From positions 6,489-70,488 of the forward strand of contig NZ_WTUX01000002.1 of assembly GCF_009882975.1 (NCBI RefSeq): a stretch of 64,000 nucleotides of DNA, given 5' to 3'. Below are positions 1 through 64,000 of this stretch, piece after piece. The stretch's first letter is position 1; every line of letters starts with the position of its first letter. A program made the position numbers and the translations under genes. The notes under the pieces are model-generated. The model searched no databases, was not told where the DNA came from, and was given only the letters and a program-made list of their open reading frames with translations. Origin of the DNA: Maritimibacter harenae. Lineage in GTDB: Bacteria > Pseudomonadota > Alphaproteobacteria > Rhodobacterales > Rhodobacteraceae.

Positions 1-30
1 GGCCTTGTCAGAGAAACTTGGCTTGAGGCG

Positions 31-780
31 GGGCAGGGCGCTGGCTAGCGTTCGAGCATGCCCAAGCCAAGTCCCTTCCGCTACTTCAAAACGTCGCCTG
101 AGATCATCCGTTTGGCGGTGATGCTGTACGTTCGGTTCCCGCTCTCGCTGCGAAATGTAGAGGACCTGCTCCATGAGCGCGGGATCGACGTGAGCCATGA
201 GACCGTCCGATATTGGTGGCATCGGTTCGGGCCAATGTTCGCGGCCGAGATCCGCAAGCGCCGGATTGACGGAATGCGGTCCAGTCGCTGGCGCTGGCAC
301 CTCGACGAGATGTTTGTGAAGATCAACGGGGAACGGCACTATCTTTGGAGGGCGGTCGACCATGAAGGAGAGGTCCTGGAGAGCTTTGTTACCAAGACCC
401 GCGACAGGAAGGCGGCCTTGAAGTTTCTAAAGAAAGCAATGCGCAAGCATGGCGGCCCGGAGACGATCGTGACCGACAAGCTCCGGTCCTACGGTGCCGC
501 CTTGAAAGAGCTCGGAGCCGATACGCGGCAGGAAACGGGCCGCTGGGTGAACAACCGCGCTGAGAACTCGCATCTACCATTCCGACGACGCGAAAGGGCC
601 ATGCTTCGGTTCCGGCGCATGCGAAGTCTCCAGAAATTCGCCTCCGTCCACGCCTCAGTCTCAAATCATTTCAACCAGGAACGCAGCCTCTCGAGCCGAC
701 CCGTTTTCAAGGCTAACCGCGCCGCCGCTCTGACCGAGTGGCGCGGTCTCTGCGCGGAATAAGGGACAGCGAACCTGCCC
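31..780 (+). mobile_element. IS6-family insertion sequence, tentative boundaries
   Basis: The element is defined by the complete IS6-type transposase gene inside it. An imperfect inverted repeat supports the ends: GGGCAGGGCGCTGGC begins at 31, and the complement of 763-780 reads GGGCAGGTTCGCTGTCC. No 8-bp target duplication is visible (left flank ttgaggcg, right flank tagctgag), which fits an adjacent deletion or rearrangement of the kind IS6 elements cause. The ends are inferred; an alternative left end at base 1 cannot be excluded because the window starts there. Confidence 0.55.
58..762 (+). CDS. IS6-family DDE transposase
   Basis: This 234-aa protein has the standard IS6/IS26 transposase layout. 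An N-terminal helix-turn-helix (about residues 25-55, with VSHETVRYWWHRFGP) is followed by an RNase H-like catalytic core. The DDE triad is visible as D83 (WHLDEMF), D140 (IVTDKLRSYG) and E169 (NNRAENSH). Length matches the family norm of roughly 235-240 aa and no frameshift is seen, so it should be active. It transposes its own element and can form cointegrates. It lies directly upstream of a truncated membrane-protein gene, so it probably caused that truncation. Confidence 0.95.
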   Translation: MPKPSPFRYFKTSPEIIRLAVMLYVRFPLSLRNVEDLLHERGIDVSHETVRYWWHRFGPMFAAEIRKRRIDGMRSSRWRWHLDEMFVKINGERHYLWRAVDHEGEVLESFVTKTRDRKAALKFLKKAMRKHGGPETIVTDKLRSYGAALKELGADTRQETGRWVNNRAENSHLPFRRRERAMLRFRRMRSLQKFASVHASVSNHFNQERSLSSRPVFKANRAAALTEWRGLCAE

Positions 781-900
781 TAGCTGAGACTGGTTCGAAT
801 TAGTCTGCCAGCACCCTCGCAGGAGCTTCTGGATGAGCTGGCGCCGGGACAGGGGGAGGCGACCCGCCTTCTGACGCAGCTGTCCGCACTGGGCCTGATC

Positions 901-2745
901 GTGGGGGAAGGATCGGCCGACAGCGAGCGGCTTTTCGACCAGACCTCGAAGATGCAGCGGAGCAGGCGGCTCGCCCAGCTGCGCACGCCGCTGGCGATCC
1001 GGTTTCCACTTTTCGATCCTGATCGGCTGCTTTTGAAGCTCTCTCCGCTCGGTCGCTTGATCTTTTCACGCATCGGCCTGTTTCTCTGGCTGGCCGTGGT
1101 CGGCACCGGCCTTGGCACGGCCGTCCTGCATGGCGAAGAGCTGTCGGCCAACATGATGGACCGGTTCCTGTCCGCCGAGAACGTCCTCGCCATGACGGCG
1201 ATCTTCGCCGTCCTCAAGCTGTTCCACGAATTCGGCCACGGGCTCGCCGTGCGCCGTTGGGGCGGAGAAGTGCACGAGATGGGCATCATGCTGCTCGTGC
1301 TGGTGCCGGTCCCTTATGTCGACGCGACCGCCGCCAACGAATTCCACACGCGGCTTCGGCGCGTCATCGTCTCGGCGGCCGGCATGTATGTCGAACTGTT
1401 CCTCGCGGCCCTGGCGATCCTTCTCTGGGCCCGGGTCGAGCCCGGCATGGTGCGCGCGGGGCTCTACAACGCGGCGCTGATCGGGTCGGTGAGCACGCTG
1501 CTGTTCAACCTCAACCCGCTTCTGCGGTTCGACGGGTATTACATCCTCTCCGATCTGCTGGGGATTCCCAACCTGGGCACCCGCAGCACCGCGTATTTCA
1601 AGTATCTCACGCAGCGCTACATCCTGTTCCTGGACGACGCGACGACACCCGAGACGCAGCCGGCCGAGAAACGGTGGCTCTTCTTCTACGCGGTGGCGGC
1701 CTTTCTCTACCGGATCACGATCGTGCTGGCGATCGCGCTGGTGGTGTCCAAGATGCTGTTCTTCATCGGCATTGCTCTCGCGGTCTGGGCCGTGGGGCAG
1801 TTCCTGGTCCTTCCCGCGATACAGATGATCCGCTTCCTCCTGTTCTCGCCTCGGCTGCGGGGCGGGCGCTTCCGCGTCATACTGCGGGCGCTGACGGCCA
1901 CCGGCGCGCTCGCCTTTCTCCTCTTCGTCATTCCCGCACCACGCTCGACGGTGACGTGGGGGGTCGTCTGGGTCCCCGAAGGCGGCGAGGTCGTGGCGGG
2001 GACGGACGGGTTCGTGTCCGACATCGCGGTGCGCAACGGTCAACAGGTTGCGGCCGGTGATGTCATCGCGCACCTGGACAACGAACGCACGCGGGGGGAG
2101 CTGGCGCGACTCGAGGCCCGGCGGGAGGCGCTGGAGACCCAGGTGCGCGCGGATTTCGTCGAGGACCGGGTTGCGCGTCGCGTGACCGAGCTCGAGCTCG
2201 ACCAGATCATCCGGCGGATCGACGACACCCGGCACCGTATCGAGGCGCTCACGCTCGCCGCACGGCTCTCGGGCCAGTTCTCGGTCGCGGTGTCCGGGGA
2301 CCTGGAAGATCGCTACGTCCAGCGCGGCGAGCGCCTGGGCTTCGTCATTCCGTCCGACCGCGCGACCGTCCGGGTCGCCGTGCGCCAGCAGGACGTCGAC
2401 CTCGTGCGTGCGTCGCTGAACGACATCCGGCTGATGTCGATGGACGACAGCGGCGTCGAGGGATCGGGCCGGCTGGTGCGCGAAGTCCCGGCCGCCTCGA
2501 CGCAGCTTCCGTCGATGGCATTGTCCACGATGGGGGGCGGCGACGTGGAGGTGGCGCAGGGCGAAGACGGGCAGCCCGCCGCGCTCGTCGATCACTTCCA
2601 TCTGGAAATCCGTCCCGAGCGGGTCGAGCACCGGCGCCGCGTGGGCGAAAAGATCCGCGTCAAGTTCCAGCACGAACCACAGCCGATCGGGCAACAGGCC
2701 TATCGGCGGCTGCGCCAACTGTTCCTGAGTGAATTCAGTGTCTGA
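901..2745 (+). CDS. 5'-truncated M50 zinc metallopeptidase / HlyD-like membrane protein
   Basis: The 614-aa product has several membrane segments (about residues 55-300) and a site-2-protease-type zinc site: HEFGH at 109-113 and NPLLRFDGYY later supplying the Asp ligand. A C-terminal lipoyl/HlyD-like region (about 350-600) follows, with coiled-coil arms around residues 395-460. This is the architecture of 'peptide zinc metalloprotease' proteins found near exporters. The frame is open upstream to 784, just after the IS6 end, and codes for a recognisable piece of the family's N-terminal region (TRLLTQLSALGLIV). The start GTG at 901 is therefore only the first usable codon. The original N-terminus and promoter appear lost. 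Function after truncation is uncertain. Confidence 0.8.
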   Translation: MGEGSADSERLFDQTSKMQRSRRLAQLRTPLAIRFPLFDPDRLLLKLSPLGRLIFSRIGLFLWLAVVGTGLGTAVLHGEELSANMMDRFLSAENVLAMTAIFAVLKLFHEFGHGLAVRRWGGEVHEMGIMLLVLVPVPYVDATAANEFHTRLRRVIVSAAGMYVELFLAALAILLWARVEPGMVRAGLYNAALIGSVSTLLFNLNPLLRFDGYYILSDLLGIPNLGTRSTAYFKYLTQRYILFLDDATTPETQPAEKRWLFFYAVAAFLYRITIVLAIALVVSKMLFFIGIALAVWAVGQFLVLPAIQMIRFLLFSPRLRGGRFRVILRALTATGALAFLLFVIPAPRSTVTWGVVWVPEGGEVVAGTDGFVSDIAVRNGQQVAAGDVIAHLDNERTRGELARLEARREALETQVRADFVEDRVARRVTELELDQIIRRIDDTRHRIEALTLAARLSGQFSVAVSGDLEDRYVQRGERLGFVIPSDRATVRVAVRQQDVDLVRASLNDIRLMSMDDSGVEGSGRLVREVPAASTQLPSMALSTMGGGDVEVAQGEDGQPAALVDHFHLEIRPERVEHRRRVGEKIRVKFQHEPQPIGQQAYRRLRQLFLSEFSV

Positions 2746-4303
2746 CGCGGCGCTCGATATCCGCGCAAGCCGCGCAGGCTCGCGAAAGGCGCGACGCGCG
2801 GCGGCCGGCCATTACGACGCCGACCGGCTCGATGCCCTGTTGGGGCAGACGAGCGCACCGGCCACACGCGCCCTTGCTTTGCGCCTGTCGGAGGGGCAGC
2901 GCGCGCTCGAGAGCGGCCCTCACGACCTGGCCGTGATCGCGCACGCCCTCGCCAATGTCGCCGGCCGCGGTGGGCGGGTGCAGGTTCTGTCGTTTGACGA
3001 CACCAGCCTGCGCGTCCATGACAGACTCGCCCCGGTACTGACCCGGATGAACGTCACCTGCGCCGCGATCCGGCCGGACATGCCGGTGCGGGCGCGGGCC
3101 CAGGCCTACGACGCCCGGGTCGTGTTTCTCGGCGCGCAGGATGCCGGGCTCGACCTTCTGCGGTCCCGCGTGTCCGCCGTGCGGCTCGGCGACCTGCGCG
3201 ATGGCTTCACCCGTCTCGCACCCCGCGCCGCGGCCGCGCGACTTCCCCGGCCCAGGGACATCGACTTCGCGCTGGTTCTCGACGCCGACCAGACGCTGAT
3301 CGAACGCTCGCTCGCGGGGATCGTGCTCACCGGCGAAGCACAAACAGGCCCGGCGCCGGTGTTGAGCGCGACCGAGACGCTCGGGATCGCCTCGCAGTTC
3401 GGCGCACGGGATTTCCGCTTCGTCGAGGGCGCGGCCGAATTGACGCCGGCGGGGCGTGAACGGCTCGAGCTTCTGACCTCGACGATGGGCCCGGCCTGGG
3501 CCAACCCCGCGCGCGCCGAACTCGCCGTGCGCGCGGGCCTCGCCTGCCTTCACCTTTGGCATCAGGGCGAAGATTACGTGATCGAAGAGGGCGCGGTCCG
3601 GGCCAGCGATGCGCTCGCGTCCAGGGCGCTCAACCTGCCGGGGCTCGACCCCGCCGCACTGCTGGCGGCGCGCCACAGGCTCGGAGACGACCGGGAAAAA
3701 TCGTCTTCGCTGGACCGCATCCCGCTGCGTGCCTTGCTTGCGCTCTACCCAAACCTGTCCACGCTGGTCCGCGATCTGCCGCGCCACGAGCCGGAGTTGA
3801 AATCGGCCTATGGGCTGCGTGCCCTGGGCCCGACGCGCAAGGTCCGCACGGAGCCATGCCTTCACGCCGCGCTGTTGCCGCACGCCTGCGGGCCCGCGCG
3901 GGCAGGGGATGTCTACCTCGTCGGCGGAACGAGCCGCGACGCGGAGCGGGTGCGGGCCGAGGCCGGAAATCCGCGCATCACCTGGCCCGCACCGGCCGAG
4001 AAGCCGGCGGGCGACCGGCCGATTGCCGTCGTGTCGCTCGGCGGCAATGCCTGGCCACAGTGGGCGCTGGACGAGGACGTTCTGCGGATCACCCTTCTTG
4101 CGCCCGACGAAGACCGGGCGCCGCCGTCCCGTTTGGCGCGTTTTCTGTCCGGTCACAGGATGTTGCGCCCGTTGAACGCGATCCTCTTTCGATACCTCGA
4201 TCGGCGTCGCACGGCGGACGCGACCCGATTGCGCCAGCGCCTTTACGACTTCGACCGCTCCTGCCGAAACGCCGTCACCATCCTCGGGAACTACCATGAT
4301 TGA
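2729..4303 (+). CDS. Degenerate SecA-like protein without Walker A
   Basis: The 524-aa protein follows SecA segment by segment but at low identity. Residues 50-70 match the SecA region around GEGKT, yet read ALESGPHDLAV with no GKT. Residues 179-200 (DFALVLDADQTLIERS...VLTGE) match the DEVDS Walker B and LIISG region. Residues about 265-295 match the SecA stretch HALF..DYIV.DG. YPNLSTLV...YGLRAL matches the SecA FRLYPKLSGMTGTA...YGL segment. The ATPase should be dead. It overlaps the peptidase gene upstream by 17 nt and the adaptor gene by 8 nt, so it is translationally coupled. A role as a non-catalytic substrate receptor or scaffold for export is inference. Start is GTG 2729 or 2738. Confidence 0.7.
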   Translation: MNSVSDAALDIRASRAGSRKARRAAAGHYDADRLDALLGQTSAPATRALALRLSEGQRALESGPHDLAVIAHALANVAGRGGRVQVLSFDDTSLRVHDRLAPVLTRMNVTCAAIRPDMPVRARAQAYDARVVFLGAQDAGLDLLRSRVSAVRLGDLRDGFTRLAPRAAAARLPRPRDIDFALVLDADQTLIERSLAGIVLTGEAQTGPAPVLSATETLGIASQFGARDFRFVEGAAELTPAGRERLELLTSTMGPAWANPARAELAVRAGLACLHLWHQGEDYVIEEGAVRASDALASRALNLPGLDPAALLAARHRLGDDREKSSSLDRIPLRALLALYPNLSTLVRDLPRHEPELKSAYGLRALGPTRKVRTEPCLHAALLPHACGPARAGDVYLVGGTSRDAERVRAEAGNPRITWPAPAEKPAGDRPIAVVSLGGNAWPQWALDEDVLRITLLAPDEDRAPPSRLARFLSGHRMLRPLNAILFRYLDRRRTADATRLRQRLYDFDRSCRNAVTILGNYHD

Positions 4304-5096
4304 CCTTCGCATCCCCTGTCTCGCCCTGTGCCTCGCCTCCCCGGTCCATGCCGAAACCTACGATTGCCTCATGGCCCCCTGGCGCACCGTGGAGGTCGGA
4401 ACGCCGGCCGCGGGGATCATCGACACGGTGGAGATCGACCGGGGCGACCGGGTCGAAGCCGGACAGGTGCTGGCGCTCCTCGACTCCGAGATCGAGGAAG
4501 CGACCGCCGCCATGGCCCGGCGGCGCGCGGACTCCACGACATCGGTCGACCTTGCGCTCGCCCAGTTCGACTTCGAGGCCGGGAACGTCGATCGCGCGCG
4601 GAAATTGAACGAGCGCGGTGTCCTGCCGGACCAGGAAATGGCCCAGGCCGAGGCCGCCTTCGAAATCGCACGGCTGCGGGTGACGGAAGCGCGCGAGGAG
4701 CGGAAAGCGGCGGAGATGGAGTTGGGCCGCACGGAAGCCATCCTCAAGCGGCTCGTGGTCCGCAGTCCGTTGAACGGCGTCGTCATGGAGGTCGTCGGGG
4801 CAGCGGGCGAATACGTGTCGCAGTCGGACTCGGTGGCGACCGTCGCGATGATCGACCCGATCCAGGTCGACGCCTTCCTGCCGCTCGACCTGATCGGCCG
4901 CATTGAGGAGGGGGACGAGGTGACCGTGCGCCCGCAAGCTCCCATCGGCGGAGAGCTCACGGGTACGCTCGATGTCATCGACGAGGTCGCCGACGCACGC
5001 AGTGGCACGATCCGGGTGCGCATCCGGCTCGAGAACGGCGCGTACAGGACGCTCGCGGGCCTCAATTGCAGCGTCGAATTCGATCTTCGGCCTTGA
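4296..5096 (+). CDS. Periplasmic adaptor (HlyD / membrane-fusion) protein
   Basis: This 266-aa protein starts with a signal peptide ending near SPVHA (residue 19). It then has a lipoyl half-domain (GIIDTVEIDRGDRVEAGQVLALLDSE), an alpha-helical hairpin rich in Ala, Arg and Glu (about 65-145), the second lipoyl half (VVRSPLNGVVMEVVGAAGEYV), and a beta-barrel domain. This is the membrane-fusion protein plan. It is short for a free-standing efflux adaptor. No outer membrane channel or ABC/RND pump gene is adjacent, so it likely works with the upstream peptidase/HlyD and SecA-like proteins, whose genes it overlaps. Confidence 0.85.
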   Translation: MIDLRIPCLALCLASPVHAETYDCLMAPWRTVEVGTPAAGIIDTVEIDRGDRVEAGQVLALLDSEIEEATAAMARRRADSTTSVDLALAQFDFEAGNVDRARKLNERGVLPDQEMAQAEAAFEIARLRVTEAREERKAAEMELGRTEAILKRLVVRSPLNGVVMEVVGAAGEYVSQSDSVATVAMIDPIQVDAFLPLDLIGRIEEGDEVTVRPQAPIGGELTGTLDVIDEVADARSGTIRVRIRLENGAYRTLAGLNCSVEFDLRP

Positions 5097-5189
5097 CGGG
5101 GGGCCGTTTTCCAGACCTCCGCGTCATCGCCCCGGGGTTGACTCGTTGGCCAGAACCGAAAGGATGGTTAACGAAAGGTGGTGATCTAT

Positions 5190-5450
5190 ATGGCAGCACC
5201 AGCCCAAGTGACATGGGCCGAAGTCGGTGCAAACGGTTCGGAAGTGGTCATGATCGGTGGTGAGCGCCGCACGTTGTTCGGGCGCTCCAAGTGGCAACTT
5301 TCCGTCGCTGACGCAATCACGATGATCGAACAGGATGAATGGCGCTTCTTCGTCGAAGAAGACGGAGACACGGATTGGCTCGAAATTCGTGAAACGCCGG
5401 AGGGCGACAAGGTCCTCCCCCTGTCCGGTCCTATCAGCAAGGTCTTGTAG
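5190..5450 (+). CDS. DUF3892-like small protein
   Basis: The 86-aa product has the core pattern of DUF3892 proteins: a glycine-rich IGGE turn, then W-x-LSVADAI-x-x-IE and a WRFFVE strand, ending with an LPLSGP tail. ATG 5190 is chosen over the GTG codons at 5178 and 5181 because AAAGGTGG sits about 8 bases upstream. It lies 93 bases after the adaptor gene and may belong to the same operon. Function is unknown. It has no signal peptide, so it is cytoplasmic or a possible partner of the degenerate SecA-like protein. Confidence 0.65.
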   Translation: MAAPAQVTWAEVGANGSEVVMIGGERRTLFGRSKWQLSVADAITMIEQDEWRFFVEEDGDTDWLEIRETPEGDKVLPLSGPISKVL

Positions 5451-5641
5451 GCTCCGCGAAAAGGCGGATCGCCGTCTCGCACCGACGAGGCGGCACGGCA
5501 GATCTGCGTCAGGATGCGCATGGATGCGAGGAGGGGATCGACCCTCGGATCTCTCGCCCGCTTGCGGCGGGCCGTCAGGCATGCCGGACTGTTGGCTGCC
5601 AGTCGCCCCGAGGACTTCTATGGTGCTGCGCCGCCGCGCCG

Positions 5642-5800
5642 CGAATTTACTTAGAAATTCTAAGCAATACTCCGCCATTCGAGCTCGATGATTTTTCTAA
5701 TTTACTGAAAAAGATGGAAAAAATTATCAAGCATTTTCTTCCTCTTGCAAAGCAATCAGGCATCCTTAACTTTAATCCTCAAAGAGCAAGCTATGGCTAG
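5642..5800 (+). pseudogene. AT-rich coding-like remnant or small peptide gene
   Basis: One frame stays open across the AT-rich patch and ends at TAG 5798-5800. Its translation looks protein-like (EILSNTPPFELDDF, then LLKKMEKIIKHFLPLAKQSG). The only ATG in frame is 5714, which would give a 28-aa peptide ending NPQRASYG. No good ribosome site precedes it (gaaaaag only). Upstream of about 5640 the frame turns GC-rich and loses any protein character. It could be the tail of a foreign gene cut by recombination or a small peptide gene next to the ATP-grasp ligase. I do not recognise it. Confidence 0.35.
5650..5664. promoter_or_regulatory. Perfect 15-bp palindrome CTTAGAA-A-TTCTAAG
   Basis: Seven-base arms are perfectly complementary around a single central A in an AT-rich region about 230 bp upstream of the ATP-grasp gene. 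Shape and setting fit a dimeric regulator site, but no regulator gene is adjacent and no second copy was noticed. Confidence 0.35.
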
Positions 5801-5896
5801 CTCTTTCGGCAGGGCGGCAATGACCGCCGAGAACCCGCAGATTCCGGGTCGCCGAGGAGCCCTCCCACGTCGTCATGGCCAACAGAGGAGCACGAA

Positions 5897-7123
5897 ATGA
5901 ACAATTACGATCCCGAGAAAGGCTACGTCGCCCTGCTGGGCTGGAGCCTGAACGCCATCGACGCAGCGGACCGGTTCGACCGGCGCTACATCGTCGTGGC
6001 CCCGTCCTGGGCCGAAGAGTACTGCGCCCAGAACGACATTCCCTTCATCAGCTGGGATTTCGACCGGCTGAACGAACGCTCCCACGAGCTCGCGCATCGG
6101 CTGCAGGAGGAAGGGGTCGACGTGGCCATTCCGCTCTACGAGGAGACGGTGGAATGGGCCGGCGCCATCAACTCGGTCCTGATGGGCAACCCGCGGCTTC
6201 TGGGGCAATCCATGCTGTTCCGGGACAAGTCGCTCATGAAACGTCGCGCGCAGCTTGGCGGCATCCGCGTGGGCGTTTTCGAAGAGGCGCACGACCGGGG
6301 CGACGTGACCCGGTTCCTCGTCCGGGTGAACCAGACGTTGCTCAAGCTCGACGGCGACCCGCACGATCCGATCCACTTCAAGGCGTTCGACAAGTCAGGC
6401 ACCGCGGGCCACCGGGTTATCCGCACGCCCGAGGACGTGGACAACATTCCCGACGAGGAATTCCCGGCGCTGCTGGAAAGCCACCTCGACGGGTGGGAGT
6501 TCGCGGTCGAGGCCTGGATCAAGGACCGCAAGATCCAGTTCCTGAACATTTCCGAATACGTGACGCTGGGCTACTCGGTCTTCGTGCCGGCGACACCGGA
6601 ACTGGAAGCGCACCGCGAGCGGATCACCGAGGAAATCGAGAAGCTCATCGAGACCTTCGACATCGATTTCGGCTTCATCCATCCGGAGTATTTCCTGACC
6701 AACGACGGCAAGCTCTACTTCGGCGAGGTCGCCTACCGTCCGCCGGGCTTCAAGGCGCTCGAACTGATCGAACGCGCTTACGGGTTCAGCGGCTACCAGG
6801 GGCTCATCGTCGTGTTCGACCCGAAGACGACGCAGGAAGAGCTCGACGCCTTCTTCCCGACGCCGATCGAGGACGCCAAGGGTCACGCCGGCTGCTTCGG
6901 CGTCTACCCGCGCCGCCGCGTGGTCAGCCGGCTCGAGGTGCCGGAGGAAACGAACAACCACCCGTATTTCGAATTCCACGAGCTGTCCGAGCCGATGGAA
7001 CAGAAGGTCACCAAGCGCACCGCCTTCGGGACGCACTGGGGTCTGGCCTTCTTCTTCGGCGACGATCCGCACCGGCTGCGTGATCTTCTCAAGGAGCAGG
7101 AAGAGCTGGACTTCTACGTCTGA
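5897..7123 (+). CDS. ATP-grasp ligase
   Basis: This 408-aa protein has an N-terminal Rossmann-like pre-ATP-grasp region (about 1-100) and then an ATP-grasp fold. The C-terminal metal/ATP signature is clear near FGFIHPEYFLTNDGKLYFGEVAYRPPG (acidic residues followed by R-P-x-G), preceded by FAVEAWIKDRKIQFLNISEY. It resembles carboxylate-amine/thiol ligases related to biotin carboxylase and peptide ligases. The substrate is not evident. GAGGAG lies just upstream of ATG 5897. A 65-bp gap separates it from the next gene, so the two are probably one operon. ATP-grasp enzymes next to thiol hydrolases are known in peptide-modification systems; applying that here is inference. Confidence 0.82.
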   Translation: MNNYDPEKGYVALLGWSLNAIDAADRFDRRYIVVAPSWAEEYCAQNDIPFISWDFDRLNERSHELAHRLQEEGVDVAIPLYEETVEWAGAINSVLMGNPRLLGQSMLFRDKSLMKRRAQLGGIRVGVFEEAHDRGDVTRFLVRVNQTLLKLDGDPHDPIHFKAFDKSGTAGHRVIRTPEDVDNIPDEEFPALLESHLDGWEFAVEAWIKDRKIQFLNISEYVTLGYSVFVPATPELEAHRERITEEIEKLIETFDIDFGFIHPEYFLTNDGKLYFGEVAYRPPGFKALELIERAYGFSGYQGLIVVFDPKTTQEELDAFFPTPIEDAKGHAGCFGVYPRRRVVSRLEVPEETNNHPYFEFHELSEPMEQKVTKRTAFGTHWGLAFFFGDDPHRLRDLLKEQEELDFYV

Positions 7124-7188
7124 TCTTTCGGCCCGGGGGCGGGGCGTGTAAGCAGTGTCGCGAACTCGATCGGTCTGGAGGCTGATCC

Positions 7189-9198
7189 ATGACCAACGGT
7201 GAACAACACGCGGCGAGACTTGCGGACACTCTGCAGGTTGTCGCCGCGCGGCTGGCGGAAGCGCGCCCCTTCGCGAAGGCGCGCCATCAATCGGCCGCGC
7301 TGGACGTGATCGGGCGGCTCGCCGCCCAGCCCGACGGGCTTGAATACCTGTTCGATCAGGCCACGCGGCTGGACAAGGCCGGGCTGTTCGCGGGCTCCGA
7401 CTGGGACATGCCCGAAACGCTTCTGCCGCAGTTGACGGGCCAGACGCTCGCAAGCGCGGATCGCGCGCTGGTGGCGCTGGAGGCGGCCAGTCTCCTGCGG
7501 CTTCTCGCCGTGGCCACGGGTCAGGCGACGCACCGCAACCTGCACGCGGATGCCGCCCGGCATTTCCTGGCGCAGGTGCTGGCCCACAACCTGCGCTATT
7601 TCTTCGCGACCGTGAGCGAAGCGGACCGGGAGCAGGACCCGACCGGCCTGCGTCCCCGCATCTTTTCCTTCATCGTCGAGCGGATCGGGTTCGGCGACGT
7701 GCTGGGCACGCTCGTCGAAGAGATCTGGCGCATCCTCGAACAGCGGCCGGTTCAGGTCGGTCCGGTCAAGGAAATGATCATGCAGATCTCGCTCGCCATG
7801 AGCGCGCGCGAGATCGAGACGGGGCAGGAGCGGCTGGGCGCCGACCGGTTGGTGAGCGCGCTCTTCGGTCCCACGGCGTCCTGCATGGACGACCCGGGCC
7901 TCGACGTGTTCCTCGACCGCATCGCGCATCTCGACGACAGCGGACTGCAGCGCGAGGCGCTGGGGTTTTCGCGCGCCATGCACGACACCGGGCTCGTCTC
8001 GGCCTACCACGCCGAGTTCCTGCGCTGGATCGCGAAGCGGACGGAGTCGGATTTCATGCCCGACACGCTGGGTCTTGGCCCGACGGGGATCGACTCCCTG
8101 CGCAGGTGGCGCGGGCTCGTGGGCGAGCTGATCGAGGTGGGCGTCACGGCCCACACGCCGCAGGCGGTCTATGGTCTCGCGCTCCTGCTCGAGCGCGGCA
8201 TCCTTCATTCGCCGCCCATCGCGCCCGCACTGCAACGCCAGCTGCGCACCCGGCCGACCGCGGAGGTGGCCGAACGTCTGCGCCTGGCCTTCGGCGACAT
8301 GGTGGAGCCGGAGCGCCTGCTGCTGGCCGGCACGCTCAACGTGCTGGGCCAACCTCTCGGGCTGGGGCAGGGGGCGAACCCGACCTGCCAGTCCGCTCGC
8401 GCGATCGCGATGTGGTCGTTCAATGACCCCGACTACGTCCTGCACCTGATCCGGCAGGTGGCCGAGGTCGATAGCATCATGATGCATTTCGAAGGCCAGC
8501 CGATCCATTCCGCCGACCTACCCGCCGGGCTCGCCCTCGGCGCGCCGATCGACGCGGACCCGGTGTCGGTCGCGTTGGTGCCGCACCTGGACCGGATCTA
8601 CGCCGAGATGGGCCGGCGCTGCATCGGGCGCGAAGGCGATCCGCACCGGTGGGTGAACCCGGAGTTCCACGGCTGGTGGGTGGCGCGCGACTGCGTGGTG
8701 GCGGTGGACGTCGCAAGCGGGATGTTGAGCGACTACGACGCCTTCATCACGCGGTTCCACCAGGGCTACCACCCCGAGTACAACGGCGGGCGGCCGGTCA
8801 TTCACCCCCAGCCCGCCGGGATCGCGGTCACGGATTCCTCGGCGCGCTTCGTGGGCTGGCATGCGATCGCCATCCTGCGGGTGGATGTGGACCAGCACGG
8901 CGTTCACCGGGTCTATTTCTTCAACCCGAACAACGACAGCGGCCAGGACTGGGGCGGCGACGTGATCGTCTCGACCAGCGGCCACGGCGAACGCCACGGC
9001 GAGGGGTCGCTGCCCCTGGACCAGTTCGTCTCCCGTCTCTACCTCTTCCACGACGACCCGCTGACGGCGGAGCTCCATGTCGAGGTGCCGGAGGCCGTTC
9101 TCCGCCGGATCGAGGACATGGCGCTGGCCAGCTGGGCGAGCGGACGCAAGGTGGAAGGTGCGCGTTCGATGGTCGGACTGGCGGACCCCGAAGCCTGA
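7189..9198 (+). CDS. Large protein with possible Cys-His-Asn hydrolase domain
   Basis: This 669-aa protein is not assignable by sight. The N-terminal 380 residues are mostly alpha-helical and lack signal peptide or membrane segments. The C-terminal part has features of a papain-like or transglutaminase-like fold: C400 in GANPTCQSARAIAMWSF, H558 in VGWHAIAIL, and N579 in FFNPNND, in that order. The spacing is typical of a cysteine peptidase or amidase whose His strand is followed by an Asn loop. TGGAGG precedes ATG 7189. Its place after an ATP-grasp ligase suggests it cleaves or transfers an amide made or used by that enzyme. The catalytic assignment is inference. Confidence 0.55.
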   Translation: MTNGEQHAARLADTLQVVAARLAEARPFAKARHQSAALDVIGRLAAQPDGLEYLFDQATRLDKAGLFAGSDWDMPETLLPQLTGQTLASADRALVALEAASLLRLLAVATGQATHRNLHADAARHFLAQVLAHNLRYFFATVSEADREQDPTGLRPRIFSFIVERIGFGDVLGTLVEEIWRILEQRPVQVGPVKEMIMQISLAMSAREIETGQERLGADRLVSALFGPTASCMDDPGLDVFLDRIAHLDDSGLQREALGFSRAMHDTGLVSAYHAEFLRWIAKRTESDFMPDTLGLGPTGIDSLRRWRGLVGELIEVGVTAHTPQAVYGLALLLERGILHSPPIAPALQRQLRTRPTAEVAERLRLAFGDMVEPERLLLAGTLNVLGQPLGLGQGANPTCQSARAIAMWSFNDPDYVLHLIRQVAEVDSIMMHFEGQPIHSADLPAGLALGAPIDADPVSVALVPHLDRIYAEMGRRCIGREGDPHRWVNPEFHGWWVARDCVVAVDVASGMLSDYDAFITRFHQGYHPEYNGGRPVIHPQPAGIAVTDSSARFVGWHAIAILRVDVDQHGVHRVYFFNPNNDSGQDWGGDVIVSTSGHGERHGEGSLPLDQFVSRLYLFHDDPLTAELHVEVPEAVLRRIEDMALASWASGRKVEGARSMVGLADPEA

Positions 9199-9301
9199 TA
9201 CGCTGACACCCGTTGCGCCCCGTCAATGAGGGCTCCTCCCGTATCGCTCAAGATCAACTGGATCATTGAACGAACGGCACTTGCAAGGGGAGGACGCCGC
9301 A

Positions 9302-9715
9302 ATGAAAGCCAGACGCCGGGTGGCCGCACTTACATTGAGCTTTATCGGAGCCGCCTTGAGCGGGCTCACCGGGCCGGCGGTCGCCGACGTGGTGGGCGAA
9401 CGGGAATACATGGTCGCCTGCGCGGGCTGCCACGGGGAAAGCGGGCTGGGCGACGGCCCGTTCGCGGACCTGCTCAACATCGAGACGCCGAGCCTGGTCG
9501 GCCTGTCCCAGGCGAACGGCGGTGCGTTTCCCTTCGAGGCGGTCCTTATGACCATCGACGGTCGCGACAACCTCAGACCGCATGGCAGCCCCATGCCGAT
9601 CTGGGGTGAACGCTTCCAGGCCTCGGCGACCAGCCAGCGTGGCGAGACCGCCGACATGGTCGCGCGCGGGCGCATCCTCTCTCTCATAAGCTACCTGCGT
9701 TCCATCCAGCAATAG
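9302..9715 (+). CDS. Exported class I cytochrome c
   Basis: The 137-aa protein starts with a signal peptide (MKARRRVAAL..., cleavage near AVADV, residue 29). It carries one haem c site, CAGCH at 40-44, and a likely distal Met ligand M98 in HGSPMPIWG. This is a periplasmic mono-haem cytochrome. ATG 9302 is chosen because GGGGAGG lies about 9 bases upstream and it gives the signal peptide its basic N-region. It ends the accessory island and is convergent with the TRAP genes. The redox partner is unknown. Confidence 0.88.
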   Translation: MKARRRVAALTLSFIGAALSGLTGPAVADVVGEREYMVACAGCHGESGLGDGPFADLLNIETPSLVGLSQANGGAFPFEAVLMTIDGRDNLRPHGSPMPIWGERFQASATSQRGETADMVARGRILSLISYLRSIQQ

Positions 9716-9757
9716 GTGGCCCGAGGGCGGCACCGTCGCCGGATGGATCGCTGGCGG

Positions 9758-11074
9758 CTACATGAGGCCCGGCAGCCAGAGAACGAGCACCGGGAAGAAG
9801 ATGATCAAGGCCACCCGGATGATGTCGCTCAGAAGGAACGGGATGACGCCCAGGAACGCGTCCTGCACCCGGGTCTCCGGGTCCGACGCGGCGATGATGA
9901 ACACGTTCAGCCCGATGGGCGGCGTGATCAGCCCCATCTCCACGACGATCAGGGCGAGGATGCCGAACCAGATGGCCGCGGCCTCGGGGGTCATGCCGAG
10001 GTCCAGCGACAGGACGAGCGGCAGGAACACCGGGACCGTCAGCAGGATCATCGAGATGCTGTCCATCACGCAGCCGAGCGCGAGGTAGATCGCCAGCATC
10101 CCGAACAGCAGCAGGATCGGCGACAGCTGGTACTCGCCCAGCGTGCGGGCGAGCGTCTGGGGCAGGCCGTTCATCGCGAGGAAGCTGTTGTAGACTTCGG
10201 CCGCGACCAGGATCAGCATGATGAGCCCGGTCGTCTTGGCCGTTTCCAGGAAGGAGTCCATCAGGTTCTGGACGTTCGCCTGACCCTTGGCGGCCATGAT
10301 GATGAGCGTTGCGACCACGCCGACGGAGGCGCCCTCGGTCGGCGTGAAGAACCCGCCGTAGATGCCGCCGACGACGATCACGAACAGCAGGATCACGATC
10401 CAGATCGACCACAGGCTCTTCAAGCGTTCGCCCCAGCCGGCCCGCATTCCCGCCGGCGCGTGCTCGGGAAACATCCGCGAATAGAGCGCGATGACGATGA
10501 TGTAGAACAGGACCGCCATCGTGCCGGGCACGAAGGCCGCCATGAAGAGCTTGCCGATGCTCTGCTCGGCGATGACCGCGTAGATCACCAGGATGATCGA
10601 GGGCGGAATGAGGATGCCCAGCGTCCCGCCGGCCGCGAGCGCGCCGCCAGACAGCGTCGGGGCATAGCGCGACGCGCGCATCTCCGGCAGCGCGATGCGC
10701 GACATGGTGGCGCCGGTGGCGAGCGACGAGCCGCAGATCGCCCCGAAGGCGCCGCAGGCGACGATCGTCGCCATCGCGATGCCGCCGCGGATGTGGCCGA
10801 CCCAGTAGCGCGCGAATTCGAACAGCGACGCGCTGAGCCCGGCCTTGGTCGCGAAATGGCCCATCAGGATGAAAAGGGGAATGACGCTGAGCGTGTAGTT
10901 CGACGTCTTGCCGACGATCGACGATTTCACGAACTGCGACAGCGCGAAGAAGGAATTGTATTCGACGTAGCCGATGCCGCCCACGACGGCCATCGCGACG
11001 GCGATCGGAAAACGCAGGACGATGAGGCCGAACATGGCCCCGAACATGAACAGGCCGAAGGCAAGATCGCTCAT
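9758..11074 (-). CDS. dctM: TRAP transporter large permease (DctM)
   Basis: The 438-aa protein is hydrophobic throughout with about 12 membrane segments and DctM signatures such as the internal GAICGSSLATGATMSRIALPEM and LTPPIGLN-type loops. It forms the ion-coupled channel of a TRAP importer with the DctQ and DctP proteins encoded just upstream. ATG 11074 overlaps the dctQ stop by 4 nt (ATGA), which decides the start. Being next to the aromatic dioxygenase cluster and its IclR regulator, it probably imports that cluster's aromatic acid. Confidence 0.92.
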   Translation of the reverse strand: MSDLAFGLFMFGAMFGLIVLRFPIAVAMAVVGGIGYVEYNSFFALSQFVKSSIVGKTSNYTLSVIPLFILMGHFATKAGLSASLFEFARYWVGHIRGGIAMATIVACGAFGAICGSSLATGATMSRIALPEMRASRYAPTLSGGALAAGGTLGILIPPSIILVIYAVIAEQSIGKLFMAAFVPGTMAVLFYIIVIALYSRMFPEHAPAGMRAGWGERLKSLWSIWIVILLFVIVVGGIYGGFFTPTEGASVGVVATLIIMAAKGQANVQNLMDSFLETAKTTGLIMLILVAAEVYNSFLAMNGLPQTLARTLGEYQLSPILLLFGMLAIYLALGCVMDSISMILLTVPVFLPLVLSLDLGMTPEAAAIWFGILALIVVEMGLITPPIGLNVFIIAASDPETRVQDAFLGVIPFLLSDIIRVALIIFFPVLVLWLPGLM

Positions 11075-11604
11075 CCGAAAAGCCTCCAGGCCGACAGGAC
11101 CGCGGCGGCGGCGGATGCGATCACGAGAAGCAGCATCCAGACGGCGGCCGGTCCGTAGAAGACCCATTCGGGCATGTTGAGGACGAAGGAGCGGCTCAGG
11201 CTGTCGAGCGACTCCAGGAAGCCCGCGTAGACCCGCCACAGCGCGAAGCAGGCGATGGCAAGGAACGTCAGGTCCGCCAGGAACTCGAGCCCGTGGCGCA
11301 CCGGTGCGGGGGCCCCGTTGGTGAAGAACTCGGCCACGACGTTGCCGCGCGTGATGTGCGTGTAGGGAAAGAAGGACAGCACCGCGATCCCGGTGAAGAG
11401 CTCCACCAGCTCGAAGATGCCGAAGATCGGCGTGTTGGCGACCGCGCGCGAGATGACGCTGACGGTCGTCATGCAGGCCATCGCCAGAAGCACGATGCCC
11501 CCCAGGACAGCGCAGACCCGCGCGAGGCGCAGGATGAAACGGTAGGCCCCGGACAACGGGGCCGGCATCGCGCCGGCCCCTGAATCAGTCGAATTGAATT
11601 GCAT
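11071..11604 (-). CDS. dctQ: TRAP transporter small permease (DctQ)
   Basis: This 177-aa protein has four predicted membrane helices (about 28-48, 60-80, 105-125, 148-172) in the DctQ arrangement, including the FELVELFTGIAVL segment typical of the family. It bridges the binding protein and DctM. ATG 11604 lies 9 bases after the dctP stop, without a strong ribosome site, so translation may depend on coupling. A start at 11568 is possible. Confidence 0.88.
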   Translation of the reverse strand: MQFNSTDSGAGAMPAPLSGAYRFILRLARVCAVLGGIVLLAMACMTTVSVISRAVANTPIFGIFELVELFTGIAVLSFFPYTHITRGNVVAEFFTNGAPAPVRHGLEFLADLTFLAIACFALWRVYAGFLESLDSLSRSFVLNMPEWVFYGPAAVWMLLLVIASAAAAVLSAWRLFG

Positions 11605-11613
11605 GGATGTGTG

Positions 11614-12654
11614 TCAGGCGGATTGGGCTTCGATCAGGGACAGCGCTTCCTCGTAAAGCGCCTGACCATCCATACCACGTTCGTTGACGGTTTCGATCCA
11701 GTTGTCGATCACCGGCTGGCAGGCCTCGCGGAAGCGTTCGCGTTCGCTGTCCGAGACCTCGATGATCTCGTTGCCCGCGTCGATCGCCATCTGGCGGCCC
11801 TGGGCTTCGTCGCCGTCCCACAGTTCGCCGAGCTCGCGCACGAACTCTTCGCTCGACGCGTCGTTGATCGCCTGCTGCATGTCGGCCGGCAGGCTCTCCC
11901 AGCGCGACTTGTTCATCACCATGCCGAAGACGACGGCGTAGAAATCGAGCACGGTGTGGTAGTCGGTGACCTCGTGCAGGCGGATCGGGCGCGTGATGGT
12001 CCAGGGCAGGGCGGCCCCGTCCACGACCCCGCGCGAGATCGCCTCGGTCACCGCCGGCACCGGCATGCCGACCGGCGTGGCGCCCATCGTGCCGATCGCC
12101 TCGGTGATCGGGCGCGAAGGCCCGCGCAGCTGAAGCCCAGCCATGTCGTCCAGCGTCCGGATCGCCGTGCCTTTCGTGTGGAGCTGCCCCGGCGCGTGGG
12201 TGTGGAACAGGATCGGGTGGGTGTCCCCGTATTCCTCACCCATGTTTCGCTTGGCGAATTCATGCACTGCCGGCGCCGTCTTCGTGGCGCTCTTGGCGAC
12301 GAAGGGCAGTTCGAACACCTCGGTCAGCGTGAAGCGGTTGGCCGTGTATCCCGGGATCGTCCAGATCATGTCGACGATGCCGTCCTTGGCCTGTCCGTAG
12401 AGGTCGCCGGGCTTGCCGCCCAGCTGCATCGCGGGGAAAACCTCGATCTGCAGCTCGCCGTCGGTCGCCTCCGCCAGCCGCTCGGCCCAGGGCACGAGGA
12501 ACTCGGTGTGCGCGATGGAAAGCGGCGAATTGAAGTGGTGAAGGCGAAGATTGACACCTTGCGCGCGCAGGGTTGCAGGTGCGGCCAGCAGGCCCGCGCC
12601 GGCGGCAGCGGTGCCTAGAAAAGCGCGGCGTGAATACGATTTTCCGGTTGTCAT
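11614..12654 (-). CDS. dctP: TRAP substrate-binding protein (DctP family), Tat-exported
   Basis: The 346-aa protein opens with a twin-arginine signal (SYSRRAFLGTAAAGAG) cleaved near LRAQ. The mature domain is a DctP-type binding protein with the conserved LQLRGPSRPITEAIGTMGATPV segment, whose Arg normally contacts the ligand carboxylate. ATG 12654 is supported by AAAGGGAGGAG about 10 bases upstream. It is divergent from the iclR gene, with an operator-like palindrome between. Substrate is probably an aromatic or other carboxylate handled by the adjacent oxygenase genes. Confidence 0.9.
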   Translation of the reverse strand: MTTGKSYSRRAFLGTAAAGAGLLAAPATLRAQGVNLRLHHFNSPLSIAHTEFLVPWAERLAEATDGELQIEVFPAMQLGGKPGDLYGQAKDGIVDMIWTIPGYTANRFTLTEVFELPFVAKSATKTAPAVHEFAKRNMGEEYGDTHPILFHTHAPGQLHTKGTAIRTLDDMAGLQLRGPSRPITEAIGTMGATPVGMPVPAVTEAISRGVVDGAALPWTITRPIRLHEVTDYHTVLDFYAVVFGMVMNKSRWESLPADMQQAINDASSEEFVRELGELWDGDEAQGRQMAIDAGNEIIEVSDSERERFREACQPVIDNWIETVNERGMDGQALYEEALSLIEAQSA

Positions 12655-12775
12655 TGTGGTCTCCTCCCTTTGAATGCGAGCCTGTGCTTGCATTTTTCAC
12701 TGGGCCCATTCGCATAAGCATAGGTGCCATGCCCGCCATCCGCGTGTCACGAAAATAATTCGGATATCGATTTTT

Positions 12776-12790
12776 GTTCGAATAACGAAC
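12776..12790. promoter_or_regulatory. IclR-type operator, copy 1 (GTTCG-AATAA-CGAAC)
   Basis: A perfect inverted repeat with 5-bp arms sits in the divergent region between dctP and the iclR gene. It matches a second site at 13720-13734 at 14 of 15 positions when that one is read on the other strand. Size and position fit an IclR dimer site used for autoregulation and control of the TRAP genes. Confidence 0.7.
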
Positions 12791-12847
12791 GTTTTGCGTT
12801 AGCTTGGACGGAACGGCGCCCCCAGGACCGAAAGGAGAAGGGCAATC

Positions 12848-13624
12848 ATGGACGACACCCCCGAGAAGCCGGCCCGTGCCCCCGAGGGCATGGGCGGTCT
12901 TGCCAAGGGCCTTGCCATCATCGAGGCCTTTTCGACCGCGCGCCGGGAAATGACGGTCGCGAAGGCGGCGCAGGCGGCGGGCATTTCCCGGGCCTCCGCG
13001 CGCCGCTGCATGCTGACGCTGGCCGACCTGGGCTATGTCAGGCAGGTCGGGTCGGCCTACCTCCCGACGCCCCGCATGCTCAGGCTGGGCGACGCGTTCT
13101 TCGAGTCGAGCTCTTTGCCCCAGCTTGCCCAATCCCACCTGGACGACGCCCGCGACGAGTTGAACGAGGCGATTTCGCTTGCCGTGCTCGAAGAGGGGCA
13201 GGCCGTGTTCGTCGCCCGCGCCGAGGTCACGCGCCCCGTCAGCTCCTACGTGCGTCTCGGGGCCAAGCTGCCCGCGTTCGCCTCGGCGACCGGGCGCGTT
13301 CTTCTGGCGGATCTGAGCGATGACGAGGTCGACGCCTACCTGAAATCCGCCGACCTGGCGCCGCTGTCGACCAAGACCGTGACAGACGTGGGGCGTCTTC
13401 ACGACCTGATCGCCGAGGTTCGCGCGCAGGGCTATGCGCTGATCAATGAAGAGCTCGAGCTCGGGATGCTGGCGATGGCCGTGCCGGTCCGCAACAGGCA
13501 GGGCGAGGCGGTCGCGGCGCTGAGCATTTCGGCCTCGATCGCGCGCGTCGGCGTCGAGCAGGCCAGGCGCGAGTTCCTGCCCGTGCTGAAAGCCCGCGCC
13601 GAAGCGCTGTCGCGCATGCTTTGA
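12848..13624 (+). CDS. IclR-family transcriptional regulator (TphR/PcaR-like)
   Basis: This 258-aa protein has an N-terminal winged helix (about 15-75; TVAKAAQAAGISRASARRCMLTL) and an IclR effector domain (about 85-255) with ASATGRVLLADL and ALSISASI motifs seen in PcaR/PobR/TphR-type activators of aromatic catabolism. AGGAGAAGG precedes ATG 12848. It sits between a TRAP operon and a dioxygenase operon, each with a matching palindrome, so it likely controls both in response to the aromatic substrate. Confidence 0.88.
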   Translation: MDDTPEKPARAPEGMGGLAKGLAIIEAFSTARREMTVAKAAQAAGISRASARRCMLTLADLGYVRQVGSAYLPTPRMLRLGDAFFESSSLPQLAQSHLDDARDELNEAISLAVLEEGQAVFVARAEVTRPVSSYVRLGAKLPAFASATGRVLLADLSDDEVDAYLKSADLAPLSTKTVTDVGRLHDLIAEVRAQGYALINEELELGMLAMAVPVRNRQGEAVAALSISASIARVGVEQARREFLPVLKARAEALSRML

Positions 13625-13671
13625 TCCGCCGTCGCTCACGGGAACATCAACGGCCGGCCGGGGCGGTCGGG

Positions 13672-13701
13672 TTGACAGGTGTGGAACGTCGCTCCTACCA
13701 T
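13672..13701 (+). promoter_or_regulatory. Sigma70-type promoter of the dioxygenase operon
   Basis: TTGACA at 13672-13677 and TACCAT at 13696-13701 are separated by 18 bp, upstream of the oxygenase operon. The IclR-type palindrome begins about 18 bp after the -10 element, near or just beyond the transcription start, a position that suits repression. Confidence 0.45.
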
Positions 13702-13719
13702 GACCGTATAGCGATCAAT

Positions 13720-13734
13720 GTTCGTTATGCGAAC
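13720..13734. promoter_or_regulatory. IclR-type operator, copy 2 (GTTCG-TTATG-CGAAC)
   Basis: The arms are identical to those of the site at 12776-12790. Read on the minus strand it is GTTCGCATAACGAAC, one base different from copy 1. It lies between the probable promoter and the ribosome site of the dioxygenase gene. Its presence argues against translation starting at the upstream ATG codons 13718 and 13727. Confidence 0.7.
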
Positions 13735-13747
13735 ACGGGAGGAGCGA

Positions 13748-14995
13748 ATGCGGGACGTGGCAGAGCGCGCGGGGCCACTTGACGACTGGGAGGGTGGCGT
13801 CAATCGCGTGCCCTACTGGGTCTTTTCGGACGAGGACGTCTTTCGGGCCGAACAGGAAAAGCTCTTCCGGGGAAGCTCCTGGAACTATCTCTGTCTCGAG
13901 GTCGAGATCCCCAATCCCGGCGATTACGTCGCGACCCATGTCGGCACCACGCCGGTCATCGTGGTGCGCGATTTCGACGGGCAGATCTATTCCTTCGAGA
14001 ACCGCTGCGCGCATCGCGGCTCGCTCCTCGCCCTCGACGACCGGGGCAATGCGCGCGACTTCACCTGCGTCTACCACGCCTGGCGGCATTCGCTTCAGGG
14101 CGACCTGGTGGGCGTGGCCTTCGAAGAGGGGATGAACGGCACCGGAGGCATGGCCGAAGGGTTCTGCAAGAACAACCACGGGCCGCGCAAACTGCGCGTG
14201 GCCGAACTCTACGGGCTCGTCTTCGGCAGTTTCGACGAGGACATCGACGACATCGAGGAATACCTGGGCGACGAGATCACGGGTCGGGTCAAGCGCGTGC
14301 TCGACGGGCGCGACTGCGTCGTTCTGGGCCGGTTCACGCAGATCCTGCCCAACAACTGGAAGCTCTACGTGGAGAACACCAAGGACAGCTACCACGCCTC
14401 GATCCTGCACCTGTTCTTCACGACCTTCGAGCTGAACAAGCTGTCGATGAAGGGCGGCATCCTGGTCAGCCCGGACGGCGGCAGCCACGTGAGCTACTCG
14501 GCCATCGACCGGGAGGCGGAACAATCCAAGGCCTACCAGGAAGAGCAGCTGCGCTCGCAGAGCGATTACCAGCTTGCCGACATGTCGCTGCTCGAGAACT
14601 TCAAGGAATTCGACGACGACATCACGCTCCAGATTCTCTCGGCCTTCCCGAACTTCGTGCTCCAGCAGATCCAGAACTGCATCGCGGTGCGGCAGATCCT
14701 GCCCAAGGGCCCGGACAAGACCGAGCTCAAGTGGACCTACATCGGCTTCGCCGGCGACACCGAGGCGCAGCAGCGCATTCGCCTGAAGCTGGCCAACCTC
14801 GTCGGTCCGGCCGGCTACGTTTCGATGGAGGACGGCTGCATCGGCGGTTTCGTCCAGCGTGGCATCGCGGGCGCCGATGACAAGGAAGCCGTGCTCGAGA
14901 TGGGTGGCACCGAGTTCGGCAACAGCGGCAACCGGATCACCGAGGGGTCGATCCGCGGCTTCTGGAACGCCTACCGCGAGAGGATGCAGTCATGA
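13748..14995 (+). CDS. Rieske aromatic ring-hydroxylating dioxygenase, alpha subunit (TphA2-like)
   Basis: This 415-aa subunit carries the Rieske 2Fe-2S site C87-x-H89...C107-x2-H110 and the mononuclear iron ligands H216 and H221, with bridging D213 in [12 protein letters not shown]. It inserts O2 into an aromatic ring. ATG 13748 is chosen because GGGAGGAG lies 4-11 bases upstream, while the earlier ATGs fall in the operator palindrome. Downstream genes for the beta subunit, PdxA-like dehydrogenase and a ferredoxin-type reductase match the tphA2-A3-B-A1 order of terephthalate operons. The true substrate (terephthalate, isophthalate or another aromatic acid) cannot be fixed. Confidence 0.88.
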
Positions 14996-15480
14996 AGGAC
15001 ATCGACGTGACATCCGACCAGCTGGTCGCGATCGGCCAGCTGCAGAACCGCTACGCCCGCTGCATCGATGCCGACCGGCTCGAGGATTGGCCGGATTTCT
15101 TCACGGACGACGGGTTCTACAGCGTCACCAGCGCCGAGAACCACCGCGCGGGTCTTCCCGCCGGGCTCATCTGGCTGGATGGCATCGGCATGATCCGCGA
15201 CCGGGTGACCGCCCTGCGCGATGCCAACATCTACGAGCGTCATGCCTACCGTCACATCCTTGGCCAGCCCTATGTCGACGGCCGCGACGAACATGGCGAC
15301 ACGCGGGTCGAGACCTCGTTCTTCGTGGTGCGCATCACCCGTGACGGGCAGACCGACGTGTTCGCCAGCGGCTGCTACCATGACAGCCTGCGCGAGGTGG
15401 ACGGGGCGCTGAAATTCGCCCGTCGCGTGGTGGTCTGCGACAGCAGCCATATCGACACGCTCCTCGGCCTGCCGCTCTGA
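14992..15480 (+). CDS. Aromatic dioxygenase beta subunit (TphA3-like)
   Basis: The 162-aa product has the small-subunit fold (SnoaL/NTF2-like) of ring-hydroxylating oxygenases: an early [23 protein letters not shown] segment and late [14 protein letters not shown]. It lacks cofactor motifs and serves a structural role with the alpha subunit. Its ATG overlaps the alpha stop (ATGA), so the two are made in balance. Confidence 0.87.
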
Positions 15481-15485
15481 ACGCC

Positions 15486-16427
15486 ATGACCCAGTCGAAA
15501 GTTCTTGTGACCTTCGGGGATCCGAACGGGATCGGGCCGGAGATCGCCATCGCGGCGGCCGCCCAATTGACGGGCGAGGGGCGGGTGGCCCCCGTTCTCG
15601 TGGGCGACGCGCACGTGGCGGAAAAGGCCGCCGCGTGGGTCGGCGCCGACCTTTCGGCGCTCGACCTGATCGACGTGGGCGCGCTCGCCCCCGCCGACCA
15701 TGCGCCCGGCCAACCGACGCCGGCTTCCGGACACGCGACGGTGCGCTACCTCGAGGCGGCACTTGACGCCGTGGCCACCACCGGTGCGGTCGGGATCGTC
15801 GGCTGCCCGCATTCCGAAACCGCGATCAACGCTTCGGGTCGCCCGTTCTCGGGCTATCCCAACCTGTTGGCCGAACTTCGGGGCGGCGGGCCGGACAGCG
15901 TGGTGCTGATGCTCGTCGGTGGGGGCCTGCGCGTTGCGCACGTGACCCTGCACGAGCCGATCCGCAAGGCGCTCGACCGCATCACGCCCGATCTGGTCGG
16001 GCAGACGATCCGGATCACCGAGCAGGGGCTGAAGCGGCTGGGCATGGACGCCCCGCGGATCGGTGTCATGGGCTTCAATCCCCATGCCGGCGAGGGCGGC
16101 CTGTTCGGCGACGAGGACGACCGGCTCGTCACGCCTGCGGTCGAGGCTGCGCGTACCGACGGGATCGACGTGATCGGACCGGAAGGGGCCGACCTGCTCC
16201 TGGGGCGCAAGGACGTGGACGCCTTTGTCGCGCTCTACCACGACCAGGGCCACATTCCCGTCAAGCTGCTGGCGGGGCGCGAGATCTCGGCGCTGTCGCT
16301 GGGGTCGGACGTGCTGTTTTCATCGACGGGCCACGGCGCGGCCTTCGATATCGCCGGGCAGGGCAAGGCGTCGCATGCCGCCGTCCTGCGCGCGGCCCGG
16401 ATCGTGGGAGGTGCGGATGGCGTATAA
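15486..16427 (+). CDS. PdxA-family dehydrogenase (TphB-like cis-diol dehydrogenase)
   Basis: This 313-aa protein belongs to the PdxA family. It has the GDPNGIGPEI start, metal-binding His in VTLHEPIRKAL and the YHDQGHIPVKLL motif. In terephthalate operons a PdxA-like enzyme (TphB) oxidises and decarboxylates the dihydrodiol made by the dioxygenase. Position directly after the dioxygenase genes favours that role over pyridoxine biosynthesis. It overlaps the reductase gene by 11 nt. Confidence 0.82.
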   Translation: MTQSKVLVTFGDPNGIGPEIAIAAAAQLTGEGRVAPVLVGDAHVAEKAAAWVGADLSALDLIDVGALAPADHAPGQPTPASGHATVRYLEAALDAVATTGAVGIVGCPHSETAINASGRPFSGYPNLLAELRGGGPDSVVLMLVGGGLRVAHVTLHEPIRKALDRITPDLVGQTIRITEQGLKRLGMDAPRIGVMGFNPHAGEGGLFGDEDDRLVTPAVEAARTDGIDVIGPEGADLLLGRKDVDAFVALYHDQGHIPVKLLAGREISALSLGSDVLFSSTGHGAAFDIAGQGKASHAAVLRAARIVGGADGV

Positions 16428-17460
16428 CGTCGAGATCGCGGACACCGATTTCACCTTCGACGTGGAGGCGGGCGAAACCGTGCTGGACGCGGCCGAGCGG
16501 CAGGGGTTGGCGCTGCCCTATTCCTGCCGGAAGGGCGTGTGCAACACCTGCATGGGCCGCATCGTCGAGGGACATGCCGGCCTGCGGGGCAAGGGCGACG
16601 TGAGCGGTCCGGCGGACAACGTGATGTTCTGCCAGGCGCGCCCCCAGTCGGACCTCACCATCGCCCCTGCCTCGGTCGAGAAGGTCGACCCGGTCCGTCG
16701 CAAGACGGTGAGCGCCCGCATACGCCGCAAGCGGCAGATCGCCCCGGACGTGGTGCAGCTGTCCCTGCGCTTTCCCATCGGCACGCGGGTGCCGTTCGAG
16801 GCGGGGCAATACCTGCGGGTCACCTTCGGCGACGGGCAGACCCGCAACTACTCGATGGCCAATCCGCCGCGCAAGAACGATGGCTGTGAGCTGCACGTGC
16901 GGGTGATCCCCGGCGGTCGGTTCTCGGACCATGCGCTGCGCGATACCGGCCCGGGCGATCACCTCGAGGTCGAGCTGCCCTTCGGCACGTTCGGCGTGGA
17001 CCGCGACAGCGACCGGCCCGCGATCCTCCTGGCCGGGGGCACCGGCTATGCGCCGATCCGCTCCGTGATCGCGGCGCAGATCGACACCCACACGACACGG
17101 CCCCTGCACCTGTTCTGGGGCGCGCGCAGCGGCGCGGGACTCTACGAGCTCGCCTGGCTCGAAGACCTCGCAGCGACGGCGCCCTGGTTCACCTTCACCC
17201 CCGTCGTCTCGGACGACGATGCCGCGTGGACCGGGAAAAGAGGCCTCGTCCACCAGGCGGTGCTCGACCATTACGGCGACCTGTCGGGGCACGAGGTCTA
17301 CGCCTGCGGGGCGCCGGGCATGATCGACGCGGCACGCGACGCCTTCGTGGGGACGGCCGGTCTGCCGACGGACAGATTTCACGCGGATGCATTCCTTCCC
17401 ACCGAAGGGCCGTCCGCCACCCCGAATGCCGAAAGCGAAGAGTTGGAGCCAAGAACATGA
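16417..17460 (+). CDS. Ferredoxin/flavin oxidoreductase (TphA1-like reductase)
   Basis: This 347-aa protein is an electron-transfer reductase. An N-terminal plant-type 2Fe-2S domain has C37, C42, C45 and C72. An FAD-binding barrel follows with RNYSMANPP and then an NAD(P)H domain with LAGGTGYAPIRS and YACGAPGMI. It passes electrons from NAD(P)H to the Rieske oxygenase. The 2Fe-2S domain at the N-terminus matches TphA1 and BenC rather than phthalate oxygenase reductase. ATG 16417 lies inside the end of the pdxA-like gene with GGAGG upstream. Confidence 0.88.
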   Translation: MAYNVEIADTDFTFDVEAGETVLDAAERQGLALPYSCRKGVCNTCMGRIVEGHAGLRGKGDVSGPADNVMFCQARPQSDLTIAPASVEKVDPVRRKTVSARIRRKRQIAPDVVQLSLRFPIGTRVPFEAGQYLRVTFGDGQTRNYSMANPPRKNDGCELHVRVIPGGRFSDHALRDTGPGDHLEVELPFGTFGVDRDSDRPAILLAGGTGYAPIRSVIAAQIDTHTTRPLHLFWGARSGAGLYELAWLEDLAATAPWFTFTPVVSDDDAAWTGKRGLVHQAVLDHYGDLSGHEVYACGAPGMIDAARDAFVGTAGLPTDRFHADAFLPTEGPSATPNAESEELEPRT

Positions 17461-18611
17461 ACAAGGATTTCAAGATCGTCATCGTCGGAGGCGGCATCGG
17501 CGGGCTCTACGCGGCCAACGCGATGCTCGCGAAGGGTTTCGACGTGGAGGTCCATGAACAGGCCCCCGCGCTCGGGGAAATCGGCGCGGGCGTCTTCATG
17601 ACGCCCAACAGCGTGCGCCAGATGCAGCGGATCGGGCTGGGCGACGAGGTGGACCGGCGCGGCAGCCTCGTGGGCGACAAGTCACACTACTACCGCCACG
17701 ACGGCACGCCGATCGCGGGCGTGCAAACGACGGATTCCTCCGGCTGGAACGCGACCTACGGGATGCACCGGGCCGACCTGGTCGACATGCTGGCGCGCAA
17801 CCTGCCCGAGGGAGTCGTGCACACCGGGCACGTGGCCGAAAGCTTCGAGCAGGACGACCGAAAGGCGCGGGTGAGCTTCAAGAACGGCGACATGGCCGAG
17901 GGCGACCTCGTCATCGCGGCCGATGGTATCCACTCGGCGCTTCAATCCTACGTGGTCCCGCCCTCGACCCCGGTCTTCTCGGGTTCGGTCGCCTATCGCG
18001 GCACGATCCCGCACGACCGCCTGCCGGACTGGCCCACGGACGCGTGGGAAATGTGGCTGGGCGAGAAGAAGCATTTTCTCGTCTTCCCGCTGCGCGCGGG
18101 CGAGATCATCAATTTCGTGGGCTTCGTTCCGGCCGACGACGAGATGCGTGAATCCTGGTCGGCCCCCGGCGACCCTGACCAGCTGCGCGCCGAGTTCGCG
18201 GGGTGGGACGACCGGATCACGGGCCTTCTGTCGAAGGTCGATCACACGTTCCGCTGGGGGCTTTACGACCGCGAACCTCTGTCCAAGTGGTATTCGGGCC
18301 GGCTTGCGCTCCTTGGCGACGCGGCGCACCCGATGCTGCCGCACTTGGGGCAGGGGGCGAACCAGTCGATCGAGGACGGCATCGCGCTGGCCACGCTTCT
18401 GGAGGAGTGCGACGATCTTGAAACCGCGCTCAAGCGGTACCAGGATCTGCGCCTCGACCGGGTGGCGGACGTGCAGTTCAACGCGCGCAAGAACGGCATG
18501 CGCTACGATTCCCACTACGAGGATCTGAGTGTGCGCGACGCCGAAATCTCGGCGCATTACGAGTTCCGCAAGTCGCTCTATGATTACGACGTGCTTCAGC
18601 ACGTCGGGTGA
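17457..18611 (+). CDS. FAD-dependent aromatic monooxygenase (salicylate hydroxylase-like)
   Basis: The 384-aa protein is a group A flavin monooxygenase. It has the N-terminal GGGIGGLYAA dinucleotide motif, the internal DLVIAADGIHS (DG) motif and GRLALLGDAAHPMLPHLGQGAN (GD motif). It probably hydroxylates the monocyclic acid released by the diol dehydrogenase. It overlaps the reductase gene (ATGA), so it is an integral part of this operon. That is unusual for tph operons and suggests ring hydroxylation before cleavage; no ring-cleavage gene is in this cluster. Confidence 0.85.
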   Translation: MNKDFKIVIVGGGIGGLYAANAMLAKGFDVEVHEQAPALGEIGAGVFMTPNSVRQMQRIGLGDEVDRRGSLVGDKSHYYRHDGTPIAGVQTTDSSGWNATYGMHRADLVDMLARNLPEGVVHTGHVAESFEQDDRKARVSFKNGDMAEGDLVIAADGIHSALQSYVVPPSTPVFSGSVAYRGTIPHDRLPDWPTDAWEMWLGEKKHFLVFPLRAGEIINFVGFVPADDEMRESWSAPGDPDQLRAEFAGWDDRITGLLSKVDHTFRWGLYDREPLSKWYSGRLALLGDAAHPMLPHLGQGANQSIEDGIALATLLEECDDLETALKRYQDLRLDRVADVQFNARKNGMRYDSHYEDLSVRDAEISAHYEFRKSLYDYDVLQHVG

Positions 18612-18620
18612 CGGCGGTGT

Positions 18621-18650
18621 GGCGCCCGGGCATGTCCCCGCCCGGGCGCC
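18621..18650. terminator. Bidirectional hairpin terminator between convergent operons
   Basis: GGCGCCCGGGC (18621-18631) pairs perfectly with GCCCGGGCGCC (18640-18650) around an 8-nt loop, followed by tctctct on the plus strand. It lies between the converging flavin monooxygenase and kynureninase genes. Confidence 0.7.
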
Positions 18651-18659
18651 TCTCTCTGC

Positions 18660-19847
18660 TCACGTCACGCGTGAGCGCGTCTGGTACTTGGGGTCGCCCC
18701 ACAGGCCATCGTTGATGACCGTGCCGACGTGTTCGGCCGCGGCCCGGATGTCGTCCTCGTCCAGGTAGAGCGGCGTGAAGCCGAAACGCATGATGTCGGG
18801 CGCGCGGAAGTCGCCGATGACGCCCCGGTCGATCAGCGCCTGGATGGCGGCATAGCCCTGGTCGAACCGGAACGAGACCTGGCTGCCGCGCTGCGCCCCA
18901 TCGCGGGGCGAGGCGAGCGTCAGGGCCGGGCACCGGGCCTCGACTTCGGCGATGAACAGGTCGGACAGCCGGATCGAGGCCGCACGAAGCTCGACCATGT
19001 CGATGTCGTCCCAGGCGTCGAGCGCGGCGTCGAGCACCGAGAGCTGCAGGATCGGCGGCGTGCCGACACGAAGCCGCTCTGTCGACATGGCCGGGCGGTA
19101 GGCCGGGTCCATCGCGAAGGGCTCTTCGTGCCCCATCCAGCCGGCAAGCGCGGGCTCGATCGACTCGACGATGTCCGGGCGGGCATAGATGAAGGCGGGC
19201 GCGCCGGGGCCCCCGTTGAGATACTTGTAGGTGCAGCCGACCGCGAACTCGGCGCCGGTCGCGCTCATGTCCACCGGGACCGCGCCCGCGCTGTGGGCGA
19301 GGTCCCAGATCATGACCGCCCCGGCCTCGTGCGCGGCGCGTGTGATCGCCTCCATGTCGTGCATCCGGCCCGTGCGGTAGTCCACGTGCGTCAGCATCAC
19401 GACCGCCACCTCGTCCGTGATGGCGTCCGCCACCAATTCGGGCTCGGGCGTGCGCAGCTCGTAGTCCTTGTCGATGGTTCCGATGAGACCCTGCGCCATG
19501 TAGAGGTCGGTCGGGAAGTTCCCCTGGTCCGACAGGATCACGCGGCGCTCCGGGTTCATCTTCAACGCGGCGGCAAGCGCCTGGTAGACCTTGATCGACA
19601 GGGTGTCGCCGGTGGCCACGCTCCCCGCCGGCGCGCCGATGATCCGCCCGATCCGGTCCCCGACCCTGGTGGGCAGCGAGATCCAGTCGGCGGAGTTCCA
19701 GGCGCGGATCAGGTCCTGGCCCCATTCGCGGGTCATCACCTCGCGCGCCCTTGCCACGGCATTGCGGGGCAGGGGGCCGAGCGAGTTCCCGTCGAGGTAG
19801 AGGACCCCTTCGGGCAGGTCGAACAGATGCTTGCGCAGGACGGTCAT
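18660..19847 (-). CDS. kynU: Kynureninase
   Basis: The 395-aa PLP enzyme splits L-kynurenine into anthranilate and alanine. Typical motifs are the [11 protein letters not shown] start, the Asp pairing with the pyridine nitrogen at D182 (WDLAHS), and the PLP lysine K208 in [11 protein letters not shown]. Length is normal for bacterial KynU. Its start overlaps the kynA stop by 4 nt (ATGA), so it is the last gene of a minus-strand operon running from the anthraniloyl-CoA oxygenase gene. Confidence 0.96.
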
Positions 19848-20683
19848 AGCTCACCTCTCAGGTGCCAGAGTTCCGGGAAGAGTTCGACGTCGAGCATCTT
19901 GCGCAGGTAGGTCACGCCGGACGTACCGCCGGTGCCGCGCTTGAAGCCGATCACCCGTTCCACCGTGGTGACGTGGTTGAAGCGCCAGCGCCGGAAGTAG
20001 TCTTCCAGGTCGACAAGCTTCTCGGCCAGTTCGTAGAGCGTCCAATGCGCGTGGATGTCGCGGTAGACGGCGGCCCAACGGTCCTGGATGGCCTCCACCG
20101 CCTCGTGCGGGCGCTCGAGCTGCGGCGCGGGCAGGTTCCGGTCGTCGCCGTCGAGCGTCTCGAACAGGAAGCGCACGGCCTCGTCGTACAGGCTGGGCCG
20201 TTCCAGTTCGCGGACGAGCTGGGCGTGGATGTGCTCCACGTGCGCATGCGGTTTCAGAAGGTTCGGATTGCGGTTGCCGAGCACGTATTCGATCAGGCGG
20301 TACTGGTACGACTGGAACCCCGAGGACGGCCCCAGCACCTCGCGAAAGGTCGTGTAGTCCGACGGGGTCATCGTGCGCAGGATGTCCCACTGGTTGTTGA
20401 GTTGTTCGAAGATGCGCGACACCCGGGCGAGCATCTTGAACATCGGCGGCAGGTCGCGCGCGATCAGGGCGTCGCGGGCCGCCTGCATCTCGTGGAGGAT
20501 GAGCTTCATCCAAAGCTCGCTCGTGTGATGCTGGATGATGAACAGGAGCTCGTCGTGCGCGCCGGACAGCGGGTTCTGCTGGTCGAGCAACTCGTCGAGG
20601 TGAAGGTAGTCGCCATAGGACATCGCGCCGGCCATAGCCATCTTCGCGCCGTCCTTGCCGGGATCGTATGCGTCGCTGCTCAT
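19844..20683 (-). CDS. kynA: Tryptophan 2,3-dioxygenase
   Basis: This 279-aa haem enzyme opens the indole ring of L-tryptophan to N-formylkynurenine. The active-site H53 lies in [13 protein letters not shown]. The proximal haem histidine lies in [16 protein letters not shown], and the [12 protein letters not shown] loop is family-specific. ATG 20683 gives the usual bacterial length of about 280 aa. It is coupled to kynU and follows the SDR gene by about 70 bases in the same direction. Confidence 0.97.
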
Positions 20684-20756
20684 GTGTCTGTTCTTGGTCT
20701 GAAACGTTGAGAGTTGTCCGCGCGGCGATACGAACCGCACGCCGCGCGCGACCTTC

Positions 20757-21502
20757 TTAGACCTCGCCGCCCGCGATGGCGATGGCCTGCCCGGTCATGC
20801 CTTCGGAGCCCGGCCCGCAAAGCCACAGAGCGGCGGCCGTCACCTCTTCGGGCCGGATCAGGCGCCGCTGCGGGCTCATTGCTTCAAGCTGCGCGCGGGC
20901 GTCTTCGGGCGTCATCCCGGTCTTCTCCGCGATGTTCGCCGTGGAGCGGTCGGTCATCTCGGTGTCAAGGAACCCGGGGCAGAGCGCGTTCACGGTAATG
21001 CCGGTCCGCGCCATTTCCAGCGCGGCCGACTTCACCATCCCGATCACGCCGTGCTTGGCCGCCGAATAGGCCGAGACATAGCCGTAGCCCTTCAGCCCCG
21101 CCGTTGAGGCGACGGCGATCAGCCGGCCCCAATCGGCGCCCTTCAATCGCAGGGCGCCCTCGCGCAGCGTGAGGAACGCGCCGGTGAGATTGACGTCGAT
21201 CATCTGGCGCCAGGTGTCGAGATCGGTCCGCGTGAACGGCACGCTCGCCGAGGCGCCGGCGTTGGCGATGACGATGTCGCAGGGTCCCACGGTATCGAAC
21301 ATCGCCTTGACCGACGCTTCGTCGGTGACGTCCGCCTCGACCGCGTGAATGCGCTCGTGTTCGGCGGCCATCGCCTCCAGCGGGGCCCTGCGGCGGCCCG
21401 CGATCCAGACGGTCGCGCCCGCCTCGGCAAGGCTGCGCGCGAGGTCCGCCCCGAGGCCGGACCCCCCGCCTGTGACGAGGGCCGTGCGTCCGCTCAGGTC
21501 CG

Positions 21503-21506
<4 letters not shown>
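20757..21506 (-). CDS. Short-chain dehydrogenase/reductase
   Basis: The 249-aa protein is a classical SDR with TGGGSGLG (cofactor), NAG, the catalytic Ser region and YSAAKHG. It overlaps the end of the anthraniloyl-CoA monooxygenase/reductase gene by 4 nt, so it is co-translated. A likely job is oxidation of the 3-hydroxyacyl-CoA or alicyclic alcohol formed after ring dearomatisation. Exact substrate is not shown. Confidence 0.85.
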
Positions 21507-23791
<2,285 letters not shown>

Positions 23792-23843
23792 CTCTTCCTC
23801 CTCGAAGTACGATTTCGCCTGAGTGTCACATCGCCAGCAAAAC

Positions 23844-23873
23844 ATTTCAAGCATAAAGCTTTAGGCTTGAAAT
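23844..23873. promoter_or_regulatory. MarR-type operator, copy 1 (near-perfect 30-bp palindrome)
   Basis: ATTTCAAGC (23844-23852) and GCTTGAAAT (23865-23873) flank a 12-nt core, ATAAAGCTTTAG, that is itself symmetric, so 28 of 30 positions obey dyad symmetry. It lies between the divergent anthraniloyl-CoA oxygenase and ridA genes. The same arms recur at 31851-31881 beside the marR gene. Confidence 0.72.
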
Positions 23874-23970
23874 TTTTCTTCATGTGCTGGAATGTGCTCC
23901 CTGAGACCGCTAGAGCGACGCCCGTACGAGGGTGCGCCGCCCATGAAGACATGATGGAGGACGACAGGCC

Positions 23971-24372
23971 GTGAGCACGATGACAATTCACCCCGAGGGC
24001 TGGAAACCGGCCAAAGGTTACGCAAACGGAATCGTGGCCGAAGGCCGCGTGCTGTTCGTCGGCGGACAGATCGGCTGGACCGCCGACCAGGTCTTCGAAA
24101 GCCACGATTTCATCGGGCAGATGAGCCAGGCGCTCCGCAATATCGCGGACGTGGTGCGTGCCGCGGGCGGCGACGTCACGGATATCACGCGCCTGACCTG
24201 GTACGTGACCGACAAGAAGGAATACGTGGCCCGACAGAAGGAAATCGGCGCGGCCTACAGGGAGGTGATGGGCTATCATTTCCCCGCGATGACGATGGTC
24301 GTGGTGACCGCGCTGGTCGAAGACGAGGCGCAGGTCGAGATCGAAGCGACCGCAGTGCTTTCCGACGCATAA
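23971..24372 (+). CDS. RidA-family enamine/imine deaminase
   Basis: The 133-aa protein is a RidA/YjgF member: GYANGIVAEGRVLFVGGQIGW at the start, then the ALRNIADVVRAAGG helix, and a late VEIEATAVL strand. The usual catalytic Arg is not obvious by eye. It shares a divergent promoter and operator with the anthraniloyl-CoA oxygenase operon. RidA proteins hydrolyse reactive enamines and imines, and the aminated alicyclic CoA product of this pathway would be such a compound. That specific role is inference. Confidence 0.88.
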   Translation: MSTMTIHPEGWKPAKGYANGIVAEGRVLFVGGQIGWTADQVFESHDFIGQMSQALRNIADVVRAAGGDVTDITRLTWYVTDKKEYVARQKEIGAAYREVMGYHFPAMTMVVVTALVEDEAQVEIEATAVLSDA

Positions 24373-24413
24373 GCCTTCGCGCCATGAAGAGGCAGCGTTG
24401 CCATGCAACGACC

Positions 24414-24450
24414 ACGCCGCCGCTCTTCCCGGGCGGCGGCGTTCTTCTTT
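24414..24450. terminator. Rho-independent terminator
   Basis: A 10-bp GC stem, ACGCCGCCGC (24414-24423) with GCGGCGGCGT (24433-24442), is closed by a 9-nt loop and followed by TCTTCTTT. It follows ridA and lies before the convergent flavin monooxygenase gene. Confidence 0.85.
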
Positions 24451-24511
24451 GCGGTGTGGGGGGTAGGTGGTCGAGCAGCCCGCGCCGAACGTGGCGCGGG
24501 CTGCGCGTTTG

Positions 24512-26002
24512 TCAGGCCGCCCGGTACTCGGGCGTGGTGGCAAGGAACTTGCCGTAGGCCGAGGCGTCGGGGTGGCTGAACTGTTCGGCTACCGGGTTGG
24601 AGCGCTTCCACTGGCGCGCGCCCATGTCCTGCATCAGCTCGTCGAAATGCCGGAAGTGGAAGGGCGCCGAGCAGAGCCCGCCATAGACCTTCGCGGCCGG
24701 CCGTTCCCGGCGCCGCCACGCGAGGTTGGCCTCGATGTCCCGCTCCATCTCTTCCCGGCTCGGCTGGCGCTTGAGCTGGCCGTCCATGTAGCGCACCAGC
24801 CAATTGGCGATGAGCTCGGCCGACAGCACGGTGCAGAAGCTGGAGTTGAAGCCCACGAACCCCATGTCGGGCAGGTCCGGGTTCACCGAGAGGCGGTAGA
24901 CCCGGTATTGTCCGTCCGGTTCGATCAGCTTCTCGCGCCAGTGCTCGGGCAGGTAGGGCACGCCGAGTTTCCAGCCCACCGCGAGGATCGAGAGATCGCA
25001 GGGGATCACGTCCCCCGTCGTCAGGCGCAGCTTGTGACCCTCCTCGTAACGCTCGAAGGTGCCGATCACGGGCTTGATCTTTCCTTCGTTCATCAGCTCG
25101 AATAGCCCCGGCGTGACGATGGGCAGAGAGCAGGACGCCTCTTTCTCGATCGGCGTGTCGGGGACCATGTTGTGCTTCTTCAGCCCCAGCTGAAGTTTCA
25201 ACATCGTCTCCAGCCCGCGGAAGTTGGCCCACACCAAGGGCTTGGTCACCGCCGCGCCGACGCGGGCGAGCGGGCCGCGGCCCCAGCCGTTGAACTGCAT
25301 CTCCTGCGCGCGCATGTAGAGCAGCCGTTTGAAGTTGATCCCCCCGATGAAATAGGGGATCCGCCAGACGTTCTCGCGGTAGACGAGGTGAACGGACTTG
25401 GCCCCGTTCTTCGCCGCATTCACCGCGATGTCCGTGCCCGATTTCGAGGCCCCCAGCACCGCCACGTGCTTTCCCTTGACGATGGCCGGATCGGTGTATT
25501 CCGAGGAATGCATCACCTGTCCGCCTTCGGCCGTGAAGGCCTCCTGCCCGGGGTGGGTGATGATGTTCTTCTCGGAGAACTGGCCGGTGCAGATCGCGAC
25601 GAAATCCACGTCCTCGTCCCATTCCTTGCCATCGGCGCGCAGCGTCAGGGTCCAGCCTGGGGCGCCGTCGGCGCGACGTTCCATGTTCAGCACCTCGGTG
25701 TTGAGCCGGAAGTGCCGCGCAAGATCATGCTTCTTCGCATAATCGTGGAGATAGGCATGCACCTGCGGTCCCTTGGGCCACTCGGGGTAGTCCTCGGGCA
25801 TCGGCATGTCGGTGAAGCGGTATAGATCCTTGGGCGATTGTGTCTGCACGTCGGGATAGGAGCGTGAAAGCTCCCACACCCCGCCGAAGTCGTGGCTGCG
25901 TTCGAAGCCGCGGACTTCGTGTCCCTTTTCGGAAAAAGCCTTGGCAGCGGCGAGGCCGCTCACGCCCCCGCCGATGACCGCCACTGTCTTGCGGTTGACC
26001 AT
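24512..26002 (-). CDS. Flavin-containing monooxygenase (group B, FMO-like)
   Basis: This 496-aa protein has two Rossmann motifs, GGGVSGLAAAKAF near residue 10 for FAD and VLGASKSGTDIAVNA near residue 180 for NADPH. Between them lies the FMO/BVMO-like fingerprint HPGQEAF...VMHSSEY. It should hydroxylate a nitrogen, sulfur or carbon centre or carry out Baeyer-Villiger oxidation. It is followed upstream by a cupin gene on the same strand (12-nt gap) and a divergent AraC gene. The substrate is unknown, possibly another amino-aromatic linked to the tryptophan/anthranilate pathway. Confidence 0.85.
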   Translation of the reverse strand: MVNRKTVAVIGGGVSGLAAAKAFSEKGHEVRGFERSHDFGGVWELSRSYPDVQTQSPKDLYRFTDMPMPEDYPEWPKGPQVHAYLHDYAKKHDLARHFRLNTEVLNMERRADGAPGWTLTLRADGKEWDEDVDFVAICTGQFSEKNIITHPGQEAFTAEGGQVMHSSEYTDPAIVKGKHVAVLGASKSGTDIAVNAAKNGAKSVHLVYRENVWRIPYFIGGINFKRLLYMRAQEMQFNGWGRGPLARVGAAVTKPLVWANFRGLETMLKLQLGLKKHNMVPDTPIEKEASCSLPIVTPGLFELMNEGKIKPVIGTFERYEEGHKLRLTTGDVIPCDLSILAVGWKLGVPYLPEHWREKLIEPDGQYRVYRLSVNPDLPDMGFVGFNSSFCTVLSAELIANWLVRYMDGQLKRQPSREEMERDIEANLAWRRRERPAAKVYGGLCSAPFHFRHFDELMQDMGARQWKRSNPVAEQFSHPDASAYGKFLATTPEYRAA

Positions 26003-26014
26003 ATCAGCCTCCGA

Positions 26015-26455
26015 TCACGCTTCGTCGGGGGGCGGAAGGAAGTCGACCTCGTGTTCGGCCGAGATGCGCACCAGTTCCTCGGGATCGGTGACGCCGTCGA
26101 GCTTGCCGAAGAGCTCGAACAGCTTGCGCGACGGCGCGACGCCGAAGATGCACACCGCGTCCTTGCCGGAGCGGTTGTAGATGCCGTGCGCCTTGCCCAT
26201 CGGCATCTTCACGGTGTCGCCGGGTCCGGCCTTCTGCTTGTCCTCGCCGAACTCGACCTCGAGCTCGCCTTCCAGCATGACGATCCATTCGTCCTGCGTG
26301 GGGTGGATGTGCGGCGGCACGAACGTCTCGGCGGGGATGAGGGCGTGCCAGATGAAGGCGTTTTCGCTCAGCATCTTGGGGGTGTAGGTGTGACCGACGA
26401 CGTTCCACTGCGCATCGCGCACGCTGCCGTCGTCCGGCATGACTCCATAGTCCAT
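26015..26455 (-). CDS. Single-domain cupin protein
   Basis: The 146-aa cupin has metal-ligand motifs HIHPTQDEWIVMLEGELEV (H-x-H...E) and GKAHGIYN (second His). It is clearly a paralogue of the cupin at 37522-37974: both share HIHPTQDE, the HGIYN turn and the C-terminal SAEHEVDFLPP. ATG 26455 is preceded by CAGGAGGT. Both copies are adjacent to flavin monooxygenase genes, suggesting a shared role in processing hydroxylated products. Enzymatic role is not established. Confidence 0.8.
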   Translation of the reverse strand: MDYGVMPDDGSVRDAQWNVVGHTYTPKMLSENAFIWHALIPAETFVPPHIHPTQDEWIVMLEGELEVEFGEDKQKAGPGDTVKMPMGKAHGIYNRSGKDAVCIFGVAPSRKLFELFGKLDGVTDPEELVRISAEHEVDFLPPPDEA

Positions 26456-26550
26456 GAAAGACCTCCTGTTGTGCAGCGGACTCTCCCGGTCCGCCTGCAC
26501 TCACTGTGCACGAGTCCGTCCAAAAGGATTATCCGTTTTACGAATCCCAA

Positions 26551-26567
26551 TGCTTGAAGCTTGAAAT
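26551..26567 (+). promoter_or_regulatory. MarR half-site (GCTTGAA-GCTTGAAAT)
   Basis: Upstream of the AraC gene a tandem GCTTGAA then GCTTGAAAT repeats the right arm of the two full palindromes at 23844 and 31851. The opposite arm is missing, so it is a weak or partial site at best. Confidence 0.35.
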
Positions 26568-26595
26568 GAATCCGTTGCCGCTCCACGATGCAGGC

Positions 26596-27591
26596 ATGGA
26601 TCGGACGATGACGCACGGGTACGACACGCTGTTGCAGGGCCATCCGCTGTTGCGGACGCAGGACCTGTCGGAAGCGCGCGACGTCGTCGGCCGGGCCTTC
26701 TGCGATCATCGGCTCGAGCTGGGGCGGGGCGAGCGGCTGGACGTGGTGCACGATCATGTCAGCGGGCGACACGTCTCCCTGAACGCGCTGGGCTATGGCG
26801 GGGAGGTCGAGATCGACCCGGGCCTGCTCGGCGAATTCTACCTGCTCCAGATTCCGCTGGCGGGGAAGGCCTGCATCCGCCACCGGGGCGAAGAGGTCGT
26901 GGCCTGCCGCGACCGCGCGACACTGCTCAATCCGGATCGCGAGACGCGGATGACCTGGGGCGCGGGCTGCCGGAAGCTCCTACTTCAAGTGGACCGCGCG
27001 CATTTGGAGCAGGTGGCCGAAGAGATGATCGGCACCCCGCTCCCCGGCCCCGTTCGTTTCGACCCGGCCGTGGATCTCACCCGGCCCGCGGGTGCCCGGC
27101 TGTTGCGACAGGTCACGGGTGCTGCCGCGGCCGCCACGCGGGGCGAGCTTTGGGCCGGTCGGCCGGGGCTGTCGGAAATCTGGACCGAGCGTGAACTGGC
27201 GGAGGCGCTGCTGACGCTGCAGCCAAGCAACGTGTCGCACATGCTGTGGCGCCAGGACCTTCTGCCGACCGCGCCGCAACTGCGGCGGGCGGTGGAATAC
27301 ATCCACGACAACCTGGTCGAGCCGATCCGGGTGGACGACATCGCCACCCATGCGGGCCTGAACCTGCGTTCGCTGCAACTGGGGTTCCGCCGCGCCTTCG
27401 GCCTGTCACCCAAGCAATACCTGCGCGACGTGCGCCTGGACATGGCGCGCTACCGGCTCAGCCGGCGGCAGGACCGCGAAAGCGTCAGCGACGTGGCGTG
27501 GTCCTGCGGCTTTTCGCACCTCGGGCGGTTTTCACGGGACTACCGTGCGCGCTTCGGGGAATGCCCCAGCACCGCGCACGGCCCGTCCTGA
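26596..27591 (+). CDS. AraC-family transcriptional regulator (AndR-like)
   Basis: The protein (331 aa from this start) has an N-terminal ligand-binding domain (AraC_binding_2 type, TQDLSEARDVVGRAFCDHRLEL) and a C-terminal double helix-turn-helix (about 225-325; IRVDDIATHAGLNLRSLQLGFRRAFGLSPKQYL, then VSDVAWSCGFSHLGRFSRDYRARFG). The frame is open upstream to 26506, but that region contains operator-like sequence. Starts at 26566 or 26608 are also possible. Divergent from the cupin/FMO genes, it probably activates them. Confidence 0.82.
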   Translation: MDRTMTHGYDTLLQGHPLLRTQDLSEARDVVGRAFCDHRLELGRGERLDVVHDHVSGRHVSLNALGYGGEVEIDPGLLGEFYLLQIPLAGKACIRHRGEEVVACRDRATLLNPDRETRMTWGAGCRKLLLQVDRAHLEQVAEEMIGTPLPGPVRFDPAVDLTRPAGARLLRQVTGAAAAATRGELWAGRPGLSEIWTERELAEALLTLQPSNVSHMLWRQDLLPTAPQLRRAVEYIHDNLVEPIRVDDIATHAGLNLRSLQLGFRRAFGLSPKQYLRDVRLDMARYRLSRRQDRESVSDVAWSCGFSHLGRFSRDYRARFGECPSTAHGPS

Positions 27592-27594
27592 GCC

Positions 27595-29238
27595 TCAAGC
27601 CTTCAGCCGGAAACGCTGGATCTTGCCCGTCTCGGTCTTGGGGAGCGCCTCGGTGAAGACGATGGAGCGCGGATACTTGTAGGGCGCGATGGCCGCTTTC
27701 ACATGATCCTGCAGCGCCTTCACCAGGCCCTCGTCGTCTTCGTCGAAGCCTTCGGCCAGCACCACGTGCGCCTCGACAATGGAGCCGCGGTCCTCGTCCG
27801 GCTTGCCCACCACCGCGCATTCGGCGACGGCGGCATGCGACAGCAGCGCCGCCTCCACCTCGGGGCCTGCGATGTTGTAGCCCGACGAGATGATCATGTC
27901 GTCGTTGCGTGCAGCGAAGTGGAGGTAGCCGTCCTCGTCCATGCTGAACGCGTCACCGGTGACGTTCCAACCCTTCCAGACGTATTTCTTCTGTCTCTCG
28001 TCGGCGAGGTAGCGGCAGCCGGTCGGGCCGCGCACGGCCAGCTTGCCGATGGTGCCGCGCGGCACCTCGTTGCCGTCGTCGTCCACCACCTTCGCCTCGT
28101 AGCCGCCGACGGGCTTGCCCGTGCAGGCCGGGCGGTGGTCGTCGAAGCGGTTGGAGATGAAGATGTGCAGCATCTCGGTCGCGCCGATGCCGTCGAGCAT
28201 GGCCTTGCCGGTCTTCTCCATCCATTCCTCGTAGACGGGGGCGGGCAGGGTCTCCCCGGCCGAGACCGCCGCGCGGAGCGAGGACAGGTCGGCGCCCTCG
28301 TCCATCGCCTTGAGCATCACGCGGTAGGCGGTGGGCGCAGTGAAGGACACGGTGGCGCGGTATTTCTCGATGATCTCGATCATGTTGGGCGGGGAGGCGT
28401 TCTCCAGCAGCGTCGCAGCCGCCCCGAAGCGCAGCGGGAACACCGCGAGGCCGCCGAGGCCGAAGGTGAAGGCCAACGGCGGGGAGCCCACGAAGACGTC
28501 CTCGGGCACGACGCCCAGGACCTCTTTCGCGTAGCCGTCCGCGATGATCAGAAGGTCGCGGTGGAAATGCATCGTCGCCTTGGGCGAACCGGTGGTGCCC
28601 GACGTGAAGCCCAGAAGCGCCACGTCGTCGCGCCCGGTCTTGACCGCGTCGAACTGCACGGGCTTTTCGAGCGCGAGCCGGTCGAGCTCGGCGTCGTGGT
28701 TCGAGGTGCCGTCGAACCCGACGACGGATTTCAGGAAACGGCTCTGCTTGGCGCAGGTCGCCATCTCGTCCATCAGGCGGGTGTCGCAAAGGGCGAACTG
28801 GATCTCGGCCTTGTCCACGATCTGCGTCAGCTCACCGGCGCGCAGGAGCGGCATGGTGTTGACCACCACCGCCCCGGCCTTCATCGCGGCCAGCCAGCAG
28901 GCGACCAGCGCAGGGTTGTTGGCCGAGCGGATCAGGATGCGGTTGCCGGGCTTCACGCCCATGTCGTGCACCATCGCGTTGGCCAGCCGGTTGGTCCAGT
29001 CGGCCAGTTCCTTGTAGGTTCGCCGCCGCCCGTTGCCGATCAGCGCCGTGCGGTCGCCGTGGCCGCGTTCGACCATCGCGTCGGTCAACTCGACGCCCAC
29101 GTTGATGTGGTCGGGGTAGTCGAACCCGTCGAGCAGGAAATCCGGCCACTGGTCGAGGGGCGGAAGGTTGTCGCGCGTGAATGTGTCGACGTGGGCCGAG
29201 GGGCCCAGGACGTCGTCGAAGGAGGTAGTGCCCGTCAT
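27595..29238 (-). CDS. 2-aminobenzoate-CoA ligase
   Basis: This 547-aa AMP-forming ligase shows GFTSGTTGSPKATMHFH (P-loop-like A3 motif), GATEMLHIF (A5), the GDAFSMDEDGYLHFAARNDDMIISSGYNIAG hinge region and the catalytic Lys near LPKTETGKIQRF. It belongs to the benzoate/2-aminobenzoate-CoA ligase group. It makes anthraniloyl-CoA from the anthranilate produced by KynU. It is the last gene of the marR-ech-acad-ligase operon; a gap of about 100 bases with small hairpins separates it from the dehydrogenase. Confidence 0.87.
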   Translation of the reverse strand: MTGTTSFDDVLGPSAHVDTFTRDNLPPLDQWPDFLLDGFDYPDHINVGVELTDAMVERGHGDRTALIGNGRRRTYKELADWTNRLANAMVHDMGVKPGNRILIRSANNPALVACWLAAMKAGAVVVNTMPLLRAGELTQIVDKAEIQFALCDTRLMDEMATCAKQSRFLKSVVGFDGTSNHDAELDRLALEKPVQFDAVKTGRDDVALLGFTSGTTGSPKATMHFHRDLLIIADGYAKEVLGVVPEDVFVGSPPLAFTFGLGGLAVFPLRFGAAATLLENASPPNMIEIIEKYRATVSFTAPTAYRVMLKAMDEGADLSSLRAAVSAGETLPAPVYEEWMEKTGKAMLDGIGATEMLHIFISNRFDDHRPACTGKPVGGYEAKVVDDDGNEVPRGTIGKLAVRGPTGCRYLADERQKKYVWKGWNVTGDAFSMDEDGYLHFAARNDDMIISSGYNIAGPEVEAALLSHAAVAECAVVGKPDEDRGSIVEAHVVLAEGFDEDDEGLVKALQDHVKAAIAPYKYPRSIVFTEALPKTETGKIQRFRLKA

Positions 29239-29342
29239 CTTTCGATCTCCCTGTTGCCGGTCTTGCCGGAGAGCGTGCGGGTTGGCCCGCATCGCCCGGA
29301 TGCCGCGCCCCGTTTCCGGATCGGGGCCGCGTTGGTGTCTGT

Positions 29343-30506
29343 TCAGCCCGCGCGGGTCGCCGCGTCGAGCGTCTGGCGCGCGATGATCACCTTCTGCACG
29401 TCCGAGGCGCCCTCGTAGATGCGCAGCGCGCGGATTTCGCGGTAGAGACGTTCGACCGTCTCGCCGGATTTCACCCCGTCGCCGCCATGCAGCTGCACCG
29501 CCGCGTCGATGACCTTCTGGGCCTCGTCAGTGGCGAAGAGCTTGGCCATCGCGGCCTCGCGGCTGACGCGGGGCGCGCCGGAATCCTTGGCCCAGGCGGC
29601 GCGGTAGACCAGCAGGGCGGCCGCATCGACCCGGAGCGCCATGTCCGAGATGTGGCCCTGCACGAGTTGCAGCTCGGACAGAGGCTTGCCCTGCACCTCG
29701 CGCGAGGTGACCCGGTTCAGCGCCTCGTCCAGCGCGCGCCGGGCGAAGCCGAGGCCGGCCGCCGCGACCGACGTGCGGAAGACGTCCAGCACGGACATCG
29801 CGATCTTGAAGCCTTGCCCGGGCTGCCCGATCAGCGCCGATTTCGGCAGCCGCGCGCCGGTGAAGCGCAGGGTGGCCAGCGGGTGCGGCGCGATGGTTTC
29901 AAGCCGTTCGGCGATTTCGAGCCCCGGCGTGTCGGCGGGGACCACGAAAGCCGACAGCCCCTTGGCGCCCGGACCTTCGCCGGTGCGCGCGAAGAGCGTG
30001 TAGACATCCGCGATGCCGCCGTTCGAGATCCAGGTCTTCTCGCCGTCGAGCACCCAGGCGTCGCCGTCATCGGTGGCGGTCATGGTCGAGTTGGCCACGT
30101 CCGAACCGGATTGCGGCTCGGTCAGTGCGAAGGCCGAGATCGCCTTGCCGCTGCGGGTCAGCGGGAGCCATTCGTCCTGCTGCGCCGTGCTGCCGAAGAG
30201 CGACAGCGCCCCGGTGCCGAGGCCCTGCATGGCGAAGGCGAAATCCGCCAGCCCGTCATGACGCGCCAGCGTTTCGCGCGACAGGCACAGGGTGCGCACG
30301 TCGAGCGGCTTCGGATCGGCGGGATCGACGGCGGTGGGTTTCAGCCAGCCGTCCGCCCCCAGCCGGCCTACCAGGTCGCGGCAGGTGGCGTCTGTGTCGT
30401 GGTGGTCGATCGGGCCCAGTTTTCCGGCCCAGTCGTCCAGCGCCCGGGCATGGGACCGGTGGCTGTCTTCGAGAAACGGCCAGTCCAGGTAGGTCTGATC
30501 GGGCAT
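29343..30506 (-). CDS. Acyl-CoA dehydrogenase
   Basis: The 387-aa protein has acyl-CoA dehydrogenase signatures: [33 protein letters not shown], and the C-terminal [33 protein letters not shown], where the catalytic Glu is expected. It would oxidise an alicyclic or open-chain acyl-CoA in the lower anthraniloyl-CoA pathway. ATG 30506 overlaps the preceding hydratase stop by one base. Confidence 0.9.
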
Positions 30507-31306
30507 CAATCCCCCTCGAACACGGGTTTTTCCTTCGCGACGAAGGCGTTGTAGGCGCGGGTGAAATCCTCGGTCTGCATGCAGATGGCCTGCGCCTGCG
30601 CCTCGGATTCGATGGCCTGTTCCAGCGACATCGACCATTCCTGGTTCAGCATGGTCTTGGTCATCATGTGGCCGAAGTTCGGGCCCGCGGCGATCTTGCG
30701 CGCCATCTCCTGCGCCTCGGCTTCCAGCGCGTCGGCGTCCACCACGCGGTTCCAGAAGCCCCATGCGGAACCTTCGTCGGCGTTCATCGAGCGGCCCATG
30801 TAGAGCAGCTCCGCCGCGCGGCCCTGGCCGATGATGCGCGGCAGCATTGCACAGGCGCCCATGTCGCAGCCGGCAAGGCCGACGCGGGTGAAGAGGAACG
30901 CGGTCTTGGTCGCGGGCGTGGCCAGGCGCATGTCCGAGGCCATCGCGATGATCGCGCCGGCGCCGGCGCAGACGCCGTCGACCGCGGCGATGATCGGCTT
31001 GCCGCAGTTGATCATTGCCTTCACGAGATCGCCGGTCATCCGGGTGAAGGCCAGAAGCTCCTTCATCGACATCTTGGTAAGCGGCCCGATGATCTCGTGC
31101 ACGTCACCACCCGAGCAGAAGTTGCCGCCGTTGGAGCCGAAGACCACCGCCTTCACGGAGTCGTCGTAATGCAGCTCCCGGAACCAGTCGCGCAGCTCGG
31201 CATAGCTGTCGAAGGTCAGGGGGTTCTTGCGCTCCGGGCGGTCGAGGCGCAGCGTCGCGATGCCCTCGTCGATCTCGCAGCGGAAGTGTTTGGTGTCGGT
31301 CCTCAA
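30506..31306 (-). CDS. Enoyl-CoA hydratase/isomerase
   Basis: The 266-aa crotonase has the oxyanion-hole segments [16 protein letters not shown] and [19 protein letters not shown], and [16 protein letters not shown]. It likely hydrates an unsaturated CoA ester after ring reduction. Its ATG overlaps the end of marR (ATGA), tying its expression to the regulator. Confidence 0.9.
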
Positions 31307-31791
31307 GCCTCGTCCTCCTTCTGGCTTATGGCGTCGAACCGGTCCGAGAGCGTGTCGGCCTCTTCGGGCGAAAAGTCCTCGAGCAGTTCATCGATCCAGT
31401 TCTCATGGGCTGCGGCCTGTCGGGCGAATTCCTCCTGCCCCTTGCGGGTCAGGCGCACCATCGACGCGCGGCGGTCGCCCGGAAATGGCTCGCGGACGAC
31501 GAAGCCGTCCTCGGCCAGGCGGTCGACGATGCCGGTGACATTGCCGTTGGACACGCGCAGCACGCCCGAAAGCGTGCTCATCTTCAGGCCGCGATCATAG
31601 CGGGCGAGCGCCGCCATGACGTCGAAGCGGGGCAGGGTGCTGTCGAACTCGCGGCGCAGCCGCTCACGCAGCGCAGCCTCGACTCGCCGCGTGCTCTTGA
31701 GCATCCTGAGCCACAGGCGCAGCCGGGCCTTGGAGGCTTCGGTGTCCGAAGCAAGGTATGCCGGATCGGCCTCGTTTGCTGAACGCGCCAC
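31303..31791 (-). CDS. MarR-family regulator, likely controller of the anthranilate regulon
   Basis: This 162-aa protein has a MarR winged helix (about 50-120; [45 protein letters not shown]), including the DRR wing. GTG 31791 is chosen over ATG 31812 because GGGAGGCG is 9-16 bases upstream of it. The full palindrome at 31851-31881 lies between it and the divergent arylformamidase/ABC operon. MarR regulators of aryl-CoA pathways (for example CouR, BadR, FerC types) answer to CoA thioesters, so anthraniloyl-CoA is a plausible effector. That ligand is inference. Confidence 0.85.
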
Positions 31792-31850
31792 GGTGCTTCG
31801 CCTCCCTCTCATTGGCCGGTCGACGGAAAGGCTAGGCGTCGCAAAAATTT

Positions 31851-31881
31851 ATTTCAAGCAAAAAAGGTTTGAGCTTGAAAT
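31851..31881. promoter_or_regulatory. MarR-type operator, copy 2
   Basis: ATTTCAAGC (31851-31859) and GCTTGAAAT (31873-31881) are separated by 13 nt. The arms are identical to the 30-bp palindrome at 23844-23873. It sits between marR and the divergent kynB-like/Liv operon, so it can control both. Confidence 0.7.
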
Positions 31882-31969
31882 GTTGAATCTTACACGCCAC
31901 GATGCCTTTCATAATGATGCGCCCGCCATCCGAGCAGGGACGCACGCGAACAGGGAAAAGGAGGCGCCA

Positions 31970-32836
31970 ATGCTCGTCCACGAGGTCGCGGATTGGGATG
32001 ACGCCTATGAGAATGGCGGCAACATTCCGGGGGGCGATGCCTACCCGGGGCCATGGGTCGCGCCGGCCGAGGCGTATCGCACCCGGATGCAGGCGTCGGA
32101 TCGCGCCCGGCTGGACATCCCCTATGGTGAGGGCGAGCGAAACCGCTACGACCTCTTCCTGCCGGAAGGCACGCCCAGGGGCCTCTTCGTCTTCGTTCAC
32201 GGCGGTTACTGGATGGCGCTGGACAAGACCTACTGGTCGCATCTCGCCGCCGGCGCCGTCGCGCGGGGGTGGGCCGTGGCCATGCCCTCCTACGATCTCT
32301 GCCCGGACGTCACGATCGCACAGATCACTGCGCAGATCGGTGCCGCGATCGACCACGCGGCGGGCGAGGTCGACGGGCCCATCGTGCTGTCGGGCCACTC
32401 GGCGGGCGGGCACCTTGTCTCGGCTATGATGTGCGAAGACAGCCCCCTTTCGGCGGCGACGCGCGAACGGTTGAAGCATGTCGTCTCGATCTCGGGCCTG
32501 CACGACCTGCGCCCGATGCTGCGGACCACGCGCAATGACACGCTGCGGCTCGACATGGACAGCGCCGAGGCCAACAGCCCCGCGCTCAAGCGGCCGCTGC
32601 CCGGCGTGCGGCTCACCGCGTGGGTCGGCGGCGGCGAGCGGCATGAATTCCTCCGCCAGGCGGCGCTTCTGGCCAACATCTGGCACGGTCTCGGCGCGCC
32701 CACCGTGGAGGTGGCCGAACCCGACCGGCACCATTTCAACGTGATCGACGGTCTTGCCGATCCGGACAGCCCCCTGATGCAGGCGGCGCTCGATCCGGTC
32801 GAGGCAGGCCGGGACAGGAAAGGACTTGCGTCCTGA
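31970..32836 (+). CDS. Alpha/beta-hydrolase arylformamidase (kynurenine formamidase)
   Basis: The 288-aa protein is an alpha/beta hydrolase with the HGGYW motif (residues 77-81) typical of kynurenine formamidases of the esterase type, nucleophile S144 in GHSAGG and the C-terminal His in DRHHFNVIDGL. It would turn N-formylkynurenine into kynurenine, the step between KynA and KynU. AAAGGAGG precedes ATG 31970. It starts the plus-strand operon opposite marR, followed by a Liv-type importer. Confidence 0.85.
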   Translation: MLVHEVADWDDAYENGGNIPGGDAYPGPWVAPAEAYRTRMQASDRARLDIPYGEGERNRYDLFLPEGTPRGLFVFVHGGYWMALDKTYWSHLAAGAVARGWAVAMPSYDLCPDVTIAQITAQIGAAIDHAAGEVDGPIVLSGHSAGGHLVSAMMCEDSPLSAATRERLKHVVSISGLHDLRPMLRTTRNDTLRLDMDSAEANSPALKRPLPGVRLTAWVGGGERHEFLRQAALLANIWHGLGAPTVEVAEPDRHHFNVIDGLADPDSPLMQAALDPVEAGRDRKGLAS

Positions 32837-32933
32837 ACGGTCGGCCCGCTGAATGGGTGGGCAGGCCAAAACAAGCGGTACGACGCCCGACAGACGGCGC
32901 GGCCCCAAACCAGAACCAACACGGGAGACAATT

Positions 32934-34121
32934 ATGACTTTCAAGAAAAAGCTACTTGCAACGACACTGCTGGCCGGCATCGCCGCGCCCGCGATGGCGC
33001 AGGACGTGCCGCCGGCGGCCGAGGACAACGTCCTGAAGATCGGCCTCATCTACACGCTTTCCGGCCCCGCTGCGGCGCTTGGCGAGCAGGCGCGCAACGG
33101 CTTCATGCTGGCGGCCGACAAGATGGGCAAGATCGGCGGAATGGAGACCGAGATCATCGTCGTCGATGACGAGCAGCGCCCCGACCTTGCCGCGGACAAC
33201 GCCCGCGAGCTGGTCCAGCGTGAAGAAGTCGACTTCGTCGTCGGCCCGATCTTCTCAAACATCCTCGTCGCGATCCACCAGCCGGTGACCGAGACGGGCA
33301 CGATCCTGATCTCGACCAACGCGGGCACGTCGAACTTCGCGGGGCCGGACTGCAACGAGAACTTCTTCGTCACGTCCTACCAGAACGACCAGAACCACGA
33401 GGTGATGGGTGCCTACGCCGAGCAGCAGGGATACCAGAACGTCTTCCTGATGGCGCCGAACTACCAGGCCGGGCGCGACAGCCTTGCCGGGTTCAAGCAT
33501 TCCTACACCGGCAACGTGGCCGGCGAGGTCTTCACCGAGCTTGGGCAGCTCGACTTCTCGTCCGAACTGGCGCAGATCGCGGCCTTCCAGCCCGACGCGC
33601 TCTTCACCTTCATGCCGGGCGGCATGGGCGTGAACCTCGTGAAGCAGTACGGCCAGGCCGGGCTCACCTCGATCCCGTTCCTGTCGGCCTTCACGGTGGA
33701 CGAGACCACGCTGCCGGCGACGCAGGACGCGGCGCTGGGTCTTCTTGGCGGTGCCAACTGGGCCCCGGACCTGGACAACGCGGCGAACGAGGAATTCGTC
33801 ACGTCCTACATCGAGAAGTACGACCACGTGCCCGGCACCTACGCGATGCAGGCCTATGACGCGGCCCAGCTGATCAACTCGGCCGTCGAGAAGGTCGGCG
33901 GTGACCTGACCGACCGTGACGCCCTGCGCGCGGCCCTCAAGGAAGCGGACTTCGACAGCCCCCGTGGCGACTTCGAGTTCGGCGTCAACAACTACCCGGT
34001 GCAGGACTTCTACCTCGTCGAGGCGGTGAAGCGTGACGACGGTCTCTATGCGACCTCGGCCAAGGAGAAGATCTTCGACGACTACGTCGATAACTACGCC
34101 GACCAGTGCGAGATGCAGTGA
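32934..34121 (+). CDS. ABC transporter substrate-binding protein (LivK/AmiC type)
   Basis: The 395-aa protein has a Sec signal peptide (MTFKKKLLATTLLAGIAAPAMAQ) and a type I periplasmic-binding fold of the branched-chain amino acid/aromatic acid family (IGLIYTLSGPAAALGEQARNG, VDFVVGPIFSNILVA). ATG 32934 is fixed by the signal peptide. It probably captures tryptophan, kynurenine, anthranilate or a related aromatic, judging only from neighbours. Confidence 0.92.
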   Translation: MTFKKKLLATTLLAGIAAPAMAQDVPPAAEDNVLKIGLIYTLSGPAAALGEQARNGFMLAADKMGKIGGMETEIIVVDDEQRPDLAADNARELVQREEVDFVVGPIFSNILVAIHQPVTETGTILISTNAGTSNFAGPDCNENFFVTSYQNDQNHEVMGAYAEQQGYQNVFLMAPNYQAGRDSLAGFKHSYTGNVAGEVFTELGQLDFSSELAQIAAFQPDALFTFMPGGMGVNLVKQYGQAGLTSIPFLSAFTVDETTLPATQDAALGLLGGANWAPDLDNAANEEFVTSYIEKYDHVPGTYAMQAYDAAQLINSAVEKVGGDLTDRDALRAALKEADFDSPRGDFEFGVNNYPVQDFYLVEAVKRDDGLYATSAKEKIFDDYVDNYADQCEMQ

Positions 34122-34150
34122 CGGCCGGTTAAGGCAAGGGGGCCACGTCC

Positions 34151-35068
34151 ATGACAAACCTGCTCGTGCTTCAACTCCTCAACGGGGTTCAACTCGGCAT
34201 CATTCTTTTCCTGATCGCGGCCGGGCTGACGCTCGTGTTCGGGATCATGGACGTGGTCAACCTGGCCCACGGCGTCCTCTACATGGCGGGCGCCTACCTG
34301 ATGGCGACCTTCGCCGCGGCGACCGGGAGCTTCTGGTGGGCTCTCCTGCTGGTGCTCCCCGGGGCCGTCGTGGTGGGGTTGTTGTTGGAGGTCGTCGTGA
34401 TCCGAAGGCTCTACGACCGCTCGCACCTCGACCAGGTGCTGGCGACCTTCGGGCTCGTGATGATGGCCAATGAAACGGTGAAGATCATCTGGGGCACCTC
34501 GCCCCTGTCGGTGCCGATGCCCGACATCTTCTCGGGGTCGGTCCCGCTGATGGGGCCGCTCCAGTACCCGGTCTACCGCATCGCGATCATCGTGGCGGGG
34601 CTGGCGGTGGCCGGTGGTCTCTACCTCCTGGTCAACCATACGCGCATCGGCATGCTGCTGCGCGCCGGTGCCACGAACCGCGCGATGGTTTCGGCGCTGG
34701 GCGTCGACATCGGCAAGCTCTTCGCGATCGTCTTCACCCTGGGGGCGGTGCTGGCCTGTTTCGCGGGCGCCATCGTGGCGCCGATCCTGTCGGTCGACAC
34801 CGGCATGGGGGAAAGCGTGCTCATCCTGACCTTCGTCGTCGTCGTCATCGGGGGTATCGGGTCGATCAAGGGCGCGTTCCTGGGCGCGGTTCTCGTGGCC
34901 GTGGTGGACACGCTCGGCGGCGTCTTCGGGCCCATCCTGCTGCGCTCGGTCCTCGATGCCTCGGCGGCAGGGCAGGCGGGGCGCACGCTCGCGCCGATGC
35001 TGGTCTACATCCTGATGGCCGCGATCCTCTTCGCCAAACCCACGGGCCTGTTCGGAGGGCGCGGCTGA
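34151..35068 (+). CDS. ABC transporter permease (LivH type)
   Basis: This 305-aa membrane protein has about eight helices and the LivH features LQLLNGVQLGIILFLIAAGLTLVFG at the start, NRAMVSALGVDIGKLFAIVFTLGA and GGIGSIKGAFLGA. It pairs with the LivM-type permease next door (stop and start overlap by one base). Confidence 0.93.
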   Translation: MTNLLVLQLLNGVQLGIILFLIAAGLTLVFGIMDVVNLAHGVLYMAGAYLMATFAAATGSFWWALLLVLPGAVVVGLLLEVVVIRRLYDRSHLDQVLATFGLVMMANETVKIIWGTSPLSVPMPDIFSGSVPLMGPLQYPVYRIAIIVAGLAVAGGLYLLVNHTRIGMLLRAGATNRAMVSALGVDIGKLFAIVFTLGAVLACFAGAIVAPILSVDTGMGESVLILTFVVVVIGGIGSIKGAFLGAVLVAVVDTLGGVFGPILLRSVLDASAAGQAGRTLAPMLVYILMAAILFAKPTGLFGGRG

Positions 35069-36063
35069 TGAGCGACGTGACGACCGCACCCCGCGCCGCC
35101 CCGCGCGCCCCGGCGATGGCCATGCGGGTCAAGGTGGCGCTGATCCTTTTCGCGCTCTTCGCGGTGCTGCCCCCGGTGGCCGTGGCGCTTGGCGACCCGT
35201 TCATGGTCCTGATCGCCACCCGCATCCTCGCCTACGCGATCGCGGCCATGGCGCTGGACCTGATCCTCGGCTTCGGGGCGATGGTCTCCTTCGGCCACGC
35301 GGCCTACCTGGGCTTCGGCACCTACGCCGTCGCGATCCTGTCGAGCTACGGCGTCAACGATCTGCTGCTCCAGATGCTGGGCGCGGTGGTGGTCTCGGCC
35401 GCCTTCGCGCTGGTGACCGGGGCGATCTCGCTGCGCACGCGCGGGGTCTATTTCATCATGATCACGCTCGCCTTCGGGCAGATGGCGTTCTTCTTCTTCA
35501 TCTCGCTCTCGGCCTACGGGGGCGACGATGGCTACGGGCTGTCCAGCCGCTCGACGATCTTCGGCTCCGACGTGCTGGAGAACGACATGACGCTCTACTA
35601 CGTCACGCTGGGCTTCCTGATCGCGCTCTTCGCGGCCTGTCACCGGATCGTGGGTTCGCGTTTCGGCCGGGTGCTGACCGGCATCCGCGAGAACCGCGAA
35701 CGGATGGAGGCGGTGGGCTTTCCGCCCTTCCGCTACCAGCTGACGGCCTTCGTGATCTCGGCCTGCATCACCTCGCTCGCGGGTGTGCTGCTGGCCAACC
35801 AGGCCGAGTTCGTGTCGCCCGCCTTCATGTCGTGGCACCGCTCCGGCGAACTGATCGTCATGGTCGTTTTCGGTGGTATCGGCACGCTGACCGGCGCCAT
35901 CGGCGGCGCGGTGGTGGCGTTGTTGCTCGAAGAATGGCTCGGGGCCCTGACCCATCACTGGCCGCTGCTCTTCGGCCTGATCCTCGTGCTCATGGTGCTC
36001 TTCTCGCCGCGCGGGATCACCGGGCTGCTTGAGCGCACCGGGCTGTGGAGGGCGCGCAAATGA
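35068..36063 (+). CDS. ABC transporter permease (LivM type)
   Basis: The 331-aa permease has about nine membrane segments, with LGFGAMVSFGHAAYLGFGTYAVAIL and VFGGIGTLTGAIGGA being LivM-typical. Its coupling sequence is near LTGIRENRERMEAVGFPPFRYQL. It overlaps the ATPase gene downstream (ATGA). Confidence 0.93.
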   Translation: MSDVTTAPRAAPRAPAMAMRVKVALILFALFAVLPPVAVALGDPFMVLIATRILAYAIAAMALDLILGFGAMVSFGHAAYLGFGTYAVAILSSYGVNDLLLQMLGAVVVSAAFALVTGAISLRTRGVYFIMITLAFGQMAFFFFISLSAYGGDDGYGLSSRSTIFGSDVLENDMTLYYVTLGFLIALFAACHRIVGSRFGRVLTGIRENRERMEAVGFPPFRYQLTAFVISACITSLAGVLLANQAEFVSPAFMSWHRSGELIVMVVFGGIGTLTGAIGGAVVALLLEEWLGALTHHWPLLFGLILVLMVLFSPRGITGLLERTGLWRARK

Positions 36064-36821
36064 GCCGTCTGGACGTACAGAGCCTGACCAAGAGCTTCGG
36101 CGCGCTGAAGGTGACCGATGACGTGTCGCTCACGGTCGAGCCGGGCGAAATCCACGCGATCATCGGGCCCAACGGCGCGGGCAAGACGACACTGGTGGCG
36201 CAGCTTTCGGGACAGCTCAAGCCCGACAGCGGGCGTATCCGGCTGGACGGAGCCGACATCACCGGCCTGTCCATGCCGGAACGGGTGAAGCGTGGCCTTG
36301 CGCGCAGCTTCCAGATCACCTCGATCCTTCCGGGCTTCACGGTCCTGGAGAACGTGGCGCTCGCCGTGCAGGCGCGCTCGGGCTCCAGTTTCCGCTTCTT
36401 CCGGCCCGTGGCCGGTGACGCCGCCCTGAACGACGCGGCGATGGAGGCGCTGACCGAGGCGGGCCTGGGCGACCGCGCCGGGGTCGTGGCGAGTGCGCTC
36501 AGCCACGGGGAACACCGGCGGCTCGAGCTGGCCATCGCGCTTGCGACCAATCCCCAGGTGCTGCTCCTCGACGAGCCGCTGGCCGGCGTCGGCGGCGAGG
36601 ATGCCGAGGCTTTCGTGGCCCGGCTGCGCCGCTTCAAGGGGCGCTTCGCGATGCTGCTGATCGAACACGACATGGACGCGGTCTTCGCCCTGGCGGACCG
36701 GGTTTCGGTCCTGGTCTACGGGCGGATCATCGCCACCGGCACGCCCGACGAGGTCCGCTCCGACGCCGACGTGCGGGCGGCCTATCTTGGCGAAGAGGGC
36801 GAGGAGATGGCCGATGCTTGA
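36060..36821 (+). CDS. ABC transporter ATPase (LivG type)
   Basis: The 253-aa ATPase has Walker A GPNGAGKTT near residue 36, the ALSHGEHRRLELAIAL signature (LSHGE replacing LSGGQ), Walker B VLLLDEPLAGV and switch His in LLIEHDMDAVF. ATG 36060 is set by the ATGA overlap with livM. It energises the importer with LivF. Confidence 0.93.
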   Translation: MSRLDVQSLTKSFGALKVTDDVSLTVEPGEIHAIIGPNGAGKTTLVAQLSGQLKPDSGRIRLDGADITGLSMPERVKRGLARSFQITSILPGFTVLENVALAVQARSGSSFRFFRPVAGDAALNDAAMEALTEAGLGDRAGVVASALSHGEHRRLELAIALATNPQVLLLDEPLAGVGGEDAEAFVARLRRFKGRFAMLLIEHDMDAVFALADRVSVLVYGRIIATGTPDEVRSDADVRAAYLGEEGEEMADA

Positions 36822-37500
36822 AGTCACCGGGCTCGAAGCCGCCTACGGCGAAAGCCGCATCCTTTTCGGGATCGACCTGCACGTCGATGCGGGCGAGGTG
36901 GTCACGCTCATGGGCCGCAACGGCATGGGCAAGACGACCACCGTGAAGTCGATCTTCGGCATGCTCAAGCCGCGCGCGGGGACCGTTCGGGTCGACGGGG
37001 AGGACCTGACCGGGGCCGATCCGCACCGCGTCGCGCTGGCCGGGCTCGGGCTGGTGCCCGAGGGGCGCCAGATCTTTCCCACGCTCTCGGTCGAAGAGAA
37101 CCTGCGCGCCACGGCGCGGCCCGGGCGGTGGACGCTGAAGCGCATCTACGAACTCTTCCCGCGGCTGGCCGAACGCAAGCGCAACATGGGCACCCAGCTG
37201 TCCGGCGGCGAGCAGCAGATGCTGGCGATCGGCCGGGCGCTGATGACCAATCCGCGGCTCGTCGTGCTGGACGAGGCGACCGAGGGGCTCGCGCCGCTCA
37301 TCCGCGCCGATATCTGGTCCTGCCTCGAGACGCTGAAGGACGAAGGCGAGGCGATCCTGGTCATCGACAAGAATGTCGACGCGCTCACCCGGTTCGCCGA
37401 CCGCCACGTCGTGATCGAGAAGGGCCGCGTCGTCTGGAGCGGCACCACTCAAGACATCCTAGCAACCCCCGACGTGAAGGACCGTTTCCTGCACGTGTGA
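36814..37500 (+). CDS. ABC transporter ATPase (LivF type)
   Basis: The 228-aa ATPase has Walker A GRNGMGKTT, signature TQLSGGEQQMLAIGRAL and Walker B VVLDEATEGLAPLIR. The usual switch His is replaced: the segment reads LVIDKNVDALTRF. GAGGAG lies upstream of ATG 36814, which sits inside the livG end. Confidence 0.92.
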   Translation: MLEVTGLEAAYGESRILFGIDLHVDAGEVVTLMGRNGMGKTTTVKSIFGMLKPRAGTVRVDGEDLTGADPHRVALAGLGLVPEGRQIFPTLSVEENLRATARPGRWTLKRIYELFPRLAERKRNMGTQLSGGEQQMLAIGRALMTNPRLVVLDEATEGLAPLIRADIWSCLETLKDEGEAILVIDKNVDALTRFADRHVVIEKGRVVWSGTTQDILATPDVKDRFLHV

Positions 37501-37521
37501 CTCTTCGAAAGGACAGCCCGC

Positions 37522-37974
37522 ATGACAATGTTGCCCGGCATTACCCGTTCAACCACCGGTATCGACGACGTCTCCTGGAACGTGCTGGGGCAGACCTACG
37601 TGCCCAAGCAGGTCTCGGAGAGCTCGATGGCCTGGCACGCGACGCTGCCGAAGGGCACCTTCGTGCCCCCGCACATCCACCCCACGCAGGACGAGTTCAT
37701 CTATGTCCTCGAAGGACGCTTCGACCTGCTCCTCAACGGGGTCGAGGCCTATGCCGAGCCGGGCGACGTGATCCGGCTGCCCCGGGGCATTCCGCACGGC
37801 ATCTACAACAAGGGCGACAGCACGATCAAATGCCTGTTCTGGGTGGCTCCGGCGCGCCGGCTCTACGACCTGTTCTGGGCGCTCCACAACCTGGGCCCCG
37901 ACGCGAACCCCGCCGACGTGGTCGCGGTTTCGGCCGAGCACGAGGTCGATTTCCTGCCGCCCTCGGAGACATGA
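37522..37974 (+). CDS. Single-domain cupin protein, paralogue of the one at 26 kb
   Basis: The 150-aa cupin has VPPHIHPTQDEFIYVLEGRF and GIPHGIYNKG metal-ligand motifs and the same C-terminal SAEHEVDFLPP as the 26-kb copy. It begins 21 bases after livF and 4 bases before a flavin monooxygenase gene, in the same operon. It may act on the hydroxylated product of that monooxygenase; there is no direct proof. Confidence 0.8.
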   Translation: MTMLPGITRSTTGIDDVSWNVLGQTYVPKQVSESSMAWHATLPKGTFVPPHIHPTQDEFIYVLEGRFDLLLNGVEAYAEPGDVIRLPRGIPHGIYNKGDSTIKCLFWVAPARRLYDLFWALHNLGPDANPADVVAVSAEHEVDFLPPSET

Positions 37975-37978
37975 TCCG

Positions 37979-39217
37979 ATGAAGGTTCTGATCGCAGGCG
38001 CAGGGATCGGCGGGCTGACGACGGCGCTCATGCTGCATGCGCGCGGCATTCCCGTGCAACTCTACGAGTCCGCGCGCGAGGTGCGCGAGGTGGGCGTGGG
38101 CATCAACGTGCTGCCCCACGCGATCCGCGAATTGTCCGAGCTGGGCCTGCTTCCGGCGCTGGATGCGGTCGGGGTGCGGACGCGCAAGCTGTCCTACCTG
38201 ACCAAGCAGGGGCAGGAGGTCTGGTCGGAGCTGCGCGGCACGCATGCGGGCCACGATGTCCCGCAATTCTCGATCCACCGGGGCCGTCTTCAGAAGGTGA
38301 TCCACGACGCGGTGATCGAGCGCCTCGGCCCCGACGCGATCCGCACCGGCCGGAGGCTTTCGGGCTTCGTGCAGAACGAGACGGGGGTGACAGCCCACTT
38401 CACCGACGCGGTGGAGGGCGGCGCCGGCCAGACCGACCGGGGCGACGTGCTGATCTGCGCCGATGGCATCCATTCCGTCGGACGCCGCGCCTTCTACCCG
38501 AACGAGGGCCCGCCCTCGTGGCAGGGCGTCGCGATGTGGCGCGGCGCGACCGACTGGCCGATCTGGGAAGACGGCGAGAGCATGGCCATCGGCGGCGGGT
38601 TGGGGGGCAAGTTCGTGCTCTACCCGATCGCGCCGCCCGAGGGCGACCGCCAGTTGATGAACTGGGTGGTCAACGTGCGGATCAAGGATCCCGAAATCTC
38701 CACCCCGCCGCCCGACAACTGGTCGCGGCGGGTGCCCCTGGCCACGGTGCTGCCCCATGCGCTGCGCTTCCACGTGCCGGGGATGGACATCGGCGGGCTC
38801 GTGCGTGCGACCGATACGATCTTCGAATACCCGATGGCCGACCGCGATCCGCTCCCGCGCTGGACCTTCGGACGGGTGACGCTGCTGGGGGACGCCGCGC
38901 ATCCGATGTACCCGGTGGGCTCCAACGGGGCGAGCCAGGCGATCCTCGACGCGCGCTGCCTGTCGGACCTCCTCGCGCGCTCCGAACACCCGCGCGCGGC
39001 ACTCTGGGGCTACGAGAAGGAACGCCTGCCCAAGACGGCCGAAGTCGTGCGCACCAACCGCGTCGGCGGCCCGGAGCGCGTGATCGACGAGGTCGAGAAA
39101 CTTGCGCCGGCAGGCTTCAAGAAGATCGACGACGTGCTCGACTACGAGGAACGCAAGGCGATCGTCGGCGGCTATGCCTCGATGGCGGGGTTCTCGAAGG
39201 TCCGCAAGGCTTCGTGA
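37979..39217 (+). CDS. FAD-dependent aromatic monooxygenase (group A)
   Basis: The 412-aa protein has GAGIGGLTTALMLHARG (FAD), GDVLICADGIHSVGR (DG motif) and GRVTLLGDAAHPMYPVGSNGASQAILDA (GD motif). The GSNGASQA form resembles the PhzS/3-hydroxybenzoate 6-hydroxylase branch. It likely hydroxylates an amino- or hydroxybenzoate. It ends the operon, with a hairpin terminator 22 bases later. Confidence 0.85.
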   Translation: MKVLIAGAGIGGLTTALMLHARGIPVQLYESAREVREVGVGINVLPHAIRELSELGLLPALDAVGVRTRKLSYLTKQGQEVWSELRGTHAGHDVPQFSIHRGRLQKVIHDAVIERLGPDAIRTGRRLSGFVQNETGVTAHFTDAVEGGAGQTDRGDVLICADGIHSVGRRAFYPNEGPPSWQGVAMWRGATDWPIWEDGESMAIGGGLGGKFVLYPIAPPEGDRQLMNWVVNVRIKDPEISTPPPDNWSRRVPLATVLPHALRFHVPGMDIGGLVRATDTIFEYPMADRDPLPRWTFGRVTLLGDAAHPMYPVGSNGASQAILDARCLSDLLARSEHPRAALWGYEKERLPKTAEVVRTNRVGGPERVIDEVEKLAPAGFKKIDDVLDYEERKAIVGGYASMAGFSKVRKAS

Positions 39218-39238
39218 AGAAAAGCGCAGGTTCGGAAG

Positions 39239-39263
39239 AGACCGGCGGCGGACGCCGGTCTTG
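39239..39263 (+). terminator. Hairpin terminator after the Liv/monooxygenase operon
   Basis: AGACCGGC (39239-39246) pairs with GCCGGTCT (39254-39261), loop GGCGGAC, followed by only a single further T. It closes the plus-strand operon that began at 31970. The weak T-run lowers confidence. Confidence 0.5.
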
Positions 39264-39581
39264 CGCCGGGCAACGCGACTGAAACGGCTCACCACGCTTG
39301 GTTCCTCGCACGCCCACGGGACCGCGCCCCGAATGCAGGGCGCGGTCTGTGGCGCGTACCTTTGCATGTCACCATGCCCACAGAAAGCACGGGAAAGCGC
39401 TGCTCCAGGCGCTTCGGAAGCCTTCTGCCGATCAACAGAAAACGAACATGTCATTGCCGTGCTACGCCCCGCGGCGCGTCGCCCGTGGTGGTCCCACGTT
39501 CCCACCTCCGCGAGGGTGATTGAAATCGCGTCCGAATTTCGATAACCCATGAGTTAGTAAAATTTCGGAATCGTTCGAGAC
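39264..39581. other. Intergenic region upstream of the ThDP gene
   Basis: About 320 bases without a supported gene. The last 60 bases become AT-rich (tttcgataacccatgagttagtaa), which suits a promoter, but no convincing -35/-10 pair or operator stands out and the ribosome site before ATG 39582 is poor. Confidence 0.5.
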
Positions 39582-41204
39582 ATGGCCAAATTACACCTCG
39601 CGCTGGCGGCGGCGCTTCGCGATCATGACGTGCGCACCTTGTTCGGCGTCGTGGGGGATGCGAACGCCTATTTCGTGTCCGCGTTCGCCGACATGGACGA
39701 CACGCGCTATGTCAGCGCGGGGAACGAGAACGGCGCCGTGTTGATGGCCATCGGTTATGCGATGACCACGGGCGATGTGGGGTTCTGCACGGTCACGCAT
39801 GGACCCGCGCTCACGAATTGCGTCACGGCGCTGACCGAAGGCGCGCGCTCGCACACCCCGATCGTCCTGATGGCCGGGGACACGCCCGTGGCGGATCGCG
39901 AAAACCTCCAGAACACGGACCAGAAGGCGGTCGCCGTGGCAGCCGGGGCCGGGTTCGAGCAGTTGCGCCGTCCCGGGACCGCGCTGGAAGACCTGGCCCG
40001 CGCCGTGCGCCGGGCCAAGGCCGAGCGCCGTCCCGTCGTCTTCAACATGCCGGCGGACTTCCAGTGGGAGGACGCCGAGGCGACCCACGAGAGCTGGGAC
40101 GTGCCGGCGCTGGGACCGACGCGGATCGAGGGTGACGCGCTCGACAATGCGGTGGGGATCATCGCGGTGGCGCGCCGCCCCGTCGTGCTGGCTGGGCGCG
40201 GGGCGATCGACGACGCGTCGCGTGCGGCGCTGCTCCGGCTTGCCCGCCGGATCGAAGCGCCGCTGGCCACCACGATCCGCGCCAAGAACCTGTTTCGTGG
40301 AGAGGATCACGTGCTTGGGGTGTGTGGCACCGTGTCCACGCCGCAGGCCGCGGAAATCCTGATGGGGGCCGATTGCATCATCGCCTTCGGTGCATCGCTC
40401 AATTTCCACACGACCGCCGAAGGGGGCTTCGTCGAGGGCAAGCGCGTGATCCAGGTCGCCGACCGGGCCGAGGATCTCGGGGTCGGCGCGGTCGCGGATG
40501 TCGCGATCCTCGGGCAGGCGGCCGAGGCGGCGGACACCTTCGTGCATTGGCTCGACGAGGTCGAGATCCCGGCGTCGGGCTTCACGCGCGACCTGCCGGC
40601 CCAAGGGCTCGACGTGCCGCCGATACCCAAGCCGGGCCGCCCGCGCGATGGGACCATCGACTTTCTTGCCGCTCTGAAGCGGCTGAACGACATCCTGCCC
40701 GAAGACCGCGTGCTCGTGACCGATGCGGGGCGCTGGATGGTCCGCAGCTACGGGCTTCTGACCGCGCCGGCCCCGCGCGACTTCGTGACCTCGGCGAGCT
40801 TCGGGTCGATCGGTCTCGGCCTTGCGACGGCGATCGGAGCGGGGGTGGCGCATCCCGGGCGGCCGACCGTGCTGTTCAACGGCGACGGTGGGTTCATGCT
40901 GGGCAACCTGGCCGAATTCCACTCGGCCGTGCGCGCCGGGCTCGACCTGATCGTCGTGCTGATGAACGACGGCAGCTACGGGGCCGAGCACGTCCAGTTC
41001 CGCGACAAGCAACTCGACCCGGCGATCACGCTGTTCGACTGGCCCGCCTTCGTGCCCCTCGCGCGGGCGCTCGGCGGTGACGGGGTGGAGGTCCGGTCCG
41101 AAGATGCGCTCGCCGCGCTTCCCGACGCACTGGCGGGCCGCGACCGCAGCCGGCCTTTCCTGATCGACGTGCACCTGGATCCGGATCATGTCGCAATGTG
41201 GTAG
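39582..41204 (+). CDS. Thiamine-diphosphate-dependent enzyme (acetolactate synthase / benzoylformate decarboxylase family)
   Basis: This 540-aa protein has the three ThDP domains. Catalytic E49 is in YVSAGNENGAVLMA, a central Rossmann-like domain spans about 190-330, and the ThDP motif is FNGDGGFMLGNLAEF...VLMNDGSYG. It could decarboxylate a 2-oxo acid or form/cleave a carbon-carbon bond. The neighbours (TRAP importer, acyl-CoA ligase, acyl-CoA dehydrogenases) do not settle which. It stands alone with a 234-bp gap before the TRAP genes. Confidence 0.82.
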   Translation: MAKLHLALAAALRDHDVRTLFGVVGDANAYFVSAFADMDDTRYVSAGNENGAVLMAIGYAMTTGDVGFCTVTHGPALTNCVTALTEGARSHTPIVLMAGDTPVADRENLQNTDQKAVAVAAGAGFEQLRRPGTALEDLARAVRRAKAERRPVVFNMPADFQWEDAEATHESWDVPALGPTRIEGDALDNAVGIIAVARRPVVLAGRGAIDDASRAALLRLARRIEAPLATTIRAKNLFRGEDHVLGVCGTVSTPQAAEILMGADCIIAFGASLNFHTTAEGGFVEGKRVIQVADRAEDLGVGAVADVAILGQAAEAADTFVHWLDEVEIPASGFTRDLPAQGLDVPPIPKPGRPRDGTIDFLAALKRLNDILPEDRVLVTDAGRWMVRSYGLLTAPAPRDFVTSASFGSIGLGLATAIGAGVAHPGRPTVLFNGDGGFMLGNLAEFHSAVRAGLDLIVVLMNDGSYGAEHVQFRDKQLDPAITLFDWPAFVPLARALGGDGVEVRSEDALAALPDALAGRDRSRPFLIDVHLDPDHVAMW

Positions 41205-41348
41205 ACCGTCCCATAATCCGGGACGAAATTGACGAAAACGTCTCAGGAAATGGGACGCTCTGAGGGTCAAGAGCACCATGTTTTGCGCCATAATATCGGA
41301 AAATCAGGAATTTCAGGCGTTTTCGGTGGGGCGCGGCAACTGGTCTCT

Positions 41349-41364
41349 TGTCCCACTAAGTAGG
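41349..41364 (+). promoter_or_regulatory. Candidate IclR-type site upstream of TRAP operon 2
   Basis: TGTCCCACTAAGTAGG resembles the two sites at 50684-50699 and 50836-50851 (shared TGTCCC-x-CTA core). It lies 75 bp upstream of the dctP2 start. The match is partial. A separate GTCCC-ATAATCC-GGGAC inverted repeat at 41208-41224 is also in this region. Confidence 0.35.
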
Positions 41365-41438
41365 AGGTGCTAGCGTTTTTTCATCGCGGCCGCGTGCCGC
41401 GAACCAGAGATGGCCGGCAACGGCTCAGGGAGGAACAC

Positions 41439-42659
41439 ATGACATTCACCACCAAATGGACGGGCCTGTCCGCGGCGGCACTTCTGGCCGCGTCCGGCAT
41501 GACCTTCGCCACGGCAGCCCAAGCGCAGGAATGGCTCGACAACCTCGAGCCGATGACGCTCAAGCTCGCCGACTTCTCCGGCAACCAGGACGCCAACTTC
41601 GGCAAGGCGATGGTCGCCTGGGAGGAGTCGATCACCGAATTCACAGACGGCAAGATCACCTTCGAGAACTACTGGTCGTCCTCGCTCCTTGGCGCGCTCG
41701 ACACGCTTTCGGGCGTGGGCGACGGGGTGGCCGACATCGGCCTCATCATCCCGTCCTACATGCCCCAGGAGCTTCCCGTGGGTTCGTGGCTCTTCGGGAT
41801 GGGCGCGGCGCTGTCGGGCTCGACCGTGCATGACGTGGCCGCGGGCGGTGCGACGGCGCTCGAGACCGTGCTGACGTTCGAACCGCTGACCGAGGAATAC
41901 GCGCGCCACAACGTGAAGGTGCTGCAGGCGACTGCGACGCCGGCCTACAACCTGCTGTGCAACACGCCGATCTCGTCGCCAGAAGAGGCCGAGGGCAAAC
42001 GGGCCCGCGCGATCGGCGCGGTCTGGTCCGAAACCGTCGAGGCGCTGGGCATGACCCCGGTCTCCATCGCGTGGGGCGAGGCATATGAAGGGCTTCAGCG
42101 CGGGGTGTTCGACTGCATGGTCATCAACCCGAACCAGTACGTGGACGGGCTTGTCCTGAAGGACGTGGCGCCGGAATACGTGCCCGTCACGATGGCGCAG
42201 CTTCAAGCCTCGACCTGGGTGATGAACCTCGACGTGTGGAACAGCTTCCCGGCCGAACTGCAGGACTTCATCACGCAGGCCAACGTGAAAGCGGCCTACG
42301 ACATCTGGGAAGGCTACCTGGACATCGAGGCCAAGGCGGGCGAGCTGATCGCCGAAGGCGAGGAAATCCACACCAACGACATCTCCTCGCTCGAGCCGAT
42401 CGCGCGCGAACAGCGGGCGGCCTACATCGCGGCCCTGCCGGAAAGCGCGCCTGACAGCGTCGAGAACCCGCAGGGCTTCATCGACGACTACCAGGCCCGG
42501 ATCGGCTATTGGACCGACGCTTTGGTCGAAGACGGCTACGAGGTGACCGAGCGCACGCCGGAGGCCATCCTCGATGCCTTCGCCGGGCTCTCGGAGGTGG
42601 ACCTGTCGGGCTTCTACGAGAAGTTCAATTCCGAGGTCACCCCCGGGCTCATGAACTGA
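41439..42659 (+). CDS. dctP: TRAP substrate-binding protein (DctP family)
   Basis: The 406-aa protein has a Sec signal peptide (to about AAQAQ, residue 30) and a DctP-like fold (EEAEGKRARAIGAVWSETVEALGMTPVSIAWGEAYEGLQRGVFDC), in which the EALGMTPV and YEGLQRGVFD segments are conserved. It is longer than most DctP proteins. GGGAGGAA lies 7-14 bases before ATG 41439. It delivers an organic acid to the DctQM channel encoded next. Confidence 0.9.
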   Translation: MTFTTKWTGLSAAALLAASGMTFATAAQAQEWLDNLEPMTLKLADFSGNQDANFGKAMVAWEESITEFTDGKITFENYWSSSLLGALDTLSGVGDGVADIGLIIPSYMPQELPVGSWLFGMGAALSGSTVHDVAAGGATALETVLTFEPLTEEYARHNVKVLQATATPAYNLLCNTPISSPEEAEGKRARAIGAVWSETVEALGMTPVSIAWGEAYEGLQRGVFDCMVINPNQYVDGLVLKDVAPEYVPVTMAQLQASTWVMNLDVWNSFPAELQDFITQANVKAAYDIWEGYLDIEAKAGELIAEGEEIHTNDISSLEPIAREQRAAYIAALPESAPDSVENPQGFIDDYQARIGYWTDALVEDGYEVTERTPEAILDAFAGLSEVDLSGFYEKFNSEVTPGLMN

Positions 42660-42667
42660 GACGAACC

Positions 42668-42693
42668 TGTCCGCCCCGCAACAGGGGCGGACA
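42668..42693 (+). promoter_or_regulatory. Intercistronic hairpin between dctP2 and dctQ2
   Basis: TGTCCGCCCC (42668-42677) pairs perfectly with GGGGCGGACA (42684-42693) around GCAACA, with no T-run. Located between the binding-protein and permease genes, it probably stabilises the dctP message or attenuates read-through so that more binding protein is made. Confidence 0.6.
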
Positions 42694-42738
42694 CTCCAGG
42701 CTTGCCCGGTGACGGGCGCACGGGCGACACTTCATTCC

Positions 42739-43314
42739 ATGTCTGATGCCACCACTCACGACGACACGGCGCCGCGACCCGATCCGGTTCTCCTGAGGAT
42801 CGTCGACGCCGTCGCGCTCGCCCTTGCCCTGGTCGCCGGTGCGGCGCTGATCCTTCTCGCGCTGAACGTGCTGGTCGATGTGATCGGGCGGGCGGCGTTC
42901 AACAAGCCGTTCACCGGAACGCTCGAATATACCGAGAACTGGTGGATGCCGACGCTCACCCTGCTGGCCTTCGCCTACACGGAGCGCAAGCAGGAACACA
43001 TCAAGGTGACGATCCTGCTCGACACGCTGCCCTTGCGCATGCGTCGCGCCGTCGAGGGCGTGTTCGGCGCGATCGCCACGGTGCTGCTCCTCGCGCTCGC
43101 CTGGCATGGGTTGAGCGAAGCGCTGGAAGCGGCCGAGTACGGGCAGACCACCGCCTCGAGCCCGCCGGTGGCGATCTGGCCCTTCAAGGTCGCGGCCCCG
43201 GTGGGCGTGCTTGCGCTGGCGCTCCAGATGGCCGCGACGAGCTATCGCTACCTCGCGGGCCATCTGCCGCATGCCGCGGACGACGACGAGGCGCACGAGG
43301 GCGAAGCGATATGA
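42739..43314 (+). CDS. dctQ: TRAP transporter small permease (DctQ)
   Basis: The 191-aa protein has four membrane helices and the DctQ pattern LNVLVDVIGRAAFNKPFTGTLEYTENWWMP. Start ATG 42739 is likely, but GTG 42709 is possible; neither has a strong ribosome site. It overlaps dctM (ATGA). Confidence 0.87.
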   Translation: MSDATTHDDTAPRPDPVLLRIVDAVALALALVAGAALILLALNVLVDVIGRAAFNKPFTGTLEYTENWWMPTLTLLAFAYTERKQEHIKVTILLDTLPLRMRRAVEGVFGAIATVLLLALAWHGLSEALEAAEYGQTTASSPPVAIWPFKVAAPVGVLALALQMAATSYRYLAGHLPHAADDDEAHEGEAI

Positions 43315-44792
43315 CCAGCCAGACCGAAACCCTCACCGGACCGGGCCGCACCGCGTCGCGCATCGGCATGACGATCTTCGTCCTTGGCCTGATCGTGGCC
43401 GGCGGGGCGCTCTGGGGCATGCTGGCCGCCGACCTGTCCAAGGAAATCACCGGGCTGCTCATCATCGTGCTGTCCATCGTCCTTCTGCTCATGGGCATTC
43501 CCGTGGGCGTCGCCATGCTGGGCGCCGCGGTGGTCGGGCTCTACGCGCTGACCGGCGGACGGGTCGTCCGCTCGACGATGGAGAGCGTGGCCTTCGACGC
43601 GACCGCCTCCTGGTCTCTGTCGGTGATCCCGATGTTCATCCTGATGGGCATGATCCTGTGGAAGTCCGGGCTCACCACCTCGGCCTTCTCCGCCGCGCGC
43701 ATGTGGCTGGGCTGGATGCCCGGCGGGCTCGCGGTGGCCACGAACTTCGCAGGGGCCGCGCTGGCGGCCAGTTCGGGCAGCACCATCGGCATCACCTATG
43801 CGCTGGGCCGGGTGTCGATCCCGGAGATGCTGAAGTCGGGCTACCATCCGCAGCTCGCCGTCGGCAGCGTGGCCGCCGCGGGGACACTGGGACAGATCAT
43901 CCCGCCCTCGCTGCTGCTCGTCGTCTACGCCGGGGCCGCGTCGCTCCCGGTCGGGCAGCAGCTGCTCGCGGGCGTGGTGCCGGGGGTGATCCTCGCCGTC
44001 GCCTTCGGGGCCATGATCGTGCTTCACGCCTCGTTGCGCCCCGGCCTCGCGCCGCGCGCCGACATGTCCGACGTGACCTGGTCGATGCGGATCCGCGCCC
44101 TGATCGAGGGCACCCCGATCGCCATCGTGATCCTGATCGTCATCGGCGGCCTCTTCGCCGGTATCTTCACGGCGACCGAGGCGGGGGTCTGCGGCATGAT
44201 CGCCGCGCTGATCCTGGGGGTGATCCACCAGCTTCGCCAGGGCACGCGCGTGCGGGCCATCGGCGTGATGCTGCGCGAGGCGTTGGTCGGCACGCTGACC
44301 GGCACCGCCTCGGTCTTCCTGCTGATCGTGGGGGTCGCCGTCCTGACCCGCGCTATGGCGCTGAGCCAGGTGCCCAACTTCATCGCGACCGGCATCGCCG
44401 AGATGGGACTGGGCCGGGTGGAACTGCTGTTCATCCTGATCGGCGCCTACCTGATCCTCGGCATGTTCATGGACACGCTGGCGATGATGCTCCTCACCAT
44501 CCCCGTGCTTCTTGGGCCGCTCGCATCGGTCGGGGTGGATCCGCTCTGGTTCGGCGTGTTCCTTGTGGTCATGGCCGAGGTCGGGCTCCTGACGCCACCG
44601 CTGGGCATCCTCACCTTCATCGTCCACCGCATCGCGTCCGATCCGGAGGCGAACCTCGGACGCCCGATCTCGCTGGGCACCGTGTTCCTGGGCGTGCTGC
44701 CCTTCGCGCTGACCGCGATCGCCGTGGTGATCCTCCTGATCCTCGTGCCCGACATCGTGACCTGGCTGCCCGGGGCCAGCACGGGCCGGTGA
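43311..44792 (+). CDS. dctM: TRAP transporter large permease (DctM)
   Basis: This 493-aa protein has about 13 hydrophobic segments, including ALAASSGSTIGITYALGRVSIPEM and VGLLTPPLGILTFI, both DctM hallmarks. It begins with an extra hydrophobic segment before the core, making it longer than the first DctM in this window. It forms the transport channel with DctQ. Confidence 0.92.
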   Translation: MTSQTETLTGPGRTASRIGMTIFVLGLIVAGGALWGMLAADLSKEITGLLIIVLSIVLLLMGIPVGVAMLGAAVVGLYALTGGRVVRSTMESVAFDATASWSLSVIPMFILMGMILWKSGLTTSAFSAARMWLGWMPGGLAVATNFAGAALAASSGSTIGITYALGRVSIPEMLKSGYHPQLAVGSVAAAGTLGQIIPPSLLLVVYAGAASLPVGQQLLAGVVPGVILAVAFGAMIVLHASLRPGLAPRADMSDVTWSMRIRALIEGTPIAIVILIVIGGLFAGIFTATEAGVCGMIAALILGVIHQLRQGTRVRAIGVMLREALVGTLTGTASVFLLIVGVAVLTRAMALSQVPNFIATGIAEMGLGRVELLFILIGAYLILGMFMDTLAMMLLTIPVLLGPLASVGVDPLWFGVFLVVMAEVGLLTPPLGILTFIVHRIASDPEANLGRPISLGTVFLGVLPFALTAIAVVILLILVPDIVTWLPGASTGR

Positions 44793-44832
44793 GGGGTTGC
44801 GCCGCATCCGGGATCCGGGGCAGGGGAAGGTC

Positions 44833-45450
44833 ATGACGCGCGCCGAACTGGGATCCAAGAAAGACCGCCGCGAGGCGTCCGACCGCAGGATGCTGCGGGC
44901 GGCGACGGCGCTGATCAGCAAGGGCGGCATCGCGGGCGCCAAGCTGGCCCAGATCGGGATCGACGCGGGCTACAGCCCCAATCTGCCCGTGCAGCGTTTC
45001 GGCACCAAGCTCGCGCTGCTCATTGCCGTGCTGGACGGGATCGAGGACCGGTTCCTGCGCCATGTCGAGAACCGGGTCGGCGAGAAGCGCGGGGTCGCGG
45101 CCTTGGCCGAGCGCATCCGACTTCAACTCGAAGCGGTGCGCGACATGCCCGAAAGCGCCATCGCGCTCTACCACCTGATCATCGAAAGCACCGGCTCCAT
45201 GCCGGATCTGAAACCGCGGGTGGCGGGGCTTCAGAAGGCCTACCACGACAATCTGCATACCTATCTCGAACAGGCGCAGGCGGCAGGCGAGCTCGCGCCG
45301 GACGCGGACATCAACCGGGCGGCGCGGCTGATCTCCGGCGCCATCAGCGGCATGTCGATCCAGGCCATCGTGGACGAGCGGACGAAGGAACTGGGCGACG
45401 ACGCCGAGGCGCTGGCCGCCCAGCTGCTCGCGCCGATCCTGGCCCGTTAG
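44833..45450 (+). CDS. TetR-family regulator
   Basis: The 205-aa protein has an N-terminal helix-turn-helix (about 12-60; MLRAATALISKGGIAGAKLAQIGIDAGYSPNLPVQRFGTK) and an all-helical ligand domain. GGGAAGG precedes ATG 44833. It follows dctM by 40 bases on the same strand and meets the iclR gene tail to tail with one base between. It probably senses an acyl-CoA or the imported acid. Confidence 0.85.
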   Translation: MTRAELGSKKDRREASDRRMLRAATALISKGGIAGAKLAQIGIDAGYSPNLPVQRFGTKLALLIAVLDGIEDRFLRHVENRVGEKRGVAALAERIRLQLEAVRDMPESAIALYHLIIESTGSMPDLKPRVAGLQKAYHDNLHTYLEQAQAAGELAPDADINRAARLISGAISGMSIQAIVDERTKELGDDAEALAAQLLAPILAR

Positions 45451-45451
45451 A

Positions 45452-46228
45452 TCAACGGGCCGCGATGCGGGTCCGGGTGGCCTCGATTTCTTCGCGGATG
45501 ATGCTTTTCCACGTCGCGATGCGCGCGTCGTCCACTTCCTCGGTGTGGACCGCGATGGAAATGGCGAGATCGGGTTCCTCCGCAAAGGCGCGCACGCCCA
45601 TGCCCAGCCCGTAGATCGAGCGGTAGGCGCGGCCGCGACTTTCGGAAAAGCCCGTCGCGCGGGTCTCGGCCACCGCCTCGCGCACCGTGTCGGCGTCGAG
45701 GCTTTCGAACACGTCGAGCTCGGGGGCGATCGTCGCGATCACCCGCTCGGCCGTGTCGTCCGGCAGGCCCGCCAAGAGCGCCGTCGCCCCGGCGCCGACG
45801 CCCAGGTAACGCCGCTGGCCGACCTCGACCGGGATCACGCGGATGACCGCGCGCCCCTCGGCCTTGTGGACGCAGACCGCCTCGAAGCCCGAGCGGCGCA
45901 TGAGGTAGGTGGTCACGTTCGACCGCTCGGCGACCCTGTCCACGCAGGCGGTCCAGGGGGCGAGTTCGAGCACCCGGTCGCTCACGGCGAGGCCCAGCTC
46001 GTAGCTCAGCATGCCCACCTCGTACTTGCGCGAGGCCGGGTTGTAGGCGGCGAGCCCGGTGTCGGTCAGGCTTTTCAGGATGCGGTGCGTGGTGGAGCGG
46101 GGCAGCCCCACGGCCTCGGAGATGTTGCGCAGGTTCATCGGCGCATCGCCCGAGACATGGGCGATCTGCTTCAGGATCGCGGCCGCGCGCCGGATCGCCT
46201 GCGTCCCGTCCTGGTTCTCGTCTTTCAT
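45452..46228 (-). CDS. IclR-family transcriptional regulator
   Basis: The 258-aa protein has a winged helix (about 12-75; MNLRNISEAVGLPRSTTHRILKSLTDTGLAAYN) and the IclR effector domain, with GVGAGATALLAGLPDD and a late LGMGVRAFAEEPDLAISIAVH. It is encoded at the head-distal end beside the acyl-CoA ligase operon. The motif pair at 50684 and 50836 is a candidate target. Confidence 0.88.
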   Translation of the reverse strand: MKDENQDGTQAIRRAAAILKQIAHVSGDAPMNLRNISEAVGLPRSTTHRILKSLTDTGLAAYNPASRKYEVGMLSYELGLAVSDRVLELAPWTACVDRVAERSNVTTYLMRRSGFEAVCVHKAEGRAVIRVIPVEVGQRRYLGVGAGATALLAGLPDDTAERVIATIAPELDVFESLDADTVREAVAETRATGFSESRGRAYRSIYGLGMGVRAFAEEPDLAISIAVHTEEVDDARIATWKSIIREEIEATRTRIAAR

Positions 46229-46256
46229 GGGCTCTCCCCGCCAGTGTTGCGGCACA

Positions 46257-47831
46257 TTAGCCGCTCTCGCCGGCCCCCGCCACCAGCGCGGCGGCCCTTT
46301 TGCGCAGGTCCGGCTTCTGCACTTTGCCCACCGCGTTCATGGGCAGGGCATCGACCCGCTCAAGCCGCTCGGGGAACTTCTGTTTGGCGAGCCCGGCGCG
46401 CGCCAGGTGAGCGGTCATCGCTTCGAAGTCGAAACCGTCCCCGGCCACCACGAAGGCGACCACCATCTCGCCGCGCGTCGGGTCGGGCGCGCCGACGATG
46501 GCGACCTGCGCGACCTCCGGGTGGGTCAGGAGCGCGTTCTCGATCTCGAGCGGGCTGATGTTCTCGCCCTTGCGGATGATGATGTCCTTCTTGCGCCCGG
46601 TGATGACCAGGAAGCGGTCGTCGACGATCCGGCCCAGGTCGCCCATGCGGAAGAAACCGTCCTCGGTAAAGGCGCCGTCGTCATGGGCCGGGTCGAGGTA
46701 ACCGGGGAACATCTGGGGGCCACGCAGCAGAACCTCGCCGTCCTCGAGCCGCGCCTCGATGGCCAGCTCGCCGTCCGTGTCCGTATGGGTCTCGGCAGCG
46801 GCCCGGTCGCGGATGCCGGGGCAGGCCAATGGCACCTCTGTCGACCCATAGGCGCGCGACACGACCGTATCGGGCCACGCCGTCAGCGCCTCCTGCACAA
46901 GCTCGGGCGGCACGGAGGCCCCGCCGCAGACAAACCGGCGCAGCGATGGCAGGGTGGTCCCGGCGACGCGCGCGGCGTCGAGCAGGCCGGACAGGAACGG
47001 CGTCGCGCCGGCCATGAAGCTCGCACCTTCGGCGTCGATGCGTGACGCTGCGCGCGCCGGGTCCCAGCCATCCTCCAGCACGGTCCGGCAGCCCGTGATC
47101 CACGGAAATTCGAACGCGTAGATCGACCCGCCGATGTGACCGATCGGGGAGGGGACGAAGAGCACGTCTTCGCCGTCCATGGCCCAGAACCCGGCCGTGC
47201 GGCGTACCACGGCGTCCATGCTGTCGTGCGTATGGATCACGCCCTTCGGCGCCCCGGTGCTGCCCGAGGTGAAGATGATCAGCTTCGCGTCGCGGCTGTC
47301 GGGCAGGCGCGGCGCCGCTGGCGCCCCGTCCAGCAGGACGTCGAACGACAGCTCGCCGTCCCCGCGCACCGTCACGACATGTGCCGGGGGCTTTTCCAGC
47401 GAGGCGATGAGCCCCGGGTAGTCCACCTTGCCCGCCGGCGGGATGAAGATCGCTTCGACCCCGCAGGTCGGCAGGATCGCGGACAGCTCGGCCGCGCGGT
47501 AGATGGGGAGCAGCGGCACGACGCGGTAGCCGGTCAGCGCGGCGGCGAGGTTGATGACCGTCGCTTCCCACCAGTTCGGGAGCTGAAAGGCGATTGCCGC
47601 CCCGGGTGTCAGGCCGAGCCGGTCGAGCCCGCCGGCGAGCCGCAGCGCCATGTCGAGCATGCCCTGGCGCGTCAGCCGCATGTCGCCCTGCCGGATCACC
47701 TCGCGTTCCGGGTCCGCGGCGGCCAGTTGCAGCGCGATCTCGCCGAGCGTCGGTTGGCGCGGCGCCCGGTGACGCCCGGCGGCATCCAGGGCCGCCATGC
47801 GGGCGGCCAGCCTTTCGACCGCCGCGCTCAT
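46257..47831 (-). CDS. AMP-forming acyl-CoA ligase
   Basis: This 524-aa ligase shows FTSGSTGAPKGVIHTHDS, RAYGSTEVPLACPG, GDLGRIVDDRFLVITGRKKDIIIRKGENISP and a terminal Lys in LPMNAVGKVQKPDL. It resembles the cyclohexanecarboxylate/medium-chain or DhbE-like branch. It activates the cluster's starting carboxylic acid. Its ATG overlaps the hydratase stop upstream by 4 nt. Confidence 0.87.
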   Translation of the reverse strand: MSAAVERLAARMAALDAAGRHRAPRQPTLGEIALQLAAADPEREVIRQGDMRLTRQGMLDMALRLAGGLDRLGLTPGAAIAFQLPNWWEATVINLAAALTGYRVVPLLPIYRAAELSAILPTCGVEAIFIPPAGKVDYPGLIASLEKPPAHVVTVRGDGELSFDVLLDGAPAAPRLPDSRDAKLIIFTSGSTGAPKGVIHTHDSMDAVVRRTAGFWAMDGEDVLFVPSPIGHIGGSIYAFEFPWITGCRTVLEDGWDPARAASRIDAEGASFMAGATPFLSGLLDAARVAGTTLPSLRRFVCGGASVPPELVQEALTAWPDTVVSRAYGSTEVPLACPGIRDRAAAETHTDTDGELAIEARLEDGEVLLRGPQMFPGYLDPAHDDGAFTEDGFFRMGDLGRIVDDRFLVITGRKKDIIIRKGENISPLEIENALLTHPEVAQVAIVGAPDPTRGEMVVAFVVAGDGFDFEAMTAHLARAGLAKQKFPERLERVDALPMNAVGKVQKPDLRKRAAALVAGAGESG

Positions 47832-48613
47832 GGCTTCTTCGTCTTGGCCAGGAATGCCTCGACCCGCGCGCGATGCTCGTCGCTGCGCACGCTGAGCGTT
47901 TCATAGGCGATGCCGGGTTCCATCATCTCGTGGGCCAGGCGCTTGAGCTCCATGTTCATGACGACCTTGGTCCAGCGGATCGCCTGGGTCGCGCCGCCGA
48001 GCAGCGTCTCGCAGAATTCGTCCACGGCGGCGTCGAGCGCGTCGTCGGCCACCACGTGATTGACCAGCCCGATCTCGCCCGCGCGCGCGGCCGTCAGGAT
48101 CTCGCCGGTGAACAGGAATTCCTTGGCCCGGTGGAGACCGACGAGCGCGGGCCAGATGATCGCCCCGCCGTCCCCCGCGACGAGCCCGATCGACACGTGC
48201 GGATCGCCGATCTTCGCGCTCTCGGCCGCGAAGGTGACGTCGCAGAACAGGGCGATCGTGGCGCCGAGGCCGACGGCGGGTCCGTTGATGCGCGCGATGA
48301 CGGGCTTCTCGATCTCCAACAGCGTGAAGATCAGAGCCTTGGCCTCTTCGGCCTCGGTGTCGAAAAGCTCCGGTTTCTCGAGGACCCGCGCCATCCCGGC
48401 GATGTCGCCGCCTGCCGAGAACGCCCGGCCCGCGCCGGTGATCACCACCACGTCCGACCCGGCGTCGTCGCGCGCGAAGGCCAGTGCGTCGATGATCTCG
48501 CGGTGCATCGGACCGCCGAACGCGTTGAGCGCCTCTGGCCGGTTCATCATGATCGTCAGCCGCCGCCCGTCACGCGTGAGGCGTAGGGTTTCGAAGTCCG
48601 GCGTGTCGCTCAT
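47828..48613 (-). CDS. Enoyl-CoA hydratase
   Basis: The 261-aa crotonase has TGAGRAFSAGGDIAGM, ARINGPAVGLGATIALFCDVTFAAESAKIGDPHVSIGLVAGDGG; the conserved GD and late Glu positions are compatible with hydratase activity. ATG 48613 is defined by the ATGA overlap with the preceding acyl-CoA dehydrogenase gene. Confidence 0.88.
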   Translation of the reverse strand: MSDTPDFETLRLTRDGRRLTIMMNRPEALNAFGGPMHREIIDALAFARDDAGSDVVVITGAGRAFSAGGDIAGMARVLEKPELFDTEAEEAKALIFTLLEIEKPVIARINGPAVGLGATIALFCDVTFAAESAKIGDPHVSIGLVAGDGGAIIWPALVGLHRAKEFLFTGEILTAARAGEIGLVNHVVADDALDAAVDEFCETLLGGATQAIRWTKVVMNMELKRLAHEMMEPGIAYETLSVRSDEHRARVEAFLAKTKKP

Positions 48614-49533
48614 CGTTTGTCCCATCTTGCATCGGCGTAGTCGAGAAGCGCCTGCGGCGCGCCCCCCATCTCGGCCCGCAGCGCGCGGGCGCGGTAGGTC
48701 CAGCGGTGCAGCGGGTGCTCGAGCGTGAGCCCCATGGCGCCCATGAACTGGTGCAGATCATAACCGATCCGCGTGGCATGGGATTGCAGATGCCCCAGTG
48801 CCAGCGCCGCATCTGCCGGGTCACGGCTGTCGGCGGCGCGCAGGGTCAGAAGCTGCGCCCCCTCGATCCAGACCGCGTCTTCGGCAAGCCGGTGTTGGAT
48901 GCCCTGGAAGCTCCCCAGCGGTCGCCCGAACTGCGCGCGCTCACGCACGTGCTCCAGCACGGAGGCCAGACCGCCGGCCAGCGCCCCGCCAAGCTCGGCG
49001 GCCAGGGCCACCTGCCAGAGCGTGCGGACCGCGTTCGGGTCGACATCGAGCGGCTGCCAGTCGGGTGCGTCGTCGAGCATGCCCATCGGGTAGGCATAGA
49101 GGCTTTCCACAGGCGCGCCCCGGCCTTCGATCTGCGCCCAGCGGATGCCCGCGTCGGTGATCGACAGGAGGGAGCGGGCCTGCGGCAGGAACCGGATCGC
49201 GCCGGGCGCATCGTCCACGCGGACCGCGAGCGGGCGGGGAAGCTCCTGGCCCAGGAAGGGGCGCAGGAGCGCCGTTGCAGCGCATTCGATCACGACCGGC
49301 GCCTTCGCGACCTCGTGCACCATCGCGGCGGCCGCGACAGCGCCCAGGTCATCTTCGCGCGCCGCGTCGAAAAACCCCGCCTCCTCAAGCCGCGCGTCGA
49401 GCGCGTGGCCATAGTCGAAGCGCCCCCAGCCGTCGACCGTGCGGAAGCCGGCTTCCGTGTCGTCCGACAGCATCTGGGCCAGCACGGTGGCGAAGGTCGC
49501 CTGGTCTTCGTTGAAGGCAAGCCGCATGGTCAT
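48610..49533 (-). CDS. Acyl-CoA dehydrogenase, small subunit type
   Basis: The 307-aa protein is an acyl-CoA dehydrogenase homologue shorter than the usual 380 aa. It keeps the C-terminal helical domain (ERAQFGRPLGSFQGIQHRLAEDAVW, HQFMGAMGLTLEHPLHRWTYRARAL) but has a reduced N-terminal part. This form pairs with a full-length partner to make alpha2beta2 enzymes, as in sterol side-chain degradation. Its start overlaps the stop of the full-length gene (ATGA), which supports the pairing. Confidence 0.85.
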   Translation of the reverse strand: MTMRLAFNEDQATFATVLAQMLSDDTEAGFRTVDGWGRFDYGHALDARLEEAGFFDAAREDDLGAVAAAAMVHEVAKAPVVIECAATALLRPFLGQELPRPLAVRVDDAPGAIRFLPQARSLLSITDAGIRWAQIEGRGAPVESLYAYPMGMLDDAPDWQPLDVDPNAVRTLWQVALAAELGGALAGGLASVLEHVRERAQFGRPLGSFQGIQHRLAEDAVWIEGAQLLTLRAADSRDPADAALALGHLQSHATRIGYDLHQFMGAMGLTLEHPLHRWTYRARALRAEMGGAPQALLDYADARWDKR

Positions 49534-50672
49534 GCCCCCTTGGGCAGGTTGAGGTGGCGGCGCGCCACCAGGTTCAGTTGAATCTCGGCCGCGCCCGCCG
49601 CGATGCCCGTCACGATCGCGCGCTCGTGGTGGGCCTGGAAGGCGGGGTGCCCGTCGCCCGAGAAGCAGTCGGGCAGGAAGTCCATCCCGAAATCCGTGAC
49701 CTTGTGGTCGGCCTCGACCACGGCCACGCGTGCAAGGTTCGCGGCGGTGCCCGGCGGCTCGCCCCGGGCGCGTTCGTCCACTACGCGGTAGACCAGCATG
49801 CGCGCCGATTCGCAGGCCATCGCGGCCTCGGCCGCTTTGCTGCGCACGATGGCGTTGCCGAACGACTCGCGCGCCTTGAGCTCGGCCACCATCGCGTCGA
49901 GCTCGCGCGACGACATTTCGTAGCGCGGGATGCCGACCCGTTCGTTCGACAGCGCGTAGGAGATGATGTTCCAGCCCTCGCCCTCCTGGCCCAGCCGGCA
50001 GGAGGTCGGCACGCGTACGTCGGTGAAGAAGACCTCGTGGATGTCGCCGTGTCCGATCAGGCTGGGGATGGCGCGCACCTCGATGCCGGGGGTATCCATC
50101 GGGACGAGGAAGACCGCGATTCCCTCGCGGCCCTCGCCGGTGCGCGCGAGCAGGAAGCACGTTTCGGCCATGCCGGCGTAAGAGGTCCAGATCTTCTGCC
50201 CGTTGATCACGTAGTCGTCGCCGTCGCGCAGGGCGCGCGTGCGCAGCGCGGCGAGGTCGGAGCCGGCGCCCGGTTCGGAAAACCCCTGGCACCAGATCGC
50301 GCGTCCCGAGGCCATCGGAGGCAGGTAGCGCGCCTGTTGCTCTTCGGAGCCGTAGCGCATCAGAACCGGGCCGATCCAGTTCACGTTCATGTACTGTCCG
50401 CCGCGCGGCTCCCCGGCCGCCCACATTTCTTCGCCGAGGATGAAATGCTCCCACGTCGGCCGGTCGGCGCCGCCCCATTTCTCGGGCCAGTGCGGCACGA
50501 GAAGGCCGGCGTCGGCCAGCTTGGGGCAGAACGTGAGGCTGAATTCCGTCTGTTCGCGTGACCCGGGGCCATGACGCGCGATAGACTGCCAGTCGGCAGG
50601 CAGCTCACTGTCGAGGAAATCGCACACCTTCGTGCGAAACGCGTCGTTTTCGGCCGACCACGCGAAATCCAT
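49530..50672 (-). CDS. Acyl-CoA dehydrogenase, large subunit type
   Basis: The 380-aa protein has CQGFSEPGAGSDLAALRTRA, INGQKIWTSYAGMAETCFLLARTG, FFTDVRVP and the C-terminal AGAAEIQLNLVARR. It is the FAD-carrying partner of the next gene. ATG 50672 begins MDFAWSAEND. It starts the minus-strand operon whose promoter region faces a second acyl-CoA dehydrogenase operon, with mirrored 16-bp motifs on both sides. Confidence 0.9.
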   Translation of the reverse strand: MDFAWSAENDAFRTKVCDFLDSELPADWQSIARHGPGSREQTEFSLTFCPKLADAGLLVPHWPEKWGGADRPTWEHFILGEEMWAAGEPRGGQYMNVNWIGPVLMRYGSEEQQARYLPPMASGRAIWCQGFSEPGAGSDLAALRTRALRDGDDYVINGQKIWTSYAGMAETCFLLARTGEGREGIAVFLVPMDTPGIEVRAIPSLIGHGDIHEVFFTDVRVPTSCRLGQEGEGWNIISYALSNERVGIPRYEMSSRELDAMVAELKARESFGNAIVRSKAAEAAMACESARMLVYRVVDERARGEPPGTAANLARVAVVEADHKVTDFGMDFLPDCFSGDGHPAFQAHHERAIVTGIAAGAAEIQLNLVARRHLNLPKGA

Positions 50673-50683
50673 CCAGCACAACT

Positions 50684-50699
50684 CCCATATAGTGAGACA
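50684..50699 (-). promoter_or_regulatory. Candidate IclR operator, left copy
   Basis: On the minus strand it reads TGTCTCACTATATGGG, matching the right copy at 50836-50851 (TGTCCCGCTATATGGA) at 13 of 16 bases in the opposite orientation. It lies 12 bases upstream of the minus-strand acyl-CoA dehydrogenase start. Confidence 0.55.
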
Positions 50700-50835
50700 T
50701 ATTTGCTCGCATTATCTTTCTGCGAAAATGCCCAGAGCTGTTGCCGGTGTCAACCTTTGCCGCCTTGACCTGATCCTTTCTCGACGTATAGCCTCGGAGC
50801 AGCGCCGCCCCGGGGCAGGCGTCGTTTGTGAGCAT

Positions 50836-50851
50836 TGTCCCGCTATATGGA
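50836..50851 (+). promoter_or_regulatory. Candidate IclR operator, right copy
   Basis: TGTCCCGCTATATGGA lies 23 bases upstream of the plus-strand acyl-CoA dehydrogenase start and mirrors the left copy. The symmetrical placement in a divergent promoter suggests joint control of both dehydrogenase operons. Confidence 0.55.
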
Positions 50852-50873
50852 ATTTATGAGGGCCAGAAGGCAC

Positions 50874-52004
50874 ATGGAACTCACGCCGACATCCGAGGAC
50901 GAGGCATTTCGCCGGGCGGCCCGCGACTGGCTCCTGGCCAACCGGCCCGCGGGTCCCGCGCCGCGCGAAGGACGGGCATCGCGCGATTACGCCACCGACT
51001 GGCTCGCGCGCTGTCATGCGGGCGGTTGGTCCGGTTTGGCGTGGCCGTCCGACTACGGCGGGCAGGGGCTGTCACCCGAGCGCCTCATCCTGTGGTACGA
51101 GGAATACGTGCGCGCCCGCGCGCCCTCCGCGCTCGATTGCACCTTCGTGGCGTTGAACCATGCGGGGCCCACGGTGATCGCACGCGGAACCGAGGCGCAG
51201 AAGGCGTTCCACCTGCCGCGCATTCTGGAGGGCCGTTCGATCTGGTGCCAGGGCTTCTCGGAACCGGGGGCCGGGTCGGACCTTGCCAGCCTGCGCACCA
51301 CGGGACGGGTCGAGGGCGACGTGCTTGTGGTCAACGGTCAGAAGATCTGGTCGAGCTACGCCGACATCGCCGACTACCAGGAACTGCTTATCCGGACCGA
51401 ACCGGGCTCGTCGCGCCACAAGGGGCTGTCCTGGGTGATCTGCGACATGACCTTGCCGGGCATCACCGTGCGCCCGATCGAGAACATGGCCGGTGTCACC
51501 CATTTCGCCGAGGTCTTCTACGACGACGTGCGTATCCCGCTCGACAACGTGGTGGGCGACCTGCATGACGGCTGGTCGGTCGCGATGACCACGCTGGCGT
51601 TCGAACGGCGCACGGCCGCGCTCGCCCTCCAGCTCGAGCTGTCGGTGAAGGTCGAGGACCTGATCGCGCTGGCCGACGCCCCCGCCGGGTCTGCCACCGC
51701 CGCGCGGCTTGCCGACCTGCGCGCCGAGGCCGCCGCGATCCGCGCGATGACCTGGCGCACCGCGCTGCGCGAACCCGCGACACCCTTCGACGGCTCGCTC
51801 GTGCGGCTGAGCTTCGCGGAGCTGGCGCAGAAGGTGCACCGCGCCGCGATGGACATCCTGGGTCCCGCCGGGCTGACCGACGGCCATTGGTCCCACGACT
51901 ACCTCGAAAGCTATTCGGAGACGATCGCCGGCGGCACCGCCGAGATCCAGCGCAACATCATCGCCGAGCGCGTGCTCGGCCTGCCACGGGAGCCGCGGGC
52001 ATGA
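50874..52004 (+). CDS. Acyl-CoA dehydrogenase, large subunit type
   Basis: The 376-aa protein shows GLAWPSDYGGQGLS, WCQGFSEPGAGSDLASLRT, VNGQKIWSSYADIADY, VFYDDVRIPLDNVVG and GGTAEIQRNIIAERVLGLP. ATG 50874 is chosen since AGAAGG lies 5-10 bases upstream. It is similar in layout to the minus-strand large subunit, and is coupled to a small partner downstream (ATGA). Confidence 0.9.
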   Translation: MELTPTSEDEAFRRAARDWLLANRPAGPAPREGRASRDYATDWLARCHAGGWSGLAWPSDYGGQGLSPERLILWYEEYVRARAPSALDCTFVALNHAGPTVIARGTEAQKAFHLPRILEGRSIWCQGFSEPGAGSDLASLRTTGRVEGDVLVVNGQKIWSSYADIADYQELLIRTEPGSSRHKGLSWVICDMTLPGITVRPIENMAGVTHFAEVFYDDVRIPLDNVVGDLHDGWSVAMTTLAFERRTAALALQLELSVKVEDLIALADAPAGSATAARLADLRAEAAAIRAMTWRTALREPATPFDGSLVRLSFAELAQKVHRAAMDILGPAGLTDGHWSHDYLESYSETIAGGTAEIQRNIIAERVLGLPREPRA

Positions 52005-52912
52005 GTTTCGATCTGACCCCGGGCGAGGACCTGCGCCAGATCCTCGACGCCGCCGAGACCATGCTGGGCACCCACTACCCGGTCGCGCGCTTGGGTGAGG
52101 GGCAGGTCGACGACCTCGCCCCGCTCGAGGACTTCGGCGCCTTCGCCCTCGCGGTGGCCGAGGACGACGGCGGGGCGGGCTTCACGCTGGTGGAGGAGGC
52201 GCAGCTTCACGTTGCGCTGGGGCGCCACCTCGTGACGCCACGCGCGCTCGCCACGGCCGTGGCCCGCAGGCTCGATGCGGGGGCGACGGTCTGCGCCGGT
52301 GTCGCGGAAGGGGAGGGCTGGCTCGCCCTCGACCCCGATGGGGCGGAGGCGATCCTCGTGCGCGACGGTGGCGGGCTGGTCCTTGCCGCGCTTGGCGACA
52401 CCACGCCGGTCGAGGCGCTGGGCCATGCGATGCCGATGGCGCGGGTCGCGCCCGGTGCGGACAACCGGCGCGCGGATGCGGCGACAGAGGCCGTCGCGCG
52501 CCTGCTCACCTCGGCGCAGCTTCTGGGCGTCGCGACGGGGGCCTGCGACCTGGCCGTCGAGTACGCCCGGACGCGTGAACAATTCGGCCGCCCCATAGGC
52601 AGCTTCCAGGCGATCAAACACCAGGCCGCGGACATGGCGATCGGGATCGAACAGGTCTCGGCACTGGTCGACATGGCGGCGATCGCCCTGCGCGACGGTC
52701 ACGAAGACGCGGGCTTCCAACTGTCTGCCCTGGCCCGCCTTGCCCCGCGCGTGGCGCTCGCCAACGCGCGGACCGGCATCCAGATCCACGGCGGCATCGG
52801 CTTTTCCGCCGAGGCCGACGCCCATCTCTATCTCAAGCAGGCGCATGTGTTGCGCCAGTTCCTCGGCGCGGACGACATCATGTCCCACTCCGCGCCGCTC
52901 ACGCCGTACTGA
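52001..52912 (+). CDS. Acyl-CoA dehydrogenase, small subunit type
   Basis: The 303-aa short acyl-CoA dehydrogenase keeps EYARTREQFGRPIGSFQAIKHQAADMAI and IQIHGGIGFSAEADAHLYLKQAHVLRQFLG. It partners the full-length protein encoded just before it. The result is a second large/small pair in the same cluster. Confidence 0.87.
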   Translation: MSFDLTPGEDLRQILDAAETMLGTHYPVARLGEGQVDDLAPLEDFGAFALAVAEDDGGAGFTLVEEAQLHVALGRHLVTPRALATAVARRLDAGATVCAGVAEGEGWLALDPDGAEAILVRDGGGLVLAALGDTTPVEALGHAMPMARVAPGADNRRADAATEAVARLLTSAQLLGVATGACDLAVEYARTREQFGRPIGSFQAIKHQAADMAIGIEQVSALVDMAAIALRDGHEDAGFQLSALARLAPRVALANARTGIQIHGGIGFSAEADAHLYLKQAHVLRQFLGADDIMSHSAPLTPY

Positions 52913-52923
52913 AAGGACAGTCC

Positions 52924-53727
52924 ATGCGAACCGCCCTGATCACCGGCGCATCCAGCGGCATCGGCCTTACCACGGCGCGCAAGTTCCTGAGCGAAGGGGT
53001 CGCCGTCGTCGGTGTCGCCCGCGATCCGGCGAAACTGGATGCGGCCGTGAAATCCTGCGCCGACCTGCCAGCCCCGATGGTGCCCTGCGCCGTCGACATC
53101 ACCGGGGACGACGCGCCCGCCCGCGCGGTGCAGACCGCGCTCGACGAATTCGGGCGCCTCGATCACCTGGTGAACAACGCCGGCATCGGCAGCCCCGAGC
53201 CGGTTCATACCACGGACGACGAAACGCTCGACCGTTTCCTCGGCATCATGCTGCGCGCGCCCTTCCGGTTGGCCCGGGAGGCACTGAAGGGCTTCGGCGA
53301 CACGGCCACGATCGTCAACGTGTCCTCGACCTACGCGCTGGTCGGGGGGCTGCGTGGCGGCGCGTATTCCGCGGCCAAGGCGGGGCTGAACGGACTGACG
53401 CTCCACATGGCCGCGCAATATGGCGCCGCGGGTATCCGGTCGAACGCGGTCGCCCCGGGCGTGATCCCGACCCCGATGACCGAGCATCGGCTGGAGGTCG
53501 AAGCGTTCCGCCGGATGAACCACGATATGACGCCCGCCGCCCGGTGGGGCACCGTCGAGGACGTGGCCGAGGCGATCTGGTTCCTGTCCTCACCGAGTTC
53601 CGGCTGGATCAACGGCCAGGTGCTGGCCGTCGACGGCGGCTGGTCGTCCACCAAGTACCTTTCGGAAGCCGCCCTGACGGCAGAGCGGGCGGAGACGGAT
53701 CCGGGATGGAGCCATTCGGGCCGGTGA
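52924..53727 (+). CDS. Short-chain dehydrogenase/reductase
   Basis: The 267-aa SDR has TGASSGIGLTTA, NNAGIGSPEP, VSSTYAL and YSAAKAGLN. It begins 11 bases after the acyl-CoA dehydrogenase pair, so probably oxidises the 3-hydroxyacyl-CoA or ring hydroxyl produced in the same pathway. It ends the plus-strand operon. Confidence 0.87.
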   Translation: MRTALITGASSGIGLTTARKFLSEGVAVVGVARDPAKLDAAVKSCADLPAPMVPCAVDITGDDAPARAVQTALDEFGRLDHLVNNAGIGSPEPVHTTDDETLDRFLGIMLRAPFRLAREALKGFGDTATIVNVSSTYALVGGLRGGAYSAAKAGLNGLTLHMAAQYGAAGIRSNAVAPGVIPTPMTEHRLEVEAFRRMNHDMTPAARWGTVEDVAEAIWFLSSPSSGWINGQVLAVDGGWSSTKYLSEAALTAERAETDPGWSHSGR

Positions 53728-53793
53728 AGTTGGTCGAGGGTCTTTGAACGGATCGCGACGGGTCCCGGGTGCCCCCGTTCGACTTGCCTCCGC

Positions 53794-54297
53794 CTAGGCC
53801 GACCCGTCCCTGAGCGGGGCGAGGGCCTCTTCTTCCGCGCGAATGCGAACCCAAAGCATCGCCGCGTTGAGCAGGGTGAAGAGGATGGCGAGCCAGATGA
53901 GGCCAAGCACCATCGGGGCCACGAATATCTCGGCCACCACGAGGGTGTAGTTGGGATGCTTGAGGTACCTGAACGGCCCGCGCGCGACCAGGGGCTCCGG
54001 CAGGACGATGATCCGCGTGGTCCAGCGGGGGCCGAGCGTCGCCAGGATCCAGACGCGCGCGACTTGCAGGATCACGAAGGCGGCGAGCCAGCCGTAGTGC
54101 ACCGTTTCGTCGTGGCCGAACACGACAAGGCCCGCGATCCACGCGCTGTGCATGGCGACCATCACCGGGTAGTGCGACGCCCCGACCTCGTAGGCCCCCT
54201 TGGCCAGGAGGCGTGCCGTGTTGACCCGTGCGAGCGCGAGTTCGCCCAGGCGCTGCAGGACGATGAACCCGAGGAAGAGGAGCGTCGCGATCTCCAT
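53794..54297 (-). CDS. Isoprenylcysteine-methyltransferase-like membrane methyltransferase
   Basis: The 167-aa membrane protein has four or five hydrophobic segments and the ICMT-family C-terminal signature GPFRYLKHPNYTLVVAEIFVAP plus RIRAEEEAL. It is coupled to the type III polyketide synthase gene (one-base overlap). In bacteria such pairs methylate alkylresorcinol or alkylpyrone products, so it likely O-methylates the polyketide. The substrate is inferred from this context. Confidence 0.82.
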   Translation of the reverse strand: MEIATLLFLGFIVLQRLGELALARVNTARLLAKGAYEVGASHYPVMVAMHSAWIAGLVVFGHDETVHYGWLAAFVILQVARVWILATLGPRWTTRIIVLPEPLVARGPFRYLKHPNYTLVVAEIFVAPMVLGLIWLAILFTLLNAAMLWVRIRAEEEALAPLRDGSA

Positions 54298-55361
54298 CAG
54301 GCGGCGCGCGGCTCGGCCCGCAGCGGCAGGTAGGACGCGGTGAACCCGGGGCCGAGGGCGCAGGCCATCATCTGCCCGCTCGCGCCGTTCTCCAGCGCCG
54401 CCTTCATGACGAAAAGCACCGTCGGGGCCGACATGTTGCCAGCCGCGCGCAGGACGTCACGTTCGGCGTCGAGGCTTTCAGAGCCGAGGTCGAGCGCGGA
54501 CTCGATCGCCTCGAGGACCTTCGCGCCGCCGGGGTGGCAGACGTAACGGTCGATCTGCCCGTGATTCAGCCCCGCGGCGGACAGGGCCCGGCCCGTCGCC
54601 TCGGCGAATTCCGCGTGCACGAAGGACGGGATCGACCGGTCGAACACGACGCCGAAGCCGATGTCGTCCACGTCCCATCCCATGATGCCCAGCGTGTCGG
54701 GCCACATCCTCTGGTGACCCCGGCCCAGCTCGACCCGCTGCCCGTGGGCCGGCGGTTCGGATGACAGGCAGGCGCCCGCGGCCCCGTCGCCGAACAGGAC
54801 GGCCGCGATGATGTCGGCCTTCTGGAGGCGATCGGCGCGAAACGCGACCGTGCAGGTCTCCACCACGACGAGGAGGACCTTGGTCCCCGGCGTGCCGTCG
54901 GCCAGTGTGCGCGCGATCGACAGGCCGGAGACGCCGCCGGCGCATCCCAGCCCGAACACGGGCACGCGCATGATGTGGTCGCGAAACCCCATCTCATTGA
55001 ATACCTGCGCTTCGAGGGTGGGCGTCGCGATGCCGGTCGAGGACACCGTGACCACGCAATCGACCTCTGCGGCCGTCCAGCCGGCATCGCGCAGCGCCGA
55101 CGTGGCCGCCTCGACGAAGAGCGCCCTGCCACCTTCCAGGTAGGCTTCGTTGCGCTCTTTCCACCCGTGCTCGTGCGAGAACCAGTCGAGCGGCACGACG
55201 GAATGGCGCCGGTCGACGCCCGCGGTCTCGAAAGCGCCGGCGAGCCGGTCGAACTGGGGATATCTGTCCGCGAAGAGCGCCGTGGCCCTCTCCTTCACGT
55301 CCGATTGCGCAAGGCAATTGGGCGGCAGGGCCGTGGACAGGCCGTGGAGATATGCCGGCAT
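54297..55361 (-). CDS. Type III polyketide synthase
   Basis: The 354-aa thiolase-fold enzyme has the Cys-His-Asn triad C140 (FGLGCAGGVSG), H276 (YVCHPGGAKVLEAIE) and N309 (AAGNMSAPTVLFV), plus a C-terminal ALGPGFTASYLPL loop. It condenses malonyl-CoA onto an acyl-CoA starter, probably to an alkylpyrone or alkylresorcinol lipid. ATG 55361 is preceded by GGGAAGAAGA. Confidence 0.92.
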   Translation of the reverse strand: MPAYLHGLSTALPPNCLAQSDVKERATALFADRYPQFDRLAGAFETAGVDRRHSVVPLDWFSHEHGWKERNEAYLEGGRALFVEAATSALRDAGWTAAEVDCVVTVSSTGIATPTLEAQVFNEMGFRDHIMRVPVFGLGCAGGVSGLSIARTLADGTPGTKVLLVVVETCTVAFRADRLQKADIIAAVLFGDGAAGACLSSEPPAHGQRVELGRGHQRMWPDTLGIMGWDVDDIGFGVVFDRSIPSFVHAEFAEATGRALSAAGLNHGQIDRYVCHPGGAKVLEAIESALDLGSESLDAERDVLRAAGNMSAPTVLFVMKAALENGASGQMMACALGPGFTASYLPLRAEPRAA

Positions 55362-55569
55362 TCTTCTTCCCTTCCGCGAACGGTCGTCGGAGCCTCTGGT
55401 CCTGAGACTACGCCCGCCGCGTCGGGCCGGATCATGCACGGCCCGGTCGGATGAGCTCTCTTCAGGGTGATCCGGATCGCACATGGCGGCCCGGATGCCG
55501 ACCGCTCGTGCACGGCCGGTCCGGGGCAGGTGTCCGGAAAACGTGGGTCCGGCGCGGTGGAGCGTCAGC

Positions 55570-55857
55570 CTATTGGAAGCGGTTCCAGGCCTTCTGGAAC
55601 GAACTCGCGATGTTCTCCCAGGCGGTTTCCATCCCCTTGCGCATATCGTCCCACGCGGCGTCGCTTGCGGCCTGCGCCTCTTTCATCTTGTGCTGGAACT
55701 CGTCGCGCTGCTGGCGCATTTCGGCGAGCTGCTTTTCGTAGTTCGCCTTCTGCTCGGCCTCGGCGGCCTTGGCCTGGGCCTGCAATTTCTCGATTTCGGC
55801 GTTCCACTCGTCCAGCTTCGCCTTCATTTTTTCAACATATACGTCGCGGTCGCTCAT
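55570..55857 (-). CDS. Small coiled-coil protein
   Basis: This 95-aa charged protein is predicted to be almost entirely a helical coiled coil (residues about 8-75, rich in E, K, A and Q), ending in a Trp-containing amphipathic tail (AWDDMRKGMETAWENIASSF). There is no signal peptide. AGGAGG lies 8 bases upstream of ATG 55857. I do not recognise a family. Tail composition suggests membrane or partner binding. Confidence 0.6.
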   Translation of the reverse strand: MSDRDVYVEKMKAKLDEWNAEIEKLQAQAKAAEAEQKANYEKQLAEMRQQRDEFQHKMKEAQAASDAAWDDMRKGMETAWENIASSFQKAWNRFQ

Positions 55858-55939
55858 GTTTCGCACCTCCTATTGCCCCCCGAGTGTGTCACAGGCGGGC
55901 CTGAATCCAAATAGCGATGGATAACCTGGGCGTTCGCGG

Positions 55940-56815
55940 GTGCCGGGCGCGCTCGGGTTCCCGGATCAGGGATCGGCGACGGCGGAGGGCAAGAAGCTGA
56001 CCATCGGCCGGCTCTATCCGCCCATGTCGATGATCAAGCAGACCACGCCGACGATGCTGCGCACCTCGGTGCTGGGTTTCATCGCGGGCGTGTTGCCCGG
56101 GGCGGGGGCCTCGCTCGGCTCCTTCATCAGCTACTCTTTCGAGAAGCGGCTGGTCGACAAGGACAAGACCTTCGGCACCGGCGATCCGCGCGGTGTGGCC
56201 GCGCCGGAGGCGGGCAACAATGCTGCCGCCGGTGGCGCGCTCGTGCCCATGCTGGCGCTGGGCGTGCCGGGGTCGGGGACGACCGCGGTGCTTCTCGCCG
56301 TGCTCCTCAGCCTCAACATCACGCCGGGGCCACTTCTGTTCACGCAGAACCCCGACGTGGTCTGGGGCCTGATCGCCGCGCTCTTCATCGCGAACTTCAT
56401 GCTGCTCGCGCTGAACATCCCGATGGTGGGCCTGTTCACCCGGGTCCTCCTGGTGCCGCCGCGCATCCTGATGCCGATCGTCGCGATGGTGAGCTTCGTG
56501 GGGATCTACGGCATTTCCGGGTCGACCTTCGACCTGCTGGTCATGATCGCCTTCGGCGTCGCGGGCTGGGTTCTGCGCAAGCTCGACGTGCCGCTGGTTC
56601 CGATCATCCTGGGTACGCTCCTGGGCAACGCGATGGAGAACAACCTGCGCCGCGCGATCACCATCGACAACGGCAACTGGTGGACCCTGATCGACAGCCC
56701 GCTGACGATCATCCTGTGGTCCATCGCCATCATCGGTTTCATCCTTCCGCTCGTGATCGGGCGTCGGGTGAAAGCCAAGATGCGCCGGGACGAGGAAGGC
56801 GCGCTGCAAGACTGA
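55940..56815 (+). pseudogene. 5'-truncated TctA tricarboxylate transporter permease
   Basis: The 291 residues correspond only to the C-terminal part of TctA, whose full length is about 500 aa: GFIAGVLPGAGASLGSFISYSFEKRL, GVAAPEAGNNAAAGGALVPMLALGVPGSGTTAVLL, then further membrane helices to the natural C-terminus. An in-frame stop lies at 55922, and no N-terminal half, TctB or TctC is nearby. The gene is a deletion remnant. The breakpoint lies near 55925-55960, next to the promoter of the small coiled-coil gene. No IS element is visible at the junction. Confidence 0.82.
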
Positions 56816-56820
56816 CAAGA

Positions 56821-56851
56821 GGCCGGGGCGGCGTTCGACGCCGCCCCGGCC
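56821..56851. terminator. Strong bidirectional hairpin terminator
   Basis: A perfect 13-bp stem, GGCCGGGGCGGCG (56821-56833) with CGCCGCCCCGGCC (56839-56851), is closed by TTCGA. It separates the TctA remnant from the convergent acyl-CoA ligase gene. Confidence 0.75.
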
Positions 56852-56863
56852 GTTCCGTTCGCG

Positions 56864-58498
56864 TCAGACGACCTCGGCCGAGGCCCGTTCGCGCAGGACG
56901 AATTTCTGGATCTTCCCCGTCGAGGTCCGGGGGATCGTGTCGAAGACGATCCGGCCCGGCACCTTGTAGGGCGCCAGGTGCTCGCGGCACCAGCTGCGCA
57001 AGGCCGCATCGTCCACCTCCTGCCCAGCATTCAGCTCGACGAAGGCGCAGGGCGTTTCGCCCCACTTGTCATGGGGCATGGCGACCACGGCCGCTACGGC
57101 GACCGCCGGGTGGCGATAGAGCGCTTCTTCCACCTCGATGGACGAGATGTTCTCGCCGCCCGAGATGATGATGTCCTTCGACCGGTCCTTGAGCTGGATG
57201 TAGCCGTCCGGATGCACCACGCCGAGGTCGCCCGAGTGGAACCAGCCGCCGGCAAGCGCTTTCCGCGTGGCCTCGGGGTTCCGGAAATACCCCTTCATCA
57301 CCACGTTGCCGCGGAACATGACCTCGCCCATCGTTTCGCCGTCGCGCGGGACGGGCTGCATCGTTTCGGGGTCCAGCACGTCGAGCTGTTCGAGCGGCAG
57401 GTAGCGCACGCCCTGGCGCGCTTTGAGCCGGGCCTGCTCGGAGGCGGGCAGGGCGGACCAGTCGGCGTGCCATTCGTTGACCACGGCCGGGCCATAGGTC
57501 TCGGTCAGACCGTAGAGATGCGTCACGTCGAAACCTGCGGCGTCCATCTTGGCAAGCAGGCTTTCGGGCGGCGGCGCGGCGGCGGTGAAGAACTGCACGC
57601 GCCGGTCGAGCGCGCGCTTTTCGTCCTCCGCCGCGCTTTCGATCAGCGACATGACGATGGGCGCGCCGCACAGATGCGTCACCCCCTCGTCGGCCAGGGC
57701 CTGCCAGATCGGCGCGGCACGCACCTGGCGCAGGCAGACATGCGTGCCGATGACGGCCGAAAGCGTCCAGGGAAAGCACCAGCCGTTGCAATGGAACATC
57801 GGCAGGGTCCAGAGATACACGCTGTGCTTGGCCATCGACGTGGTCAACGCGTTGCCCTGTGCCAGCAGGTAGGCCCCGCGGTGGTGCGACACGACACCCT
57901 TCGGGTCGCCCGTGGTGCCTGACGTGTAGTTGATCGAGATCGCGTCCCATTCATCCTCGGGCATGAGCCACGCGAAACCGGGATCGCCCGCGGCGACGAA
58001 CGCCTCGTAATCCTCCGCCCCGTCCATCGCGCCGGGGCCGGTGTATTCCGGATCGTCGTAGAGGATCACCTGCGGCGCGACCCTGGCCAGCGACAGCGCC
58101 TCGTCCATCAGGGGCGCGAATTCGCGGTCGACGATGACGACCTTCGACATGGCGTGATCCAGTTGGAAGGCGATGATCGCCGCGTCCAGCCGGGTGTTGA
58201 TCGAATGCAGGACGGCGCCGCACATCGGCACGCCGTAGTGGCATTCCAGCATGGCCGGCGTGTTGGCCAGCATAGCCGAGACCGTGTCTCCGCGCCCCAT
58301 GCCGCGCCCGGCCAGCGACGAGGCCAGCTGCCGGGCCCGGTCGTAGAACGTGGCGTAGCTGCGCCGCAGGTCCCCGTGCACGATGGCGGTGTGATCGGGA
58401 AAGACGCTGGCGGCGCGCTCCAGGAACGTCAACGGGGTCAGCGGCTGGTGGTTCGCCGGCGTCCGGTCGAGGCCGATGTCATAGGGGTTTTCGCTCAT
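56864..58498 (-). CDS. AMP-forming acyl-CoA ligase (DmdB / medium-chain type)
   Basis: The 544-aa ligase shows NYTSGTTGDPKGVVSHHRGAY, YGLTETYGPAVV, GDLGVVHPDGYIQLKDRSKDIIISGGENISS and PRTSTGKIQKF. This subfamily includes 3-methylmercaptopropionate-CoA ligases and short/medium-chain ligases of marine bacteria. It follows the hydratase gene by two bases. With the DmdA-like gene upstream, a thio- or methylated short-chain acid is plausible, but cannot be proved here. Start ATG 58498 or 58504. Confidence 0.86.
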   Translation of the reverse strand: MSENPYDIGLDRTPANHQPLTPLTFLERAASVFPDHTAIVHGDLRRSYATFYDRARQLASSLAGRGMGRGDTVSAMLANTPAMLECHYGVPMCGAVLHSINTRLDAAIIAFQLDHAMSKVVIVDREFAPLMDEALSLARVAPQVILYDDPEYTGPGAMDGAEDYEAFVAAGDPGFAWLMPEDEWDAISINYTSGTTGDPKGVVSHHRGAYLLAQGNALTTSMAKHSVYLWTLPMFHCNGWCFPWTLSAVIGTHVCLRQVRAAPIWQALADEGVTHLCGAPIVMSLIESAAEDEKRALDRRVQFFTAAAPPPESLLAKMDAAGFDVTHLYGLTETYGPAVVNEWHADWSALPASEQARLKARQGVRYLPLEQLDVLDPETMQPVPRDGETMGEVMFRGNVVMKGYFRNPEATRKALAGGWFHSGDLGVVHPDGYIQLKDRSKDIIISGGENISSIEVEEALYRHPAVAVAAVVAMPHDKWGETPCAFVELNAGQEVDDAALRSWCREHLAPYKVPGRIVFDTIPRTSTGKIQKFVLRERASAEVV

Positions 58499-58500
58499 GC

Positions 58501-59304
58501 TCATCGGTCCTGCCACTGCGCCGCGCGCTTTTCGATGAAGGCGCCGATGCCCTCTTCGGCATCGTGGGCCAGCATGTTGTCGACCATCACCTGGCTGGCG
58601 TAGTCATAAGCTTCGGCCAGGGGTTTCTCGCGTTGCGCGTAGAAGGCGCGCTTGCCGGTGGCGAGCGTCATGGTCGACTTGGCGGCGACCTTGCCGGCCA
58701 TCTCCGCCACGGCGTCGCGCAACGCGTCTTCCGGCACAGCGTCATTCACGAGACCGATCTCGGCCGCGCGCGTCGCGGAGATCATGTCGCCCGTCAGAAG
58801 CATCTCCATCGCGTGCTTGCTGGCGACATTGCGTGACAGGGCCACCATCGGGGTCGAGCAGAAGAGGCCGATGTGCACGCCGGGCGTGCTGAACCGTGCG
58901 GTATCCGACGCGAGGGCCAGGTCGCAACTGGCCACCAGCTGGCAGCCGGCGGCGGTGGCCACGCCGGTGACCTCGGCGATCACCGGCTTGGGACAATTCA
59001 CGATCGCCTGCATGACGCCGGAGCACTGCGCCATGACGTATTCGAAATAGGCCCGGCCCCGGTCCGGCGCCTGCCGCCCGGCGGTCATCTCCTTCAGATC
59101 ATGACCCGCACAGAACGCGGGGCCGTTCGCGGCGAGCACGATCACCCGGACCGCGGGATCGGCGCCCGCGTCGGCGAAGGCCGCGCCCAGTTCGGACAGC
59201 ATCGCCTCGGACAGGGCGTTGCGTCGTCGCTCGTCGTTCATCGTGAGGCGCAGGATGCCGTCCGGCGCCAGGTCGCGCAGAAGGATGTCGCTGTGATTGG
59301 TCAT
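58501..59304 (-). CDS. Enoyl-CoA hydratase/isomerase
   Basis: The 267-aa crotonase has AANGPAFCAGHDLKEM and EVTGVATAAGCQLVASCDLALASDTARFSTPGVHIGLF. GGAGGGGAG precedes ATG 59304. It is nested between the ligase and OsmC genes of the same operon. Length equals that of DmdD-like hydratases; identity to DmdD is not claimed. Confidence 0.87.
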   Translation of the reverse strand: MTNHSDILLRDLAPDGILRLTMNDERRRNALSEAMLSELGAAFADAGADPAVRVIVLAANGPAFCAGHDLKEMTAGRQAPDRGRAYFEYVMAQCSGVMQAIVNCPKPVIAEVTGVATAAGCQLVASCDLALASDTARFSTPGVHIGLFCSTPMVALSRNVASKHAMEMLLTGDMISATRAAEIGLVNDAVPEDALRDAVAEMAGKVAAKSTMTLATGKRAFYAQREKPLAEAYDYASQVMVDNMLAHDAEEGIGAFIEKRAAQWQDR

Positions 59305-59326
59305 GGCGCGGCTCCCCTCCGGGGGA

Positions 59327-59776
59327 TCAGTTGACGTTGATTTCCACGCTGTCGGCCAGCGTGTTGGCGATGAAGCAGTAGCGGTGTGCGCGGTGCTGCA
59401 TCTCGTCCAGCTTCTCGGGCTCGACGCTGAACCCTGTGTCGAAACGCACGACCGGGTTGAGGTCGATCCGCGTGACCGACATCTGCCCCTTGGCGTTCTT
59501 GCCCAGGTGCGCCTCGGCGTAGTCATGGTAGCTGGCGACCGGCCAGCCGGCCTTGGCGCAGAGCGCGAGGAAGGTCATCATGTGGCAGCTGGACAGCGAT
59601 GCGGCCAGCGCCTGCTCGGGGTTGGTGTGGTCGGGATCGCCGCCCCAGTCGGGGGCGGCGTCCACCTGCACTTCGTGTGCGCGGTTGTAGTGCACTGCGT
59701 GGGCGTTGGAGTACTGGCCCGTTTCCAGGGCCGGCGCGGTGCGTTGCCAGTGCAGCTCGATCGCGAGATCAGACAT
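59327..59776 (-). CDS. OsmC-family peroxide-reducing protein
   Basis: The 149-aa OsmC/Ohr-type protein carries both redox cysteines, C64 (LSSCHMMTFLALC) and C134 (HRYCFIANTL). These proteins reduce organic hydroperoxides with a thiol donor. Its start overlaps the DmdA-like stop (8 nt), so it is co-expressed with it. Confidence 0.88.
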   Translation of the reverse strand: MSDLAIELHWQRTAPALETGQYSNAHAVHYNRAHEVQVDAAPDWGGDPDHTNPEQALAASLSSCHMMTFLALCAKAGWPVASYHDYAEAHLGKNAKGQMSVTRIDLNPVVRFDTGFSVEPEKLDEMQHRAHRYCFIANTLADSVEINVN

Positions 59777-60959
59777 TGAAAGGGCCTCGCGCCTGGACCT
59801 GAACGGGCTGGGCCACGGCGTCCGAGGCCAGTTTCTTGCGCGGATCGAAGAACGGCCGCTCCACCACGGTCGCCGTCGTCTCGCCCGAATGCTTCCAGAC
59901 GTGCAGTTCGGTGCCCAGCTCGGCCGCCTCGAGCGAAACCATCGCGAGCGCGATGTTCTTCTTCAGGCGCGGCGAATAGACGGCCGAGGTCACCTTGCCG
60001 ACGGTCTCGCCGTCCCGGGTGATCGTCCAGAACGTGGTGTTCGGGCGAGCCATCGGGTCGCCGTCGACGATCAGGCCCACCTGCTTGCGCGTGATCCCGT
60101 TGTCGCGGATGCGCTGCAGGGCGAACTTGCCGATGAAGTCGGCGTCCATGTCCAGGTCGACCAGCCGGTCGAGGCCCAGCTCGTAGGGGTTCGTGTCGCC
60201 ATCGGCGTCGGCGTGGTAGGACAGCATCCCGCCCTCGATCCGGCGGATGGTCGAGGTGTGGCCGGGCTTGAGCCCCATCGGCAGGCCCACGGCCATGATC
60301 CGCTCCCACAGCGCGTCGCCGAAGTTGGAGTCGCGCAGGTAGATTTCATAGCCCAGCTCGCTCGACCAACCGGTGCGGGAGACGACCAGCGGGATACCGT
60401 CGAGCTCGGTCTCGATGAGCCAGAAGTAGCGCAGGTCGAGGATCTCGTCGCCGAAGAGCGCCTGCATGATCTCACCCGATTTCGGGCCCTGGAGCTGCAA
60501 CGGCGAGACGTCGGGCTCGGTGATCGACACGTTCAGCCCCGAATGCACCGCCACGCCCTGCGCCCAGAGCAGGATGTCGCTGTCGGCCAGCGACAGCCAG
60601 AAGTGGTCCTCGGCCAGCTTGAGCAGGATGGGATCGTTCAGGATGCCGCCCTGGGCATTGGTGATCAGGACGTACTTGCACTGGCCGACCGCCATCTTGG
60701 ACAGGTTGCGCGGCGTCAGCATCTGGACGAACTGCGCCGCGTCGGGGCCGGTGATCTCGACCTGGCGTTCAACGCCCACGTCGCACAGGATCGCGTCGTT
60801 CACCAGGTTCCAGAAGTTCTGTTCCGGGTCGCCGAAATCGCGCGGGATGTACATGTGGTTGTATACCGAGAAGCCTTGCGCGCCCCAGCGCACGGTGGCG
60901 TCGAAATACGGCGATTTGCGGATTTGCGTGCCAAAGCCGAAGTCTTGAATCTGCATCAT
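59769..60959 (-). CDS. DmdA-like GcvT-fold aminomethyltransferase / demethylase
   Basis: The 396-aa protein follows DMSP demethylase DmdA in order: YNHMYIPRDFG, CDVGVERQVEITGPDAAQFVQMLTPRNLSKM, GQCKYVLITNAQGGILNDPILLKL, WLSLADSD and EPDVSPLQLQGPKSG. It is therefore a folate-dependent methyltransferase of the GcvT fold. It is somewhat longer than true DmdA (about 365 aa), and close DmdA-like paralogues with other substrates are common, so DMSP activity is unproven. GGTGGAG lies upstream of ATG 60959. Confidence 0.75.
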   Translation of the reverse strand: MMQIQDFGFGTQIRKSPYFDATVRWGAQGFSVYNHMYIPRDFGDPEQNFWNLVNDAILCDVGVERQVEITGPDAAQFVQMLTPRNLSKMAVGQCKYVLITNAQGGILNDPILLKLAEDHFWLSLADSDILLWAQGVAVHSGLNVSITEPDVSPLQLQGPKSGEIMQALFGDEILDLRYFWLIETELDGIPLVVSRTGWSSELGYEIYLRDSNFGDALWERIMAVGLPMGLKPGHTSTIRRIEGGMLSYHADADGDTNPYELGLDRLVDLDMDADFIGKFALQRIRDNGITRKQVGLIVDGDPMARPNTTFWTITRDGETVGKVTSAVYSPRLKKNIALAMVSLEAAELGTELHVWKHSGETTATVVERPFFDPRKKLASDAVAQPVQVQARGPFNV

Positions 60960-61121
60960 GGTCTCCACCCTGATCTGCGCTCCGGGCGCGGCCCGTCGAC
61001 GCGTTGTGTCCTGCGCCGGGTGTAACGCTCATCAATTGAACACGTGGCCTAAAGGTTGGCCGTTCCGGAGACTGCTTGGGCTCGATTTCGGACGTTTCAC
61101 GGTCCGATTGGACCTGTTTGG

Positions 61122-61616
61122 TCAGCGCCCGGTCTGAGAGACCAGTTTCGCGAGATTCGGCTGCTCCGCCTTGATCAGGCGCGTGGCGAAGTAGGTCATG
61201 TAGCGGTCGATCGACAGGTCCGCCGACAACACGTCGTCCATCAGGGCCTGGAAGGACGACAGGCTGGGGGTGACGACCGTCATCACGTAGTCGATTCCGC
61301 CGCCGGTCGCGACGCAGTTGATGATCTCGTCGATCGACTTGATGTGGGCCTCGAACCTGTCGAAGTCGATCTTGCGGTGGTGGGTGAGCGACACCGTCAC
61401 CACGACCCGCGTCGCGTCGATCACGCGCTCGAGCGCGATGTCGGCGTGATAGCCGCGGATGTAGCCCGCTTCGCGCAACCGGGTGAGCCGTTGCCAGCAG
61501 GGTGTTGCGGACAGGCAGACGATCTCGGCCAGCTTGGTCTTGCTGAGCTGGCCATGTTTCTGGACGGCACTGAGAATGCGAATGTCGGTCGGATCCAGCC
61601 CTTTACGGTCCCGCAT
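61122..61616 (-). CDS. Lrp/AsnC-family transcriptional regulator
   Basis: The 164-aa protein has an N-terminal helix-turn-helix (LDPTDIRILSAVQKHGQLSKTKLAEIVCLSATPCWQRLTRLREAGYIRGYHADI) and a RAM ligand domain. ATG 61616 opens MRDRKGLDPTDIRIL and gives the usual Lrp length. It precedes the DmdA-like gene on the same strand and is divergent from the dehydrogenase gene at 61871, so it likely governs one or both. Confidence 0.9.
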   Translation of the reverse strand: MRDRKGLDPTDIRILSAVQKHGQLSKTKLAEIVCLSATPCWQRLTRLREAGYIRGYHADIALERVIDATRVVVTVSLTHHRKIDFDRFEAHIKSIDEIINCVATGGGIDYVMTVVTPSLSSFQALMDDVLSADLSIDRYMTYFATRLIKAEQPNLAKLVSQTGR

Positions 61617-61870
61617 GTCTTTATGCCTTCGATACGCGTCGATACGCAGCCCGACCCCCTGCAAGCCGCGGTCTGCCCACATCTTATGCGACCAGCCCGG
61701 CCAGAAAAAAGGTGGATTTGCGACATGTGGCAGCGGGAGAGCGTCACGCCGCTCATGCCCGGCCCTCGGTTCAACGAGATCGGCCCCTGAGCGTTCAAAT
61801 CCATCGTTACGCGGATCGCGGGAATCTTGGCACCCTGTCGGCAATAGTCATCGACGCATCGGAGATCATC

Positions 61871-62839
61871 ATGGAAGTCGGGTTCATCGGCCTGGGAAAC
61901 GTGGGCGGCAAGCTGGCGGGAAGCCTTCTGCGCAACGGGATTTCGCTGACGGTCTCGGACCTCAAGCCGGACCTGGTCGTGGATTTCACCGCGCGCGGGG
62001 CGCAGGTGGCCGAAAGCACCGCGGCCCTGATGCGCGACTGCGATGTGGTGATCACCTGCCTGCCGTCGCCCGCGGCCTCCGCCGCCGTGATGAACGAAAT
62101 GCTGCCCGAGGTGCGCCCGGGCAAGATCTGGCTCGAGATGTCGACCACGGACGAAGCCGAGATCCGGCGCCTTGCCGCGCTGGTCGAGGAGAAGGGCGGC
62201 ACCGCCGTCGACTGCCCCGTCTCCGGCGGCTGCCACCGGGCCGACACGGGCAACATCTCGATCTTCGCGGGCTGTGACCGCGCGACCTTCGAGCAGGTCC
62301 TGCCGCTCCTGACCCGCCTGGGACGCCGCGTGCTGCATACCGGGCCCGTCGGCACCGCGTCGACGCTGAAGGTGATGACCAACTACCTCGCCACGGCGAA
62401 CCTTCTGACCTGCTGCGAGGCGCTGGTGACGATGAAGGCCGCGGGCATGGACCTGGCCACCACCTACGAGGCGATGAAGATCTCCTCGGGCACGAGCTTC
62501 GTGCACGAGACGGAGAGCCAGCTCATCCTCAACGGCTCGCGCGACGTGAGCTTCACGATGGACCTGATCCTGAAGGACATCGGCCTGTTCCAGGAGATCG
62601 CCGAGCGCAACGACGTGCCGCTGGAACTGTCACCGATGGTCATCGACATCATGAAGGACGGCCAGAAGCGGTACGGCGAGCGCGCCAACACGGACGACAT
62701 CATCCGCCGGCTCGAGGAGGCCACGGGGCTGTCGATCCTGGCCGATGGCTTCCCGGCCGAGCTGGTCGACGACGAGCCGGAAGAACCGGGCTACGAAGTC
62801 TTTCCACCGGGGGCCGAGCGTCCCGTCGCCGCGGAGTGA
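61871..62839 (+). CDS. 3-hydroxyisobutyrate dehydrogenase-like oxidoreductase
   Basis: This 322-aa protein is a beta-hydroxyacid dehydrogenase: NAD motif GFIGLGNVGGKLAGSLL, substrate motif DCPVSGGCHRADTGNISIFAG and the catalytic Lys region TLKVMTNYLATAN. An acidic, Glu/Pro-rich C-terminal tail (about 305-322) extends past the usual end. It is followed by a class II aldolase gene 5 bases later. The pair probably oxidises and splits a hydroxy acid. Confidence 0.87.
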   Translation: MEVGFIGLGNVGGKLAGSLLRNGISLTVSDLKPDLVVDFTARGAQVAESTAALMRDCDVVITCLPSPAASAAVMNEMLPEVRPGKIWLEMSTTDEAEIRRLAALVEEKGGTAVDCPVSGGCHRADTGNISIFAGCDRATFEQVLPLLTRLGRRVLHTGPVGTASTLKVMTNYLATANLLTCCEALVTMKAAGMDLATTYEAMKISSGTSFVHETESQLILNGSRDVSFTMDLILKDIGLFQEIAERNDVPLELSPMVIDIMKDGQKRYGERANTDDIIRRLEEATGLSILADGFPAELVDDEPEEPGYEVFPPGAERPVAAE

Positions 62840-62844
62840 GTGCC

Positions 62845-63597
62845 ATGAGTTTCGACGACCGGCAGAACATGACCCACTGGGAGGCGCGCACGGACCTGGC
62901 GGCCGCCTTCCGCTGGACCGCGCGCCTGAACATGCACGAAGCGGTGGCAAACCACTTCAGCCTCGCGGTCAACGAGGACGGCACGCAGTTTCTCATCAAC
63001 CCGAACCAGGCGCATTTCTCGCGCATCCGCGCATCGGAGCTCTTGTTGCTCGATGCCAACGACCCCGAGGCGCTCGACCGGCCCGACGCGCCGGACCCGA
63101 CGGCCTGGGGGCTTCACGGCTCGATCCACCGGCGCTGCCCGCACGCGCGCTGCGTGATGCATGCCCATTCGATCTTCGCGACCGTGCTTGCCTCGCTCGC
63201 CGACAGCACGCTGCCGCCGATCGACCAGAACACGGCGACCTTCTTCAACCGCGTGGTGATCGACGAGAGTTTCGGGGGGCTGGCCTTCGAGGAAGAGGGA
63301 GAGCGCTGCGCCGCGATGCTCTGCGACCCGGCCAAGAAGGTCATGGTCATGGGCAATCACGGCGTGCTCGTGCTGGGCGACAGCGTCGCCGATGCGTTCA
63401 ACCGGCTCTACTACTTCGAGCGCGCGGCCGAGACCTATGTCCGCGCGCTCCAGACCGGCCAGCCCTTGCGGGTGATCCCGGACGACATCGCCGAGAAGAC
63501 CGCGCGCGAGCTCGAGGATTACCCGGGGCAGGCCGAGGCCCACCTGGCCGCGATCCGCCGCATCCTCGACCACGAAGCTTCCGATTACGCCACCTGA
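62845..63597 (+). CDS. Class II aldolase/adducin-family protein
   Basis: The 250-aa protein has the zinc-binding VMHAHSIFATVLA motif and GNHGVLVLGDSVADAF, which is the third-ligand segment of class II aldolases. GGAG lies 8 bases before ATG 62845; GTG 62836 is an alternative coupled to the previous stop. It could be an aldolase or decarboxylase acting on the product of the dehydrogenase. Confidence 0.85.
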   Translation: MSFDDRQNMTHWEARTDLAAAFRWTARLNMHEAVANHFSLAVNEDGTQFLINPNQAHFSRIRASELLLLDANDPEALDRPDAPDPTAWGLHGSIHRRCPHARCVMHAHSIFATVLASLADSTLPPIDQNTATFFNRVVIDESFGGLAFEEEGERCAAMLCDPAKKVMVMGNHGVLVLGDSVADAFNRLYYFERAAETYVRALQTGQPLRVIPDDIAEKTARELEDYPGQAEAHLAAIRRILDHEASDYAT

Positions 63598-63619
63598 TCT
63601 TCCGCCACGGAGCGAGACC

Positions 63620-64000
63620 ATGACCCAGATCACCCTGACCGATACCGGCATGACCGTGCCGCTCGCGGCCGGCGAGACCTATTTCAACTATTGCTGGCTG
63701 CGCGACGCGTGCCCCAGCTGCATCGATCCGCAGACCCGCGAACGCATCTTCGACGTGGCCTCGCTCCCCGCGCTGCCGCGCGCCGGATCCGCGCGGATCG
63801 AGGGCGACGAGCTGGTCGTCGACTGGCAGACGGAACCGCAGGTCAGCCGCATTCCCCTGGCGCTGCTCGAGACCTTCGCCGCGCGCGGCCGCGCCGAGGA
63901 CCCCGCCGACGTGCCACGCACCCTTTGGCATGGCGGCCATGCCCCTGACTTCCTGCGCGTTTCGCAGGAGGCCGTTCAGAACGACCCCGGGGCCCGGGCG
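63620..64000 (+). CDS. Gamma-butyrobetaine dioxygenase-like protein, partial (runs off window)
   Basis: The first 127 residues show the N-terminal zinc-binding domain of the GBBH/TauD group: FNYCWLRDACPSCIDPQTRERIFDV supplies the Cys ligands, and LWHGGHAPDFL the His. The Fe/2-oxoglutarate oxygenase domain would lie beyond base 64000. Proteins of this type hydroxylate trimethylated amines, for example in carnitine synthesis, or phosphonates. The aldolase and dehydrogenase upstream fit processing of the hydroxylated product. Confidence 0.75.
   Translation, partial: MTQITLTDTGMTVPLAAGETYFNYCWLRDACPSCIDPQTRERIFDVASLPALPRAGSARIEGDELVVDWQTEPQVSRIPLALLETFAARGRAEDPADVPRTLWHGGHAPDFLRVSQEAVQNDPGARA

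Follow-up and report, generated by a model that had tools for sequence, protein, structure and literature searches.

The window is a 64,000-nucleotide stretch of Maritimibacter harenae DNA (contig NZ_WTUX01000002.1). Its left end carries an insertion sequence and part of an operon, all on the forward strand:

1..816, + strand: IS6-family insertion sequence, with a transposase ORF at 58-762 (NF033587, E 2.5e-61)
817..2745, + strand: remnant of an M50 peptidase/HlyD fusion, N-terminal part missing (HlyD_3, Peptidase_M50)
2729..4303, + strand: ATPase-dead SecA-like protein, 524 aa
2912..2929, + strand: Walker A slot of that protein (residues 62-67), where SGPHDL replaces TGEGKT (alignment A3)
3278..3292, + strand: Walker B slot (residues 184-188), where LDADQ replaces DExDS and D187 is retained (alignment A3)
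3335..3703, + strand: stretch of the protein (residues 203-325) that aligns to the preprotein cross-linking domain
4229..4300, + strand: C-terminal tail (residues 501-524), sharing 83% identity with its counterpart in G001, a genome of the same genus
4296..5096, + strand: HlyD/RND-type periplasmic adaptor, 266 aa, the last gene of the operon (HlyD_D23, E 8.8e-21; TIGR01730, E 8.2e-34)

Sequence comparison confirmed the product of 2729..4303 as a SecA relative whose ATPase motifs are gone, as the original prediction had claimed. The protein matches PF07517 (SecA_DEAD) above the Pfam gathering cut-off (E 4.5e-8), and in a fold search of the PDB its predicted structure returned SecA at ranks 1-34, so that profile and structure prediction both bear out the homology. 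The resemblance in sequence and predicted fold covers NBD1 and the cross-linking region; PF01043 was undetected by Pfam, but residues 203-325 nonetheless align with the cross-linking domain. Identity to G001 reaches 92% over residues 251-275 of this region. The claimed loss of ATPase motifs extends to Walker A, Walker B and NBD2: Pfam gave no match to NBD2 (P-loop_SecA), and motif VI of this domain (GRxGRQG) is absent from the alignments. The wing/scaffold region, which bears the two-helix finger, has no Pfam match at E <= 1. A housekeeping SecA of 944 aa is encoded separately in the genome. A PADLOC search with four window proteins gave no match to a defence system at E <= 0.001.

In the window, a mobile element seems to have truncated the operon. 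The IS6 element abuts its 5'-truncated side, at the M50 remnant, and a second copy lies upstream on the same contig (92.5% over 816 bp); at the left edge of the element the assembly has a single N, which makes that junction insecure. The frame of the remnant is open from position 784, with a first start codon, GTG, at 901 (614 aa). Its HlyD_3 match has an E value of 2.7e-7, and its Peptidase_M50 match (E 3.4e-6, 27.0 bits) lies slightly below the cut-off of 27.2. The remnant covers model positions 74-715 and is 78% identical to a G001 protein of 715 aa; the M50 motifs HExxH and NPLLxFDGY are kept in all five alignment rows. In plasmid annotations, the part corresponding to the absent N-terminus is labelled 'PqqD-like'. 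At the other end of the operon, G001 carries a similar, uninterrupted HlyD frame at the equivalent place. The 5' half of the window operon is apparently missing, and the IS6 element sits at the break. Because the element abuts the truncated M50 gene, and because a search of the assembly detected neither a GAF-HlyD nor a LEPR-XLL gene, the sequence suggests that the window copy is probably a relic and no longer a working exporter.

The trio of M50-HlyD, SecA-like and HlyD genes is not unique to the window: a neighborhood survey found it in other genomes, and the gene set occurs in many bacteria. Neither outcome named as refuting the original prediction (no significant SecA match, or a trio seen here alone) came about. 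Gene order shows, however, that the trio makes up only the 3' part of a larger operon encoding a giant LEPR-XLL protein, DUF3467, GAF-HlyD, M50-HlyD, the SecA-like protein and HlyD, with a TolC-type gene sometimes part of the set. The loci surveyed were M50-selected and comprise the best 80 of 573 confirmed stretches, so their proportions do not represent a random sample. Among these best 80, 76 loci have 1.5 kb or more of upstream sequence, and in 75 of them GAF-HlyD precedes M50; 70 have 3.5 kb or more of downstream sequence, and 53 of these have HlyD following. The SecA-like gene adjoins M50, and the frames often overlap.

The operon is tightly linked to the giant proteins. M50 was found in 43 of 394 genomes of the same family and LEPR-XLL in 37. 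Both occur in 33, that is, in 33 of the 37 LEPR-XLL genomes and 33 of the 43 M50 genomes (p 8.7e-35), and in 28 of these 33 they lie within 60 kb of each other on one contig. A control of 14 named genomes contained no LEPR-XLL. Of the ten genomes with M50 but no LEPR-XLL, six give only weak M50 matches (E 3e-61 to 5e-88) and may have a different M50-HlyD system. Where the query was the window protein or the M50 alignment, the family searches scored only two to three candidates per genome, so copies may be missed. The complete operon in G001 includes a dead SecA and, on the same contig, a LEPR-XLL frame of 5,434 codons; the longest LEPR-XLL frame reaches 17,824 codons. In two of ten genomes (G233 and G154), a TolC-type gene (PF02321) and the start of LEPR-XLL are about 1 kb apart; in the other eight, G001 among them, the TolC-type gene is found elsewhere and not beside LEPR-XLL. 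LEPR-XLL is named in a novel giant protein in PMC10868602 and is also mentioned in PMC9611531. Passages of PMC3482391 and PMC8277102 contain no description of the operon. A search of mainly open-access journal papers found no title or abstract describing it.

Most of the SecA-like proteins scored retain the ATPase motifs. They are kept in 64 of the 74 scorable loci among the best 80 of 573, and are present in all 64 high-scoring SecA-like copies; the six unscorable loci either have no room for the gene (L048, L069) or are cut by a contig end (L026, L028, L072, L082). Dead forms occupy the SecA slot in ten cases: the window, G001, L016, L024, L053, L040, L073, L088, G296 and G365. Seongchinamella unica and S. 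sediminis are named examples of strains that combine a full operon with a dead SecA, whereas the SecA-like gene of Marinobacterium rhizophilum and Thioclava pacifica is intact. Pfam detects PF01043 in L040; G001 barely reaches the Pfam cut-off, L073 lies slightly below it, and for L088 neither Pfam nor NCBIfam gave a match. The proposal that a pseudo-SecA represents a new type of secretion component is supported only in part: with motifs intact in 64 of 74 scorable loci, the pseudo-SecA is a recurrent degenerate form of an operon subunit and not the basic type. The subunit is also dispensable: a SecA-like gene is missing from the operon loci L022, L064 and L074, and among the 42 other M50-bearing genomes of the family, 10 show no second SecA-type match; three of these ten (G122, G263 and G418) contain LEPR-XLL. 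A 600-aa ORF in the slot of L051 has no SecA similarity and was counted as 'no SecA', and the G055 match, an ordinary 909-aa SecA, was removed from the comparison. Above the cut-off, G001, G424 and G425 hold, besides the dead protein, only the housekeeping SecA.

The ten dead versions probably arose by several losses. On an 85-row M50 tree, the distribution of 8 dead against 71 SecA-like rows needs five changes, three of them forced by starred branches. With the rows cut down to 34, four are needed, again with three forced, and a single clade of the eight dead rows is rejected (p-AU 0.024); this is only moderate evidence, because the 34 rows, run under a simpler model, were picked after the first tree had been seen. 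G296 and G365 are outside both trees. The window/G001, Seongchinamella and L016 forms may share one loss.

We tentatively favor, at slightly under even odds, a reading in which the dead, shortened SecA-like member is a non-catalytic subunit of an operon dedicated to exporting the giant LEPR-XLL protein. The SecA-like subunit would take up the giant chain and pass it to the inner-membrane step, and the HlyD adaptors together with a TolC-type channel would provide passage through the periplasm and outer membrane. Where it is dead, the subunit would stay on to bind or dock the substrate, and housekeeping SecA would perhaps perform the ATP-driven step. The recurring operon, its link to LEPR-XLL genes, the repeated dead forms and the constraint on them speak for this reading; the loci that lack the subunit, the weaker constraint on dead SecA than on its neighbors, and the failure to detect LEPR-XLL and GAF-HlyD genes in the window's own assembly speak against it.

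The main rival is decay toward loss: housekeeping SecA serves the exporter, the dedicated ATPase has become superfluous and the dead proteins are degenerating leftovers. We regard this as less likely, though it draws on the recurrence of dead forms, the loci and genomes without the gene and the truncation of the window operon. Constraint on dead SecA is also weaker than that on its operon neighbors. Between the window and G001, dead SecA is 51% identical and M50 78%; in the Seongchinamella pair, dN/dS is 0.17 (0.113/0.659) for dead SecA and 0.08-0.11 for the five other operon genes. Against decay, all ten dead frames are open (511-651 codons), and dN/dS is well below 1 in both dead pairs for which it was computed, the window-G001 value being 0.30 (NG86, dS >1). 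Constraint is, moreover, spread unevenly rather than uniformly lost. Relative to the whole protein, NBD2 identity is 0.83-0.87 in three dead pairs, whereas in the active pairs at 40-60% identity (501 of 528) it averages 1.15-1.19 (range 0.99-1.38). This comparison is imperfect: identity reaches 81% in the Seongchinamella pair, and the only two active pairs beyond 60% likewise fall below 1 (0.91-0.93). Relative C-tail identity is higher in dead pairs (0.97-1.05) but borders on the range that active pairs show (0.29-1.03), and retention of the cross-linking region (0.89-1.09) does not stand out from that of active pairs (0.75-1.13). The pattern is compatible with the putative receptor-or-gate role originally proposed; a general receptor role is weakened by L073, which has no cross-linking region (0 of 66 consensus columns).

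An improbable alternative is that the SecA-like subunit, even with intact motifs, is no translocation motor and acts as a chaperone or unfoldase presenting the giant chain to M50, with ATP optional. The close coupling of its gene to M50 would fit. Two intact members that we scanned match SecA_DEAD, SecA_PP_bind and P-loop_SecA and have no wing/scaffold match at E <= 0.01, so the finger-bearing part seems absent. However, the motifs preserved in every high-scoring copy speak for ATP turnover being important to most lineages. Chance similarity or a generic, non-SecA P-loop fold is extremely improbable: phmmer against PDB sequences is not significant (E 0.23) and the model built from dead forms only has low confidence, but the Pfam match, SecA at the top of the PDB matches for both predicted models, and an operon slot shared with undoubted SecA relatives contradict it.

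The repeated loss of its ATPase motifs makes this SecA subunit a natural experiment on SecA roles other than ATP hydrolysis. There is a consequence for annotation as well: on one plasmid, the slot gene is named 'preprotein translocase subunit SecA'.

Compared with the SecA translocase (PF07517, PF01043, PF21090), the window protein is alike in the sequence and predicted fold of NBD1 and the cross-linking region, and unlike in having no Walker A, Walker B or NBD2 motifs and no wing/scaffold match. Accessory SecA2 proteins (TIGR04221 and others) are likewise second SecA-type proteins beside a housekeeping one and are accompanied by SecY2/Asp proteins. In contrast, the window protein has lost its ATPase motifs, neighbors HlyD and M50, and scores 36 against a cut-off of 725 for TIGR04221, its top NCBIfam match. 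The M50 part resembles Daptide/LiaK-type peptidases (NF041824, E 4.6e-46; NF058609), but its 157.7 bits fall short of the cut-off of 300 and it is fused to HlyD. Export of many-thousand-residue proteins from Gram-negative cells is known mainly for ABC-type type I secretion (ABC-HlyD-TolC), which serves RTX proteins and giant adhesins. Like such systems, the operon has HlyD adaptors (the M50-HlyD fusion and the gene at 4296-5096), and the giant proteins scanned contain cadherin and RTX repeats; a TolC-type gene is near LEPR-XLL in two of ten genomes. It differs in its M50-HlyD, GAF-HlyD and SecA-like proteins and in the N-terminal LEPR-XLL motif of the giant protein; on one annotated plasmid, no ABC transporter is among the core genes of the operon, dipeptide-type ABC genes lying several kb further on. 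It is possible, if somewhat doubtful, that the operon is a new, envelope-spanning type of exporter in which the SecA-type subunit, M50-HlyD and GAF-HlyD together replace the ABC transporter of type I secretion, and that several lineages have turned the SecA-type subunit into a pseudoenzyme that gates or binds the substrate, with housekeeping SecA as the power source. If true, giant proteins would have a further export route, through a conserved operon that links them to HlyD adaptors, an M50 peptidase and a SecA relative.

The 524-residue protein at window positions 2729–4303 is a relative of SecA that has lost the Walker A, Walker B and NBD2 motifs, and we refer to such proteins as dead. It lies within the following part of the window:

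1–816: IS6 element adjoining the M50 gene
901–2745: M50 and HlyD fusion
2729–4303, plus strand: dead SecA-like protein
4296–5096: RND/HlyD-type adaptor
5897–7123: 408-aa ORF with a weak ATP-grasp match
7189–9198: 669-aa ORF beside the 408-aa ORF; no Pfam or NCBIfam match at E ≤ 1 and no PADLOC match

The M50 and SecA-like genes recur elsewhere within a longer operon. A congeneric genome (G001) and three others of the family (G008, G014 and G016) carry, in sequence, genes for a giant repeat protein, a DUF3467 protein, GAF-HlyD, M50-HlyD (~715 aa) and a SecA-like protein, except that no DUF3467 protein was seen in G014. A contig scan with the M50 alignment gave at least 573 confirmed stretches, the best 80 of which were retained as a locus set. 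Among those of the 80 with enough flanking sequence, 75 of 76 have GAF-HlyD upstream of M50 and 53 of 70 have HlyD downstream; DUF3467 was found in 29 of 80 and confirmed as Pfam PF11950 at locus L027. To judge from record titles and NCBI ranks, the hosts are Pseudomonadota, Thermodesulfobacteriota, Nitrospirota and MAGs labelled Myxococcota. In Alisedimentitalea scapharcae, a complete plasmid carries the genes annotated as calcium-binding protein (24 kb), HlyD, peptidase M50 and SecA. M50-HlyD relatives occur on 13 of 72,556 plasmid records, five of the 13 being predicted conjugative. Searches of the literature turned up no account of this operon.

A giant protein accompanies these genes as their putative cargo. 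The NCBIfam LEPR-XLL domain is present in three giant neighbours (L040, L064 and L074), and Pfam scans of the giant proteins of L024, L027 and L074 gave RTX, cadherin or DUF4347 matches. In an initial check, LEPR-XLL scored above cut-off in nine of ten chosen genomes (all but that of the window) and in one of 14 controls. Across 394 genomes of the family, M50 was detected in 43 (E ≤ 1e-60) and LEPR-XLL in 37 (E ≤ 0.01; controls 0/14): 33 have both, four LEPR-XLL alone and ten M50 alone (Fisher p = 8.7e-35). Where both occur, they share a contig within 60 kb in 28 genomes, are 153 kb apart in one and lie on separate contigs in four. Six of the ten M50-only genomes have weak M50 matches and may contain a different system. 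Giant frames reach 17,824 codons in this survey, the biggest listed being an open frame with a LEPR-XLL match (G102:C4:103221). Of ten genomes examined, two (G233 and G154) have a TolC-type gene ~1 kb away from where LEPR-XLL starts; the other eight have none so placed. Membership of the SecA-like protein in the giant-protein operon is well supported by association, and because M50 and LEPR-XLL occur together we regard the operon as an exporter, which would export the giant protein.

In most loci the SecA-like protein is intact. The slot between M50-HlyD and HlyD could be scored in 74 of the best 80 of at least 573 loci. It holds a high-scoring SecA-like protein in 64, all with GxGK[TS] and DExD and 62 with motif VI; the two lacking it (L078 and L087) are short frames. 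Five loci (L016, L024, L053, L040 and L073) have low-scoring proteins without Walker A and B. A sixth dead form, L088, was detected by broader profiles only (E = 1.5e-9) and has no Pfam or NCBIfam match. Four loci have no SecA-like protein (L022, L064, L074 and L051). The genome of L022 (G432) has a second high-scoring SecA-type frame at another place; those of L074 (G429) and L064 (G433) have housekeeping SecA only. At L051 (Mangrovicoccus ximenensis, 12886–14688), an unrelated 600-aa ORF fills the slot behind M50.

Among the 42 family genomes with M50 besides the window's, high-scoring second SecA-type matches span 232–356 bits, and no second match was found in ten (G083, G094, G122, G125, G132, G211, G263, G338, G372 and G418). 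The low outliers, G296 (46 bits) and G365 (69 bits), lack the motifs, and their genes sit between M50 and HlyD. The G365 operon is divided between two contigs (L193/L194); that of G296 is L192. The dead proteins total ten, including those of the window and G001. On the M50 tree, dead rows require five changes, three of them forced by well-supported branches, and a single clade of eight dead rows was rejected (p-AU 0.024, on a reduced row set chosen after the first tree). The ATPase motifs were likely lost several times.

The window's own operon copy is probably a relic, since an IS6 element adjoins an M50 gene without its start (the match begins at position 74 of a 715-position model) and neither a GAF-HlyD ortholog nor a LEPR-XLL gene was found in the assembly (99.47% complete; two GAF-HlyD matches span the HlyD part only), with the proviso that IS copies can mislead assembly. 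A second IS6 copy lies upstream on the contig, the two flanking putative prophage genes that include a terminase-like gene read from frames, and a single N marks the join between this upstream part and the IS copy at the window edge. In G001 the operon is complete; its SecA is dead, and its LEPR-XLL frame, 5434 codons long, contains RTX repeats. A broken IS6 transposase immediately follows its HlyD (L010), of the same element family that adjoins the window's truncated operon.

Dead SecA of the Seongchinamella pair has a dN of 0.113 and a dS of 0.659 (ratio 0.17); the ratio is 0.08–0.11 for five other operon genes, including the giant gene's 3' part. Between the window and G001, dN/dS is 0.46/1.53, with dS near saturation, and identity is 92% at residues 251–275 and 83% over the last 24 residues against a mean of 51%. 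As reference we used the 501 of 528 active pairs with 40–60% identity. Relative conservation of NBD2 is lower in three dead pairs (0.83–0.87) than in active ones (means 1.15–1.19, range 0.99–1.38), an imperfect comparison in that identity within the dead pairs is 81, 51 and 38%, and the only two active pairs exceeding 60% identity score 0.91–0.93. The C-tail is relatively well conserved in dead pairs (0.97–1.05, versus active means of 0.62–0.63 and an active range up to 1.03), and the preprotein cross-linking region showed no difference between dead and active pairs.

The receptor role envisaged in the original prediction is weakened as a general one, because the L073 protein lacks the cross-linking region (0/66 consensus columns). 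Besides dead SecA, two genomes (G426 and G427) also have a second SecA-type frame, identified by its high score; G001, G424 and G425 have, above cut-off, only housekeeping SecA. Our tentative reading, to which decay is the main rival, is that dead SecA could act without catalysis, as a subunit for binding or docking, with help from the housekeeping SecA.
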